A DNA stretch of 50,178 nt from Smithella sp. M82. Its GTDB lineage: Bacteria; Desulfobacterota; Syntrophia; Syntrophales; Smithellaceae. The notes below the pieces were generated by a model. The model did not search any database and was not told the origin of the DNA. It saw only the letters and a list, made by a program, of their open reading frames with translations. Of this stretch, positions 1-50,178 are shown one piece after another. The DNA lies in contig MAEO01000002.1 in assembly GCA_001683985.1 (NCBI GenBank), positions 1-50,178 of the forward strand, in the 5' to 3' direction. Position 1 is the stretch's first letter. Every line of letters begins with the position of its first letter. A program made the translations under genes and the position numbers.

Positions 1-120
1 CCATCTGTGATTCTCCGGATAGGGTAACTCGTTAATTATTTTACTGCTCTATATCACAGATCAGCATATTTAGCACCGATATTTTACTACTAAAAGAAGA
101 ATTATTTACTTTTTCGACAG

Positions 121-177
121 GCCCAACGTGGCGATCACCGGCAGCGAATAGCCGTCCGGTGCAGCGCCACGTTAGCC
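121..177 (-). other. attC-like integron recombination site
   Basis: Read on the minus strand the site opens with GGCTAAC and closes with GTTGGGC, the paired simple sites expected of attC. Between them are imperfect inverted arms (GTGGCG near one end, CGCCAC near the other). The TAA stop of the preceding methyltransferase gene lies inside the first simple site, as is usual in gene cassettes. Positions 1-120 would belong to the next cassette of the array, which leaves the window; no convincing gene is visible there. Confidence 0.75.
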
Positions 178-969
178 ATTTGCTATTGCCAAAAAGTTAC
201 TCGTCCTAAATTGCTCGAAAATTTCCTGATATGACTTGAGAGGATGTAAATATCCTGATGGGGTAATTCTAAATAGTGCAAAATCGACTTCATTAAAGAA
301 ATACCAGAAATCTTGGAAAAATATTCTTGTGTCGATATTGCAACCACCAAATTCAAAGGTTACGATGTCAATAGATTTGGTGGCAAACATTCTCCTTGCT
401 CCCTCGAGTGCATCAAGTTCATGTCCTTCAATATCAATTTTCAGTAAATGGATATGGTCTATAGAATTCTCTGAGCAATAGGCATCAATCGTATCGATTA
501 CCACCTTTTCTGATTTGCTAAAGTCTATATTGAAATGATCCAGCTTTCTTTTTGTAAGAGAGGCGAGTCCTGACCCGAAGTTATCAAAATGCAATAATAC
601 TTCACCCTTCTCTTTGCCTAAACCAATATTGTTTAGTTTAACTCGCTTATTTTCTTTGGAAGACTCAACAAGCATTTTGAACGTCTCATGACCAGGTTCA
701 AAACAGTGAATTTTGAAATCATCTGTCGTGATATTCTCAAGAATGAGCTGAAGAAATTGACCTTTATTTGAGCCAACATCAAAAATGCAATACGGCGGTC
801 GTTTCTTTCGCTTTAGAACATGAAATATTGCTTGTTCACCGCTGGACAGTACTCCGCCGCCAGATCCGATGCCCATCAGGTATTGCGAAACCTGCACATT
901 CTTTTCCAGCAATTTTTGAATGAATCTGTTTCCTGACGCCTTGATTAAGACATGTTTCAGCATTGACAT
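172..969 (-). CDS. FkbM-family SAM-dependent methyltransferase (cassette gene)
   Basis: A 265-residue protein. The SAM-binding glycine loop reads IFDVGSNKGQF near residue 62, followed by the acidic strand end HCFEPG near 90. The motif LLKIDIEGHELDALEG near 175 is typical of FkbM methyltransferases. The family O-methylates sugars or small molecules; nothing here shows the substrate. The protein is soluble, with no signal peptide. It sits alone between two attC-like sites, so it is a mobile cassette gene whose function need not relate to its neighbours. A weak AAGGAC lies about ten bases before the first ATG; a second ATG two codons later is also possible. Confidence 0.85.
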   Translation of the reverse strand: MSMLKHVLIKASGNRFIQKLLEKNVQVSQYLMGIGSGGGVLSSGEQAIFHVLKRKKRPPYCIFDVGSNKGQFLQLILENITTDDFKIHCFEPGHETFKMLVESSKENKRVKLNNIGLGKEKGEVLLHFDNFGSGLASLTKRKLDHFNIDFSKSEKVVIDTIDAYCSENSIDHIHLLKIDIEGHELDALEGARRMFATKSIDIVTFEFGGCNIDTRIFFQDFWYFFNEVDFALFRITPSGYLHPLKSYQEIFEQFRTSNFLAIANG

Positions 970-989
970 TGAGTTTTTTGTCCTTTGAT

Positions 990-1050
990 GGCTAACGCAT
1001 TGCTCACGGGGCGCGCGCTTTTTGCGCTCCCGTGCAGCAAATTGTTGGGA
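990..1050 (-). other. attC-like integron recombination site
   Basis: The minus-strand site starts TCCCAAC, ends GTTAGCC, and has long pairing arms (TTTGCTGCACGGG against CCCGTGAGCAA) around a GC-rich centre. This is the classic folded attC shape and separates the methyltransferase cassette from the next one. Confidence 0.85.
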
Positions 1051-1055
1051 TATTC

Positions 1056-1952
1056 TTATAATGTTACATCAAAAATGATATACCAGTTATCATCTGGGTC
1101 AAATATATCGTCATCTGTTTCTTCTTTAGCACACCATGAACCAAAAAAATCTTCTACATGACCCTCAGACAGAATGTGCTGAATATTTGTCGGCAGTGGA
1201 TATTTGCGCCGAAGATAATCAAGCCGATATGCGTCTTCATCATCCCGAAAGGAATTACCATCAATTTTAGAGTGACAAACCTGGGTTATGTATTCTTCTT
1301 TGAAATTATATGTCCCTTTAACATGTTTATGTATCGATCTTTCCAAAACTTCAGAGTGCAATTGCGCTAATTCGACAAGTAATTGACATAGCTCAATCAC
1401 ATCAAATTCAGTACTTTTTCCGAAAGAATCGCCGCTGGATGGAGCTCTGTAAGAAATAAGCTCACGATAAGCTTTTGAATGTAAAATGTATTTTTTGAAT
1501 CGTTCAGCTAAATCTTTGTCTAAATTAGAAAGCCAGTCACTTACAACATTTATCGATTTTTTATGGGTTTGTATGATGATCTTCCCGTTTTGCCATTCAA
1601 TTAAAGGAGAAACAAACACTACTGCCCGTATTGCGGACAGGATAGAATAATATTCCAGGTTTGGTATGACAGCCCTTAAATTTTTTCTCTCAGCATACTC
1701 TAAGCTTTCGAGCATAACTGAAGCAGAAAGAATCATTTTTGCTGATAAAAAAACTCTGGCAATCCATTCGGAATTTTTGTCATCATCCCACTTTTTCGTA
1801 ATCTCGGAATATTTTAGGGATAGACTTTTACTGAAGGTTTCAACTTGCTTTTCGTCAATCAAAGTTGGAATGGTTCTGAAGTTGTACCACCATTCTTGAC
1901 CCGCATATTTTTTAACTTCAGAAATAACTTTTTTGACAAAAATATGACTCAT
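1056..1952 (-). CDS. hypothetical protein (cassette gene)
   Basis: A 298-residue soluble protein that I do not recognise. It is charged and mostly helical in appearance, with an aromatic N-terminal stretch (QEWWYNF, residues 19-25). The C-terminus is very acidic (KEETDDDIFDPDDNWY, about 277-292). No signal peptide or membrane segment is visible. The start is supported by AAGGAA five bases before the ATG. The gene fills a cassette bounded by attC-like sites at 990-1050 and 1968-2029. Unknown proteins of this kind are normal cargo of chromosomal integrons, so no function is proposed. Confidence 0.7.
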   Translation of the reverse strand: MSHIFVKKVISEVKKYAGQEWWYNFRTIPTLIDEKQVETFSKSLSLKYSEITKKWDDDKNSEWIARVFLSAKMILSASVMLESLEYAERKNLRAVIPNLEYYSILSAIRAVVFVSPLIEWQNGKIIIQTHKKSINVVSDWLSNLDKDLAERFKKYILHSKAYRELISYRAPSSGDSFGKSTEFDVIELCQLLVELAQLHSEVLERSIHKHVKGTYNFKEEYITQVCHSKIDGNSFRDDEDAYRLDYLRRKYPLPTNIQHILSEGHVEDFFGSWCAKEETDDDIFDPDDNWYIIFDVTL

Positions 1953-1967
1953 TGTATTCCTTAATCA

Positions 1968-2029
1968 TCCCAATGTTGCTTTTCAGCGGGCGCGGTTTTT
2001 TGCGATCCGCTGCAAAAGCCTTGTTAGCT
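1968..2029 (-). other. attC-like integron recombination site
   Basis: The minus-strand site begins AGCTAAC and has pairing arms (TTGCAGCGG against CCGCTGAAAAGCAA). It ends ATTGGGAT, one base away from the GTTRRRY core. It is slightly degenerate but has the right size and position between two cassettes. Confidence 0.7.
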
Positions 2030-2034
2030 GCTGG

Positions 2035-2478
2035 TCAAAACATTTTCTTGTTCCATATTGAAAAAGCATCACATTCTGTGAATTTCAAAATAGCTTCAAT
2101 ATTGGAAAGGACTTCGTCCTGCCAGTTAGGCCGGCCAAAATATTTTTTTGTCAATATATCTTCACCTTCGCAATCGCTTTCATAATAATTGCGCCAAGCA
2201 TTGTCGAAATTGTTACGCTTAGACACCGGTAAGGAATACCTAAATTCAACAACAGCCATTTCATGTTTAAAAAATGACTTTTCCATAATCTCAATCACGT
2301 ACAGGTCAATGAAAGTTTCTTTGGGCTGTCTGAGAAGCACGAGAACTTCAAGAAAGGCATGTTTAAGATTGGCGCCAGAAGCAAAAAAATGTTGAAAGCG
2401 TGCAGCTTTTACAGCACCCCAAAAACCAAGAAAACCACCTGCGAGTGTGCCTACGACACCGATGATTGCAGTAATCAT
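2035..2478 (-). CDS. small membrane-anchored hypothetical protein (cassette gene)
   Basis: A 147-residue protein with one N-terminal hydrophobic segment rich in glycine (about residues 3-22, AIIGVVGTLAGGFLGFWGA), followed by a soluble part of unknown type. The start chosen is the ATG at 2478, which overlaps the stop of the upstream lipoprotein gene as TAATG. This suggests translational coupling in a two-gene cassette. A longer reading from 2550 would run inside the upstream gene and is less likely. No family is recognised. Confidence 0.6.
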   Translation of the reverse strand: MITAIIGVVGTLAGGFLGFWGAVKAARFQHFFASGANLKHAFLEVLVLLRQPKETFIDLYVIEIMEKSFFKHEMAVVEFRYSLPVSKRNNFDNAWRNYYESDCEGEDILTKKYFGRPNWQDEVLSNIEAILKFTECDAFSIWNKKMF

Positions 2479-3152
2479 TATTCCTGATCCCGAACAGTTC
2501 TTAAAATTGCATCCAATGCCCTTGTAAGTTGAGCGGACACTTGTTGCCATGCGATGCGTGCGGCTTTATCTCCGGACGAATAGCCCCACATGTTGGATTC
2601 CCTATGCTCAGCCACTATTGGCAAGATAAAACTTATAGGCGCAGTACCTCGGTAATCCTGCACCTCAAGGTCAATCCAAGCAGCGCCATTCCACCAGCCT
2701 TCACCGGACAAAGAACCTGCCAATACTGATTGCTGAGCCGAAACGTTTCCTACAACTGAACCCCAAGGACCGGTTGCGCTGGTCTGTGCTGAACTTACCG
2801 CATTAGCGAAAGCCGTCGAAGAAACAAGCCGACTCCCAAAAGAGGCTCCGAGCATGACTATACGGACACGGACCGCAACACGACCTTTTGGCGTCTTCGT
2901 GAAGTAATTGTCCCACTCGATAGATGTTCCATAAATCCGACTCAAATCTGTTTGAAGTTGTGACGCTGCATCCTTTGGTTCTTGGGTGGCCCTACCGTCA
3001 AAAACAGCGCCAAGAATCGGCGACTTTAATTCAAGCCCGGTTCTCGGTGGTTCCGAAAGCGTCGGGGCGATGTGACGTTCTGTTGCACACCCGCTAAACA
3101 CGGCCAAGGCAATCATCCCTATTATAGCAATCTCCAAGTGTTTGATTTGCAC
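2478..3152 (-). CDS. putative lipoprotein (cassette gene)
   Basis: A 224-residue protein. It starts with a short positively charged segment, a hydrophobic stretch and the lipobox AVFSGC, which predicts signal peptidase II processing and lipid attachment at Cys (about residue 22). The GTG at 3152 is preferred because GGAGG stands eight bases before it; an upstream TTG at 3173 lacks this. The mature part contains a beta-rich region with VRVRIVMLG and WIDLEVQDYRG, but no named family is recognised. It is the first cassette next to the integrase remnant and is coupled to the following small gene. Confidence 0.65.
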   Translation of the reverse strand: MQIKHLEIAIIGMIALAVFSGCATERHIAPTLSEPPRTGLELKSPILGAVFDGRATQEPKDAASQLQTDLSRIYGTSIEWDNYFTKTPKGRVAVRVRIVMLGASFGSRLVSSTAFANAVSSAQTSATGPWGSVVGNVSAQQSVLAGSLSGEGWWNGAAWIDLEVQDYRGTAPISFILPIVAEHRESNMWGYSSGDKAARIAWQQVSAQLTRALDAILRTVRDQE

Positions 3153-3164
3153 TATGATTCCTCC

Positions 3165-3328
3165 AACTAACAATTAATATACTTGGTTGGTTTTTTCCGA
3201 TTTATGGAGCCCATATTACTCTTTTTTGAGCGGAATCCCAAGAAAAAAGCGCTTAAAAATCAAATAAAATTAACTTTGGGTACTTGGCATTTTGTGGTAA
3301 TATGCCGCTTGAGCCAAGTTGGTATATC
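3165..3328. other. putative attI / platform region of the left integron
   Basis: On the minus strand GTTAGTT (3165-3171) marks the left edge of the first cassette. The following 157 bases separate it from the diverging integrase remnant at 3329. This is where attI and the cassette promoter would lie. A short inverted repeat (CTTGGC near 3284 and GCCAAG near 3313) is visible. Assignment rests on layout more than on motif. Confidence 0.4.
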
Positions 3329-3457
3329 ATGGAAAATTTGTCCGATAACAGAAAAAATGACGTTCTTCCGGAGTTTGGGGCCTTTCTTTTGGATAAGAAA
3401 TTGGCACAGGAAAAGAACGTCTTTTTTTACGCTTTGTGGGCCGGTAAATTTCCTGCA
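3329..3457 (+). pseudogene. truncated tyrosine recombinase (integron integrase-like) N-terminus
   Basis: About 41 residues remain from ATG 3329. The stretch LPEFGAFLLDKKLAQEKNV followed by FFYALWAGKF resembles the N-terminal SAM-like core-binding domain of integron and phage-type tyrosine recombinases. The reading breaks off at about 3450, exactly where a repeat shared with the right end of the window begins. No catalytic domain (R..HxxR..Y) is present. It diverges from the minus-strand cassettes, the arrangement expected of intI. The short length leaves room for another tyrosine recombinase. Confidence 0.5.
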
Positions 3458-3484
3458 ATCAGTGGCTGTCCCCAATTTCCTGCA
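3447..3484. repeat. short interspersed repeat with flanking 11-bp direct repeats
   Basis: AATTTCCTGCA occurs at 3447-3457 and again at 3474-3484, enclosing ATCAGTGGCTGTCCCC. A 24-bp part (3457-3480) is identical, in inverse orientation, to 49901-49924. It sits at the break point of the integrase remnant. The form resembles a solo end of a REP/Y1-transposase-associated element, which is an inference. Confidence 0.6.
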
Positions 3485-3641
3485 ATATATAATTAAATCA
3501 ATATATTAGAGGTGTATTTTCGAGTGAAATCTTAAAAATTGTGGATCACACCTTCGGAAGGTGTAATCCCGTTGCAGAAAAAACTAATATGGTGAACCCC
3601 CAGATTTCCCTGCGGAATTTACTTCACATGGTTTGAATTAA

Positions 3642-3670
3642 TTGCATTGTTCACCGATTAAGTTTATGAT
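3642..3670 (+). promoter_or_regulatory. candidate sigma-70 promoter for the Panacea gene pair
   Basis: TTGCAT (3642-3647) and TATGAT (3665-3670) are separated by 17 bases. Transcription would start near 3677 and reach the ATG at 3733 after about 55 bases. Confidence 0.45.
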
Positions 3671-3732
3671 ATAGATAGCTACTTTGATGTCCATAGTTTC
3701 GCTTTGTGTAATACATATTTTTAAGGTGTCGA

Positions 3733-4527
3733 ATGGATATTAGCAGGGTAGATAAAATTATACAATATACCTTATTGGTTGCCGGTGATGAGGATGATTA
3801 TTTTGATCGTCAGCTTGGGCCAATACATTTGATCAAATATGTTTATTTGGCTGATTTGGATTATGCCGCAAGCCATAATGGAGAAATATTCACGGGTGTT
3901 AAGTGGCAGTTTTACAAATTTGGTTCATGGGCCCAAGAAGTTAATAGCCGTATTGAACCTGCTTTGTTATGTATCAATGCAGATAAAAAAACTTTCCCAA
4001 GCGATTATGAAGATAAAGACGAATGGGTACGATGGACAGCCACTGATGATTCTTTCAGGAATGCGCTGGAGATGGAACTTCCTTTAGTTATCAAATCTAC
4101 TTTGCGAAGGAATGTTCATCGATTCGGCAAAGCAACCCCTGAATTATTGTTATACGTCTATTCGACAAAGCCAATGCTTTGTGCTGCACCTCGAGAATTT
4201 CTCGATTTTTCTAACTTAACGACACCGATAAAAGATTTGTCAGATGAGCAAAGTATCGGCGAGCCTCTCAGCTTTAAAAAACAGAAAACTCTTAAAGCAA
4301 ATCTGCAAAATCTAAGAATACAAAACCCTGAAAGACTATCTGCCAAAAGAAAAAACAGTTTAGTGACACCGCCAATATCACCCCGTTATGATGAAGTGTA
4401 TTTTGAAGGTCTGAAGTGGCTTGATTCTCTTGCGGGAGAGAAAATACAGGAAGGTGAGAAGGATGTAAGTTTTTCTGATTCAATATGGAAATCTCCATCT
4501 AGGTGCGGCGATGACTTTTCCGACTGA
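3733..4527 (+). CDS. Panacea-domain (DUF4065/SocA-like) antitoxin
   Basis: A 264-residue protein. The first 110 residues match the Panacea (DUF4065) fold: HLIKYVYLADLDYAA near residue 32, then FTGVKWQFYKFGSW near 53. Panacea domains act as antitoxins that neutralise varied partner toxins. The C-terminal half is longer than the minimal domain and basic in the middle (about 180-215). The ribosome site AAGGTG precedes the ATG. The next gene starts 17 bases before this stop, the overlap typical of toxin-antitoxin pairs. The antitoxin role is from family knowledge; the partner is damaged. Confidence 0.75.
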   Translation: MDISRVDKIIQYTLLVAGDEDDYFDRQLGPIHLIKYVYLADLDYAASHNGEIFTGVKWQFYKFGSWAQEVNSRIEPALLCINADKKTFPSDYEDKDEWVRWTATDDSFRNALEMELPLVIKSTLRRNVHRFGKATPELLLYVYSTKPMLCAAPREFLDFSNLTTPIKDLSDEQSIGEPLSFKKQKTLKANLQNLRIQNPERLSAKRKNSLVTPPISPRYDEVYFEGLKWLDSLAGEKIQEGEKDVSFSDSIWKSPSRCGDDFSD

Positions 4528-5218
4528 TTCTATTCAAGATGTTGTTAACGTATGGTGGAAAAAATGCGGTAAAGATGAATTAAAAAGAGGTGCATTGATC
4601 AGAGCTTTTGTCCCTCATGTGGATTAGATTCCTAACACTCTGATACCTGTCGGAAGAAAAGAAGCAGATGAACACAGTAAAGCAATAATTGAAATCGCAC
4701 CATTACGAATTAGCACTCCTCGCTCAAAAGCAACATTGCCAGTGGCAGCTTTATCTATTCCTGATGATGAATTGTGGACAGCATACCGATCTAAAAAGCG
4801 TTTTTGTTTAGTGATAGGGACAAAACAACCGTATGTTGAAGATGTGTTGCGCCGTAATATGCCGAAAAAATTAACATCGCCGACTCTTCTTGTTGCACCA
4901 TACTATGGTGCTAATCCGGATGGCAAACGTGCTGGTTATAATCCGGAATTGGTAGATCGAATCAGGCATGCTGAGTATCCACAGTTCATTTTAGATTATC
5001 TTCCAATTCCAGATTCTGAGCAGTCAATTTTAAGGCTTGATCATATACAGCCGGTTAGTCTGCATTATCATGCTTATGAACATACAGGCTTCTGTTTAAG
5101 TGATGAAGCTGTTGAATTAATCCTGGATGATTGGTTGCAATGGCTTTTTTATGGTGGACTTCCTGCGAATAGTTTAATTCTTGATTATCAGAAAGAGATT
5201 ATAGCTGCTTACAGCTGA
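4511..5218 (+). pseudogene. partner of the Panacea gene, interrupted by an in-frame TAG
   Basis: One reading frame runs from ATG 4511 to TGA 5216-5218 (235 codons) with a single TAG at 4625-4627 after residue 38 (AFVPHVD-stop-IPNTLIPVGR). The residues on both sides read as one protein, so a glutamine CAG to TAG change is the simplest explanation. The C-terminal region (LVIGTKQP, TLLVAPYYGA, SILRLDHIQPV, then an acidic helix) vaguely recalls MazF/PemK toxins; that is only a guess. The overlap with the Panacea gene makes it the expected toxin. An internal TTG at 4736 could restart a 160-residue product. Confidence 0.6.
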
Positions 5219-5332
5219 CGCTTACTTCACATCTCCCCCATTACCCCTGCCAACTCTTTCTGCTGGTTCAATCTTCTGATGGAACCAGGAAGTTTAATTT
5301 TCTTTCCTTGTTCCTTGACCCTATGATCCTGA

Positions 5333-5560
5333 CTAGTGTTTTAGGGCGTATTTCTTGAGCTTATACCTCAACATCCTTTCCGATATTCCTAAAATTTCGG
5401 CGGCTTTTGTCTGATTATCCTGTGTTTTTTTCAATGCTTCGATAATTAATTTCAATAGCCTTTTGAGGATCGGTACATTTCCCGCTGGAGCACAAAGCCA
5501 ATACATTTCCAATCCAGTCGGGAACCATTGCGGCTTTTACATGATGTACGACAGTTTTAT
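5333..5560 (-). pseudogene. remnant of a sigma-54 activator, Fis-type HTH end
   Basis: The minus strand encodes a Fis-like DNA-binding tail: LIIEALKKTQDNQTKAAEIL then GISERMLRYKLKKY, ending at the stop 5333-5335. Upstream residues (VKAAMVPDWIGNVLAL, CTDPQKAIE) continue in another frame, so a frameshift separates them near 5440. No AAA+ domain remains. This is the normal C-terminus of NtrC-family enhancer-binding proteins and must be non-functional alone. Confidence 0.65.
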
Positions 5561-5779
5561 TAACAGGATATTTCAGGGCTTGCTATTGTAAGATGATTGT
5601 ATCTCTTTATTGGAATGAGTATAGAAAGCGCTGTTGAGTATGTCAAGAAGCTTAGTGAAAAATTTTAATATTTTCTTTTCGTTAGAGCTAAATTTGTGAT
5701 AAAAAGCAATAAGTTATCGAGAGCATTTTAAAGGGTATTTTGCATGAACTTCAATGAAAATCAGGGAAAATTAAGATTG

Positions 5780-5809
5780 CGGCCGCACCACATTTTGCGG
5801 CCGTTTTTT
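5780..5809 (+). terminator. Rho-independent terminator
   Basis: CGGCCGCA (5780-5787) pairs perfectly with TGCGGCCG (5796-5803) and is followed by six T. No intact gene ends just upstream on the plus strand, so it may belong to a lost gene or isolate the murein synthase gene from upstream transcription. Confidence 0.8.
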
Positions 5810-5878
5810 GCCTTTGGAAAGCATCGTGTGCGGAGTATTCAGTTTTGTATCATAGAAGTTTATAGTTTAGGGTACGAT

Positions 5879-5884
5879 TATAAT
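5879..5884 (+). promoter_or_regulatory. candidate -10 box for the murein synthase gene
   Basis: A perfect TATAAT lies 35 bases before the GTG start at 5919. The matching -35 box is weak, so the call is tentative. Confidence 0.35.
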
Positions 5885-5918
5885 GTCTTGGGCAACTCTA
5901 AAAACATAGGGGGATACC

Positions 5919-8183
5919 GTGAGTCGTAAATATCTGCTTTTGTTTGCAACGGCTACGCTATTTACCATCATGTTCCTTCGCATTGGTTATTTGTACGTCG
6001 AGGTGGGTAAAAAGATTACCGAAAACGATAGTAAATTTCCCTCTATCTTTTACGGACGTTCTCTGGAAATCCGCAAGGGTGATCATCTGGGCAACATCCA
6101 TTTTAATGAACGATTGAACAAACTTTCCTACAAAAGAGTCACGGGGAAACCATTAAAGGCCGGAACATTTTCACAAGAACAGACGCATATACGAATATTC
6201 CTGCGCAATAAAGGAATCGAAAAACATTCAAACGTGAGAGGACCGGTGGATATGGCTTTTCGTAACGGTCGGGTAACTGAGTTGATTTCCTCAACGGGTG
6301 AACAATTGGAGTCTATACGATTGGAACCGGAAGAAATCTGCCGCCTGAATAATACGGGACATGAATCCCTGCATTCGGTTACTCTCTCTGCTATTTCTCC
6401 TTACATGCAGAAAGCTGTAATCGCTTCCGAGGATCCACGCTTTTATTACCACTTCGGATTTGACATTCCTGTAATCGGTTGCGGTTCCACTATTACTCAA
6501 CAGCTCGCGAAGGATTTATTTCTCTCTCCCCGGAAAATTTTTGCGCGCAAGCTGCGCGCGGCGGAACTTGCTTTGGCTATTGAGTTGCGATTATCAAAAA
6601 AACAGATATTGGAGATGTATCTTAACAAAATTTATTTAGGGCATGCAGGTTCCCATGCAATCTACGGAGTTGAAGAGGCGGCTGGTTTTTATTTCTCTAA
6701 GCATGTAAAAAATCTTTCTCTTGAAGAGGCGGCACTGCTTGCCGTGATAATCGATTCTCCGAACCGGCATAATCCCTTCAGAAATCTTGATACGGCAAAG
6801 GAAACTCGCAACAAGATTCTGTCCTGTATGCGAAAACGTTCCATGATCAGGGAAGATGAATTCCTCCGAGCGTCAAAAGCGCCTGTGCGACTCCAATTAC
6901 GTAAAGTTCCTGTAAGCTCGGGTTCGTATTTTATCGATTACATACGGCGGATCACCAAGGAGGGGCTGGGGACGGAAAAATTCTATCATCCCGGATATCG
7001 TTACTACACAAGTCTTGATTCTGTCTGGCAGACTATAGCGCAGAAAGCGGTTGCCGATGGACTTGCCGAAATCGAGCAAAAGGCTCTTCCCGCCGGTGAA
7101 CCGCTGCAAGCTGCACTAATTGCGATTGATCCGAAAACCGGTGAACTGGTTGCCATGATCGGCGGGCGCAGCTACGGACAAACCAGATTCAACAGGGCTG
7201 TTGATGCGAAGCGACAACCGGGAAGCGCTTTCAAACCTTTTGTTCTCCTTGCAGCACTTTCGCAATCGCTGGAAGGTCGGGGGAACTGGACGCTTTCTAC
7301 ATTGGTGTCCGGTGAGCCGATATCAATATCTACTCCCGAAGGATTATGGACACCGTCGAATTTCGAAGACAAGAAGTACGGGAAAATTACGATTCGAAAA
7401 GCAATAGAGGATTCTGTAAATACCGCCATTACCAGGTTAGCCAATGACGTCGGCTTCGAGGAAGTTCTTAAAACCGCACGTCTGGCCGGTATCATGAGTC
7501 CTCTTTTACCTGTACCTTCCATGGCGCTGGGAAGCTTCGAAGTTACGCCCATGGAACTTGCCTATGCCTACACCACTATAGCCTCGGGAGGTGTCCGCTT
7601 TGAGCGATTTCCACTTTTTTCAGTCACAAAAGCAAATGGAGATAAAATCGTTACCAGAAAGGTTAAACATGAACAGGTACTTGATCCGCGGGTGACCTAT
7701 CTTGCCGGATATGCAATGGAGGGAGTACTTCAGCGTGGCACGGCAAAAGATTCGAGATCTCTGAATATTAACTTTCCGGCATCGGGAAAAACCGGAACAA
7801 CAAACGGTAATAAAGATTCGTGGTTTGTTGGCTTCACTCAGGACATGGTTTGTGCTGTGTGGGTAGGATATGATTCCGGTGCCGATACCGGCTTGACAGG
7901 TGCGGACGGAGCTCTACATATCTGGACACGATTTATGAGAGCTGTATATTCCCAGTCCGGACCACCGGCTGTAGTTCCGCCCAGGGGAATAGAAACAGCA
8001 GTGATTGATCCACAATCCGGATATCTTGTCACAAAATTATGTCCTCAAACGTTGACTGAGGCTTTCCTTGCAGGGACAGCACCGAATAAAACATGCCCTG
8101 ATCATCCTGTAAATCCCGTTGCGGATAAAATACGCAAAAAAATGCAGGACGCCGGAAAGGCTTTGCATAAATTGTTCAAGTAA
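5919..8183 (+). CDS. PBP1B-like bifunctional penicillin-binding protein (class A)
   Basis: A 754-residue inner-membrane enzyme that polymerises and cross-links peptidoglycan. The parts are: cytoplasmic tip and membrane anchor (5-28); a UB2H-like region (about 44-125); a GT51 transglycosylase with SEDPRFYYH at 170-178 (catalytic Glu171), STITQQLAKDLF and LNKIYLG; then a transpeptidase with SAFK (436-439), SVN (499-501) and KTGT (624-627). The oddity is that only about five residues separate HFGFD from the CGSTITQQL motif. About 16 to 18 are usual, and a glycine is replaced by Cys188, so a helix of the glycosyltransferase seems deleted in frame. The start is GTG with GGGGGA ahead. Confidence 0.9.
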   Translation: MSRKYLLLFATATLFTIMFLRIGYLYVEVGKKITENDSKFPSIFYGRSLEIRKGDHLGNIHFNERLNKLSYKRVTGKPLKAGTFSQEQTHIRIFLRNKGIEKHSNVRGPVDMAFRNGRVTELISSTGEQLESIRLEPEEICRLNNTGHESLHSVTLSAISPYMQKAVIASEDPRFYYHFGFDIPVIGCGSTITQQLAKDLFLSPRKIFARKLRAAELALAIELRLSKKQILEMYLNKIYLGHAGSHAIYGVEEAAGFYFSKHVKNLSLEEAALLAVIIDSPNRHNPFRNLDTAKETRNKILSCMRKRSMIREDEFLRASKAPVRLQLRKVPVSSGSYFIDYIRRITKEGLGTEKFYHPGYRYYTSLDSVWQTIAQKAVADGLAEIEQKALPAGEPLQAALIAIDPKTGELVAMIGGRSYGQTRFNRAVDAKRQPGSAFKPFVLLAALSQSLEGRGNWTLSTLVSGEPISISTPEGLWTPSNFEDKKYGKITIRKAIEDSVNTAITRLANDVGFEEVLKTARLAGIMSPLLPVPSMALGSFEVTPMELAYAYTTIASGGVRFERFPLFSVTKANGDKIVTRKVKHEQVLDPRVTYLAGYAMEGVLQRGTAKDSRSLNINFPASGKTGTTNGNKDSWFVGFTQDMVCAVWVGYDSGADTGLTGADGALHIWTRFMRAVYSQSGPPAVVPPRGIETAVIDPQSGYLVTKLCPQTLTEAFLAGTAPNKTCPDHPVNPVADKIRKKMQDAGKALHKLFK

Positions 8184-8242
8184 ACAACGTTCTTTCCTCA
8201 TTTTTGGTGCACGTTTATAAGTTTTAAACAAAGAAATAATTT

Positions 8243-8302
8243 ACAGGCAATATATCCATAGAACAGTCTCATATAGATGATAAATAATAGATACTTGCCT
8301 GT
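8243..8302. repeat. inverted repeat in the leader of the hemolysin-III gene
   Basis: ACAGGCAA (8243-8250) is matched by TTGCCTGT (8295-8302) across 44 AT-rich bases. It lies in the 204-base gap before the hemolysin-III gene and could be an operator or part of a leader structure. The role is unknown. Confidence 0.35.
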
Positions 8303-8387
8303 GTTCAGCATTAATTGCTTGTTTTTAAAATGAATCTGTGAACATCATCCAAAAATAATAGTGAATTTTTATCAAAAGGATAGATTT

Positions 8388-9038
8388 ATGAAAGTAAAAA
8401 CTCAGGAGCTTTTTAATTTTTATTCACATCTTGCCGGAATGATTGCCGCTGTTGTCGGCACTGTCTTTCTGGCAATAGTTGCCAGTCATTCGACTTCCGG
8501 TCTGGTGACTGCTCTTATTTATGGAATTTCCGTTGTTTTCCTTTTTTCAGCAAGTTCTCTGTACCATGCCTTCAAAAAGAAAGAAAATGAGCTGTCCTTC
8601 TGGAGAAGAATGGATCGTCTGGCAATATTTTTCATGATTGCGGGAACGTTTACTCCGGTATGTTATTTTTGCTTGGACGGCCCATACAAATGGTCAATGA
8701 TTGTTTTTCAGTGGAGTCTCGTAGGTGTCGGAGTGATTTCCCAGATTTTTTTCCCGAGGGCTCCCAGAAAATTATATGCGGTTATATATCTATTCATGGG
8801 TTGGTCAGGGGTTTTCACCATCAAACAGATGCTTGCCAATATGTCCGTCTCTCAAAGTGTTCTAATGCTTTCCGGTGCTGCCGCTTTTACAATAGGGGGT
8901 ATTATTTATGCCATCAAAAAACCAAAAATGGTTCCTGGTATTTTCAGTTTCCATGAACTCTTTCATATCATGGTTCTGATTGGCGGAATGCTCCATTATG
9001 CCATGATTTACGGAGTTTATTCTCAGCTTGGCGTATAA
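8388..9038 (+). CDS. hemolysin III / PAQR-family membrane protein
   Basis: A 216-residue protein with seven predicted membrane segments. Family motifs are SSLYHAF near residue 57 (ser/his region), RMDRLAIFFMIAGTFTP near 74-90, and FSFHELFHIMVLIGGMLHY near the end. The histidines match the metal site of the PAQR/hemolysin-III superfamily. The family is linked to membrane or lipid homeostasis; hemolysis is not implied. The start at 8388 has AAGGA nine bases upstream; an in-frame ATG at 8361 lacks this. The hydrolase gene follows after three bases, so the two are probably co-transcribed. Confidence 0.85.
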   Translation: MKVKTQELFNFYSHLAGMIAAVVGTVFLAIVASHSTSGLVTALIYGISVVFLFSASSLYHAFKKKENELSFWRRMDRLAIFFMIAGTFTPVCYFCLDGPYKWSMIVFQWSLVGVGVISQIFFPRAPRKLYAVIYLFMGWSGVFTIKQMLANMSVSQSVLMLSGAAAFTIGGIIYAIKKPKMVPGIFSFHELFHIMVLIGGMLHYAMIYGVYSQLGV

Positions 9039-9041
9039 ATA

Positions 9042-9941
9042 ATGAACACAATACTTAATTCCGCAAAAACCGGCAAAGCGATGGATATGCTTCTGGCAGC
9101 CGAGTATGAGTTATTTATAAGAGAGTATAAAGAGAATTATTCTGCGGGGGAGAGCAAACCTCAAGATATCGGGATGCCGTTTCTATTACGTTCTCCCGGA
9201 TCTGATATTGGAGTTCTCCTTATTCACGGGCTGATGGCCGCGCCGGAGGAAGTAAGAGAGTGGGCGCAATTTCTGCATAAAAAAGGTATGACAGTATATG
9301 TTCCAAGACTTTCGGGTCACGGAACATCATCCATGGATCTCTCAAAACGCAACTATCATGACTGGCTTAATTCGGTTGATCGCGGTCACGCTATTCTGAA
9401 AAAATGTTGCAAAAAAATTCTGATAGCCGGTTTTTCCACCGGAGCAGGTCTTGCTCTGCAATCAGTTATTATGAAACCCTATGACTTTAAAGCTGTGATT
9501 GCTGTCAGCGCGCCTCTCAAGTTTAAAAGATTTTCATCAAAATTTGCCGAAATTTTGAATTCATTTAACCGTCTCTGCAATTCGGTGGGCATGAATAATC
9601 TCGCCATGGAGTTTATAGAAAACGATGCGGATAATCCTCACATAAACTATCTTCTCTGCCCGGTCAGTGCCTTTGTACAGGTAAAGAAATTGATGAAAAA
9701 AGTCCGTAAGTCGCTTCCCGATATTGATATTCCGGTGCTGGTGATTCAGGCAAAAAATGATCCAAAAGTTGCGCCACAAAGCGGTCCTGCGATATTTAAT
9801 CTTCTGGGCACGGATAAAAAATGTTTTGCCTGGGTTGATTACAATATGCATGGAATTGTTCGCGGCAAGATCGCCGGCGATGTTTTTAAAGAAGTTGAAT
9901 CGTTTCTTACGACTTGCAGTCCGATTAATCCCGCCAAATAA
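9042..9941 (+). CDS. alpha/beta hydrolase (carboxylesterase / monoacylglycerol lipase-like)
   Basis: A 299-residue cytoplasmic hydrolase. The oxyanion region GVLLIHGLMAAPEE is near residue 57, LSGHGTSSMDL near 95, the nucleophile elbow GFSTG near 131, an acid in VIQAKNDPKV near 235 and a histidine in YNMHG near 270. This completes a Ser-Asp-His triad. The LIHGLM...APEE and GHG pattern fits bacterial carboxylesterase Est30/monoacylglycerol lipase types acting on acyl esters. The natural substrate is not shown. It begins four bases after the hemolysin-III stop without its own clear ribosome site, so coupled translation is likely. Confidence 0.85.
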   Translation: MNTILNSAKTGKAMDMLLAAEYELFIREYKENYSAGESKPQDIGMPFLLRSPGSDIGVLLIHGLMAAPEEVREWAQFLHKKGMTVYVPRLSGHGTSSMDLSKRNYHDWLNSVDRGHAILKKCCKKILIAGFSTGAGLALQSVIMKPYDFKAVIAVSAPLKFKRFSSKFAEILNSFNRLCNSVGMNNLAMEFIENDADNPHINYLLCPVSAFVQVKKLMKKVRKSLPDIDIPVLVIQAKNDPKVAPQSGPAIFNLLGTDKKCFAWVDYNMHGIVRGKIAGDVFKEVESFLTTCSPINPAK

Positions 9942-10097
9942 TATTTCCCCGTTGAATTGATAAAAAACCATTTTTGTCTTGAAATATGAAAAATATATTT
10001 TTAAAGGCATAAACACGATAACGTGCCGCTTTATATGAGAAAGTGGAATATCTACGGCCGGTATTTTTCCTGCAAAGCGTTATTGCGAAAATAAAGC

Positions 10098-10126
10098 TTG
10101 ACTATTGTCATCCATTGCCGTAGTGT
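10098..10126 (+). promoter_or_regulatory. candidate promoter of the cold-shock gene
   Basis: TTGACT (10098-10103) and TAGTGT (10121-10126) are 17 bases apart. Transcription would start near 10133, giving a leader of about 160 bases, the long 5' untranslated region known for cspA-type genes. Confidence 0.45.
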
Positions 10127-10202
10127 CACGCCAACTTCGGATATTAGAAAAAAAGTATGCGAAGGAAAGAGTTGAATTTAGACATTTTGAAGCACATAGG
10201 TT

Positions 10203-10237
10203 AGCCGCCAGGTACTTTGGAGTCTTGGTGGCTTTTT
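10203..10237 (+). promoter_or_regulatory. terminator-like hairpin in the cold-shock leader (possible attenuator)
   Basis: AGCCGCCAGG (10203-10212) pairs with CTTGGTGGCT (10224-10233), apart from wobble or mismatch at two places, and is followed by a run of six T. It lies 58 bases before the start codon of the cold-shock gene. It could be premature termination relieved by cold, or the terminator of an unseen upstream transcript. Confidence 0.5.
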
Positions 10238-10295
10238 TAGTTCTGTCATCGTGTTGATTCGACTTTTAAAAATATATGAAAGGAGGATAAGCATT

Positions 10296-10496
10296 ATGTC
10301 AGAAGGTAAAGTAAAGTGGTTCAACGAAAACAAGGGTTTCGGCTTCATCGAGAATGAAAAGGGCGGCGATGTATTTGTACATTTCAGTTCGATTCAGGGC
10401 GACGGCTTCAAGACGTTAAATGAAGGCCAGCGCGTAAGTTTTGATATTACCCAGGGCAAAAAAGGCCAGGAAGCAACAAACGTCAGAGCTATCTAG
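10296..10496 (+). CDS. CspA-family cold-shock protein
   Basis: A 66-residue single-domain nucleic-acid-binding protein. Residues 4-30 contain the RNP1 motif KGFGFI and the RNP2 motif VFVHF, with the aromatic set KWFN. The family melts RNA secondary structure as an RNA chaperone and often acts on its own mRNA. GGAGG eight bases upstream fixes the ATG at 10296; an in-frame ATG at 10251 would add 15 unrelated residues. It is monocistronic, between a long leader and its own terminator. Confidence 0.95.
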
Positions 10497-10520
10497 TTTT
10501 CTCGACAACTAAAAACAATG

Positions 10521-10561
10521 AGCGCTCCGTGTTTGAGAAATCATGCCGGGGTGCTTTTTTA
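10521..10561 (+). terminator. Rho-independent terminator of the cold-shock gene
   Basis: AGCGCTCCG (10521-10529) pairs with CGGGGTGCT (10547-10555), allowing two weak pairs, and runs into a T tract. It begins 24 bases after the stop codon. Confidence 0.75.
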
Positions 10562-10695
10562 TGCATGTTCCTGCTCAGCTTAATAACTTTCAATTCCATT
10601 ATAGATTTCAAATGCTAATCGTGATATAAAATAAAAAAATAACATCAAATATTATTCTTAATAATTCAAATATATCTGCATGGATGAGGAACACA

Positions 10696-10983
10696 ATGAA
10701 ACAAGTAATTTTTGCATTGTGCGTATTTTTTGCTATGATAACTGTAGCTGATTCAGCGGAGATTTATAATTGTGTCGGCAAGGATGGAAGAATTTTCCTT
10801 ACAGATAATCCTCCGCAAGACGCGGAATGCAAAAATTCGTCGGGAGAAGATGTAAATGCTAGCCAACAACGGCAAACTGATGATGAAACTCAACAAACCA
10901 AGCAGAATGACAGAAGTGAAAGCCAGACAAGACAAGCTAAAAAAATAATTAAAACACCCCGACCGGCTTACTCTGGTGAGTAA
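10696..10983 (+). CDS. DUF4124-type small exported protein
   Basis: A 95-residue protein with a signal peptide (about 1-20, ending VADSAEIY). A short DUF4124-like core follows: IYNC, then KDGRIFLTDNPP, with two cysteines that could pair. The tail is very rich in Gln, Asn, Asp and Ser (about 55-85), low-complexity and probably disordered. DUF4124 proteins are periplasmic and their role is unknown. The start at 10696 has GAGGA upstream. An alternative ATG four codons earlier is less well placed. Confidence 0.75.
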   Translation: MKQVIFALCVFFAMITVADSAEIYNCVGKDGRIFLTDNPPQDAECKNSSGEDVNASQQRQTDDETQQTKQNDRSESQTRQAKKIIKTPRPAYSGE

Positions 10984-11130
10984 TTCGTAAAAATTTCCAA
11001 GCTGAAAGATTTTTAACTGTTTCTGGTTTTCTTAACTACTTAAATCTTAATTACTTTCTCTTCATCACATCGAACGTCCTTAGTACAAAAGATTGACCTG
11101 TAATTTATACTTCCATTCAAAAATCTTTAC

Positions 11131-11158
11131 TTGACGAAATTCAATTTGTGTATATAGA
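11131..11158 (+). promoter_or_regulatory. candidate promoter of the GGDEF-EAL gene
   Basis: TTGACG (11131-11136) and TATAGA (11153-11158) are separated by 16 bases. The gene begins at 11273. The rest of the 289-base gap shows no other structure. Confidence 0.4.
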
Positions 11159-11272
11159 TTCCAGCTATTATAGTTAATCCCTCGGTAATGTTCCAATACC
11201 GGTTAGCTATGGCGTTTCATGAAATTCATATTTTCTGAAGTTTGAAGGCAATTTGGTATAGAGGACATTACC

Positions 11273-11713
11273 ATGTTCAGTTTATTTCCCCAAAACGATC
11301 CGAATCAGACTTTGAGAATCAAACGCTTTTTCATTGCTTTCGGAGCATATTTGATATGGAGCACGATCTTCTTTCTCCTTTATTCGTTGAAACTGACAAT
11401 TGTACCGTTAAATGTTTTGGTTGCCTATGTTTCCGCAAGTTTTTTCGTAAATATCCTGCTGTATGTAGTATTCAGAACCGGTTTAAATAAGATAGCCAGA
11501 GATCCGAGTCTCACTCTTCTGCAGATGGTGATAGCCACATTCTGGATAATGGTGATTATGTATTACGCCCGTGAGGGCAGAAGCGCGTGTCTTCTGGTTT
11601 ATATGGTTGTGCTTGTATTCGGATTTTTCCGATTGAGAGTGGGACAATTCCTTTTGCTGTCGTTATATACATGGATTAATGGTTATTTTTCTTGTTTACA
11701 AGTTCCATCCTGA
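11273..11713 (+). pseudogene. membrane sensor part of a GGDEF-EAL protein, separated by a frameshift
   Basis: 146 residues with about four hydrophobic segments (roughly 20-40, 48-70, 85-100, 107-125) and no recognisable ligand domain. The ATG has GAGGAC upstream. The reading continues naturally into the next frame (VIFLVYKFHPESINM), so one base has been lost or gained near 11675-11695, beside a T-rich run. Together the two frames would make one protein of about 760 residues with a membrane input domain, PAS, GGDEF and EAL. A sequencing error is possible. Confidence 0.7.
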
Positions 11714-13550
11714 ATCTATCAATATGAGGGTGGACATACTGAACATTGTGGTTCTCGCAATTATACTGCCGTGGTTTGCCGTTATCGGTGGACACATAAG
11801 TAATCTCAGAAGCAGCATTTCCAATGCCCTTTCCACCATAGAACGCTTGACGAACAACATCAAGGACGTAATATTTGTCCTTGATATGAATTTCAATTAT
11901 ACTTATGTCAGCCCATCCATAAAAATTATGAGAGGATACGAACCGGAAGAAGTGATGAAACAGACGCTATACGATTCCTTTGCACCTTCCTCCCGTGATG
12001 CAGCTATGAGGGCGTTGTATGGCATTATGGCGCTGGAGGAATCGGGTAGTAGAGATTTGATAGAGCGCACGCTTCAGTTAGAAGTCGAGCGCAAAGACGG
12101 TACTACCGTATGGACGGAAACAAAGTTTTCTTTCGTCCGTGATAAAAATAGCCGAACTGTCGGCATACTTGGCGTCAGCCGGGATATCACCGAACGCAAG
12201 CACGCGGAAGAGCGGATTCAATATCTGGCCACACACGACATTCTGACGGGATTGCCCAACCGCATGATGTTCAGCCGACTTTTAAATCAGGCAATCGAAT
12301 CTGCAAGGCGTCATGAGCGGCAATTTGCTATCTTATTTGTTGATCTGGACAGATTCAAGATTATCAATGATACCATGGGGCACGATGCCGGCGACGAACT
12401 GCTAAAAGAAATGGCCAAACGTTTCAGGCAATCACTCAGGGCGGTTGATGTTGTGGGTCGTCCACAGGAAAAGAATGATATTGTCGGCCGTCTGGGAGGA
12501 GATGAATTTATTATTCTGATAGAAGAAGTAAGTAATTTAAATCAGGTTGCAACCCTAGCCCAAAGGGTACTTAGCGCCGCCATGAAACCGATGGTTATAC
12601 TGGGTGAAGAATGCCGCGTAACAGCCAGCATCGGTATCAGTGTATATCCCAGTGATGGGGATGATGAGCAAACCCTGATGAGGAATGCGGACATGGCCAT
12701 GTACTTTGCCAAAGAAGAAGGCAAAAATAACTTCCAGTTTTATTCCCAGAATACTCAATCGCAGGCATTTGAACGACTTTCTATTGAAACAAATTTGCGT
12801 AAGGCGCTGGAGCGCAACGAGCTGTATTTGGAATATCAGGCCAAGATGAATTTCAAAACCGGTGCAATCACCGGTGTGGAAGCCCTGCTGCGCTGGAAAA
12901 ACCCTATCCTTGGTTTAGTAACTCCTACGCAGTTTATTCCGGTAGCCGAAGAAACAGGAATGATCGTGCCCATTGGCAGGTGGGTAATAAAGACCGCCTG
13001 CGCTCAAAATATCGCCTGGCAACGCCAGGGTTTGCCACCTGTCCGTATGGCGGTAAATTTATCGCTTCGTCAACTCATGGACGATAAACTATTAGAAGAT
13101 ATTACCGCTGCATTGAATGATTCCGGTATGGCGCCGAATCTTTTGGAAATGGAAATTACTGAAAGTATGGTAATGTATAAGCCTGAGCGACTGATTGAGG
13201 CGCTGACTAAAATAAAGAACATGGGTGTGCGGCTTGCCCTTGATGATTTCGGCACGGGATATTCTTCTCTCGCTCATGTCAAACAATTTCCCATCGACAC
13301 ACTCAAGATTGACAGATCGTTCATTCGCAACCTTTCGCAAAATTCTGAAGATAAAGCGATTATTGAAGCGATAATTGCCATGGGCAAGACTCTAAGTCTT
13401 AATGTTGTTGCCGAAGGTGTGGAAACGATGGCTCAGGATGAATTCCTGCGGGAACATATTTGCGACGAGATGCAGGGTTATTATTTCAGCAAACCAGTCG
13501 CGCCTGATCAATTTGCCGATCTGTTGCGCAAAAACAGCGCAACTTCATAA
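11679..13550 (+). CDS. PAS-GGDEF-EAL c-di-GMP signalling protein (C-terminal part after frameshift)
   Basis: A 623-residue reading. A last membrane segment (about 20-40) is followed by a PAS domain (about 55-170, ending with the PAC sequence GVSRDITERKHAEERI), then GGDEF with RLGGDEF near 275 and EAL with VEALLRWKNP near 405. The EAL site is complete (VNLS, EITESM, DDFGTGYSSL, KIDRSFI, VAEGVET), so phosphodiesterase activity is expected. GGDEF is intact, so cyclase activity is possible. The usual RxxD inhibitory site is not visible before GGDEF; an insertion (GRPQEKND) replaces it. The true gene probably starts at 11273. Confidence 0.85.
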   Translation: MVIFLVYKFHPESINMRVDILNIVVLAIILPWFAVIGGHISNLRSSISNALSTIERLTNNIKDVIFVLDMNFNYTYVSPSIKIMRGYEPEEVMKQTLYDSFAPSSRDAAMRALYGIMALEESGSRDLIERTLQLEVERKDGTTVWTETKFSFVRDKNSRTVGILGVSRDITERKHAEERIQYLATHDILTGLPNRMMFSRLLNQAIESARRHERQFAILFVDLDRFKIINDTMGHDAGDELLKEMAKRFRQSLRAVDVVGRPQEKNDIVGRLGGDEFIILIEEVSNLNQVATLAQRVLSAAMKPMVILGEECRVTASIGISVYPSDGDDEQTLMRNADMAMYFAKEEGKNNFQFYSQNTQSQAFERLSIETNLRKALERNELYLEYQAKMNFKTGAITGVEALLRWKNPILGLVTPTQFIPVAEETGMIVPIGRWVIKTACAQNIAWQRQGLPPVRMAVNLSLRQLMDDKLLEDITAALNDSGMAPNLLEMEITESMVMYKPERLIEALTKIKNMGVRLALDDFGTGYSSLAHVKQFPIDTLKIDRSFIRNLSQNSEDKAIIEAIIAMGKTLSLNVVAEGVETMAQDEFLREHICDEMQGYYFSKPVAPDQFADLLRKNSATS

Positions 13551-13565
13551 AAAACAGGTTCTTCG

Positions 13566-13666
13566 ATTGTCATTCCGGCGCATCCGGCATACCCAGGCAT
13601 ACCCAGCCTGCCCGGCATGCGCCGGGGTTCCCTGCCGGGCAGGCTGCCGGGGTTCCCTGCCGGAGT
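13566..13666. repeat. GC-rich palindromic intergenic repeat
   Basis: Short GC-rich units recur: ATACCCAG twice in tandem, then GCATGCGCCGGGGTTCCCTG and a second CCGGGGTTCCCTGCCGG. Complementary runs (CTGCCCGG and CCGGGCAG) allow hairpins. A related GC-rich patch occurs at 25975-26030. Both sit between genes and resemble dispersed chromosomal repeats. Confidence 0.55.
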
Positions 13667-13943
13667 AAACAACCGGAATCCGATCTTAGTTGTGGCGTAA
13701 GAGACAATTTTCAATCCCGATATATAGAGGTGGGATGATTTGACTTGCAAAATTCGTTTCACTCTGTTTCTGAAATTTGTTTCTCATTTCCATTTTCAGG
13801 TAGGAGGGACAAATTTCACTCCGTTTGTTTTCACACTCGGCATAATTCAACCAACGAGTTCCAGCGTACTTCGTTCCTGAAAAGATTATTTTTTACCACA
13901 GACTTGAAAGAGAAACAAAATGTTTGTTTAAGGAGGGAATAAA

Positions 13944-14100
13944 ATGAGTAAATCAGAATTTGTAAAATGTGCAGATGATAATAACTTCAATACATTAGTT
14001 TTGGAGGAAGTGAAACCTGGTTTGGTTGATTTTTGGGCGCCGTGGTGCGGCCATTGCCGAACAATAGGGCCAGACGTTATATCGGCCGGATTAATATCAT
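13944..14100 (+). pseudogene. thioredoxin gene fragment
   Basis: The first 43 residues are thioredoxin-like with the active site WCGHC (FWAPWCGHCRTIGP, about 30-43). After GP the sequence switches to unrelated DNA and stops at 14129. A perfect-looking ribosome site (AAGGAGGG) precedes the ATG, so the fragment may still be translated. Without the rest of the fold it cannot be a working thioredoxin. It is joined directly to a HigB-like fragment in another frame. Confidence 0.7.
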
Positions 14101-14222
14101 TAAACAGACACGCAGCTTTAAAGAACTGATGCATCTGCCGGGACTTCACTGCCATGAGCTTAAAGGGGATCGAAAGAGGCAATATGCAATTAACCTCACG
14201 GGCTATTACAGGTTAATATTCA
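14060..14222 (+). pseudogene. RelE/HigB-type toxin fragment lacking its N-terminus
   Basis: The frame reads ARRYIGRINIIKQTRSFKEL, then HLPGLHCHELKGDRKRQYA and TGYYRLIF, which matches the C-terminal two thirds of HigB/RelE mRNA interferases. The N-terminus is replaced by the thioredoxin fragment. After YRLIF the frame drifts off, where an antitoxin gene fragment begins in another frame. Toxins of this type are normally paired with the HTH-ImmA/IrrE protein found next. Confidence 0.6.
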
Positions 14223-14229
14223 CCGTATC

Positions 14230-14895
14230 CCGGAGCTGCAGCGTTACAAACCCGCCTTTCGTTGCGCAAAAACAACTAGAGCTGAAAGGACACCCGAAGC
14301 AGTGGCCGCATGGCTGCGGATGGGCGAAAGAAGAGCGCAGAAAATAACTTGTTCTTCATACAACAAAGACCGGCTTCATGCTCTGCTTCCAAAGCTCCGT
14401 TCTTTTACACTTCAACAGCCGGAAACTTTTCAGCGGCAGCTCATATCTGCACTGGCGGACTGTGGTATCGCGCTTGTCATTTGCCCCCACTTTTCCAAAA
14501 CCATGACGCATGGCGCAACCTTTTGGTTGGGTCGGGGGAAAGCTGTCTTAATGCTGACCATCCGTGGAAAATGGGCCGACATATTCTGGTTCAGCCTCTT
14601 TCATGAGATTGGTCATATTCTGCTGCATAGTAAGCAAGGTGTCATTTTGGAAAATAATGAGAAAGATAATATCGAGAAAGAAGCCGACGATTTTGCTTCT
14701 AATACGCTGATACCCCGCGAGGCTTGCACACAGTTTTTGAAAAAAAGATCTTTCCGTAAACACGACATCGCCGATTTTGCAACCAAGATTGGCATTCATA
14801 CCGGTATTGTGGTGGGACGATTACAGCATGAAAGTTTAATACAGCCGCAATATGACAATGACTTGCGGGTAAGATATGAATGGAGTCATGGCTAA
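14230..14895 (+). pseudogene. HigA-like / ImmA-IrrE metallopeptidase, N-terminal HTH missing
   Basis: An open frame from 14230 reads PELQRYKPAFR, then PEAVAAWLRMGERRAQKI. This is the linker region seen in HTH plus ImmA/IrrE proteins. A zinc-peptidase domain follows with FHEIGHILLH (about 14595-14625) and the downstream EKEADDFASNTLIP. The peptidase part looks intact, but the N-terminal helix-turn-helix is gone. The best start for a shortened product is GTG 14302 (197 residues). In intact systems the protein represses and neutralises the RelE-type toxin. Confidence 0.65.
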
Positions 14896-14951
14896 AGGAT
14901 TTGAAGAACAAAGGGCGGTTTTTGAGAAATCGTTGAAACTGGAGGGAAAAA

Positions 14952-16205
14952 ATGACGGAACCCACGATAATTTGTCCCAACTGCAAAACTGAAATAAAAC
15001 TCACAGAATCATTGGCAGCTCCGCTTATCGAAGCAACCCGCAAAGAATTTGAAAAACGCCTGAGCCTGAAGGATGCCGATATTGCTAAGCGAGAATCAGC
15101 CATGCGTGAAAAAGAAGAAGCGCTTTCCAGGGCCAAAGAAGCAATTGATGAACAGGTTGCGGAAAAAGTAAAACTGGAACGTGCGCAAATTGTAACAGAA
15201 GAGGCCAAAAAAGCACGGCTTGCAGTAGCGACAGACCTTGAACAAAAATCAACTGAATTGGAAGATTTGAAAAATGCTTTAAATCAGCAAGGTGAAAAAC
15301 TTGTCGAAGCTCAAAAGGCGCAAGTCGAACTGATTCGAAAACAGCGTGAGTTGGATGATGCCAAACGTGAAATGGAACTAACCATTGAGAAACGAATCCA
15401 GGAAAAACTCGATACGACACGCGATCAAGCCCGGAAAGAAGCTGAAGAACAATTAAAACTCAAGGTAATGGAGAAGGAACAAACCATAACATCCATGCAG
15501 AAACAGATTGAGGAACTAAAACGCAAGGCGGAACAAGGTTCGCAACAACTGCAAGGCGAAGTACAAGAATTAGAACTGGAATCATTATTAAAGGCTAAAT
15601 TTCCTCATGACAACATCATACCCGTGCCCAAGGGTGAACATGGCGGCGATGTTCTGCAATGTGTTGTCGGTCCGCTGGGATTGGCTTGCGGGACAATTAT
15701 CTGGGAATCGAAACGCACCAAAAACTGGAGCGATGGCTGGCTGGCAAAGCTGCGGGAAGATCAGCGGACGGCGAAAGCCGAAATTGCCGTGATCGTCAGC
15801 CAAACTCTTCCCAAAGAAATAGAAACATTTGATCTGGTAGATGGCGTATGGGTAACGCATCCAAGAGCGGCGCTGCCGGTTGCCTTGTCACTGCGCCAAT
15901 CCTTGATTGAAATTGCAGCGGCGCGTCAGGCTTCCGAAGGTCAACAAACCAAGATGGAATTGGTTTATCAATACCTTACAGGCCCGCGTTTTCGCCAGCG
16001 TGTACAGGCCATTGTAGAGGCCTTCTCTTCGATGCAAGAAGATCTCGATAAAGAGAAAAAAGTCATCATGAAACAATGGGCCAAACGCGATGAGCAGATT
16101 GCACGGGTCATGCAGGCAACTGTTGGTATGTATGGTGATCTCCAGGGAATTGCCGGAAAGACACTTCAGGAGATTGAAGGATTGGAATTCAAAGCATTAG
16201 AATAA
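14952..16205 (+). CDS. DUF2130 domain protein with long coiled coil
   Basis: A 417-residue protein. A CPNC pair at residues 8-11 could be half of a zinc ribbon. A long Glu/Lys/Gln coiled coil spans about 30-210. The DUF2130 domain covers about 215-400 with HDNIIPVPKGEHGGDVLQ, IIWESKRTKNWSDGWLAKL and IAVIVSQTLP. The D..ExK pattern (GGDV...WESKR) resembles a PD-(D/E)xK nuclease core; that relation is an inference. The function of the family is unknown. GGAGG supports the ATG. It stands intact within a stretch of decayed defence-type genes. Confidence 0.8.
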   Translation: MTEPTIICPNCKTEIKLTESLAAPLIEATRKEFEKRLSLKDADIAKRESAMREKEEALSRAKEAIDEQVAEKVKLERAQIVTEEAKKARLAVATDLEQKSTELEDLKNALNQQGEKLVEAQKAQVELIRKQRELDDAKREMELTIEKRIQEKLDTTRDQARKEAEEQLKLKVMEKEQTITSMQKQIEELKRKAEQGSQQLQGEVQELELESLLKAKFPHDNIIPVPKGEHGGDVLQCVVGPLGLACGTIIWESKRTKNWSDGWLAKLREDQRTAKAEIAVIVSQTLPKEIETFDLVDGVWVTHPRAALPVALSLRQSLIEIAAARQASEGQQTKMELVYQYLTGPRFRQRVQAIVEAFSSMQEDLDKEKKVIMKQWAKRDEQIARVMQATVGMYGDLQGIAGKTLQEIEGLEFKALE

Positions 16206-16228
16206 CTAAGCGGGGAGAAAAAAGCTTA

Positions 16229-16498
16229 ATGAAAAAAGAGAAACAAACATTTCCACGTGGCGCTGAGTGGCGCCAATGGGATTTTCATGTTCACACACCT
16301 GCTTCCTTCCAATGGAAGGGCAAACGTTTTTCGCAAATGTCTGAACCTGAAACGACAGCGTGCGTTGATTCGATGATTAAGGCATTGAATGAATCTGCAC
16401 CAATTGCTTTTGTTCTAATGGACTACTGGACATTTGATGGCTGGTTTATTCTAAAGAAGCGACTCGGTGAAGTTGGTGCACCTAAATGGATCAATTGA
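16229..16498 (+). pseudogene. N-terminal fragment of a TrlF-family PHP/ATPase protein
   Basis: 89 residues beginning RGAEWRQWDFHVHTPASF, the PHP metal-binding motif (HVHTPAS) that opens TrlF-family AAA-like ATPases of about 900 residues. The sequence stops at TGA 16496-16498 shortly after GAPKWIN, so nearly all of the protein is missing. It lies 23 bases after the DUF2130 gene. TrlF proteins occur in defence contexts; this copy cannot be active. Confidence 0.65.
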
Positions 16499-16832
16499 AA
16501 GCCCAATTATAAATGTTCCCCACAGCGAAATTTTACCTAATATGAGTCTAGCTTTCCCTGCCTCAAAATGGGAGATCGTAAAATAGATAGTCAATTTGCT
16601 GTTCCGTCTTCATTTTTGCAGACCATGCTATTTCATGGCTGCTCCCGTTGAAAGGCGCTGTGCCGGCGGGTGAAGCGGCATGATATGAACAAATTAGGCA
16701 TTAAGCCGCCATTTATTTTATCAACAATAGTTCCGGATGCATCGGGCTTGCTTTTTGATTCAATATGAGTTGCCTCTTGACCGGAAAGTGTAATTGTGTA
16801 ATTTGTATTCACTTTTTTGATACGGGTGATTT
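16499..16832. other. gap without a recognised gene
   Basis: 334 bases between the TrlF fragment and the Ste24 gene. A minus-strand reading of about 60 codons (from near 16810 to 16637, containing SGTIVDKINGGLMPN) could be a gene scrap but matches nothing I know. A promoter for the protease gene is expected at the right end; none stands out. Confidence 0.4.
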
Positions 16833-18101
16833 ATGGAGAAAGCGCTTTTACTGATATTCCTGGTTTTATTTATTGGCCGAATCAACTGGCGGTTTGTTTT
16901 GCAGCGGATCAATATCAGGCATCTGCGCGATCACGGCAAAGTTATTCCGCCGGTCTTTCAGGGCATGATCGATGAGGCGATGCTGTCCAAAATAGTCGAT
17001 TACACTTACGATAATTCGCGGCTGGAAACGAAGGAGGATTTAACGGAGGACATTCTGGAGCTGGCTATAATTTTTCTTTTGTTGCCGTTGCTTGTCGCGA
17101 AAATCGCCGGGTTGCAGTGGCATCTGATCGAGCAGGCGCTGATTTTTTTCGGTGCGCTGGCGGTCATCGGCGGTGCTGTAGGTATTCCTTTTGATATTTA
17201 TCATACGTTTGTTCTGGAGAAAAAATACGGCTTTTCCACCATTACCTGGAAGCTCTGGCTGACCGATTTAATCAAGTCCATAATTATTTCAGCCGTCCTG
17301 ATGGGAATCATGCTTTCCGCCTTCATGGCTTTTATTATTTACCTGCCGAAAAGCTGGTGGTTCTGGGCCTGGGTGTTTTTCACCGCGTTTGAGATTCTGC
17401 TTTTGTGGCTTTATCCCGTGGTCATTGCTCCGCTCTTTAACAAATACGAGCCGATCAGGGATGAGGAACTGAAAGAGAAGATTGAATCATTGCTTGCAAA
17501 AGTCGGACTGAAGGCCGAAGGAATTTTTCAGGTGGATGAAGGCAAGCGCTCCAAACACACCAACGCCTATTTCACCGGCATCGGCAAGACCAAGCGCATT
17601 GTTTTGTTCGATACGCTGCTCGCTTCACATTCGCACGATGAAATACTCGCGGTGCTCGCGCATGAGATCGGCCACTGGAAAAAGAAGCATATTTTAAAGC
17701 AATTGATCTTTATGATTGCCGCATCTTTTGCCGGATTTTATTTGGTTTTTCTGCTGGTGAACTGGCCGCCGCTGTATGCCGCGTTCGGTTTGCAGCAAAC
17801 ACCAGTATATGCCGGTTTGCTCCTGGTTTCGCTTTATTTCAGTTGTCTCGGATTTTTCTTCAGCCCCGTCGGCGCATGGATTTCACGCCGGTACGAACGT
17901 GAAGCGGATGCCATGGCGCACGAGCTGACCGGAACTTCGGAACCCATGATTAACGCCCTCAAACGGCTGGCCAAGGACAATCTTTCCAATCTGCATCCTC
18001 ATCCCTGGTATGTCCGGTTTTATTATTCCCACCCGCCGCTTGTGGAAAGAATAGAATATCTCAAGACAATGGATAAAGGAAAAACTTTGAAAAACCAATA
18101 A
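16833..18101 (+). CDS. Ste24-type M48 integral membrane metallopeptidase
   Basis: A 422-residue multi-pass protein of the M48A family (CAAX prenyl protease 1 / Ste24 endopeptidase). The zinc site HEIGH lies near residue 276, with the third ligand region READAMAHELTG near 354. An N-terminal region and six to seven hydrophobic segments form the membrane chamber. GFSTITWKLWLTDLIK and the IAPLFNKYEPI segment are family signatures. Bacterial members take part in membrane protein quality control. It is intact and of normal length, unlike its neighbours on both sides. Confidence 0.9.
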   Translation: MEKALLLIFLVLFIGRINWRFVLQRINIRHLRDHGKVIPPVFQGMIDEAMLSKIVDYTYDNSRLETKEDLTEDILELAIIFLLLPLLVAKIAGLQWHLIEQALIFFGALAVIGGAVGIPFDIYHTFVLEKKYGFSTITWKLWLTDLIKSIIISAVLMGIMLSAFMAFIIYLPKSWWFWAWVFFTAFEILLLWLYPVVIAPLFNKYEPIRDEELKEKIESLLAKVGLKAEGIFQVDEGKRSKHTNAYFTGIGKTKRIVLFDTLLASHSHDEILAVLAHEIGHWKKKHILKQLIFMIAASFAGFYLVFLLVNWPPLYAAFGLQQTPVYAGLLLVSLYFSCLGFFFSPVGAWISRRYEREADAMAHELTGTSEPMINALKRLAKDNLSNLHPHPWYVRFYYSHPPLVERIEYLKTMDKGKTLKNQ

Positions 18102-18298
18102 GGAGAGAGACTTAATTATCAGTATGGAGTTCATGGATTTCTCTTCAACTGATAAAAATTTAAAGTTTTATAGTTGGACTAGGTCTTTTTGGCTCAATAT
18201 GCTCGACTCGATTAAAATATCATATTACAAGTTTCCAAACATCTATGCGTCAATCATGGGTGTGTTTACTTGTGATCAGAATAGGAGGAAGCTAACAA

Positions 18299-19458
18299 AT
18301 GGAGATATTGTGGACAGAAGATAAGATGTTAAATTTACTTAAAATGTCATTAAATAATCAAAATGCGCGTTTTCGTCACGGACAGTGGGAAACCATAAAT
18401 CAACTGGTTAACCATAGTCATAAAATACTTCTTGTTCAACGCACGGGCTGGGGCAAGAGCGTGGTTTATTTCATCAGTGCCCGAATTCTACGCGATCAAA
18501 AACGTGGGCCAACAATCATTATTTTACCGCTACTTGCCCTTATGCGTAATCAAATTGAAGCGGCCGAGAGAATCGGTATCCGTGCGGATCATAAATATTA
18601 TTCGTCAAATACCGTCCAATACCGCTGTTCTTGGGACGACGGCAACAGCAAATATGAGCGTGTTGTGCAAGATGTTTGTGAACAGTTGGGCGATATTAAA
18701 ACAATACGCGGCCAGTTAGCAAGAGAGAGTTTGTTCTTACAAAATATTCGCTTGCAGGATAAAGCGGCTCGGATGGCTTGGATTGTATGAAGTGCATGAA
18801 CTGTAATCCGGAATCTGCCCTGCCAAAATCTTTTTCTCGGGATTTGGCATTAAAAGCATTGGATTATTTAAAACATAGCGAATTGATGCTGTTTCCTAAA
18901 AAACAATTTCCAAAAGATGCATTTCCTATTTATGGTTTCAATGAACGTCTTGTTAGTCAGAGCCTCGAATCAGAAACAGGTCGCATTCTTTCCAGATGGG
19001 AAGATGCAGGATGGGGTAAAGTGGTGGCGGATGAAAAGCATGCGGGTGCTTTCGGTGACGATCTCGTGAACGCCGCCTGTGACATGATTCTAAAGCGATG
19101 GAATCCCAACCCATTTCCTGAATGGGTGACGTGTGTGCCATCTCTAAATCATCATGAGCTTGTTCCACAATTTACCCGAAAAGTAGCGGACAAATTGGGA
19201 TTACCCTTCAAGGAGGTTATCACAAAAGTTCGCAACAATGCACTGCAGAAACTTCAGAACAACAGCTATCATCAATGCAGGAATCTCGATGGCGTATTTA
19301 GTGTCATCGATAAACAGGCAATGCAAACACCTGTTCTTCTAATTGATGATATGGTAGATTCCGGTTGGACGTTGACCGTTGCCGGTGCGCTGTTACGCAG
19401 GGCTGGCTGCACAAAAGTTTATCCAATGGCTTTAGCCACAACAGCAGGTGGAGGCTGA
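18299..19458 (+). pseudogene. decayed RecQ helicase-phosphoribosyltransferase fusion
   Basis: The 5' part (18299-18790) has RecQ motifs 0 and I (FRHGQWETINQL, RTGWGKSVV) and Ia (LPLLALMRNQ). It then jumps, within one frameshift, to motif III (VLGTTATAN is readable in another frame near 18630), so Walker B (DEAH) is deleted. LARESLFLQNI continues the helicase and is followed by a second deletion. The 3' part (18778-19458) carries the CMKCMNCN zinc region and a phosphoribosyltransferase domain with VLLIDDMVDSGWT. An intact gene would be about 700 codons. GGAGG precedes the ATG at 18299. Confidence 0.7.
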
Positions 19459-19461
19459 AAC

Positions 19462-19875
19462 ATGTCCATTATAAATAATGATATGCAAGCCATTATTTTA
19501 CTTACCTTACCGCTTGCGAGAGCGGCTAAGGATGAATATTCACCGCTCACACAGACGGAATGGAACAGGCTGGCAGATTGGTTACAACAGAAAAATATCA
19601 AGGCAGGCGATTTACTGTGGCAAAAAAGCTGCTAAAGATGATGCCCGTCATGAACATTCTTTTTATGAACATTTTTGCTCACATTTAAAAAAATTCTTCT
19701 TGATGGTCCGCAGACACAAAAAGTGCTGGAAGAAAAAATGAAGCTAACAACTGCACAGGCAAAAATCTGGCTGAAAAAAGCACAGGAAGATGGATTCATC
19801 AAAAAGAAATCAAAGCCAGTAAAATATGTGTTGGCGGATGAAACGGACACCAAACGCCAAACATCACTATTTTAG
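19462..19875 (+). pseudogene. DprA-like gene with internal deletion
   Basis: The first 57 codons (19462-19635) read QAIILLTLPLARAAK, then PLTQTEWNRLADWL and AGDLLW, like the N-terminus of DprA-related proteins that pair with RecQ-phosphoribosyltransferases. The last 66 codons (19675-19875) give a winged-helix-like tail (LLDGPQTQKVLEEKMKLTT, ending RQTSLF). The Rossmann core between them is absent. The start is four bases after the previous gene, with GGAGG inside it, so the two formed an operon. Confidence 0.5.
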
Positions 19876-20034
19876 CATTTGTAAATTTGGGACGAAAAAA
19901 TCTAACACATCTGTAGATTATGAATCAGGAATCCGTTTGTGTAAATGTGGCGGTTCATTTCATGTCGTGCAATAATTAAACATTGTAGATGAAGATTATG
20001 ACATAAGTCATTAACCTAGCTGGTTGTGCAAAGG

Positions 20035-20688
20035 TTACAATTTAACATCCAGGCAAATGGCATGGATGGCGCGCATGGCGGTTAACGGATCGGGTGCGTC
20101 GCTGACCGCGCGGATGACGGCTACATTGTGCGGAGATGATTGCAATCGCCTGATCCGATCCAGGTTCAACCCGCCGATAGCCACAACGGGATGTCGGCTG
20201 ATGGCCAGTGCTGCCTTCAAGGCGTCCGGCCCTGTCACCGGATCAGGCCGTTCCTTGGAATTGGTGGCAAACAGCGGCCCGAAACCGATGTAATCAACAG
20301 GCGCGTCATTAGCAGCCGCGACCTGCTTTAGGTTGTGCGTGGAAAGGCCCAACAGCATGGCCGTACCGATAAGCTTGCGTGCCTCAGCTGCCGGAAGGTC
20401 ATCCTGACCCAGATGCACGCCGTCGGCCTGCGAGGCAAACGCGATGTCCGGCCGGTCATTGACGATGAAGAGCGTGCCGGTGCCTTTGGTAATCTGCCGC
20501 AGGGCATGCGCCAAAGCAAGATGTTTACGCTCGTCATGGCCCTTGTAGCGCAATTGTACAGCGGAAAGACCGGCTTCCACAGCCCACCGGCCCAGCGTTT
20601 CATAACCGTCGCGCGGTTCGGTCAGAATCAGATAAAGCCCGCGCCGCAGATATGCCCCTGGCGGTTTCTTTTCGTTCGTCGCCATCAT
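20035..20688 (-). CDS. thiE: thiamine-phosphate synthase
   Basis: A 217-residue TIM barrel that joins the pyrimidine (HMP-PP) and thiazole phosphate halves to thiamine monophosphate. Motifs are VQLRYKG near residue 44, [10 protein letters not shown] near 75, [10 protein letters not shown] near 90, [13 protein letters not shown] near 132 and VAIGGL near 168. The ATG overlaps the stop of thi4 as ATGA, so the two genes are one transcript under the TPP riboswitch. Length is typical. In ThiE the motif is usually TxxK; here TNSK fits. Confidence 0.92.
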
Positions 20689-21455
20689 AAACGCGCCAGA
20701 ATTTCTTCGGCCGCCTTACGGCCCGAAAGCAGCATGCCGCCGAAGACCGGTCCCATCCGATAGCCGCCGAAGACCGCGTTGGCGGCCATGCCGCTGACAT
20801 AAAGCCCGGGATAAACCTCGCGGGTGTTTTCCACAGTTTGCAGCTCGCCCTGTTCGGCTTCCATGGATTTTTCGCCCACGATGCCGCCGGTACCGGTATT
20901 CAGCCGGACGCCCATTTTCCGCACGAGCACTTCGGTGACATTGGCGGGATGGCCCGTCCCGTCGATGACGTATCGGGCATGGATAGTCAGCGGATCCACA
21001 TGCCACTTCAGCGTATCCACCGCTCCCCAATTGATGACCAGACCGGCCACGCGCTCGTTCTTGATCACCACATCCTCCATGGCAATGAGATTAAAAACCT
21101 GCAAACCGGCCCGCACAGCCTTGTGAATAAGGGTGGCCGTGACATCCACGGCATCGAGCACATAATAACCCGGCGCATATTCCGAACCTTTGAGGTCGAA
21201 TTCTTCAAGCAATTGCCGTCCGGCCTCCTGCACCACGATGGAATTGAACATCATGCCGCCTCCCCAAATGCCGCCGCCTATCGAAAGTCTGCGTTCGAAG
21301 AGCGCCACTTTCCGTCCCGCTTTGGCCAGATAATATCCGGCCACCAGGCCTGACGGTCCGCCCCCGACGATGGCGACGTCGAGCTCCAGGCAGCTATCGA
21401 GCTTTTTAAAGTAGGCGTCCAGAATCGCCCTGCTGATGGTTGTTTCGTTTAACAT
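20685..21455 (-). CDS. thi4: Thi4-family thiazole synthase (sulfide-dependent type)
   Basis: A 256-residue FAD/NAD-binding enzyme that makes the thiazole moiety of thiamine from NAD and glycine. The dinucleotide loop is GGGPSG (31-36); [13 protein letters not shown] (59-71) and [17 protein letters not shown] near 225 are family signatures. In yeast THI4 a cysteine donates the sulfur and is destroyed. Here the matching segment reads KWHVDP with His152, the form found in archaeal and anaerobic bacterial enzymes that use free sulfide with iron and turn over many times. This assignment is by family knowledge. It is first in the operon behind the TPP riboswitch. Confidence 0.92.
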
Positions 21456-21503
21456 AAATACCTCCCCGGGATTAAACAGGGCGGCTTACCGGCCGGATAC
21501 CCG

Positions 21504-21540
21504 TAAAAAAATCCGTTTCCTCATCTGGGGAAACGGATTA
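21504..21540 (-). terminator. intrinsic terminator forming the riboswitch expression platform
   Basis: On the minus strand AATCCGTTTCC pairs perfectly with GGAAACGGATT, followed by a T run. It lies between the TPP aptamer and the thi4 start. TPP binding would favour this terminator and switch the operon off. Confidence 0.85.
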
Positions 21541-21553
21541 ATACACCTTTTCT

Positions 21554-21625
21554 TTTCCCTACGCCGGCATTACCAGGATCAGGTTCAAAGGGTATAATCT
21601 CAGACCGTATCAGCCACCCCCTGTT
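21554..21625 (-). promoter_or_regulatory. TPP riboswitch (THI element)
   Basis: The minus strand contains the conserved pieces in order: AACAGGGGGTGGCT, GGTCTGAGATTATACCC, TGAACCTGATCCTGG and GCCGGCGTAGGGA. CTGAGA and GAACCTGAT are hallmarks of the TPP aptamer. It controls thi4-thiE through the terminator just downstream. Confidence 0.93.
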
Positions 21626-21686
21626 CATTACCTATCCGATGGAAAGGATTCTGTCAAGAGGATGGTGAGTATCGGTAATAACTTCC

Positions 21687-21800
21687 TTAAAGTTCTTCAA
21701 GTGCCGCGGGAAGGTCTTTGATGCTGTCCAGAACCTTGCAGTCTCCCGCGAAATTTTGGCTATGTGTAAAATTGCTCGGGATCACGATGCAGAAGAAATC
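21687..21800 (-). pseudogene. C-terminal scrap, possibly of a HAD-type hydrolase
   Basis: A minus-strand frame reads FCIVIPSNFTHSQNFAGDC, then KVLDSIKDLPAALEEL and a stop at 21687-21689. The pattern (V-I-P-N/S-x-x-T...F-x-G-A/D...VLDSL..LP..L) is common at the end of HAD-superfamily phosphatases. No other part is present; it starts where the radical-SAM gene ends. Confidence 0.35.
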
Positions 21801-22733
21801 CTATAATCCCCTCATATACTCCGGCCGCAACAGGCGGGGATCCTTGCGCGACAAGATGGCATTCAACTGTTTGAGTACCTTGTCCTTGTCTTTGGGCATG
21901 GAGCCGCGAATCGAGAAATAATTGGAAGCGTGCATGGAGCTGAAAAAGCAATTGGTAAAGGTTGATTGCTCCACCATTCCTTTTAATTCCTGCAAAGAAT
22001 CAAACGGCGTAATCAGCTCAAACTCGCCGCGCTCCAGTTCTTTGTAAATCGGCGTTTCGGGTATCAACGTCAGCGTTAACGCGCCGGCATAGTCCGGATC
22101 CGTTTCCGTCAAAATTCTGGCCGTCTCCGACACATGCCTCGCGCTGCCCTTGATGCCGCCCAGCCCCAGGATAACCGTCACCGAAAGGAGAATACCGGCC
22201 TCCTTCACCTTTCTGCCCGCCTCCACCATTTCATCATGGCTTGCGTTTTTCTTAACCCGCCGCAAAACCTCGTCATCCCCGCTTTCCACGCCCATATACA
22301 GAATGCCGAGCTTCTGCTCTTTGAGCGTTTTTAATTCCGCAACCGTTCGCCTGAGAATATCCTGCGGCGTGGCATAACTGGCAATGCGCTCAATGTCCGG
22401 GAACTTTTTGTTCAGATACTGCAAAGCTTCGAGCAGCTTCGGATACGGATAGACCAGGGCGTCTCCATCCTGAAGAAAAACCCGCCTGCCGTCCCAGTCC
22501 TGCAGTATCGCGTAAACAATCTCGGGATGCCCCTGCACCCAAATCCCGTGATTCACATACAGGGACATCGCGTCGATTTCCTGTTTGACCTCCTCAAGAT
22601 CACGGAGGCCAAGAGTGGTAAAACAATACCCGCAAAACGTGCAGGAATTATTTGAACACCCCGATGTCAAGGGAAGATAATAACTGGCATGTTCACTGGG
22701 TGGTCTGAGTATTTCCGGTCTGACAAACGGCAT
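21801..22733 (-). CDS. radical SAM protein
   Basis: A 310-residue enzyme. The iron-sulfur motif is CSNNSCTFC near residue 25 (spacing C-x4-C-x2-C), the variant of a group of radical-SAM oxidoreductases. Later come ILYMGVESGDDEVLRRVKK, near 147, and VTVILGLGG near 183, typical strands of the radical-SAM barrel. The start at 22733 is chosen because AAGGAG lies six bases upstream; an in-frame ATG at 22796 lacks it. Substrate unknown. The gene follows nothing on its strand nearby and ends 176 bases before the TPP riboswitch. Confidence 0.8.
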   Translation of the reverse strand: MPFVRPEILRPPSEHASYYLPLTSGCSNNSCTFCGYCFTTLGLRDLEEVKQEIDAMSLYVNHGIWVQGHPEIVYAILQDWDGRRVFLQDGDALVYPYPKLLEALQYLNKKFPDIERIASYATPQDILRRTVAELKTLKEQKLGILYMGVESGDDEVLRRVKKNASHDEMVEAGRKVKEAGILLSVTVILGLGGIKGSARHVSETARILTETDPDYAGALTLTLIPETPIYKELERGEFELITPFDSLQELKGMVEQSTFTNCFFSSMHASNYFSIRGSMPKDKDKVLKQLNAILSRKDPRLLRPEYMRGL

Positions 22734-22899
22734 AACATCTCCTTCCAACGAAGTAATTTCATCTACAATATATAAATTCCAGCCCCGATTTGTCAAGACG
22801 GTACAAGAAAAAGACTCCGATTAACTAAAGTAATTGTGACACAGTCTCCTTCGCCCAGATGACGAATATGATGAAAAATGTTTTACTATTATAGGATAA

Positions 22900-23529
22900 T
22901 TAATAATTGTGTTCTTCGCTAAACACAACAACTTCCTGACGTATGCTTTGCTTTATATTGTCCCAGCCGGCATCATGGAGCATCATGGGCGGAGGTTCCC
23001 CATCGGCATCGTCAAAATAAATCAGACTTTTGAGAATATGCAGCATATTATACCTGATGCCGACATATTTCTTTTCAAAGAATTCAATAAGCCCGGCCAA
23101 GGAGTATTTTTTTAACAATTCATAAATATCGATGAAGTCTTTTCTGCTTCCGCGCGAAGATACGGCGTCTAGTTTCATCGCAGCGACGTCTCTTTCGTCT
23201 GCCAGCGTCAAGCCTTCGAATTTTACCGATGGAAAAAGCAGACTGTAGGCGTAATGGAAAAAACTGACCATCACATGATCGATGGTTACGTGCAGCGTGC
23301 CGTCCGCCTCACCCAATAAAACGATTTCACCGATTGGGGAGAGTTGTCTTTTTAAATCCGATGTTGAAAAGTCTTCTTGAGAAAAGAAATCAAGATCGAT
23401 GGATTTTCTGTGTCCAAATTGTACGGAAAGAGCCGTTCCCCCGGCCAGATAAAAACGGTCGGCGATACCGGTTTTTGCTATCTTGTCCCAAACGTGTTTT
23501 GTTTGCTCGTCGATCGCTTCTTTATGCAT
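22900..23529 (-). CDS. AbiEii-like nucleotidyltransferase (toxin-type)
   Basis: A 209-residue protein of the AbiEii/AbiGii nucleotidyltransferase group. FYLAGGTALSVQFGH (residues 26-40) and SIDLDFFS (43-50) make the GG...DxD metal site; VAAMKLDAVSSRGSRKDFIDIYEL near 115 is the second family signature. Members modify RNA or act as abortive-infection toxins, with a small antitoxin encoded upstream. Its start lies 52 bases inside the preceding DUF6922-like gene, so the two are an overlapping pair. Activity is inferred from family only. Confidence 0.8.
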   Translation of the reverse strand: MHKEAIDEQTKHVWDKIAKTGIADRFYLAGGTALSVQFGHRKSIDLDFFSQEDFSTSDLKRQLSPIGEIVLLGEADGTLHVTIDHVMVSFFHYAYSLLFPSVKFEGLTLADERDVAAMKLDAVSSRGSRKDFIDIYELLKKYSLAGLIEFFEKKYVGIRYNMLHILKSLIYFDDADGEPPPMMLHDAGWDNIKQSIRQEVVVFSEEHNY

Positions 23530-23774
23530 TCTTCACCATCATGAATATGAAAAAAAAAGCGCCAGAAATTCCGTGATTTATTATCCAATTGGTCGGCGCT
23601 AAGAAGAAAAATAACCCGAACGGCATCGTACCCGTAAAAGTTCAATGCCCAGCGCAGATCGTCCAGATCGCCGAATTGCAGGATGCGTTTCACGATAAAT
23701 TGCTTGTGTGCATTTTTATCCATCTGGGCGAGGTTAACATCCCAAAACAATTCTTGTTTTTCTAATGTTTCCAT
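23478..23774 (-). CDS. DUF6922-like small protein, likely antitoxin partner
   Basis: A 98-residue protein. LFWDVNLAQMDKNAH, then FIVKRILQFGDLDDLRWAL and SRNFWRFFF, follow the pattern of short DUF6922 proteins that precede nucleotidyltransferase toxins. The last 20 residues are basic and overlap the toxin start. It is first in a two-gene unit; the 197 bases upstream should hold the promoter, though no clear boxes were seen. Confidence 0.65.
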   Translation of the reverse strand: METLEKQELFWDVNLAQMDKNAHKQFIVKRILQFGDLDDLRWALNFYGYDAVRVIFLLSADQLDNKSRNFWRFFFHIHDGEECIKKRSTSKQNTFGTR

Positions 23775-23971
23775 AAGTTTAACTTATCATATCCCGAAAC
23801 AAATGGCAACTTTTTGCTATATTGCGAATTGACGGAGAACAGTTTAGTCTTTTCAAAAATACAGACGCTAAAATACGAAAACCGTACAAGTTTTTAGAAT
23901 GCCCAAAAGTATTTAGTTCGTAAATCACGGCTATGAAATTTCAAACGGGCGGTTCTGAAAAATTCTTTTTC

Positions 23972-24532
23972 TCAACAAATAATTTCTTCCAGGCGTTTTT
24001 TTACAACAGCCGGAAAAGGCACGGCCATCTGCATAAGCTTGTTTTTATTTATGTGCTCGAGGTTAAGTTCATCCGGGAACGGAATATGCTTCCGCAGGTA
24101 AATGGTATCAAGGAGCGCTTTTTCCGGCAAAGCCAGATTAAAGCCATCCCTTGTTTCAAAGCCGTTGAATAAGCGTGAGGCAATACGGGAAAATTCAATG
24201 GTAACGCCTCCGAACTCAATGTTGCGCGATTGGCCGACTGCCGTATCCAGCGTCAGGACTGTGCAGACGAACGGCGCCTGAAGGATGACACCGTGACGAT
24301 TGAGCGCCCATTCGCAGGAAATGTAAGATGGCGTTCGCAGAAAACAGGCCACTTCTTCAATTGCCGGCCTGCCGTCGCGCATGGTGTTGAGATAAACACC
24401 GCGTGCTACCCGCTCAACAAAACCTTTTGCCAGCGCACGTGTGAGAAAGACATTGGCATTGCCGGTAAATTTTTCAACATCGGCATACCGGAAAAGTTGC
24501 GGCAGTTGCCTTAAAATCGCTACAGATGTCAT
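23972..24532 (-). CDS. AbiEi-family antitoxin
   Basis: A 186-residue protein. The N-terminal winged helix (about 1-50: LPQLFRYADVEKFTGN, then LTRALAKGFVERVARGVYLN) is typical of type IV AbiEi antitoxins. The C-terminal antitoxin domain includes TPSYISCEWALNRHGVI near 88 and LALPEKALLDTIYLRK near 152. AbiEi proteins neutralise AbiEii and repress their own promoter by binding inverted repeats. The gene begins inside the stop of the toxin gene (ATGA, 24529-24532). Here it is second in the operon. Confidence 0.85.
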   Translation of the reverse strand: MTSVAILRQLPQLFRYADVEKFTGNANVFLTRALAKGFVERVARGVYLNTMRDGRPAIEEVACFLRTPSYISCEWALNRHGVILQAPFVCTVLTLDTAVGQSRNIEFGGVTIEFSRIASRLFNGFETRDGFNLALPEKALLDTIYLRKHIPFPDELNLEHINKNKLMQMAVPFPAVVKKRLEEIIC

Positions 24533-25386
24533 GGCAGCCGCACTCCTTTTTTCCTGAGTTCCTTAAAGAGAGATTGAACGGCGCGAATATAGGCGTCAAA
24601 ACTTTCTTTACGTTGAACATCAAAAACATCAGGGGGTAGAAAACGTGATAAATCCTGCGAGATGGCCGTTGTCATGGAAGCTTTGCTTTCTTTCGTAAGT
24701 ACGGCAAAGAAATCCATTGAACGACGGGCAATAAAAGGTTCCCTGTACATCTTGAATTTTCTTCTGATGAATTCGATATTCGCGGTTGTATTCAGAACGG
24801 TACGCAAATACCAGACGTCGAACAGATCGCGCCCTTTGAGGTAGCGGCGTTCAAGCAGGGAACGCACTTTGTCCGAAAGAATTTCTTCCGGCGTTTCGGC
24901 AACGACAATAGCATTGGGACGCGGGATGCGGAAGCTGCCGTCGGCAATCAGATAAGCCACTGGCGAAAGGCTGGAAAGAACGTGGTTTTTGCTTTCCGGC
25001 ATTTGTTTGGGAGCAAGACTTTCAACTTCAAACTTAACGGAAATTTTTTCCCTGGCTGATTCGGGATGAAAATTCAAAAAACATTTAAACGAATCCTTTC
25101 GTGATTGTTTTTCTGTGGATGTAAACGCACCCATGCCGAAATGGGAAATCATGACCCGCTCCATGCCTTGAAGGGCCGATTCCAAAACAGGCCATACTTT
25201 CCCAATGGACAGAGGCGCCACAAAATCCAAATCTTCCGAGAAGCGGTTGCCGCCATAGCACCATCGGATGGCCGTCCCGCCCTGGAAGATCAGATCGCGG
25301 CTTCCGCGTTGCTGATACAAATGGTTCAGGATGATCAACTGCGCAATTTCAGCCCGTCTGATATATGTCTCACGATAATTCTTCAT
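24529..25386 (-). CDS. AbiEii-family nucleotidyltransferase toxin
   Basis: A 285-residue toxin of the type IV AbiE system. FQGGTAIRWCYGGNRFSEDLDF (about residues 34-55) is motif I of the nucleotidyltransferase, and the ILSDKVRSLLERRYLKGRD segment (near 170-188) is the conserved helix and loop after it. Known members transfer nucleotides to tRNA or other targets and halt growth, which blocks phage. The gene order is toxin then antitoxin, the reverse of the best-known AbiE operon. No ribosome site is visible and the promoter lies directly against the ATG, so the transcript would be nearly leaderless. Confidence 0.85.
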   Translation of the reverse strand: MKNYRETYIRRAEIAQLIILNHLYQQRGSRDLIFQGGTAIRWCYGGNRFSEDLDFVAPLSIGKVWPVLESALQGMERVMISHFGMGAFTSTEKQSRKDSFKCFLNFHPESAREKISVKFEVESLAPKQMPESKNHVLSSLSPVAYLIADGSFRIPRPNAIVVAETPEEILSDKVRSLLERRYLKGRDLFDVWYLRTVLNTTANIEFIRRKFKMYREPFIARRSMDFFAVLTKESKASMTTAISQDLSRFLPPDVFDVQRKESFDAYIRAVQSLFKELRKKGVRLP

Positions 25387-25387
25387 A

Positions 25388-25431
25388 GTTGTTTACGCTA
25401 TAATACACATTTGTATTGTAATGTAAACAAC
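25388..25431 (-). promoter_or_regulatory. AbiE promoter inside nested inverted repeats (operator)
   Basis: GTTGTTTAC (25388-25396) and GTAAACAAC (25423-25431) are a perfect 9-base inverted repeat. Inside it AATACA (25402-25407) and TGTATT (25412-25417) form a second one. On the minus strand the repeat also supplies a promoter: TTTACA, 16 bases, TATTAT. Repressor binding here would cover both boxes, fitting the known self-repression by AbiEi. Confidence 0.65.
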
Positions 25432-25435
25432 TCTT

Positions 25436-25777
25436 TTATTGCAGAAGAGGTGATGACATTAAGTTATTGGAATTACTGGTATTAGTAGTTAAAGAGAAAA
25501 CCCCTTCGTTTGATTGAATCTTTTTGACTCGATCAAATTCATATACTGTAAGATTGAAAACGCCGCAGTCGCTTAAAACCATATCGGTAACTTCGGCTAA
25601 CTCGGCCTTTGAATAATATCCTTTTTCGGCAAATTCATCCCAAAGCGGCATGAGTCTTTTTCTGAAAACATCAATTTCCGCCGGTGTCATTTTAACTTCT
25701 TTCATCCCGTACTTGTACATTGATTTTAGGCATTTTTCATTGCTGGTGCGGATTTTTTGCCGAAAATCATTCTCCAC
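25436..25777 (-). pseudogene. C-terminal remnant, perhaps of a TRAP solute-binding protein
   Basis: The first 70 residues (KCLKSMYKYGMKEVKMTPAE, then FRKRLMPLWDEFAEKGYYSK) resemble the last helix region of DctP-type periplasmic binding proteins. The rest (from about CGVFNLTVYEF) is unrelated low-complexity read-through ending 4 bases from the AbiE operator. No signal peptide or binding domain exists, so it is a gene scrap. The family call is tentative. Confidence 0.4.
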
Positions 25778-25974
25778 TGACGTTACAAAATAATCGATAG
25801 CAAGAAGAATATCGCAATGTTCTAAAAAGTTGTCATCTTACTTTACGCAAATCGCTGTTTAAAGATTTTGATAACATTGCGAAAAACGAAATGTAGTTTT
25901 TTCGCAGGGTGATAATCTCAATAGCGGGAAATTCGAGGGATATAACACTTAATTGAAGAGAAAACCTATTCATG

Positions 25975-26030
25975 CCTGCCTGGGCATTCCCATGCATTCG
26001 CCGGGGCGCTGCCGGGCTTCGCTGTCTGGA
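25975..26030. repeat. GC-rich intergenic repeat
   Basis: A patch with GCCTGCCTGGGCATTCCCAT, GCATTCGCCGGGGCGCTGCC and CGGGCTTCGC, related in words and composition to 13566-13666. The remaining sequence of the gap 25778-26167 shows no gene. Confidence 0.45.
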
Positions 26031-26041
26031 TGATGCAATAT

Positions 26042-26080
26042 AAAAAGGGTTGTCTTGTTAACGCGACAACCCTTTTATTT
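26042..26080. terminator. bidirectional Rho-independent terminator
   Basis: AAAAGGGTTGTC (26043-26054) pairs perfectly with GACAACCCTTTT (26065-26076), with T-rich ends on both strands. On the minus strand it ends the acyl-CoA synthetase transcript about 90 bases after the stop. Confidence 0.85.
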
Positions 26081-26167
26081 ATAAATCGTAACTGGATTTA
26101 CCCTTGGGGCATCATAACCCGCTTTTGTAACCTGAAGGTCATCTACGACGGGAAAGACAAAAAGGTT

Positions 26168-28075
26168 TTATTTCTTCCCGTAGCCGATAGTCTTGGCTGC
26201 CTGAGCTATTAAATCCAAAGTTGCAGGATCATCAATTGTGGAAGGCGCCACGTAATCTTTGCCGTCCACTATTTTACGCATCGTGCTGCGCAGGGTTTTT
26301 CCTGAACGCGTTTTCGGCAGAGCCTTAACAATTGCTGCTTCCTTGAAGCAGGCCAGCGCGCCCAGTTCATTGCGAACCATCTGAACAAGTTCTTTGACGA
26401 TGTCGTCGGGATTGCGGTCTACTCCGGCTTTCAGTACAACAAATCCCACCGGAACCTGGCCTTTTAACTGGTCTTCAGCGCCAAAAACAGCGCACTCAGC
26501 TACGTCCTTATGCTTAGATACAATTTCTTCCATCGCGCCGGTGGACAAACGATGTCCGGCGACGTTGATGACGTCATCAATGCGTCCCATGATAAAGATA
26601 TAACCGTCCTCATCGAAGCGTCCGCCGTCACCGGTTACATAATAGCCCGGCCTTTCCGTGACGTATTCCAGATAACGTTTGTCATCCTGCCACAGTGTGG
26701 GAAGACACCCGGGAGGCAGAGGGAGTTTTATGACCACAGAACCTTCTTCGCCGTCGGGAAGCTGGTTGCCGTCGGAATCCAGAATCTGTACATTGTAGCC
26801 CGGCACCGGTTTTGTAGGGGATCCTGCCTTGATGGGGAAGGGTTCAATGCCCATGCAGTTGGCGGCAATCGGCCAGCCGGTTTCCGTCTGCCACCAGTGA
26901 TCGACAACGGGAATCTTCAGCATGTCGCTTGCCCAGTGATAGGTGTCGGGATCGAGTCGTTCGCCGGCGAGGAACAGATATCGGAGACATTTAATATCGT
27001 ATTTTTTCAGATAATCACCTTTGGGGTCTTCCTTTTTGATGGCGCGGAAAGCCGTGGGAGCCGTGAACAAAACGGAAACGCCATGCTGGGAAATGACGCG
27101 CCAGAAAGCGCCCGGGTCAGGCGTGCCGACCGGTTTGCCTTCGTAAACGATGGTAGTGCAGCCGTAAAGAAGCGGTGCGTAAACAATGTATGAATGTCCG
27201 ACAACCCAGCCGACATCGGAGGCCGCCCAGTAAACTTCGCCCGGTTTCATGTCGTAAATATATTTCATCGACCATTTCAGGGCTACGGCATGACCACCGT
27301 TATCCCGCACGACGCCCTTGGGCTTGCCGGTTGTTCCGGATGTGTAAAGAATGTAAAGAGGGTCTGTCGCGGCAACAGTTACGCAGGGAACAGGTTTAGC
27401 GTCTTTCATCAGGTCGTTCCAGTCCAGATCTCGTGATGCTGCCATATCTGCCTTAACTTGCGGACGCTGATAAATAACGCATTTTTCCGGTTTGTGTGAT
27501 GCTATTTTAATTGCCTCGTCTAAAAGAGGTTTGTAAGGAAGCGTCTTTTTACCTTCGATGCCGCAGGAGGCGGAAATAATAACTTTGGGTTTGGCATCGT
27601 CGATACGGATGGCCAATTCATTGGGTGCGAATCCGCCAAAAACAACAGAATGAACTGCACCGATGCGGGCGCAGGAAAGCATTGCTGCCAGCGCTTGAGG
27701 TATCATAGGCATGTAGATAATAACTGTGTCGCCTTTTTTTACTCCAAGTGAACCGAGGACCCCGGCGAATTTTGATACTGTGTCTAATAATTCTTTATAA
27801 GAAATCTTTTGGATGTTATTCGTTACGGGGCTGTCGTAAATAATTGCTGTTTGTTCTCCCCGTCCAGATTCAACCTGATAATCGAGGGCGTTATAACAGG
27901 TATTTAATTGTCCACCCACAAACCAGCGATAAAAAGGTTTTTTGCTGTCGTCGAGAACCTTGTCCCATTTTTTGTTCCAGATAACGTTCTCGGCTGCTTT
28001 ACCCCAAAAAACATCGGGCTCATTGATGGATTGAGAAAAAATTTCTTTGTACTTTAATTGATCGGCCATATTCAT
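26168..28075 (-). CDS. acetyl/propionyl-CoA synthetase (PrpE/ACSS3-like)
   Basis: A 635-residue AMP-forming acyl-CoA synthetase that activates a short-chain acid with ATP and CoA. Motifs are YTSGTTGKPKG near residue 245, WWQTETGW near 395, GYYVTGD near 483 and the C-terminal PKTRSGKTLR near 590, whose lysine is the catalytic and acetylation-controlled residue. The N-terminus (WFVGGQLNTCYNALD) is closer to propionyl-CoA synthetases than to AcsA, so propionate is the likelier substrate. A strong terminator follows. AGGAAGGG precedes the start; a second ATG two codons on is also possible. Confidence 0.88.
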   Translation of the reverse strand: MNMADQLKYKEIFSQSINEPDVFWGKAAENVIWNKKWDKVLDDSKKPFYRWFVGGQLNTCYNALDYQVESGRGEQTAIIYDSPVTNNIQKISYKELLDTVSKFAGVLGSLGVKKGDTVIIYMPMIPQALAAMLSCARIGAVHSVVFGGFAPNELAIRIDDAKPKVIISASCGIEGKKTLPYKPLLDEAIKIASHKPEKCVIYQRPQVKADMAASRDLDWNDLMKDAKPVPCVTVAATDPLYILYTSGTTGKPKGVVRDNGGHAVALKWSMKYIYDMKPGEVYWAASDVGWVVGHSYIVYAPLLYGCTTIVYEGKPVGTPDPGAFWRVISQHGVSVLFTAPTAFRAIKKEDPKGDYLKKYDIKCLRYLFLAGERLDPDTYHWASDMLKIPVVDHWWQTETGWPIAANCMGIEPFPIKAGSPTKPVPGYNVQILDSDGNQLPDGEEGSVVIKLPLPPGCLPTLWQDDKRYLEYVTERPGYYVTGDGGRFDEDGYIFIMGRIDDVINVAGHRLSTGAMEEIVSKHKDVAECAVFGAEDQLKGQVPVGFVVLKAGVDRNPDDIVKELVQMVRNELGALACFKEAAIVKALPKTRSGKTLRSTMRKIVDGKDYVAPSTIDDPATLDLIAQAAKTIGYGKK

Positions 28076-28300
28076 TCCCTTCCTAAATTTAATTTTATAT
28101 AATGAGTATATCAGATTGAAATTGAATTTGTCAAAGGTAAAATAATCTCTGATATTATACAGCTTTCGGCGGAATAAATTCGAATGATGTTTGATTAAGG
28201 AATATCCGCTTCGGGGATAGTTCTCAATACAGATAAATCTGGATTGGATAATTCGACCATCAAATTTCAGCGCACTTCGTTTCTAAAAATTTGGTCTCAT

Positions 28301-28336
28301 TAAAAAGCGCGGCCCCGATAAATCGGAGCCGCGCTC
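28301..28336 (-). terminator. Rho-independent terminator of the hydroxyacyl-CoA dehydrogenase gene
   Basis: AGCGCGGC (28306-28313) and GCCGCGCT (28328-28335) pair, extended inward by CCGAT/ATCGG, with a T run on the minus strand. The remaining gap to the synthetase gene (28076-28300) shows nothing else. Confidence 0.85.
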
Positions 28337-28377
28337 AATATTGTTAAAAGTAAAAAGTTGATCAGACTTTCAAAAAA

Positions 28378-29541
28378 CTATTTCATCTGTTTGAAGGAAC
28401 CATCCACGATTTCGGGTTCGGGTTTGAAAATCTTGAGACCGAAACGATTGTGCAGCTTGTTAAGTATATCAGCCATCTGTGTATGTTCCATCCCCGCGCC
28501 CATGGCGAACGGTCCGGCAAATGCCCTCATGCAGTGAACCATGCCCAGATCGATATCTGCCGCGGAAGCTGCGATTTTCTCTTTTAATACACGCACTGCT
28601 TCGTTGATCTGAATGGACAGAAAATCCATTGGGCCGAATTCCTGAGTCTGTGCGGAAGCGTCGATCTTGGCCTTGCCGCCTTCCCAAGTGTATATTCCCT
28701 GGCCGCCCTTCATACCGAGTTTTTTACTGTCCAGCAGATTCTGCAGTACTTTGCCGGGTTTGTATTCCGGAGAAAGTGTCTCGGAATAATACTTGAGGGT
28801 ATGATAGAAAACGTCAATGCCGACGAAATCCGCGAGTTCAAAGGGTCCCATGGGCATGCCGGCGGCTGTCTTCATGATGGTATCGATGGCATCCGGCTTG
28901 ATTTTACCTTCATCCAGAATGGCGCTGATCAGAGCCTGATTGGGCGCGCCGATACGGTTTACGATGAAACCCGGAGCATCCTTGAGTACCTTGACGGGAA
29001 CCTTACCGATCTTCTTGGTCATTTCGCAGAGCAGGTCTATGTTGGCGTCGGTGGTTTTATTGGCATAAATCACTTCCACGCCTTTCATGACGGGTGCGGG
29101 ATTGAAGAAATGCATGCCGAGAATTCGTTCCGGGTTTTTCACGACTGTGCCGATTTCGGAAATGCTCATTGTAGAGGTGTTGGACGCAAGCAGCGCGTCA
29201 GCCGGAGCGGCGGCTGATATTTCGGCAAAAACCTTTTTCTTCAGATCCATAACTTCCGGAACCGCTTCAATAACTACCTGAGCGTCCTTGACTGCTTCGG
29301 CGTTGCTTAAAGATGTGGACAAGTTGCCAATTACCTCGGCCCTTTTTTCGGCGGTGAGCTTACCTTTGCTGACTAGGGTATCCAGGCTCTTGTTGACGGT
29401 AGCCATGCCTTTGTCAATAAATTCCTGCTTGATGTCTACCATGACAGCCTTCAGACCGGCCATCGCGCATACCTGAGCGATGCCGTTTCCCATGGCTCCC
29501 GAACCGATTACTGCAACCTTTTTGATATCATCCAATTTCAT
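28378..29541 (-). CDS. 3-hydroxyacyl-CoA dehydrogenase
   Basis: A 387-residue NAD-dependent enzyme oxidising or forming 3-hydroxyacyl-CoA in beta-oxidation or butyrate metabolism. The Rossmann loop is GSGAMGNGIA (13-22). EAVPE (catalytic glutamate region), SNTSTMSISEI and HFFNPAPVMKGVEV (catalytic His) follow. The first C-terminal domain has GFIVNRI and PMGPFELADFVGID. About 100 further residues resemble a second copy of the C-terminal domain, so it is longer than the 282-residue butyryl type. AAGGAG supports the start. The large AT-rich gap upstream suggests its own promoter. Confidence 0.9.
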   Translation of the reverse strand: MKLDDIKKVAVIGSGAMGNGIAQVCAMAGLKAVMVDIKQEFIDKGMATVNKSLDTLVSKGKLTAEKRAEVIGNLSTSLSNAEAVKDAQVVIEAVPEVMDLKKKVFAEISAAAPADALLASNTSTMSISEIGTVVKNPERILGMHFFNPAPVMKGVEVIYANKTTDANIDLLCEMTKKIGKVPVKVLKDAPGFIVNRIGAPNQALISAILDEGKIKPDAIDTIMKTAAGMPMGPFELADFVGIDVFYHTLKYYSETLSPEYKPGKVLQNLLDSKKLGMKGGQGIYTWEGGKAKIDASAQTQEFGPMDFLSIQINEAVRVLKEKIAASAADIDLGMVHCMRAFAGPFAMGAGMEHTQMADILNKLHNRFGLKIFKPEPEIVDGSFKQMK

Positions 29542-30165
29542 AGTGATTCTCCTTCCTAGATTATTTTTATTTGATAAGAATTATAGGCAGTAATTCTTTT
29601 TCTTGTTCGTGGAGTATAGGCAATTGAATGCTTAACTGTCAAGAGAAAAAGGATTAATATTGCATTTAGTTTAAACTTTTTTTTAAAGGATACAGATTAT
29701 TCAAATGTTTTTTTTCGATGCTTTGGTTCTTTAGAAACTAAAAGTTTATTATTTTTAAGTAGATAAGAGTAAATTTAACCTTTCTGATAGTGGTTTATAA
29801 AGGTGGTGGGGATTTATATTAGTGAAAAGTAAATGTTACTGTCCGGTTAGGTATAGGGATGTTTAAGGAACTTATAAAGAAGAAATGATTTTGTATCCGG
29901 TATTTATTAACAGAGAAACTTAATATTTAAGATTGGGTAAAGAGTTATTCACAGTGCGAAGTATTTTACGCATATCGGCAGTATACTTTTAGTGTTATTT
30001 GCGGCATGATATTTAAAAAAGATAATAAATACAAATCAGTTTAATGTTATAAAAAATTTTTAATTAGCGGTATATATTTTGCTTTAAATTAAAACAATTT
30101 ATCATTGTTATTATATTTATTTTGGGTTACATTCACAAAACTTATAATCAGGGAAGTTTTTTTGA
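29542..30165. other. AT-rich intergenic region between divergent units
   Basis: 624 bases, strongly AT-rich, with no gene seen on either strand. It separates the minus-strand hydroxyacyl-CoA dehydrogenase from the plus-strand acyl-chain cluster and must hold both promoters. Many AT-rich hexamers are present, so no single promoter can be chosen. Confidence 0.6.
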
Positions 30166-31116
30166 ATGAGTGATAACAAAAACATAGCTGTTGTTTTTCC
30201 CGGACAGGGTTCGCAAAAGCCTGGTATGGGTAAGGATTTTTGTGAGCAGATTTCTGTATGCCGTCAAACATATGAAGAAGCTGCCGATGCTCTGGGCTGG
30301 GACGTTTCTTCTATGTGTTTTGGCGAAGATGAAAGACTGAATCTTACCGAGTATACACAGCCATGTATTGTAACGACGGAAATAGCCATGTTGAAGGGTC
30401 TGTCTGAAAATTATGGATTTGCTGCTGATTATTTTGGCGGTCATTCTTTAGGAGAATTTACGGCACTTGTTGCGGCAGGAGTTATGCCTCTGGCTGATAC
30501 GGTAAAAATAGTTCAGATGCGCGGTCGTTTAATGCAGGAAGCCGTCCCGGTGGGTGTCGGCGGCATGGCGGCAGTTATTTCCGAAAACATAGATATTGAT
30601 ATGTTGAAAAAGCTGATGGATGGACTTAATGCCGGTGTTGCCAATATTAATTCCACCAATCAGGTGGTTATCAGCGGCGAGTTAACGGCGATTGACGAAA
30701 TGGAGAAAAGACTGGGGGAAAATTTCCCCGCCGGGAAATCATTCCGGTTTATTCGGTTGAATGTAAGCGCTCCGTTTCACAGCCGTTTGATGAAAACAAT
30801 TGAAGTCCGTTTTGCCGATATTCTGGAAAAATTCAGCGGCAACCTGAACGTTCGGAATGCCTCAAGAGTAACCTCAAACTTTACTGGAGGTTTTCATATG
30901 GGCAGCGGCGCCGAATTACAAAAGAATCTTGTTAATCAAATCAGCAATACCGTGAACTGGCGGGGGAATATGCAGGCGCTGGCAGAAAAAGCCGGCGAAA
31001 TTTACGAAGTCGGACCGGGAAGACCCCTGCGCGATTTTTTCAAAACGATTGGTGTAACCTGTCAATCGATTACCACACTCAGCACAGCAGAAAAAATTTT
31101 TAAAGGCGTGGATTAG
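30166..31116 (+). CDS. fabD: malonyl-CoA:ACP acyltransferase
   Basis: A 316-residue acyltransferase that loads malonyl or a similar extender from CoA onto an acyl carrier protein. FPGQGSQKPGMG (11-22) and GHSLGE (92-97, nucleophile Ser94) are diagnostic, and the catalytic histidine is in SAPFHSRLM near 203. It opens the acyl-chain cluster. Since an ordinary FabD is expected elsewhere in the genome, this copy may be dedicated to the cluster. That is an inference. Confidence 0.9.
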   Translation: MSDNKNIAVVFPGQGSQKPGMGKDFCEQISVCRQTYEEAADALGWDVSSMCFGEDERLNLTEYTQPCIVTTEIAMLKGLSENYGFAADYFGGHSLGEFTALVAAGVMPLADTVKIVQMRGRLMQEAVPVGVGGMAAVISENIDIDMLKKLMDGLNAGVANINSTNQVVISGELTAIDEMEKRLGENFPAGKSFRFIRLNVSAPFHSRLMKTIEVRFADILEKFSGNLNVRNASRVTSNFTGGFHMGSGAELQKNLVNQISNTVNWRGNMQALAEKAGEIYEVGPGRPLRDFFKTIGVTCQSITTLSTAEKIFKGVD

Positions 31117-31163
31117 TCTTTTAACATAACCGAAGCGTTTAATTCCGTGAAGGAGAAAAAGCT

Positions 31164-32606
31164 TTGAACAAAGCAGTAGATAAAATAAATCCTCTGAAAA
31201 TTCAGGATAATACTTTCCGTGACGGGCATCAGTCAATTTATGCCACAAGGATGCGGACGGAAGATATGATCCCTATCGCTGAAGAGATGGATAGCTGCGG
31301 TTTTCACGCTATGGAAGTATGGGGCGGTGCGACATTTGACACTATGCATAGATTTTTGGGTGAAGATCCCTGGATGCGTCCTAGAATTTTGAAGAAATAT
31401 ATCAAGAAAACTCCCTTTGCCATGCTCATACGGGGACAAAACCTTGTGGGTTATCGTCATTACGCCGACGATGTCGTGCGCGCTTTTGTGGATAAGGCCT
31501 GCGAAATAGGTATTGATATCTTCCGTTGCTTTGATGCTTTAAACGATTTCCGTAACATGGAATCATGTGCGGAAAGAGTTAAAGCAAATGGGAAAAATTT
31601 TCAGGGAGCATTTTGTTATTCGTTAACGGGTGTGCAACTTGGCGGGGAAGTTTATAATCTTGAATATTTTGTAAGAAAAGCAAAAGAACTGGAACAGATG
31701 GGGGCTGATGCAATTTGTATCAAAGACATGAGCGGCATTCTTTCTCCTTTCGATGCTTTTGATTTGATTTCTGCCATTAAAAAAGAAATAAAAGTTCCCT
31801 TGCATCTGCATTCTCATTACACCAGCGGAATGGCTACGATGACTTACTTAAAAGCAATAGAAGCAGGGATTGATGTTGTGGATACCTGTCTTGCGCCCTT
31901 CGCGCTGAGAACTTCCATGCCTGCAATTGAGCCGATTGTTGCTTCTCTTCGCGGAACGGAGCGCGATACGGGACTGGATTTGAACAAATTGCTTTTGCTG
32001 GGTGAACATCTCGAAAGTATAGCGCCGAAATACAATGTCCATTTGCCGACTCATAAACTTTCCATTATCGATAACGGAGTCCTCGCTCATCAGGTTCCCG
32101 GCGGCATGATTTCCAACCTGACTGGTCAGCTCAAAGAAATGAACGCGCTCGACAAGCTGGGGAAAATTTACGAAGAAGTGGCAATAACCAGAAAAGATAT
32201 GGGCTCTCCTCCTCTGGTTACTCCGGTTTCGCAGATTATCGGGGCACAGGCGGTGCTGAATGTTCTTTTCGGTCGTTATGTGCGGGTTTCCAATCAGCTC
32301 AAGGATCTGGTTCTTGGCTTATACGGTAAAACGCCGATGCCGATTGACGCGGAATTAACCAAAAAGATATTGAAAAACTATAAACGCGGGCAGGAGCCGT
32401 TATCAGGAAGGCCGGCTGATTATCTGGAACCGGAAATCGAAGCAGCGAAGAAAAAAATGGGTGACCTTGCCCGCACAGAAGAAGATGTGCTGGCCTATAT
32501 ATTATATCCTGCAACTATGGAAAAATTTCTACGATCGAAATATGGAATTGATTCTTCAAAAAGTTCGGGAGTGGAAAATATTCCTAAAAAAAAAGTAGCC
32601 GCATAA
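31164..32606 (+). CDS. biotin-dependent carboxyltransferase subunit (PycB/OadA/5S type)
   Basis: A 480-residue TIM-barrel carboxyltransferase. DNTFRDGHQS near residue 15, FRCFDALNDFRNM near 118 and the metal-binding LHLHSHYTSGMA near 216 match pyruvate carboxylase B, oxaloacetate decarboxylase alpha and transcarboxylase 5S. There is no biotinyl domain: the C-terminus ends GVENIPKKKVAA and lacks a (A/M)MKM motif. It therefore needs a separate biotin carrier, which is not in the window. TTG start with GGAG upstream. Its place between FabD and an acyl-CoA dehydrogenase suggests extender or anaplerotic supply; this is not proven. Confidence 0.85.
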   Translation: MNKAVDKINPLKIQDNTFRDGHQSIYATRMRTEDMIPIAEEMDSCGFHAMEVWGGATFDTMHRFLGEDPWMRPRILKKYIKKTPFAMLIRGQNLVGYRHYADDVVRAFVDKACEIGIDIFRCFDALNDFRNMESCAERVKANGKNFQGAFCYSLTGVQLGGEVYNLEYFVRKAKELEQMGADAICIKDMSGILSPFDAFDLISAIKKEIKVPLHLHSHYTSGMATMTYLKAIEAGIDVVDTCLAPFALRTSMPAIEPIVASLRGTERDTGLDLNKLLLLGEHLESIAPKYNVHLPTHKLSIIDNGVLAHQVPGGMISNLTGQLKEMNALDKLGKIYEEVAITRKDMGSPPLVTPVSQIIGAQAVLNVLFGRYVRVSNQLKDLVLGLYGKTPMPIDAELTKKILKNYKRGQEPLSGRPADYLEPEIEAAKKKMGDLARTEEDVLAYILYPATMEKFLRSKYGIDSSKSSGVENIPKKKVAA

Positions 32607-32718
32607 TGCAGCGGTAAGAAAATAAAACTCCTTCTTTGAAGAGATATTTTTCATTGAAAGAGTTGTTTTATAAGCTCGTCTGCAAATATAATAATAATAG
32701 AGGAGAAGGGATTGATTT

Positions 32719-33918
32719 ATGGACTTGAGTCTTAGTGAAAGTCAATTGACATACCTGGATACTGTGCGGAAGTTTGTAAAAAATGAAATAACGCCGCATA
32801 TTTTGGAACTGGAAAAAAGTCATATTTTCCCCTGGGACATCATTAACAGAGCCTGGGAAACCGGCATTCTTAATTTATGTATTCCGGAATCTGTGCAGGG
32901 TTATGAAATTGATGCAATCACGTCAGCCTTGATTATCAAAGAACTTTCCTATGGCGATACCGGAATTTCCACTTCGGCGATGTGCAATGATTTAGCCAAT
33001 GTTGTAATCAGTCTGCATGGAACTGATGAACAAAAAGAATTGTTTCTCAAACCTTTTGTCAAAAAACCTATCCTGGCTTCTTTTTGTCTGACGGAACCCA
33101 ATGCCGGTTCCGATAATTCGATGATGACCAGTTATATCAGCAAAAATAATGATGGCAATTATGTCTTAAACGGCTCCAAATGTTTTATTACCAATGCGTC
33201 TTACGCCTCTCAGTTTACAGTTCTTTGTAAAGTAGGCAAGCCGACAGGTAATTTTATAGCTTGTGTTATTGTTCCGGTCGGGCAGGTTACATCCGCTGAT
33301 ATCCCTGGCATAGGAAATGCTGCCAGAGAAATTAAAGTGCCGGCGGGTGGGAAAATAATAATCGGCAAGCCGGAAGATAAACTGGGACAGCGACTTTCCA
33401 ACACCGCCAGTGTAACTTTTGAAGATGTTATTATCCTTCCGAATCAGGTTATTGGAGACAGGCGGCTTGGTTTTAAGTATGTCATTGACGTTTTGGATTA
33501 CGCCCGACCGATGGTTGCGGCTATCGGTTTGGGACTTGCCAAAAGAGCTTTTGATGTTACGGTGTCATATACGAGGGAGCGCAAGCAGTTCGGTCACCGG
33601 TTATGCGATCTTCCCGTGGCCAGAGAAATGCTGACAACCATGTGGAAAAAAATGGAACTGGCTGAACTCGCTCTTTTAAAAGCAGTGTGCAAAATTGGAG
33701 AAAAAGCAAGTGATGCCGGAATTTATGCGTCTCTGGCGAAAAACACGGCGGCAGAAGCTGCCATCTTTTGTGCGACGGAAGGTCTTCATCTGCACGGTGG
33801 ATACGGTTTTACCGCCGAGTATGAGATTTCCAAACTGGCGCGTGATGCTCATATTATCGATATTTACGAAGGTGTCCGCGAAGTACAGAACATGATTATC
33901 GGACGGGAAATTGTTTAA
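32719..33918 (+). CDS. acyl-CoA dehydrogenase
   Basis: A 399-residue FAD enzyme. FCLTEPNAGSD near residue 117 (acyl binding and FAD), NGSKCFITNASYA near 150, RKQFGHRL near 290 and LHLHGGYGFTAEYE near 355 are family motifs. The catalytic base is Glu384 in IYEGVREVQNMIIGR. It introduces or removes a double bond next to a thioester. Within this cluster it could work as an enoyl reductase or desaturase on CoA- or ACP-bound chains; this is inference. GGAGAAGGG lies upstream of the ATG. Confidence 0.9.
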   Translation: MDLSLSESQLTYLDTVRKFVKNEITPHILELEKSHIFPWDIINRAWETGILNLCIPESVQGYEIDAITSALIIKELSYGDTGISTSAMCNDLANVVISLHGTDEQKELFLKPFVKKPILASFCLTEPNAGSDNSMMTSYISKNNDGNYVLNGSKCFITNASYASQFTVLCKVGKPTGNFIACVIVPVGQVTSADIPGIGNAAREIKVPAGGKIIIGKPEDKLGQRLSNTASVTFEDVIILPNQVIGDRRLGFKYVIDVLDYARPMVAAIGLGLAKRAFDVTVSYTRERKQFGHRLCDLPVAREMLTTMWKKMELAELALLKAVCKIGEKASDAGIYASLAKNTAAEAAIFCATEGLHLHGGYGFTAEYEISKLARDAHIIDIYEGVREVQNMIIGREIV

Positions 33919-33965
33919 TATTGAGTGAAGCGTGAGTAGTGAATAGTGAAAGGTGAAGGGGCGCA

Positions 33966-34694
33966 ATGATTGAAAAGCCGGTTGTTTTAGTTACTGGTGG
34001 TGCGACGGGAATAGGAGCGGCTTGTTGTCGCGCTTTGTCGGCGGAAGATTTTCATGTAGGCATACATTACAATAAGAGTGCCGAGAAAGCTCAAAAACTG
34101 CTTGCAGAAATAAAAGACGGATTTTTGATTCAGGCGGATCTGTCCGATATTCAACAGGTGGATGCGCTGATAGGCAAGTTGAAAGACACTGTAGGACGAG
34201 TTGATGTTCTGGTTAACAACGCCGGACAGTCGATCAACGCCGATATAATTTCCATGAAACCGGAACAATTTGATGCGCAACGCGCACTTACCAAAGGTGT
34301 CTGGTATTTAACCAAAAGAATTCTGCGTCAGTTTATGATTCGAAATTCGGCCGGGCGTATTATCAATATTTCCAGTGTCGTCGGTCATACGGGCAACGCC
34401 GGCCAGATTCCTTACACAATGGAAAAAGCGGCGCTTGATGCTTTCACCAAATCACTGGCGCGGGAACTCAAGGGAAGAAATATTCTGGTTAATTCCGTGG
34501 CTCCCGGATTCATTGATACGGAGATGACTAAAGAATTGCCGGAAGAAATTAAAAATAAAATCATGGATGAAATTATTCTGGAACGTATCGGAAAGCCTGA
34601 AGAAGTGGCGGAAGTGGTCGCTTTTCTGGCCAAAAGAGGAAGTTACATCACCGGTTCGGTGATTCACGTTAACGGAGGGCTTTATGGAGGCTGA
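33966..34694 (+). CDS. FabG-like 3-oxoacyl-ACP reductase (SDR family)
   Basis: A 242-residue short-chain dehydrogenase. The cofactor loop is TGGATGIG (10-17), NNAG is at 84-87, and the catalytic Ser136/137, Tyr150 and Lys154 (YTMEK) are complete. APGFIDTEMTKELPEE is the usual FabG substrate-loop pattern. It would reduce the 3-keto group formed by the ketosynthase. It overlaps the dehydratase gene by 11 bases and starts a tightly packed run of six genes. Confidence 0.88.
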   Translation: MIEKPVVLVTGGATGIGAACCRALSAEDFHVGIHYNKSAEKAQKLLAEIKDGFLIQADLSDIQQVDALIGKLKDTVGRVDVLVNNAGQSINADIISMKPEQFDAQRALTKGVWYLTKRILRQFMIRNSAGRIINISSVVGHTGNAGQIPYTMEKAALDAFTKSLARELKGRNILVNSVAPGFIDTEMTKELPEEIKNKIMDEIILERIGKPEEVAEVVAFLAKRGSYITGSVIHVNGGLYGG

Positions 34695-35154
34695 TGACTC
34701 TCTGAAGCAGGAAGTCCTGCAACTTGTTCCTCAGAAGGAACCTTTCCGTTTTGTTGACGAGATTATCAGCCTTGATGATGAACAGATAGTCGGGGCTTAC
34801 CGTTTTCGAGAAGATGAATATTTTTATCGCGGACATTTTCCCGGCAATCCTATTACACCGGGCGTGATTCTTATCGAAACTATGGCGCAAGTCGGGGTTG
34901 TGGCGTTTGGAATTTATCTTTTGTCACGCCAGAAAAATATGCGGCCGGGCGACATGAAATTGCCGGTAAGTCTGTTCTCTCTGGCTGATGGCGTGGAATT
35001 CAGACAAATTGTAAAGCCCGGCGAAAGAGTTATCATCAAAGCGAAAAAAATTTATTTTCGTAAAGTTACAATAAAAGCAAATGTATCGATGGAAAAGGAA
35101 AACGGTGAAATAATTTGCTTCGGAGAATTATCGGGAGTAGGAGTGGATAAATGA
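34684..35154 (+). CDS. FabZ/FabA-like 3-hydroxyacyl-ACP dehydratase
   Basis: A 156-residue hot-dog protein. YRGHFPGNPITPGVILIET contains the catalytic His51 and Glu65. It dehydrates 3-hydroxyacyl-ACP to the enoyl form. The central helix is followed by MAQVGVVAFGIY rather than the shorter FabZ pattern, so it may belong to a variant group with specialised substrates. It starts inside the reductase gene and ends inside the ketosynthase start (ATGA), implying coupled translation. Confidence 0.88.
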   Translation: MEADDSLKQEVLQLVPQKEPFRFVDEIISLDDEQIVGAYRFREDEYFYRGHFPGNPITPGVILIETMAQVGVVAFGIYLLSRQKNMRPGDMKLPVSLFSLADGVEFRQIVKPGERVIIKAKKIYFRKVTIKANVSMEKENGEIICFGELSGVGVDK

Positions 35155-36431
35155 AGAAGAGAATTGTTATCACGGGAATGGGCGTGGCGGCTCCCAATGC
35201 GCACGGTCTGGATGCTTATGAAAAAGCGCTGAGGCAAGGCATTTCGGGAATCCGTTTTGTTCCAAAATTGCAGGAATTGAATTTCGGTTGCCAGATTGCG
35301 GGTATTCCGGAAAATTTTGATGAGATACGTAAAAGTTATTTTGATCGCGAAAAACTTTTATCGTTAAACGATAACATCGGTTATGCATCGGTTGCGGCTG
35401 TTGATGCCTGGAAGGATGCCGGATTTAATGTCAACAGCGACGATGATAATGCCGTAGACTGGGATACCGGTGTCATTGCCGGCTCCGGAATCGGCGGCAT
35501 GGACACGATAGCCCATACAATAGTTCCCACGATTAATGAAGGGAGGGTAAGGCGTTTGGGCAGTCGTGTTGTCGAACAGGTAATGCACAGCGGAACCAGT
35601 GCGCGTATTTCCGGTTTGCTGGGCTTGGGCAATCAGGTGACATCAAACTCTTCGGCTTGTTCCACCGGCAATGAGGCAATTATTAACGCCCTGTGGAGGA
35701 TAAGAACGGGATTGGCCAAACGAATGATGGCTGGTGGTTCTGAAGGAGCTACCCCCTACATCTGGGGCGGTTTTGACGCCATGCGCGTGCTTTGCCGCAA
35801 ATTCAACGACAACCCGACGGCGGGTTCGCGTCCGTTGAGCGCAACAGCCGGTGGCTTTGTGCCCGGTGCGGGCAGTGGCATGATTGTTTTGGAGGAGTTG
35901 GAAACAGCGCTGGCCCGAAGCGCCAGAATCTATGCGGAAATAATCGGCGGTTATGTCAACTGCGGAGGACAGAGGATGGGCGGCTCCATGACCGCGCCCA
36001 ATCCTGAAGGAGTGAAACGATGTGTTCGCGGAGCAATAGCCGACGCCGGTATTAATACCGCGGAAGTAGATGCCATTAACGGACATTTGACGGCTACTTA
36101 TGCCGATCCTTATGAAGTGAAAAACTGGGCGGAGGCGTTGGAAAGAAATCCCGAAAGTTTTCCCTACATTCAATCCACAAAATCGCTGGTCGGCCATTGT
36201 CTGGGGGCTGCCGGCGCCTTAGAATGTGTGGCTGTTGTTTTAGAACTTTACAAAGGATTTCTGCATCCATCAATCAACAGTGAGGATGTGCATCCCGATA
36301 TCGGGCAATTTGCGCCGAAAATTCCACAAAAATGTCTGGAATTACCTGAAATGAAAATTATCGCCAAAGCAGGTTTCGGTTTTGGCGATGTCAATAGCTG
36401 CATTATTTTCAAAAAATGGGAAGGGAATTAA
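35151..36431 (+). CDS. beta-ketoacyl-ACP synthase (KAS II-like, divergent motif)
   Basis: A 426-residue condensing enzyme. The thiolase-fold site is Cys170 (NSSACSTG), His312 and His349 (KSLVGHCLGAAGA, with Lys344), so all three catalytic residues are present. Around the first histidine the sequence reads INGHLTATYADP instead of the usual HGTGT, which marks a distinct subfamily. It would extend ACP-bound chains with the extender loaded by FabD. There is no second, inactive partner subunit (chain-length factor). It is fourth from the end of the packed gene run. Confidence 0.9.
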   Translation: MKKRIVITGMGVAAPNAHGLDAYEKALRQGISGIRFVPKLQELNFGCQIAGIPENFDEIRKSYFDREKLLSLNDNIGYASVAAVDAWKDAGFNVNSDDDNAVDWDTGVIAGSGIGGMDTIAHTIVPTINEGRVRRLGSRVVEQVMHSGTSARISGLLGLGNQVTSNSSACSTGNEAIINALWRIRTGLAKRMMAGGSEGATPYIWGGFDAMRVLCRKFNDNPTAGSRPLSATAGGFVPGAGSGMIVLEELETALARSARIYAEIIGGYVNCGGQRMGGSMTAPNPEGVKRCVRGAIADAGINTAEVDAINGHLTATYADPYEVKNWAEALERNPESFPYIQSTKSLVGHCLGAAGALECVAVVLELYKGFLHPSINSEDVHPDIGQFAPKIPQKCLELPEMKIIAKAGFGFGDVNSCIIFKKWEGN

Positions 36432-36454
36432 TTTTAATAAGGAGAGTTATTTAT

Positions 36455-36703
36455 ATGGATGAAAAAAAGATTTTTGAAGAACTGGTTAACATTTTAAAAG
36501 AATATGCCAAGAATCAGGATGTTTTGGCCAAAGCCACAATGGATACGCACATTTTGAATGATTTAAAAGTGAACTCGGCTCGTTTGGTAGATATAATCAT
36601 CAAATGTGAAGATGTTTACGGCATCAGTATTGATGACGAGGAAGCTGACGTAATCAGAACAATCGGTGATGCCGTAAAAGTTATCAAACAAAAAATCGGG
36701 TAA
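36455..36703 (+). CDS. acyl carrier protein
   Basis: An 82-residue acidic helical carrier. The phosphopantetheine serine is Ser41 in LKVNSARLVDI; a D/N-S-L pattern is usual and NSARL is a variant. The start at 36455 has AAGGAG upstream; an in-frame ATG at 36416 lies inside the ketosynthase gene. The dedicated carrier sits between ketosynthase and acyltransferase, and a phosphopantetheinyl transferase ends the same run. Confidence 0.88.
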   Translation: MDEKKIFEELVNILKEYAKNQDVLAKATMDTHILNDLKVNSARLVDIIIKCEDVYGISIDDEEADVIRTIGDAVKVIKQKIG

Positions 36704-36705
36704 AA

Positions 36706-37530
36706 ATGAATAAGAAATCCAAAATATTTCTGAATCTGCAAAATTTTATAGGGCAAATTACGGTATTAGTAATTGCACCTTTATATTTTCTTGCCGCCAG
36801 GATTCTGTTTTACAGGGTAAGAGATTTGAAAGAAACCCGCCGCCGTTGTGCAGCTGAATTCAAGAAGCACAAAGGCGGATGGATTATATGCTCCAATCAT
36901 TTGACGATGATTGACTCATTTATTTTAAGTTATGCAATTTTCAGTTTAGGGCGGCACATAATTAATTATAAAAGAATGCCCTGGAACTTGCCTGAAAGAA
37001 ATAATTATAAGGATAATGTTCTACTGACGGTATTGTGTTATCTGTCCAAGTGTATTCCTGTTAATCGCGGCGGCTCTCGTGAAAAAATGAGAGAATCTCT
37101 GGAAAAATGCATTTACCTGTTGAATAACGGAGAAACCATCATGATTTTTCCGGAAGGCAGGCGCTCCCGTACCGGACGGGTTGATAGAGAAAGTTTTTCC
37201 TATGGTGTCGGACGTTTTATTAAAAATGTGGAAAATTGCAGAATAATGTGCATGTATCTGCGGGGAGACAAGCAGGAGAAGTATAGCGCCATTCCTGCCT
37301 GGGGTGAAAAGTTTTCGGTACAGATAGAAATTTTCCAACCCAAACGTGCCGAAGGGAGTGAACTTCGTATGCAGCGGGAATACTCGCGGCAGATAATTGA
37401 AAAACTTGCGCAAATGGAGGAAAATCATTTTGCCCTGCGTCGGGAACGATGTGGTGGATTTGAAGGAGCCGGCGAACGTATGGAAAAGCGGGAATTCGCG
37501 CTTTCTAAAAAAAATCCTCACAGATGCTGA
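36706..37530 (+). CDS. PlsC-like 1-acylglycerol-3-phosphate acyltransferase family protein
   Basis: A 274-residue membrane-associated acyltransferase. A hydrophobic N-terminal segment (about 15-35) is followed by NHLTMID near residue 64 (the HX4D catalytic pair) and FPEGRRSR near 149 (phosphate binding). It would move the finished acyl chain from ACP or CoA onto a glycerolipid or another hydroxyl acceptor. The last 34 residues (from about 242) are coded by DNA that also encodes the start of the next gene, so the natural end may have been extended. It starts two bases after the ACP stop. Confidence 0.85.
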   Translation: MNKKSKIFLNLQNFIGQITVLVIAPLYFLAARILFYRVRDLKETRRRCAAEFKKHKGGWIICSNHLTMIDSFILSYAIFSLGRHIINYKRMPWNLPERNNYKDNVLLTVLCYLSKCIPVNRGGSREKMRESLEKCIYLLNNGETIMIFPEGRRSRTGRVDRESFSYGVGRFIKNVENCRIMCMYLRGDKQEKYSAIPAWGEKFSVQIEIFQPKRAEGSELRMQREYSRQIIEKLAQMEENHFALRRERCGGFEGAGERMEKREFALSKKNPHRC

Positions 37531-38107
37531 AATCGAATTTGTTAAAAACGCGGAACGTTCAGATGAAGCGCTCTGGTCGTTATGGGCGAGTAAGGAAACC
37601 GCGTATAAAGTTATAAACAAGACTTATCCTGATACTTCTTTTACTCCAAGGCGATGGCAGGTTGTTTTCAATAAGTTTAAATCAGAATATGCAGAAGGGA
37701 AAGTTGAAATTGCGGGGAAAGACGGTATTTTCATCCGTCTTTTCTCCAATTCTGATTATATCCATTGTATAGGCACTGATAAACCAGAGGAATTAGATAA
37801 TATAATCTCTGGGATTGCAGTTTTGCCGGAAAAGGAAAAGAACCCGTCGCTTTTTTCGCGTCTTTGCCTTATTAAGAGTTTGACCAAACATTATTTACTG
37901 GATTTTCATCAAATAAAAATCAAAAGAATAAAGGAAAAAGGCGAGCTTCAGCCTCCACGCGCATACATTGACGGTAGAAAGACGGAGGATATTGATATCA
38001 GCTTGAGCCACGATGGCCGTTTTATCGCATATGCATTTCTTTCCATTGAGATTACCTGTCCGATGGTTCTGCGGGTATCGTCAGCCAGCATGACTTTTGC
38101 GTTTTGA
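37430..38107 (+). CDS. 4'-phosphopantetheinyl transferase
   Basis: A 225-residue Sfp/AcpS-superfamily enzyme that adds the phosphopantetheine arm to the carrier protein. VGNDVVDL (residues 4-11) and LWASKETAYKV near 54 hold the magnesium and catalytic residues; LSLSHDG near 200 is a second conserved strand. The TTG at 37430 is chosen as start because GGAGG stands nine bases before it. This makes a 101-base overlap with the acyltransferase gene, which is unusual. The last 20 residues (ITCPMVLRVSSASMTFAF) do not look native and may come from fused DNA. Confidence 0.82.
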   Translation: MPCVGNDVVDLKEPANVWKSGNSRFLKKILTDAEIEFVKNAERSDEALWSLWASKETAYKVINKTYPDTSFTPRRWQVVFNKFKSEYAEGKVEIAGKDGIFIRLFSNSDYIHCIGTDKPEELDNIISGIAVLPEKEKNPSLFSRLCLIKSLTKHYLLDFHQIKIKRIKEKGELQPPRAYIDGRKTEDIDISLSHDGRFIAYAFLSIEITCPMVLRVSSASMTFAF

Positions 38108-38300
38108 TCTGCCTTGCATATTTGATTGGCTATGTAATATGAACTGTAAGGTTCTATTGCCATCTGCTCAAGCATGCCTTTTCGGAGCAGGTTAGTGTTG
38201 AATGCTGGAAATTCAGCATAGTTTCCTTCATTGCATGTTTCCGGTTTCTTGCCTGTCAGAAATTCGATAATATCAGATACTATATGAATATTTATCGGCG
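37948..38300 (-). other. possible gene remnant overlapping the end of the transferase gene
   Basis: From about 38300 the minus strand reads INIHIVSDIIEFLTGKKPET, later LRKGMLEQMAIEPYSSYYIA and DQNAKVMLADDTRRTIGQVI, then becomes antisense of the transferase gene. The composition is protein-like but no family is recognised. It may be a truncated gene whose end was replaced; low confidence. The rest of 38108-38381 shows nothing else. Confidence 0.3.
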
Positions 38301-38381
38301 GAAGTTTATTTTATTAATCAAGAATAAAATTCTTGCCGTCAGTCCGCAACTGATATAATCGGGTTTATCAAGGTTTGTTTA

Positions 38382-39626
38382 TTACTGAGAACGCTGTCCC
38401 TGCTGATCATCAACAGATTGGCCAAAAATCACCACGCGATTGCGGCCTGATCGTTTAGCCTGGTACATTGCCTGATCGGCAGCCAGGATCAATGCTTCGG
38501 GATTGGCTTGCCCGCTGCCGGGCACCATGCTTGCCACCCCGAAACTGGCCGTGACATGAACTGGATCATTTTTCTTATATTTGATTACTATATTCATAAT
38601 TTTTTCCCGCATCTGCTCGGCAACAATTGCAGCCTGCTCCGCGCTGGAGTCGGTAAGCACCAAGGCAAACTCCTCACCACCGTAGCGTGCTACCAGGTCT
38701 CCCGGACGGCGCACACCATCTTTTAGTGATGCCGCCACGACACGCAGGCACTCGTCACCAGCCTGATGACCGTATGTATCGTTAAACATTTTAAAGTGAT
38801 CAATATCAGCCATGATAAAACCTATCGGTTCTCTTTTGCGACGAGCGCGTTGCCACTCGAGAGAGAGATTCCTGTCCAGACTTCTGCGGTTGGCGATCTG
38901 GGTAAGGCCGTCAACGGCAGAAAGATATTGCAGTTGCAGATTCGATTCCTCGAGGTCGCGATTTTCCAGAGAAAGCATACGTGATTGCAGATAATTTTGC
39001 CGTAAACTACGCTCTATCAGGAAAGTACCGAAAAGAGCGCTAAGGACAGAACCAATAAATACATAGTTGGTAATGATTACGATGGCCAGTTTATTGTATT
39101 CCGGAGTAAAGCCAATCAGTCCTATATTAAGTGATATCCACATAATTATTGCGGAGATAACTCCCCATTTGAACTGTATACGAGACAGCACAAAAATTAT
39201 CACCAACGCCACAGTGATAGCATTATAATAGTAGTAATTGTAAGGTTCGAGTGAGTTAAGGGAAATTGCAATCAGTCCAGCCACGGCACTTGTGGCATAG
39301 ATGCACAAAAAAAGTTGCATATATTTTTTGCTTAGTCGTTGCTTAGATGGCCACCAGAACATGAGTAGTAATATAACAGCCATAGGTGTTCCTGCTATCA
39401 GTCGCATTAACCATGTTCGTCCGGCCGCCTCAGGCATCCAGATCATGTCAAGAAATCCGCAAGACAGGAACATAATCATGCCCGCTATTTCCGCAATTTG
39501 CATATGTAGATAATAGCGATGGGCATAATCCATCTGGAATTCACGCTCCAGTTCGTCATTGAAACGCAGATGCCGGCCACGATCATTTAATAATTGTTGC
39601 AGGGTATTTAATTCGGCAGCTTTCAC
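38382..39626 (-). CDS. membrane diguanylate cyclase (GGDEF)
   Basis: A 414-residue protein that makes c-di-GMP. An N-terminal helix region (1-40) is followed by six hydrophobic segments (about 44-205), a short coiled coil and a GGDEF domain (about 240-400) with RYGGEEF. RPGD five residues before the motif is an intact RxxD inhibitory site, so product feedback is expected. This differs from the GGDEF-EAL protein at 11679, which lacks it. GTG start with GAGGA upstream. The signal sensed by the membrane domain is unknown. Confidence 0.9.
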   Translation of the reverse strand: MKAAELNTLQQLLNDRGRHLRFNDELEREFQMDYAHRYYLHMQIAEIAGMIMFLSCGFLDMIWMPEAAGRTWLMRLIAGTPMAVILLLMFWWPSKQRLSKKYMQLFLCIYATSAVAGLIAISLNSLEPYNYYYYNAITVALVIIFVLSRIQFKWGVISAIIMWISLNIGLIGFTPEYNKLAIVIITNYVFIGSVLSALFGTFLIERSLRQNYLQSRMLSLENRDLEESNLQLQYLSAVDGLTQIANRRSLDRNLSLEWQRARRKREPIGFIMADIDHFKMFNDTYGHQAGDECLRVVAASLKDGVRRPGDLVARYGGEEFALVLTDSSAEQAAIVAEQMREKIMNIVIKYKKNDPVHVTASFGVASMVPGSGQANPEALILAADQAMYQAKRSGRNRVVIFGQSVDDQQGQRSQ

Positions 39627-39716
39627 GATTGCATCCTCTACGGTAAATGAGTTTCCAATAAATGCATGTCATGCGTTGACCTGTCAGATACAAAATTCAT
39701 CTTTTTGACATGTAAG

Positions 39717-39744
39717 TATATATGAGTGACTTTTTGTATGTCAA
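39717..39744 (-). promoter_or_regulatory. candidate promoter of the diguanylate cyclase gene
   Basis: On the minus strand TTGACA (39744-39739) and TATATA (39722-39717) are separated by 16 bases. Transcription would begin near 39710, about 84 bases before the GTG start. Confidence 0.5.
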
Positions 39745-39778
39745 GATAATTTGCCGGCAGTCCTTGCTATTTTGATGC

Positions 39779-41077
39779 CTATATATGCGTTCCCATATTC
39801 AACGCATTTATGTCCATAGGAAACCCAAGCTTTGTATGAATCAATTCCCCGGCGCTGACCCTGAAAGGATGAAGGACAAGAGAAGAATCTTCCAAAGTAA
39901 AATTAAGTGAAGACAACAAATCGGCAAGATTTCTTTTGTCAGCTATTAAGCTTGCCAGAGTAAGAAGAGAACTTTCCATTGCTTCGTTTACAGGAAGAGT
40001 GACTTGATAAATTTTCTTTACCGGAAAATCCGCGGTTAAATTTTCGGGTAGAGGTGTTACAGTTAATTGTCTGCACCAGCGCAAAAATAAAGACGGATTA
40101 AGTTTGAACGCCGGAACGAAAAAGTAAAAGGGAGTCTGTGCCCAAACCTCACTTGGAGATTTGGGCAGGTTGGCCACTTTAATTAAATCGGCGTAAGTTT
40201 CCAGTTTAATGCCGCTGACTTTCACTTTCAATTGCCAGAAGGGAAGGTAAGTAATGTCGTCTTTCGTTTCTTGCCAGACTGAATATTTAACCCTGCTGAA
40301 TTTTTTACCAGACGGATCCCAGGCAGCGCGACAATTATCACAAAATACTATCAAAGCGTCTTTTTCTCCCGGCAGATCTGCTCCGCAATCAGGACAAAGC
40401 AGAGGAAGAAATTCCACGTGCCATTTTTCATCCTCAGCAGAGATAAGAGCCTGCTCTATTTCCATGTCTCTTTGCATTAGTTCAAACGGTCTTTTCAGAA
40501 TTGCATCGTAGACGCGATTATTGGCACAGTATACCGGAGTATAAATTACACTGGTAGTTTCACCTATGAATATTGCTTTATAAACACCGTCAGTGCGTTT
40601 CTGATAAGCGTTTATTATTGTTTCACTCGACTTTGAAGGAAACTTGAGAAATTTGCCTTCATGCTTATTGCTTCCCATAAATTTTAATTTCATCGCCTGA
40701 GGCCGTAATCCCAAAGAATGCGGAAACAATTTGGAATCTAGAGACAAAAAATTAATGTCAAAATACTTGTTGGAAATATCCACTCTTTTGATTGTAGAGG
40801 AAAGACTGTAGGAGAATAATGAACCATTATGTTCTACTACAATATCTTTTTCTTGAATTGTGAAAGAAAGACCCTTTATACGCCAGTATGGAATAAAATA
40901 AATGTTTTCAGGAATTCCTTCCGCGGGAGGAAGGTAAAAGCGGAAAAAATCTTCCGTTGCAAGGTAAATACGTGTGCGGCAAAATTTACACGAAAGAATA
41001 CGATCGGCTTCGTCGAGAATTATCGGCGCACCGCATTGAGGACATTGTTGTTCAATCTTAAAATTAGAGCCGTTCAC
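39779..41077 (-). CDS. zinc-ribbon protein of unknown function, partner of the SPFH protein
   Basis: A 432-residue protein with two zinc ribbons: CPQCGAP and CKFC at residues 12-33, and CPDCGAD and CDNC near 228-250. The second is followed by AAWDPSGKKF. Repeated strands with aromatic motifs (YFIPYWRIKG near 60, TYLPFWQLKV near 275) suggest two related halves. No membrane segment is visible. It begins 14 bases inside the SPFH gene. A resemblance of role to the Bacillus YdjGHI membrane complex is only a suggestion. The function is unknown. Confidence 0.75.
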   Translation of the reverse strand: MNGSNFKIEQQCPQCGAPIILDEADRILSCKFCRTRIYLATEDFFRFYLPPAEGIPENIYFIPYWRIKGLSFTIQEKDIVVEHNGSLFSYSLSSTIKRVDISNKYFDINFLSLDSKLFPHSLGLRPQAMKLKFMGSNKHEGKFLKFPSKSSETIINAYQKRTDGVYKAIFIGETTSVIYTPVYCANNRVYDAILKRPFELMQRDMEIEQALISAEDEKWHVEFLPLLCPDCGADLPGEKDALIVFCDNCRAAWDPSGKKFSRVKYSVWQETKDDITYLPFWQLKVKVSGIKLETYADLIKVANLPKSPSEVWAQTPFYFFVPAFKLNPSLFLRWCRQLTVTPLPENLTADFPVKKIYQVTLPVNEAMESSLLTLASLIADKRNLADLLSSLNFTLEDSSLVLHPFRVSAGELIHTKLGFPMDINALNMGTHI

Positions 41078-42185
41078 CGCACTGATTACAATAAATTGAA
41101 TCCGGTATATTTTCCATACCGCACTTGGAGCATTTCTTTAAAGACGGTTTCACCGTTACCGCCTTACCGCAATTGACGCAGAAATTGGCGTTAACCGGTA
41201 GATTTCTTCCGCAATAAGCACATTTATTTACGATTAACATCTGATGACCGCAAGCTGGACAGAAGCGTGATTCTTTTGGAATTGTCTGTTTGCAATCAGG
41301 ACAAATGTAAACTTCGGGAACAGCTGCAGCGGTAGAAGTGTTTTTAAAAGCTTCGGCGAGCATTCCGGGAATCATAAAACCCATTCCCAGTCCGAGTCCT
41401 GCTCCCTCTGCTGATTGCGTCTGGGATGCCGTTTCCACCGCCATTGCCGTTTTCATTTTCAGAAGTTTGTTAAGATCATCAAAAATACCCAGCCGGCTTT
41501 TATCATCTATTGCTTTTTGTACTTCCGGCGGAGGAGTAATGGAATTAATATAAAGATCGGTCAGCGCCAGACCGAATTTGCTTAAATCAATTTGAAGAGT
41601 CTTTTTCAAACCTTCGGAAAAATCATTGTACTTGCCCGGTAGGTTGAAAATAGTGTCTACTTTTTCGCCCATATAATCGTTGAAACGCGAAACGATGACA
41701 CGATTCAAATATTCTTCTATTTCTTCAGCGCTGAAAATTCCCTGTGTTCCGACCAGCGAATTGATCAGCAAAAGCGGCTGGAGAACGCGGATATTAAAAA
41801 CACCGAAAGCACGCAGACGAATCAATCCCAACTCCTTGTCGCGAAAGGCAACCGGATCGCGCGTACCCCATTTTAAATCAGTAAAAACCTTCATATTAAC
41901 AAAATAAACTTCCGCGCGCAGAGGACTGGTCATGCCCCAGGGTATGGCAATTATCTTGGTCAAAAGAGGAATATTAGCTGTTTTAAGAGTATGACGTCCC
42001 GGGCCAAAGGCGTCATAAGCTTTGCCGTTATAGAAAAAAACGGCGCACTGGCTTTCTCTGACCGTCAGCTGTGCGCCGAATTTAATTTCGCCGGAACCAT
42101 TTTGAGGAATTCTGTGTACAATTTCTTTGCCTGATTCATCAAACCATTCGATAACTTCCAAAAATATTACATTGTCTGTTCCCAT
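41064..42185 (-). CDS. SPFH-domain (YdjI / virion-core-like) protein with zinc-ribbon tail
   Basis: A 373-residue protein. Residues about 1-230 form an SPFH/band-7-like domain of the YdjI type (FLEVIEWFDESGKEIVHRIP, VRESQCAVFFYNGKA, FGPGRHTL). A glycine-rich linker follows (GLGLGMGFMIPGMLAEAF, near 270), then three zinc ribbons (CPDC/CPAC, CAYC/CVNC, CSKC/CNQC, about 296-372). SPFH proteins build membrane scaffolds or rings. It is the first gene of a two-gene operon with the zinc-ribbon protein; GGGGG precedes the ATG. The leader contains the structured element at 42213-42353. Confidence 0.82.
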   Translation of the reverse strand: MGTDNVIFLEVIEWFDESGKEIVHRIPQNGSGEIKFGAQLTVRESQCAVFFYNGKAYDAFGPGRHTLKTANIPLLTKIIAIPWGMTSPLRAEVYFVNMKVFTDLKWGTRDPVAFRDKELGLIRLRAFGVFNIRVLQPLLLINSLVGTQGIFSAEEIEEYLNRVIVSRFNDYMGEKVDTIFNLPGKYNDFSEGLKKTLQIDLSKFGLALTDLYINSITPPPEVQKAIDDKSRLGIFDDLNKLLKMKTAMAVETASQTQSAEGAGLGLGMGFMIPGMLAEAFKNTSTAAAVPEVYICPDCKQTIPKESRFCPACGHQMLIVNKCAYCGRNLPVNANFCVNCGKAVTVKPSLKKCSKCGMENIPDSIYCNQCGERL

Positions 42186-42212
42186 ATTTATCAGCCCCCT
42201 GATAGTATGCTG

Positions 42213-42353
42213 ATACCAGTTCGCTTTCTTCGGCTAACTTTGTTGGCGGAGCCTGTCCCGCGTATGCGGGATCGTCGGCTTCCTCGACGTATTTATAATA
42301 CGCCTCGTTGCCTCGTCCTTGCCGCCTCGTTATCCTTTGAAAGCGAAAGGTAT
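42213..42353. repeat. 141-bp structured palindromic element
   Basis: The ends are inverted: ATACCAGTTCGCTTTC at 42213-42228 pairs with GAAAGCGAAAGGTAT at the right end, with a one-base asymmetry. GGCTAAC pairs with GTTATCC (one mismatch) and GGCGG with CCGCC further in. Two hairpins fill the centre (CCCGC-GTAT-GCGGG and GTATT-TAT-AATAC). The whole folds as a multi-branched structure. It lies 28 bases before the SPFH gene and may be a mobile palindromic repeat or a leader RNA. Confidence 0.6.
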
Positions 42354-42473
42354 TATTAGTGGAATTAAAGTTTTGTTGACATGTTAAAATAATAAGGAAC
42401 AGGCCCCTAATAGTCAAGCACAAATGAACGAATAAAATTGATTTTTTGTGCGGCATATTATACACAATTCAGC

Positions 42474-43895
42474 ATGAAAAATACCAAATCTGTCAATCAG
42501 AATATTTATAATGGAATGGCGCTGATAGCCGATCCTATTCATCAATATATTCTGTTTACCATACCGGAAAATAAGTCAGCTGAAGAAATAACGGAACAAA
42601 CCATAATTGATTCCCCCTGGCTACAGAGATTGAGGCGGATTTATCAATTGCAAAGCGCCAGATGGGTTTATCCGGCGGCGGAACATTCGCGCTTTCAGCA
42701 TTCTCTGGGAACAATGCACATGGCCGGAGAATTCGCCAAAAGTATTTATCCAAGTCTGTTCTCTGTCTGCAAAGATGTTCCTTCCTGCAATTACGTGGAA
42801 GAGTTGCTGAGACTTGCCGGTCTGTTGCACGATGTCGGACACGGTCCCTTCGGTCATTTTTTTGATGATAATTTTTTAAGTGACTGGGAATTGACGCATG
42901 AAACAGTAGGACAGAATATCATCGTGCGGAAACTTGGTATCGATATTGCCCGCATCAAAAGAAGTCCTTCCGGCTCCTTCGCGCGCGGCGAAGTAATGGA
43001 TGCTCAAAAGGTGGCTTTTTTGATTAAGATGCCCGAAGAAGGGGAGGCGGACAAGCAGCCGCGATGGCTTCAAATGTTGAGGCAATTGTTTTCCGGTGTT
43101 TATACCGTAGATAATCTGGATTATGTCCAGCGCGACGCCTACATGACCGGTTTTTCGCTGGACATGGTGGATATTCCCCGTCTGCGTTACTACACCTTTT
43201 TTACAAAGGAGGGATTGACTCTTCATCAGTCGGGCATTTCTGCACTGGCAAGATTTTTAAACGCCCGTCTCAATTTATACACGAATGTGTATTTCCATCG
43301 TACAACGCGTGGATTGGATTTACACCTGCAGGAATTTTTCCATGACACGATGAAATTCATTATTCCGGGCAATCCTCTCGAAAATCTGGATAATTATCTG
43401 AAATGCGATGAATGGAGTTTGTTCAACCACGTGCAAAACTGGCGGGAATCTAAAGATGAAAAAAAGAGAAAACTGGCCGCCGAGTGGAAAAAGCTCCATG
43501 ACCGGGAAGTAAAATGGAAAATGTCCTTTGTTGCGGAAATTTCCCTTCATCAGATACAGCGTGGCATAGGATTTGCGCAAGCTGAGGAGTATGAAGCAAA
43601 GATAAGAAAACATCTGCCGAAAAAACTGCAAAATCTGAAATTCAAGGTTGATCTGGCCACGCAGGACCCGCGTCCGCTTAATCCTATAACCGAAAGAGAA
43701 AAAAGAGTAAATATTTTCAATCCGGTCACCCAGAAAACGTCACCGGAACCGCTTCTGGATATTTACCGTTTTATCCCTGCCCGTGTCATGCATTTCAGAG
43801 TTTTTTCATTGAATCACGATTATGACTCAGAATTATCCGCCGCCGCAGAAAAAGTGCTGGGAAGCTCCGAAAAATCAACACCGACAAATATTTGA
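42474..43895 (+). CDS. HD-domain phosphohydrolase (SAMHD1/dGTPase-like)
   Basis: A 473-residue protein with an HD metal site: HSRFQHSLGTMHMA near residue 72, LLHDVGHGPFGH near 119 and the late aspartate in DNLDYVQRD near 218. This arrangement is typical of the dNTP triphosphohydrolase/SAMHD1 branch, often annotated as HD superfamily phosphohydrolase. The C-terminal half is helical and specific to the group. The ATG at 42474 has no clear ribosome site; an in-frame ATG at 42438 is also possible. It lies directly upstream of NrdD, so both genes may act on the deoxynucleotide pool. Confidence 0.8.
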   Translation: MKNTKSVNQNIYNGMALIADPIHQYILFTIPENKSAEEITEQTIIDSPWLQRLRRIYQLQSARWVYPAAEHSRFQHSLGTMHMAGEFAKSIYPSLFSVCKDVPSCNYVEELLRLAGLLHDVGHGPFGHFFDDNFLSDWELTHETVGQNIIVRKLGIDIARIKRSPSGSFARGEVMDAQKVAFLIKMPEEGEADKQPRWLQMLRQLFSGVYTVDNLDYVQRDAYMTGFSLDMVDIPRLRYYTFFTKEGLTLHQSGISALARFLNARLNLYTNVYFHRTTRGLDLHLQEFFHDTMKFIIPGNPLENLDNYLKCDEWSLFNHVQNWRESKDEKKRKLAAEWKKLHDREVKWKMSFVAEISLHQIQRGIGFAQAEEYEAKIRKHLPKKLQNLKFKVDLATQDPRPLNPITEREKRVNIFNPVTQKTSPEPLLDIYRFIPARVMHFRVFSLNHDYDSELSAAAEKVLGSSEKSTPTNI

Positions 43896-43896
43896 T

Positions 43897-45939
43897 ATGG
43901 CTGAAAATCCTGAAACAACAGATTTGACTCTTTTTGTGCGCACCTCTGCGGAGGAAGTCGCTCCGTGGAACCGGCAGCGAATTATTGACGCTCTGGCGCG
44001 TGAAGCCGACATTGATTATCCGCTGGCCGATGAAATTTCGCGGGAAGTGGAAAGGCAGATTATTGCTGCCGGAATCGGCGTAACTACGACAGCTCTGGTG
44101 CGTGAACTGGTTAACGTACGATTGATTGAAAAAGGACTGGAGAAAGAACGCAGACTGCATGGCCGTCTGGGTTTTCCTCTTTACGATGTGCGGCAACTTA
44201 TTTTGCATCAGAACAAACAGGATGCCAACATTCCTCATTCTCCCGAAGGCACAAATCTTTTATTTGCGGAAGGCATCAAAAGAGAGCTTTCCCTTTATGA
44301 TGTTTTCTCTGCCGAAATCGGCGAGGCTCATGTTACCGGAGATATTCATATTCACGCGCTGGGTTACATTGACCGTCCTTACAGCTGCAGTCAATCGCTG
44401 GAATACCTGAAAATAGACGGATTGAAACTTCCGCATGCTATAAATTCCGCCAATCCCGCGAAATACGCCGAAGTTCTTCTGGCGCACATGGTGCGCTTCA
44501 GCGCGGTTTTGCAGGGACATTTTGCCGGCACAATCGGCTGGGATGCGGTTAATATTTCTTTTGCGCCTTATCTGACCTCCATGACGGACAGGGAAGTAAA
44601 ACAATTCGCACAGATGCTGATCTATGAATTTTCGCAACTCTCCGCCACCCGTGGCGGACAGGCTCTCTATACGGATATACACATATATTATGAAATGCCT
44701 CCTTATTGGGCAAACCTTCCAGCAATAGGCCCGGAAGGCAAAAAAACAGGAAAACCTTACGGCGCTTATGCCGGCGATGCCCAGCGCTTTGCCCGCGCAA
44801 TTCTGGAAGTGTTTGAGAAAGGTGATGCAAAAGGCAAGCCGTTTATTCTGCCGCGTCCTCTTCTGCACATCACAGAGAATATCTGGAAAGATAAAGACGC
44901 TCAGAAGTTTTTGCTGTTTGCCTGTGATGTTGCCGGCCAAATGGGCAATACCTGTTTTGTTTTTGACAGAGAAAAAAATGCGCCTGTCTCAGATTTCAGT
45001 GATGAAGAACTGGATAAGCCCTGGATTCAGCGCCGGGCCGCCATTCAAAGCGTGACGCTGAATTTGCCGAGACTTGGTTACAAGGCCGAAGGTGATGAAA
45101 AGAAATTATTCACGTTGCTGAGTGAATTTATAGAGAAAGCGGCACAAGCTCACGTGCAGAAGAAAGATTTTATGGAAAAACTTCTTTCTTATGCTGAAGA
45201 CGGACCTCTCGCGGTATTGGCCATGAATCACGACGGATTTCCCTTCTTAAGAATGAAAGTGGCCGGCTATGTTATCGGTATTGCGGGTTTGAATGAACTG
45301 GCGCAAATCCATAAAGGAAGCGAACTGCATCAGTCAAACGAAGCGCTCGAGTTCGGCCTGAAAGTTGTGGATTATATTAAACGCGAGGCCGACCGTCTGA
45401 GTAAAGAATTAAAAATGAATATTGTTCTCGGTCAGTCGCTGGCCGAAACAACAGCTTATCGTTTAGCCCGTCTTGATTTAAGATATTATTCTCCCGTTGC
45501 CGGGCGTTATGTAAAAGGTAATATCGCCGAAGGAGCTGTTTATTACACCAATCCAACGCAAATTAATGTCGCGGCTGAGATTACTCCGTTGCGAAGAGTT
45601 ATATTGGAAGGGCTCTTTCATAAATACCTCAAAGGAGATGTGTTTACACACATTCAGTTGGGAGGTTCAAATCCTGGTAAAGAAAAAATAAGCGAATTTA
45701 TCCGCAGCGTTTTTAATGATTCCATAAACCGTCAAATCGATTTTAATCCGGAATTCACCTTCTGCCTGACCTGCGAAAAAACGTCCAGAGGCCTGCACGA
45801 AAAATGCACTTACTGCGGTTCTGCCGATGTCGAAGGCATCGCCCGTCTGACGAAATACTTCAGCAAAGTTTCCGGCTGGAACAAAGGAAAAATTGCCGAA
45901 CTGAAAAACAGAAAGATAAATGGTAGTTTTGATAAATAA
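43897..45939 (+). CDS. nrdD: anaerobic ribonucleoside-triphosphate reductase (NrdD-like)
   Basis: About 680 residues. It has an N-terminal ATP-cone (about 10-100), the signature DIHIHALGYIDRPYSCSQSL, then the ten-stranded barrel with NTCFVFDRE and TLNLPRLGY. A C-terminal zinc site follows (FCLTCEKTSRG, KCTYCG). Reduces NTPs without oxygen. Where other members have the glycyl-radical glycine (R-V-T-G-Y-F), this one reads RLTKYFSKVSGW; the lysine codon AAA is at 45853-45855. No activase gene (nrdG) lies nearby. The start at 43897 follows the HD gene by one base; an ATG at 43822 would overlap it by 74 bases. Confidence 0.85.
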   Translation: MAENPETTDLTLFVRTSAEEVAPWNRQRIIDALAREADIDYPLADEISREVERQIIAAGIGVTTTALVRELVNVRLIEKGLEKERRLHGRLGFPLYDVRQLILHQNKQDANIPHSPEGTNLLFAEGIKRELSLYDVFSAEIGEAHVTGDIHIHALGYIDRPYSCSQSLEYLKIDGLKLPHAINSANPAKYAEVLLAHMVRFSAVLQGHFAGTIGWDAVNISFAPYLTSMTDREVKQFAQMLIYEFSQLSATRGGQALYTDIHIYYEMPPYWANLPAIGPEGKKTGKPYGAYAGDAQRFARAILEVFEKGDAKGKPFILPRPLLHITENIWKDKDAQKFLLFACDVAGQMGNTCFVFDREKNAPVSDFSDEELDKPWIQRRAAIQSVTLNLPRLGYKAEGDEKKLFTLLSEFIEKAAQAHVQKKDFMEKLLSYAEDGPLAVLAMNHDGFPFLRMKVAGYVIGIAGLNELAQIHKGSELHQSNEALEFGLKVVDYIKREADRLSKELKMNIVLGQSLAETTAYRLARLDLRYYSPVAGRYVKGNIAEGAVYYTNPTQINVAAEITPLRRVILEGLFHKYLKGDVFTHIQLGGSNPGKEKISEFIRSVFNDSINRQIDFNPEFTFCLTCEKTSRGLHEKCTYCGSADVEGIARLTKYFSKVSGWNKGKIAELKNRKINGSFDK

Positions 45940-46061
45940 ATAACGTCTGCCACCACCGGCGAGCAGGGTTTGCGGACTTCGCTAAAGTGAATTTAACACC
46001 AAACTATGCCAGGACAAAAGCAGCCCGCCCCTGCGAGTCCGCGTGAGTGGCGTTGTTAGCC
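45940..46061 (-). other. attC-like site, last of the right array
   Basis: On the minus strand it begins GGCTAAC and has matching arms (AACGCCACTCAC against GGTGGTGGC; GCGGACT against AGTCCGC). It ends near GTTAT, a poor core. At 122 bases it is among the longer attC forms. Its far edge abuts the stop codon of NrdD, so the cassette array ends exactly at the host gene. Confidence 0.55.
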
Positions 46062-46067
46062 ATTCAC

Positions 46068-46442
46068 TTATTTTTTTGGAAAATATTTTACTTTGTTCAA
46101 ATTTTTAAAATCTGAATCTTGAGTCCATATAGTTGCGTCATATTCTTTTGCAGTTGCAATGATAATGCTATCAGCCATCGGGATGCCATTTTCCAAGCTT
46201 ATTTTTGAGGCTGAAATAGCCAATGAACTCGTCAAATCCACGACAGAACCTTTCCGCATCGCAACAACTGCCTGTAAGGCTTCATCCTCTCCAGATTCTC
46301 GAAGGACTACCTTAAAGACCTCATAAATAGTGACCGTCGGGACAACAAGTGACGCCGTGTCTTTTAAGGGGGTGAGAAAGTGTTTAGCGTTTGGCTCATC
46401 AGCAAAATATGCAAGCCAACCTGAAGAATCGACAATATTCAT
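46068..46442 (-). CDS. vapC: VapC-type PIN-domain toxin (cassette gene)
   Basis: A 124-residue PIN ribonuclease. The four acidic metal ligands are in place: Asp5, Glu41, Asp91 and Asp109. VapC toxins cut tRNA or rRNA and are held inactive by VapB. The start overlaps the VapB stop by four bases. It shares a cassette with its antitoxin, the usual form of toxin-antitoxin cargo in integrons, where it can stabilise the array. Confidence 0.9.
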   Translation of the reverse strand: MNIVDSSGWLAYFADEPNAKHFLTPLKDTASLVVPTVTIYEVFKVVLRESGEDEALQAVVAMRKGSVVDLTSSLAISASKISLENGIPMADSIIIATAKEYDATIWTQDSDFKNLNKVKYFPKK

Positions 46443-46645
46443 ACTCTGTCTTCCTCTCGTTCGAATTCCGTATTTATCCCCTTGATAAAACCACGCAGTT
46501 CTTTAATGTCTTTTTCTGGGATAAGTTCAATTCGACCATTGTATTCTACTACTTGCATTTTTTGGCCTGGACGTATCTGCAGTGCCTGCCTGACTGCTTT
46601 TGGTATAACAACTTGAAATTTAGGTGATACGGTTACAGTTTGCAT
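46439..46645 (-). CDS. vapB: VapB-type AbrB/SpoVT antitoxin (cassette gene)
   Basis: A 68-residue antitoxin. The AbrB-fold DNA-binding part (TVSPKFQVVIPKAVRQAL, residues 4-21, then GQKMQVVEYNGRIELIP) is followed by a short tail that should bind VapC. GGAG eight bases before the ATG supports the start. VapB represses its own promoter; the palindromes just upstream are the likely operator. Confidence 0.9.
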   Translation of the reverse strand: MQTVTVSPKFQVVIPKAVRQALQIRPGQKMQVVEYNGRIELIPEKDIKELRGFIKGINTEFEREEDRV

Positions 46646-46654
46646 AACAAAAAC

Positions 46655-46700
46655 TCCATCGATATTATTTTATATTACGATAGCGCTATCGATATGGCTT
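46655..46700 (-). promoter_or_regulatory. probable VapBC operator
   Basis: A perfect 14-base palindrome CGATAGCGCTATCG (46679-46692) and a second ATCGAT (46658-46663) lie immediately upstream of vapB, around an AT-rich stretch that could hold the promoter. Such repeats fit self-repression by VapB-VapC. Confidence 0.6.
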
Positions 46701-46718
46701 GTCAAATTCTTTCTGATG

Positions 46719-46807
46719 GCTCAACGCTGCCTTTGAGCCGCGCGGCCACGGAAACAACAGGAAACGGCGCGCCGTTTCACCGCGTCGGCTCCAAAGGCTT
46801 GTTGGGC
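46719..46807 (-). other. attC-like integron recombination site
   Basis: The minus-strand site runs from GCCCAAC to GTTGAGC, a full match to the paired simple sites. Long arms (GCCTTTGGAGCCG against CGGCTCAAAGGC) surround an internal palindrome (AAACGGCGCGCCGTTT). Very convincing. Confidence 0.9.
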
Positions 46808-46818
46808 ATCAGCATTCT

Positions 46819-47151
46819 TTAGAATGGACGGAACCATACAGGCTGAGGTTGGTTTTTTGGTTTTAGCATGCGTTTGGCTCTCTTTGGACGAGCCAATTTC
46901 CAGGCATAGTCGCCCGAGTTTCCCTCGCAGCCAACAATCTCAACGCTACCAACTAGCACACCAGTTGGGAGGCTACCGGGCTCAATACCACTGTCCTTCC
47001 AGCGCTTCTCGGGACCAGACTTTTTTGAGGCGTACACATACACACGCTCTCGGATATTGGTTGGAATGCTGCGATATTCGTATTTTTTCTTTCCACGCAG
47101 TATCAGCTCTGCAAAAGGTTGCTGAATACTGAGTGCGCGTGTTATTGGCAT
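46819..47151 (-). CDS. ASCH/PUA-like domain protein (cassette gene)
   Basis: A 110-residue protein. ALSIQQPFAELILRGKKKYE followed by YRSIP and ERVYVYASK is the ASCH domain core, a PUA-like fold that binds RNA or modified nucleotides. TGVLVGSVEIVGC continues the barrel. The start at 47151 has GGGAG upstream; a longer reading from 47175 would start inside attC. It fills its own cassette. Some ASCH proteins are nucleases or cytidine amidohydrolases; the role here is not known. Confidence 0.8.
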   Translation of the reverse strand: MPITRALSIQQPFAELILRGKKKYEYRSIPTNIRERVYVYASKKSGPEKRWKDSGIEPGSLPTGVLVGSVEIVGCEGNSGDYAWKLARPKRAKRMLKPKNQPQPVWFRPF

Positions 47152-47169
47152 CAGTTCTCTCCCTATGAG

Positions 47170-47232
47170 GCCCAACGGGCTGCTCAGGGGCGGCGGGCTT
47201 TTTGCCGTCGCCCTGTAGCAGCAAGGTTAGGT
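47170..47232 (-). other. attC-like integron recombination site
   Basis: On the minus strand it reads ACCTAAC at the start and GTTGGGC at the end, with arms TTGCTGCTACAGGGCG and CGCCCCTGAGCAG pairing around AAAAAGC. A textbook attC. Confidence 0.92.
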
Positions 47233-48267
47233 TCATGGCCTTATCAATGGTATTAACACTTTTGTAATATCTGGCACTTTAAGATTGAATTTCAAGGAAC
47301 CGGAGATTAGATTTTTACCTTCCCCCTTTTTTACAATTATGGAATGCTTTTTTAACATCAAACCGTCATGACACATCCAACGTAATACTTTGTCAGCCTC
47401 TTCTTTAATATCATCGATACTTTTTGACATTCTCGTGTAGTAGTGTTCGATGGATCCAGCAGAAATATCAGGACAGCTTAACAAATCCAATGTTTTTAAA
47501 TCTCTATCTTTGAACGGTACTGCTCCGCCAACAAGTGAATAGCTGTGATGTGAATAGTAGTTAAGTAAGTTATTAAAAATGCTCAACCAATAGCTTATTG
47601 CTTTTTGATTGGCTGCAATAGAATCGTCATCAGTCATCCAAAATATTTTTTGATCTTTTTGTGACAATAGACTTACTAAGTAAGCTGAAATGTGGCAAAC
47701 ACGAAGTAGCTTTTCAACTATGGCAGGCTTCCATTCTCCCAAGTCATTATTTTTTAATTTTAACAAAATTTCATCTGTTTGTTTTTTATCCTTTGAAAAA
47801 AAAGAGGTAACCTCTTTTTCAACGATAACATTAAAAAGCATTCCAGGAACAATATTTAAGGCAGACAAATAATCATCCAAACCTCTTTTAATAGGCCAGT
47901 ATCTGAAATCTTTGAACGATATTTCCTTATCCTTCAAATCATGCTTTTCTCGGATTTCGGCCATTGCTTGATGAAATCGGCCTAAATGGTCCCACGCTGA
48001 TATCAAAAATGAGTAGGTTAAGTAATTGCTATTATTTGACTCTCCACCGTAGTCAGAGAATATTGAAATTGTTTTATTTTCGTATGTCAATTCTGGCAGT
48101 AACAATGTTTTTCTTCGTTCAGAATTTTTAAAATGATCTTCTATTGCCTGAGAAAGTAATGGATACTCATTCTCTTTCTTTAATATATCAAGATTATATT
48201 TTTTCTTGGTAAACAGATCTGCAATTTTCCTGAATTCTGCTATTTCTTTAGGCGGTAAACCATCCAT
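47233..48267 (-). CDS. hypothetical protein, possibly DUF3800-like (cassette gene)
   Basis: A 344-residue protein. The segment ISIFSDYGGESNNSNYLTYS (about residues 62-81) with a later MTDDDSIAANQ (near 221) and ISFKDFRYW (near 110) recalls the acidic strands of RNase-H-fold DUF3800 proteins. This likeness is weak and remains an inference. The start at 48267 has GGAG upstream; a longer reading from 48420 passes through the attC site and is rejected. No membrane segment. Alone in its cassette. Confidence 0.65.
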   Translation of the reverse strand: MDGLPPKEIAEFRKIADLFTKKKYNLDILKKENEYPLLSQAIEDHFKNSERRKTLLLPELTYENKTISIFSDYGGESNNSNYLTYSFLISAWDHLGRFHQAMAEIREKHDLKDKEISFKDFRYWPIKRGLDDYLSALNIVPGMLFNVIVEKEVTSFFSKDKKQTDEILLKLKNNDLGEWKPAIVEKLLRVCHISAYLVSLLSQKDQKIFWMTDDDSIAANQKAISYWLSIFNNLLNYYSHHSYSLVGGAVPFKDRDLKTLDLLSCPDISAGSIEHYYTRMSKSIDDIKEEADKVLRWMCHDGLMLKKHSIIVKKGEGKNLISGSLKFNLKVPDITKVLIPLIRP

Positions 48268-48279
48268 GCTTTCTCCAGA

Positions 48280-48338
48280 ACCTAATGCCCGGATCAGTGG
48301 TGGCGCGGAGCGCCGTCCGCTGCATGCTGTTGTTAGAC
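48280..48338 (-). other. attC-like integron recombination site
   Basis: The minus-strand site begins GTCTAAC and ends ATTAGGT, one base from GTTRRRY. The arms CAGCATGCAGCGG and CCACTGATCCGG pair imperfectly around GGCGCTCCGCGCC. It separates the protease cassette from the next. Confidence 0.75.
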
Positions 48339-48545
48339 CGTTTCGAGCTTCGCCGGCGGAGATTCCTTCTGGCTCGGCGTTGCATCGACCCGCGCTGGCT
48401 CCGCAACAGCGATTAGCCAATTAGCCATGATACTGGATAGACTGTTGGACGGTGCAGTTGTCTCAATCACGGGTTGTGACGCCGCTGAGGAAGTGCCGTC
48501 CTTAAACGCGATATGACTCGAAGAGTTGTGAATATCAGGTCTCAT
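48333..48545 (-). CDS. small hypothetical protein in the protease cassette
   Basis: A 70-residue reading that starts inside the last codons of the protease gene and stops within the attC site, the usual place for a cassette's last stop codon. AAGGA lies about nine bases before ATG 48545. The sequence is rich in Ser, Ala and Pro, with one mildly hydrophobic segment (MANWLIAVAEPARV). No family recognised; it could be spurious. Confidence 0.4.
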   Translation of the reverse strand: MRPDIHNSSSHIAFKDGTSSAASQPVIETTAPSNSLSSIMANWLIAVAEPARVDATPSQKESPPAKLETV

Positions 48546-49539
48546 GTCGCCATCCTTCAAATGATCGTGCGTCCGCTACCGCAGGCTGCATGACGCCTGG
48601 AGCAACCTGTATCTGCTGTCGACTCAGCCTGCCCTCTGAAACGAAACGGTGACTGCCACCGGCCACACTCTCGATCATGGCTCGAACGTGAGAATACTCC
48701 TTCTGCGGCTGACCCGATAAGAGTGCTTCCGGGCTGAGCGGAGTTCCGAACTTCATCTCGTCGGCGTAGCTGCGGTGTAGATCTCGAATGATAGCATACA
48801 GCTCATCGGTGGGTCTCTCAACCCGGAGGCCAAGCTCGTCTCGCGCCTCTTGCCGGTAGATTGTGTAGTCGTGACTGCCCGATTCCGAGCAGAGGAAGTC
48901 CAGAACCTTATTGACTCGGTCCTCATCCGTGAGATGTCGCTTGATCAACCGGCGACCCAGCATTCTGATTTGCGTTCGGCTGCGATAGACGTCACCAAGA
49001 ACGAGCGGATGCACGCGGTCGGAAAGGGTGCGCAGCACACCAAGTCGAGCATCCTCCGACGACAACCCGGCTTCGCTCTTTGCGAACGCGATGTAACCGT
49101 TAATCGCCTCAACGCTCACTGGCGCACGCTGCTGGGGTGGTGCTCCGGGAATCTCCGGATTGAGAGGACCATTGACGCTCGGATCAATCGGACCAAGCGT
49201 CGCTTGCCTTGTCATCATGATCGAATCCGCGCCGAGGCACATCAAGGTTCCTGCGCTGTGGGCCTTGGCTGGTACGACTATTTCGAGGCACTCGGTGAAC
49301 TGGCGAATGAGGTTGACAAGGCTCCACGCGGCCAGCGTGCTCCCTCCTCTCGTATGGAGGAAAAGCGACACTGTCTTAACAGTACCGATTCCATCGAGGT
49401 GCTGAGCGAAGAAGTCAAGGACCTCAGGATGGATCTGAGTTTCGAGTCCCGGCCGATCACCGGTGACGTAAAGTAGCGCGGTGCATGACCGTTTGGTTTC
49501 CCACTGTTGAAGCAACGCCTTCCGTGTCGAATAGTTCAT
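48535..49539 (-). CDS. Clp-fold serine protease (SDH/SppA-like, cassette gene)
   Basis: A 334-residue protein of the ClpP/crotonase-fold serine protease group (SDH family). VSLFLHTRGGSTLAAWSL (near 58-75) and VVPAKAHSAGTLMCLGADSI (about 88-107, nucleophile Ser in AHSAGT) are characteristic. TLGPIDPSV (near 114) is the third family loop. The C-terminal half is specific and without known domains. There is no signal peptide, so it acts in the cytoplasm. It is the first cassette after the integrase remnant. The DNA is clearly richer in G+C than the surrounding chromosome, a sign of foreign origin. Confidence 0.8.
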   Translation of the reverse strand: MNYSTRKALLQQWETKRSCTALLYVTGDRPGLETQIHPEVLDFFAQHLDGIGTVKTVSLFLHTRGGSTLAAWSLVNLIRQFTECLEIVVPAKAHSAGTLMCLGADSIMMTRQATLGPIDPSVNGPLNPEIPGAPPQQRAPVSVEAINGYIAFAKSEAGLSSEDARLGVLRTLSDRVHPLVLGDVYRSRTQIRMLGRRLIKRHLTDEDRVNKVLDFLCSESGSHDYTIYRQEARDELGLRVERPTDELYAIIRDLHRSYADEMKFGTPLSPEALLSGQPQKEYSHVRAMIESVAGGSHRFVSEGRLSRQQIQVAPGVMQPAVADARSFEGWRHET

Positions 49540-49550
49540 AGTTCTCCTCG

Positions 49551-49734
49551 GTCTAACAGTGCAATAAGTGGAAAATGTTCCGTCATATTAACCGATATAG
49601 ATGGAAAGATTTTCCACTTATTATGCTATTAAATGGGCAAACATGGAAAATAATGGTTGTCAGCCCCATTGCCAACGGTCCCGGTTTTGACGGGATTATT
49701 TATGCAAATATTAAATATTATTTACTTTTAAAAC
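49551..49734. other. putative attI and divergent promoter region
   Basis: GTTAGAC on the minus strand (49551-49557) marks the cassette junction. Beyond it AATAAGTGGAAAAT (49563-49576) and ATTTTCCACTTATT (49609-49622) form a perfect 14-base inverted repeat with 32 bases between. The region separates cassettes from the diverging integrase gene, so it should contain attI, the cassette promoter and the integrase promoter. Confidence 0.6.
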
Positions 49735-49900
49735 ATGGACATTACAAATAAACCAAAGTTCCACCCCAATCCGAAACTCAAATTAATGGATCAGGTTCGT
49801 GAGGTTCTTCGGTATCATCATTATTCTTATCGCACAGAACAGACCTATTGTCAATGGATACTTCGCTATATCCGCTACTTCGGGGGCAAAACCCATCCGG
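49735..49900 (+). pseudogene. intI: integron integrase gene, truncated after about 55 codons
   Basis: The reading KLKLMDQVREVLRYHHYSYR, then TEQTYCQWILRYIRYFGGKT (about residues 15-54), matches the N-terminal core-binding domain of IntI proteins. It breaks at CATCCG, where the shared 24-bp repeat starts. The catalytic arginine, HxxR and tyrosine are absent, so no integrase can be made from this piece; the remainder may lie beyond the inserted element outside the window. Its orientation, diverging from the cassettes, is that of a normal integron. Confidence 0.85.
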
Positions 49901-49924
49901 GGAAATTGGGGACAGCCACTGATT
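49901..49924 (+). repeat. 24-bp repeat shared with the left integron
   Basis: The repeat contains GGGGACAGCCACTGATT and is identical to the complement of 3457-3480. It stands at the junction between the broken integrase and the Y1-transposase region, so it is probably the end of the inserted element. Confidence 0.7.
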
Positions 49925-49962
49925 ATTTAGCCACGTCTTTTATTTTGGCCGGTCTTCCGGCT

Positions 49963-50178
49963 TTACCTCTTGACAGTCTTAGGGGCATTCGCCCCTCTCC
50001 GAAGGGGCATTCGCCCCTCTCCGAATTGAAACTGTTTCTCAAGAACATTGATAAATGCCGCATTACCCAAAGGTCGCTTGACGAATGACTCCCGACGAAC
50101 GGATTCCACAAAGCCATGTTCATCCGTCTCCCTCAAATACGTCTTCCAGTCTCCAATCAATTCCTGAAGCATATTATC
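49963..50178 (-). CDS. Y1 (REP-associated, IS200-like) transposase, C-terminal part
   Basis: The minus strand entering from the right edge reads MLQELIGDWKTYLRETDEHG, then VESVRRESFVKRPLGNAAFI and NVLEKQF, typical of the C-terminal region of TnpA-REP single-strand transposases. The catalytic HUH and tyrosine parts would lie outside the window. A 22-base tandem duplication (49981-50002 and 50003-50024) with the palindrome AGGGGCATTCGCCCCT lies in the last codons and shifts the frame at the very end. The element inserted into the integrase gene. Confidence 0.65.
   Translation of the reverse strand, partial: DNMLQELIGDWKTYLRETDEHGFVESVRRESFVKRPLGNAAFINVLEKQFQFGEGRMPLRRGANAPKTVKR

Follow-up and report, generated by a model that had tools for sequence, protein, structure and literature searches.

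The window, that is the whole 50,178-nt stretch of Smithella sp. M82 DNA that was analysed, contains a frame open from 43822 to 45939 (705 aa) that encodes a class III ribonucleotide reductase (RNR)-like protein. Its likely start is the ATG at 43897-43899, which gives a protein of 680 aa. The stop codon of an HD-domain gene lies 1 nt before this ATG. The features of the two genes are as follows, with residues numbered on the 705-aa ORF.

42438..43895 (+): HD-domain phosphohydrolase, SAMHD1/dGTPase-like, H...HD...D motifs intact (PF01966, E=1.5e-12)
43897..45939 (+): class III RNR-like protein, candidate pseudo-NrdD (PF13597 NRDD, E=1.7e-110, 370.8 bits)
43933..44139 (+): degenerate ATP-cone-like N-terminal domain (PF03477, E=0.001, 20 bits, gathering score 25.8)
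44221..44229 (+): equivalent of the NxN flap, here D-A-N with the first Asn changed (alignment with relatives)
44347..44358 (+): HxHD triphosphate-recognition motif, here HIHA, with both His kept and Asp lost (alignment with relatives)
44383..44385 (+): Ser188, replacing the first-strand catalytic (barrel) Cys, Cys171 of P. copri NrdD (alignment with relatives)
44968..45021 (+): shortened finger loop, 18 aa vs 28, without the SECCRL thiyl-Cys motif (alignment with relatives)
45445..45447 (+): Glu542, equivalent of the substrate-bridging Glu581, retained (85/85 Gly-less, 36/36 intact relatives)
45763..45816 (+): four-Cys zinc site C648, C651, C662, C665 (CCCC in every aligned subfamily member)
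45853..45858 (+): Lys678 (codon AAA, 45853-45855), followed by the conserved Tyr679

The NrdD-like protein scores 315.5 bits against TIGR02487, the NCBIfam NrdD equivalog, just under the cut-off of 326.35. Its ATP-cone is weakly recognisable, with PF03477 under the gathering score. The AlphaFold2 model (pLDDT 80, below 50 at the tip of the radical loop and in the finger loop) matches class III RNR structures in Foldseek with E~1e-24, the best match being 8p2s (E 4.4e-24). The protein resembles the class III NrdD structures of P. copri, T4, T. maritima and S. thermophilus in its 10-stranded barrel, C4 zinc site and WNxGK tail, and also in the nucleotide network formed by HxH, NxN, Glu and Tyr.

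The usual hallmark of a glycyl-radical enzyme is its glycine, which in active NrdD lies in an RxxGY motif near the C-terminus. The window protein has K678 at this position. An earlier note, made from the sequence alone, had pointed to a lysine at the expected radical glycine, and the HMMER alignment bears this out: K678 falls on the radical glycine in the structures 8p23 and 4coi (PDB), with the conserved Tyr and the xxWNxGK tail beside it. The note's further point that a single read error does not explain the AAA codon also holds, as K, Q or R occupies the site in many independent assemblies, named Smithella genomes being among the relatives with K or R. For the same reason, the chance of a sequencing, assembly or codon-recoding artefact at the glycine codon is negligible.

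The subfamily was represented by 154 members aligned over at least 600 residues, taken from related genomes and fetched loci. The reference set of intact proteins consists of 36 members from other orders of the phylum, all of which have the first-strand Cys, the SECCRL motif and the Gly (36/36). The analysed set of Gly-less proteins has 85 members, including one from outside Syntrophales, L162. The radical site is occupied by Q in 44 of them, K in 29, R in 8, N in 2, and L and P in one each; thus Q, K or R account for 81/85 proteins, and the residue is never acidic. Smithellaceae have K, other Syntrophales have Q, R, N, L or P. Syntrophales also has 31 members that still bear the Gly, and these are eroded as well: the HxHD Asp is changed to N in 17, the Cys is lost in 9, and the SECCRL motif is altered.

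The glycine is not the only catalytic residue that differs between the sets. The first-strand barrel Cys is present in all 36 intact relatives and in none of the 85 Gly-less proteins. The finger loop of the window protein, REKNAPVSDFSDEELDKP, is 10 residues shorter, Cys-free, and contains no SECCRL, SCCR or MGCR; in the Gly-less set, CCR is kept in 5/85 proteins and the loop is Cys-free in 26. The Asp of HxHD is found in 36/36 intact and 2/85 Gly-less proteins. On the other hand, both histidines of the latter motif (HxH) are kept in 85/85 Gly-less proteins, the second Asn of NxN in 81/85, and the Tyr that contacts the nucleotide (Tyr712 of P. copri NrdD) in 84/85. The first position of NxN is variable in the Gly-less set (N in 56, D in 18, S in 9), compared to N/N in all 36 intact relatives. 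HxH, Glu581, Tyr712 and the second Asn of NxN are nucleotide contacts in P. copri NrdD (PMC11226230).

Class III chemistry as known is impossible without the Gly, the thiyl Cys and the barrel Cys. Unlike class III NrdD, the window protein has neither these three nor the HxHD Asp, and no adjacent nrdG. Inactivity was among the options named in the earlier note, and the combined loss of the Gly, the barrel Cys, the thiyl-Cys/finger-loop motif and the HxHD Asp strongly supports it: judging by these residues, the protein is almost certainly inactive as a reductase. The retained contact residues suggest that nucleotide binding remains, and the protein quite probably binds nucleotides.

One alternative is that the protein is still a ribonucleotide reductase that has its radical at a different site or receives it from outside. 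The fold, the zinc site and the substrate contacts are retained, and T. maritima NrdD demonstrates that unexpected active-site geometry is possible (PMC4493059). However, even the T. maritima enzyme retains SCCR, and its C329A/C330A substitutions abolish activity (PMC4493059). In the Gly-less proteins the barrel Cys is lost in 85/85, and the thiyl motif is lost in most of them and wholly in the window. No invariant Gly or Cys replaces them. The candidate radical glycines SGW, VEGI and NKGK are either unconserved or equally frequent in normal enzymes. The use of another glycine, proposed in the earlier note, thus finds no candidate: only NKGK is conserved, and equally so in normal enzymes, whereas SGW, considered there as the possible radical glycine, occurs in 64% of the Gly-less proteins and 6% of the intact ones. 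The same note had suggested a subfamily with a different radical site; the subfamily exists, as a Syntrophales clade, and the different radical site does not, there being no conserved replacement Gly or Cys. Together with the canonical NrdD and NrdG2 encoded in the same genome (see below), this makes continued reductase activity very unlikely. A separately encoded spare part that provides the radical was also considered and rejected. The short C-terminal copies in genomes G019, G021, G031 and G033 all carry K and hence are unable to supply it.

These copies are of two kinds. In G031 (L049:5001-5426, minus strand) the gene is cut in frame to a 142-aa ORF, still behind the HD gene, in which an N-terminal part is joined to the last 52 residues of the NrdD-like protein. 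The other three genomes contain stand-alone K-type C-terminal tails in frames of 45-72 aa: L050:4911-5126 (G019), L051:9905-10117 (G033) and L052:4980-5114 (G021).

In the IQ-TREE PMSF tree of 61 members, constructed with the trait columns removed and L073 left out, all 28 sampled Gly-less Syntrophales proteins are on one side of a branch with SH-aLRT 99. This tree requires two changes of the Gly in all, the second being L162. The same count of two is given by a FastTree tree of 159 rows, which comes with a long-branch warning and an unstable placement of L073. The second lineage is represented by L162 and L168 (genomes G276 and G248; family f66, outside Syntrophales), where Gly is separately replaced by Asn in the motif RITNYMSK; in G276, whose genome is 79% complete, no canonical NrdD was found. 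The direction of the change is loss, because all outgroup NrdDs have Gly. On these trees Gly was lost once in the ancestor of a well-supported clade of Syntrophales, and independently in the second lineage.

The Gly-less proteins are well conserved. Pairwise dN/dS values of Smithella orthologues are 0.05-0.13 for the NrdD-like protein, 0.03-0.04 for the canonical NrdD and 0.05-0.14 for the HD protein. By this measure the NrdD-like protein is under purifying selection. Conservation reaches 97% or more in 149 columns of the Gly-less alignment, and certain new residues are near-fixed there: N287H in 84/85 proteins, K225R in 85/85 and Q273L in 81/85. This pattern speaks for a new function more than for drift, though the gene has been deleted in a few lineages. 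A decaying pseudogene or non-functional remnant could account for those relatives whose copies are deleted or only fragments (L049, L050-L052) and for the absence of the gene from a few genomes. However, given full-length ORFs across many families with dN/dS of about 0.1, the conserved columns, and the new clade-specific residues, it is highly improbable.

With catalytic residues lost, the zinc site and nucleotide contacts kept, and low dN/dS, the protein is best explained as a retained pseudo-reductase: a class III RNR that was once active, lost its catalytic machinery in Syntrophales, and has been kept as a nucleotide-binding pseudoenzyme. We assign this reading a probability of roughly 0.6. 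The ancestral form, with the Cys, SECCRL and Gly and beside nrdG2, is found elsewhere in the phylum; along with the Gly, the clade has lost the barrel Cys, the HxHD Asp and the thiyl motif, with zinc and nucleotide contacts staying.

The SECCRL NrdDs of other Desulfobacterota (L112-L141, L150-L156) belong to the same subfamily as the window protein and share its domain order and its N-terminal TTD motif; four sampled ones are 51-56% identical to it. Unlike the window protein, they keep every catalytic residue and have nrdG2 adjoining. Nearly all of the 36 intact relatives outside Syntrophales adjoin nrdG (nrdG2). Among the Syntrophales loci no nrdG adjoins the NrdD-like gene, the exception being L061, with a canonical pair a few kb away. 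The earlier note's remark that no nrdG is near is correct for the window and fails for the genome as a whole. The latter encodes a second, canonical NrdD with SMCCRL and Gly (contig C160:32721-34793), adjacent to an NrdG2 that scores over its cut-off. No large subunit of a class I or II RNR was found in this genome.

Outside the order, the subfamily gene is the sole NrdD in 13 genomes tested outside f66, and it occurs together with the canonical NF006126 NrdD in only 1 of 120 phylum-wide genomes (p~2e-17, kinship being ignored). In Syntrophales the two coexist, and all seven tested genomes of the order that keep the subfamily gene have a second NrdD. This distribution fits a scenario, inferred as to its sequence of events, in which a second reductase allowed the older one to give up catalysis. 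The subfamily would then form a natural series, with the working enzyme of other Desulfobacterota at one end, the Gly-less pseudoenzyme at the other, and the partly eroded forms that still bear Gly between them. Stepwise loss of Gly in an otherwise conserved protein makes it a test case for an RNR turning into a regulator. It would also mean that in many Syntrophales these genes are misannotated when they are called functional anaerobic RNRs.

The HD protein shares its sequence family and motifs with the HD dNTPases SAMHD1, EF1143 (2o6i) and CloA of the Clover system, and is a putative dNTPase. Its PDB matches are 2hek, 2o6i, 9mr6 and SAMHD1, and its metal motif aligns with that of 2o6i. Among 107 full-length HD homologues the HD and D motifs are present in all and the H motif in 101. 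Its score against TIGR01353 is 28.7 bits (cut-off 152). PADLOC, run in search of a defence system, gave only a weak dGTPase match for the HD protein (25.9 bits) and none for the NrdD-like protein, and this candidate was rejected. Candidate HD-NrdD fusions, open frames of 968-1190 aa, proved to be overlapping reading frames, because the HD homology sits in another frame.

The HD gene is directly upstream of the NrdD-like gene in most Syntrophales loci from many families, and the two genes are probably co-transcribed. Measured from the HD stop to the conserved start motif of NrdD, the median spacing is 16 nt for the Gly-less loci (76 loci) and 107 nt for the Gly-bearing ones (20 loci); as the genomes are related, the significance of this difference is only indicative. 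Adjacency is already present in many Gly-bearing Syntrophales members, so that adjacency alone is no proof of a regulatory role. Homologues of HD also occur outside Syntrophales, where they lie at different places or on different contigs.

In the Syntrophus-type genomes (f19, e.g. L157) the Gly-less protein is kept and no HD match was found at 1e-60, which argues against an obligate partnership with HD. Several other genomes keep the HD gene without the NrdD-like gene. Both observations favour another possibility, namely that the pseudo-reductase is kept for a role unrelated to HD, e.g. in buffering nucleotides or in partnering or regulating the canonical NrdD/NrdG2, and the HD linkage is incidental. 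On the other hand, many families have HD immediately upstream in most of their loci, with tighter spacing in the Gly-less ones. In addition, the protein is only ~25% identical to the canonical NrdD, so that hetero-dimers are not obvious. We consider an HD-unrelated role unlikely, though a serious competitor.

As side observations, the Syntrophales NrdDs of L088-L094 (f2, genera g8/g42) bear Gly, have SECCN or SECG motifs and adjoin no HD, and HD is present elsewhere in several of these genomes. G020, a MAG with 99% completeness, has HD, and no NRDD-domain protein was found in it, canonical NrdD included.

Returning to a retained nucleotide-binding pseudoenzyme, the most economical partner for it is the dNTPase-like HD protein, and a regulatory link between the two can be proposed tentatively. 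The protein would neither make nor use a radical and would still bind (d)NTPs, be it in the former active site, the specificity site or the cone. The bound nucleotide could then affect the dNTP supply, most likely via the HD hydrolase, by direct contact or by nucleotide buffering. Active NrdD has a switch that responds to nucleotides and is made up of the glycyl-radical domain, the flap and the cone (PMC11226230). The pseudoenzyme could keep this switch; the Lys, Gln or Arg at the loop tip may fill or contact the vacated cavity. In its full form, somewhat more doubtful than the link as such, the proposal is an order-wide module of dNTP homeostasis in which a dead class III reductase with Lys, Gln or Arg in the active site serves as a nucleotide sensor controlling a SAMHD1-like dNTPase. 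The Syntrophales genes would thus be linked to a probable dNTP-degrading partner.

There are partial parallels. The cytomegalovirus R1 homologues UL45 and M45 have the fold of the RNR large subunit, have lost reductase activity and have been repurposed (PMC5469499). They are inactive RNR homologues, as the protein described here almost certainly is, but are class I, viral and act in host signalling, and their loss is of unrelated origin. Clover contains a bacterial dNTPase controlled by a partner gene (PMC12265719); that partner, CloB, is an active Pol-beta nucleotidyltransferase, whereas the partner of HD here is an NRDD-domain pseudo-RNR. In the open literature (most subscription papers being outside the scope) we found no inactive class III homologue, no NrdD with Syntrophus and no dGTPase with anaerobic RNR.

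A phage origin was considered and rejected, the phage-collection matches listed being ordinary NrdDs with less than 30% identity. Eight relatives come from viral contigs; Gly is kept in 6/6 with a readable C-terminus, the remaining two being L211 and L216.

Just after the NrdD-like gene (46068-46650, minus strand) there is a short PIN/VapC-like ORF with an AbrB/VapB-like frame upstream, probably a toxin-antitoxin pair by sequence similarity. Divergently from the HD gene (39779-42185, minus strand) lie genes for an SPFH/Band 7 protein with double zinc ribbons and a zinc-ribbon protein. Further away (30166-38107, plus strand) is a run of FabD-, carboxyltransferase-, acyl-CoA dehydrogenase-, FabG-, FabZ-, KAS-, ACP-, acyltransferase- and PPTase-like genes, which, judged by eye, is possibly a lipid or polyketide-like cluster.
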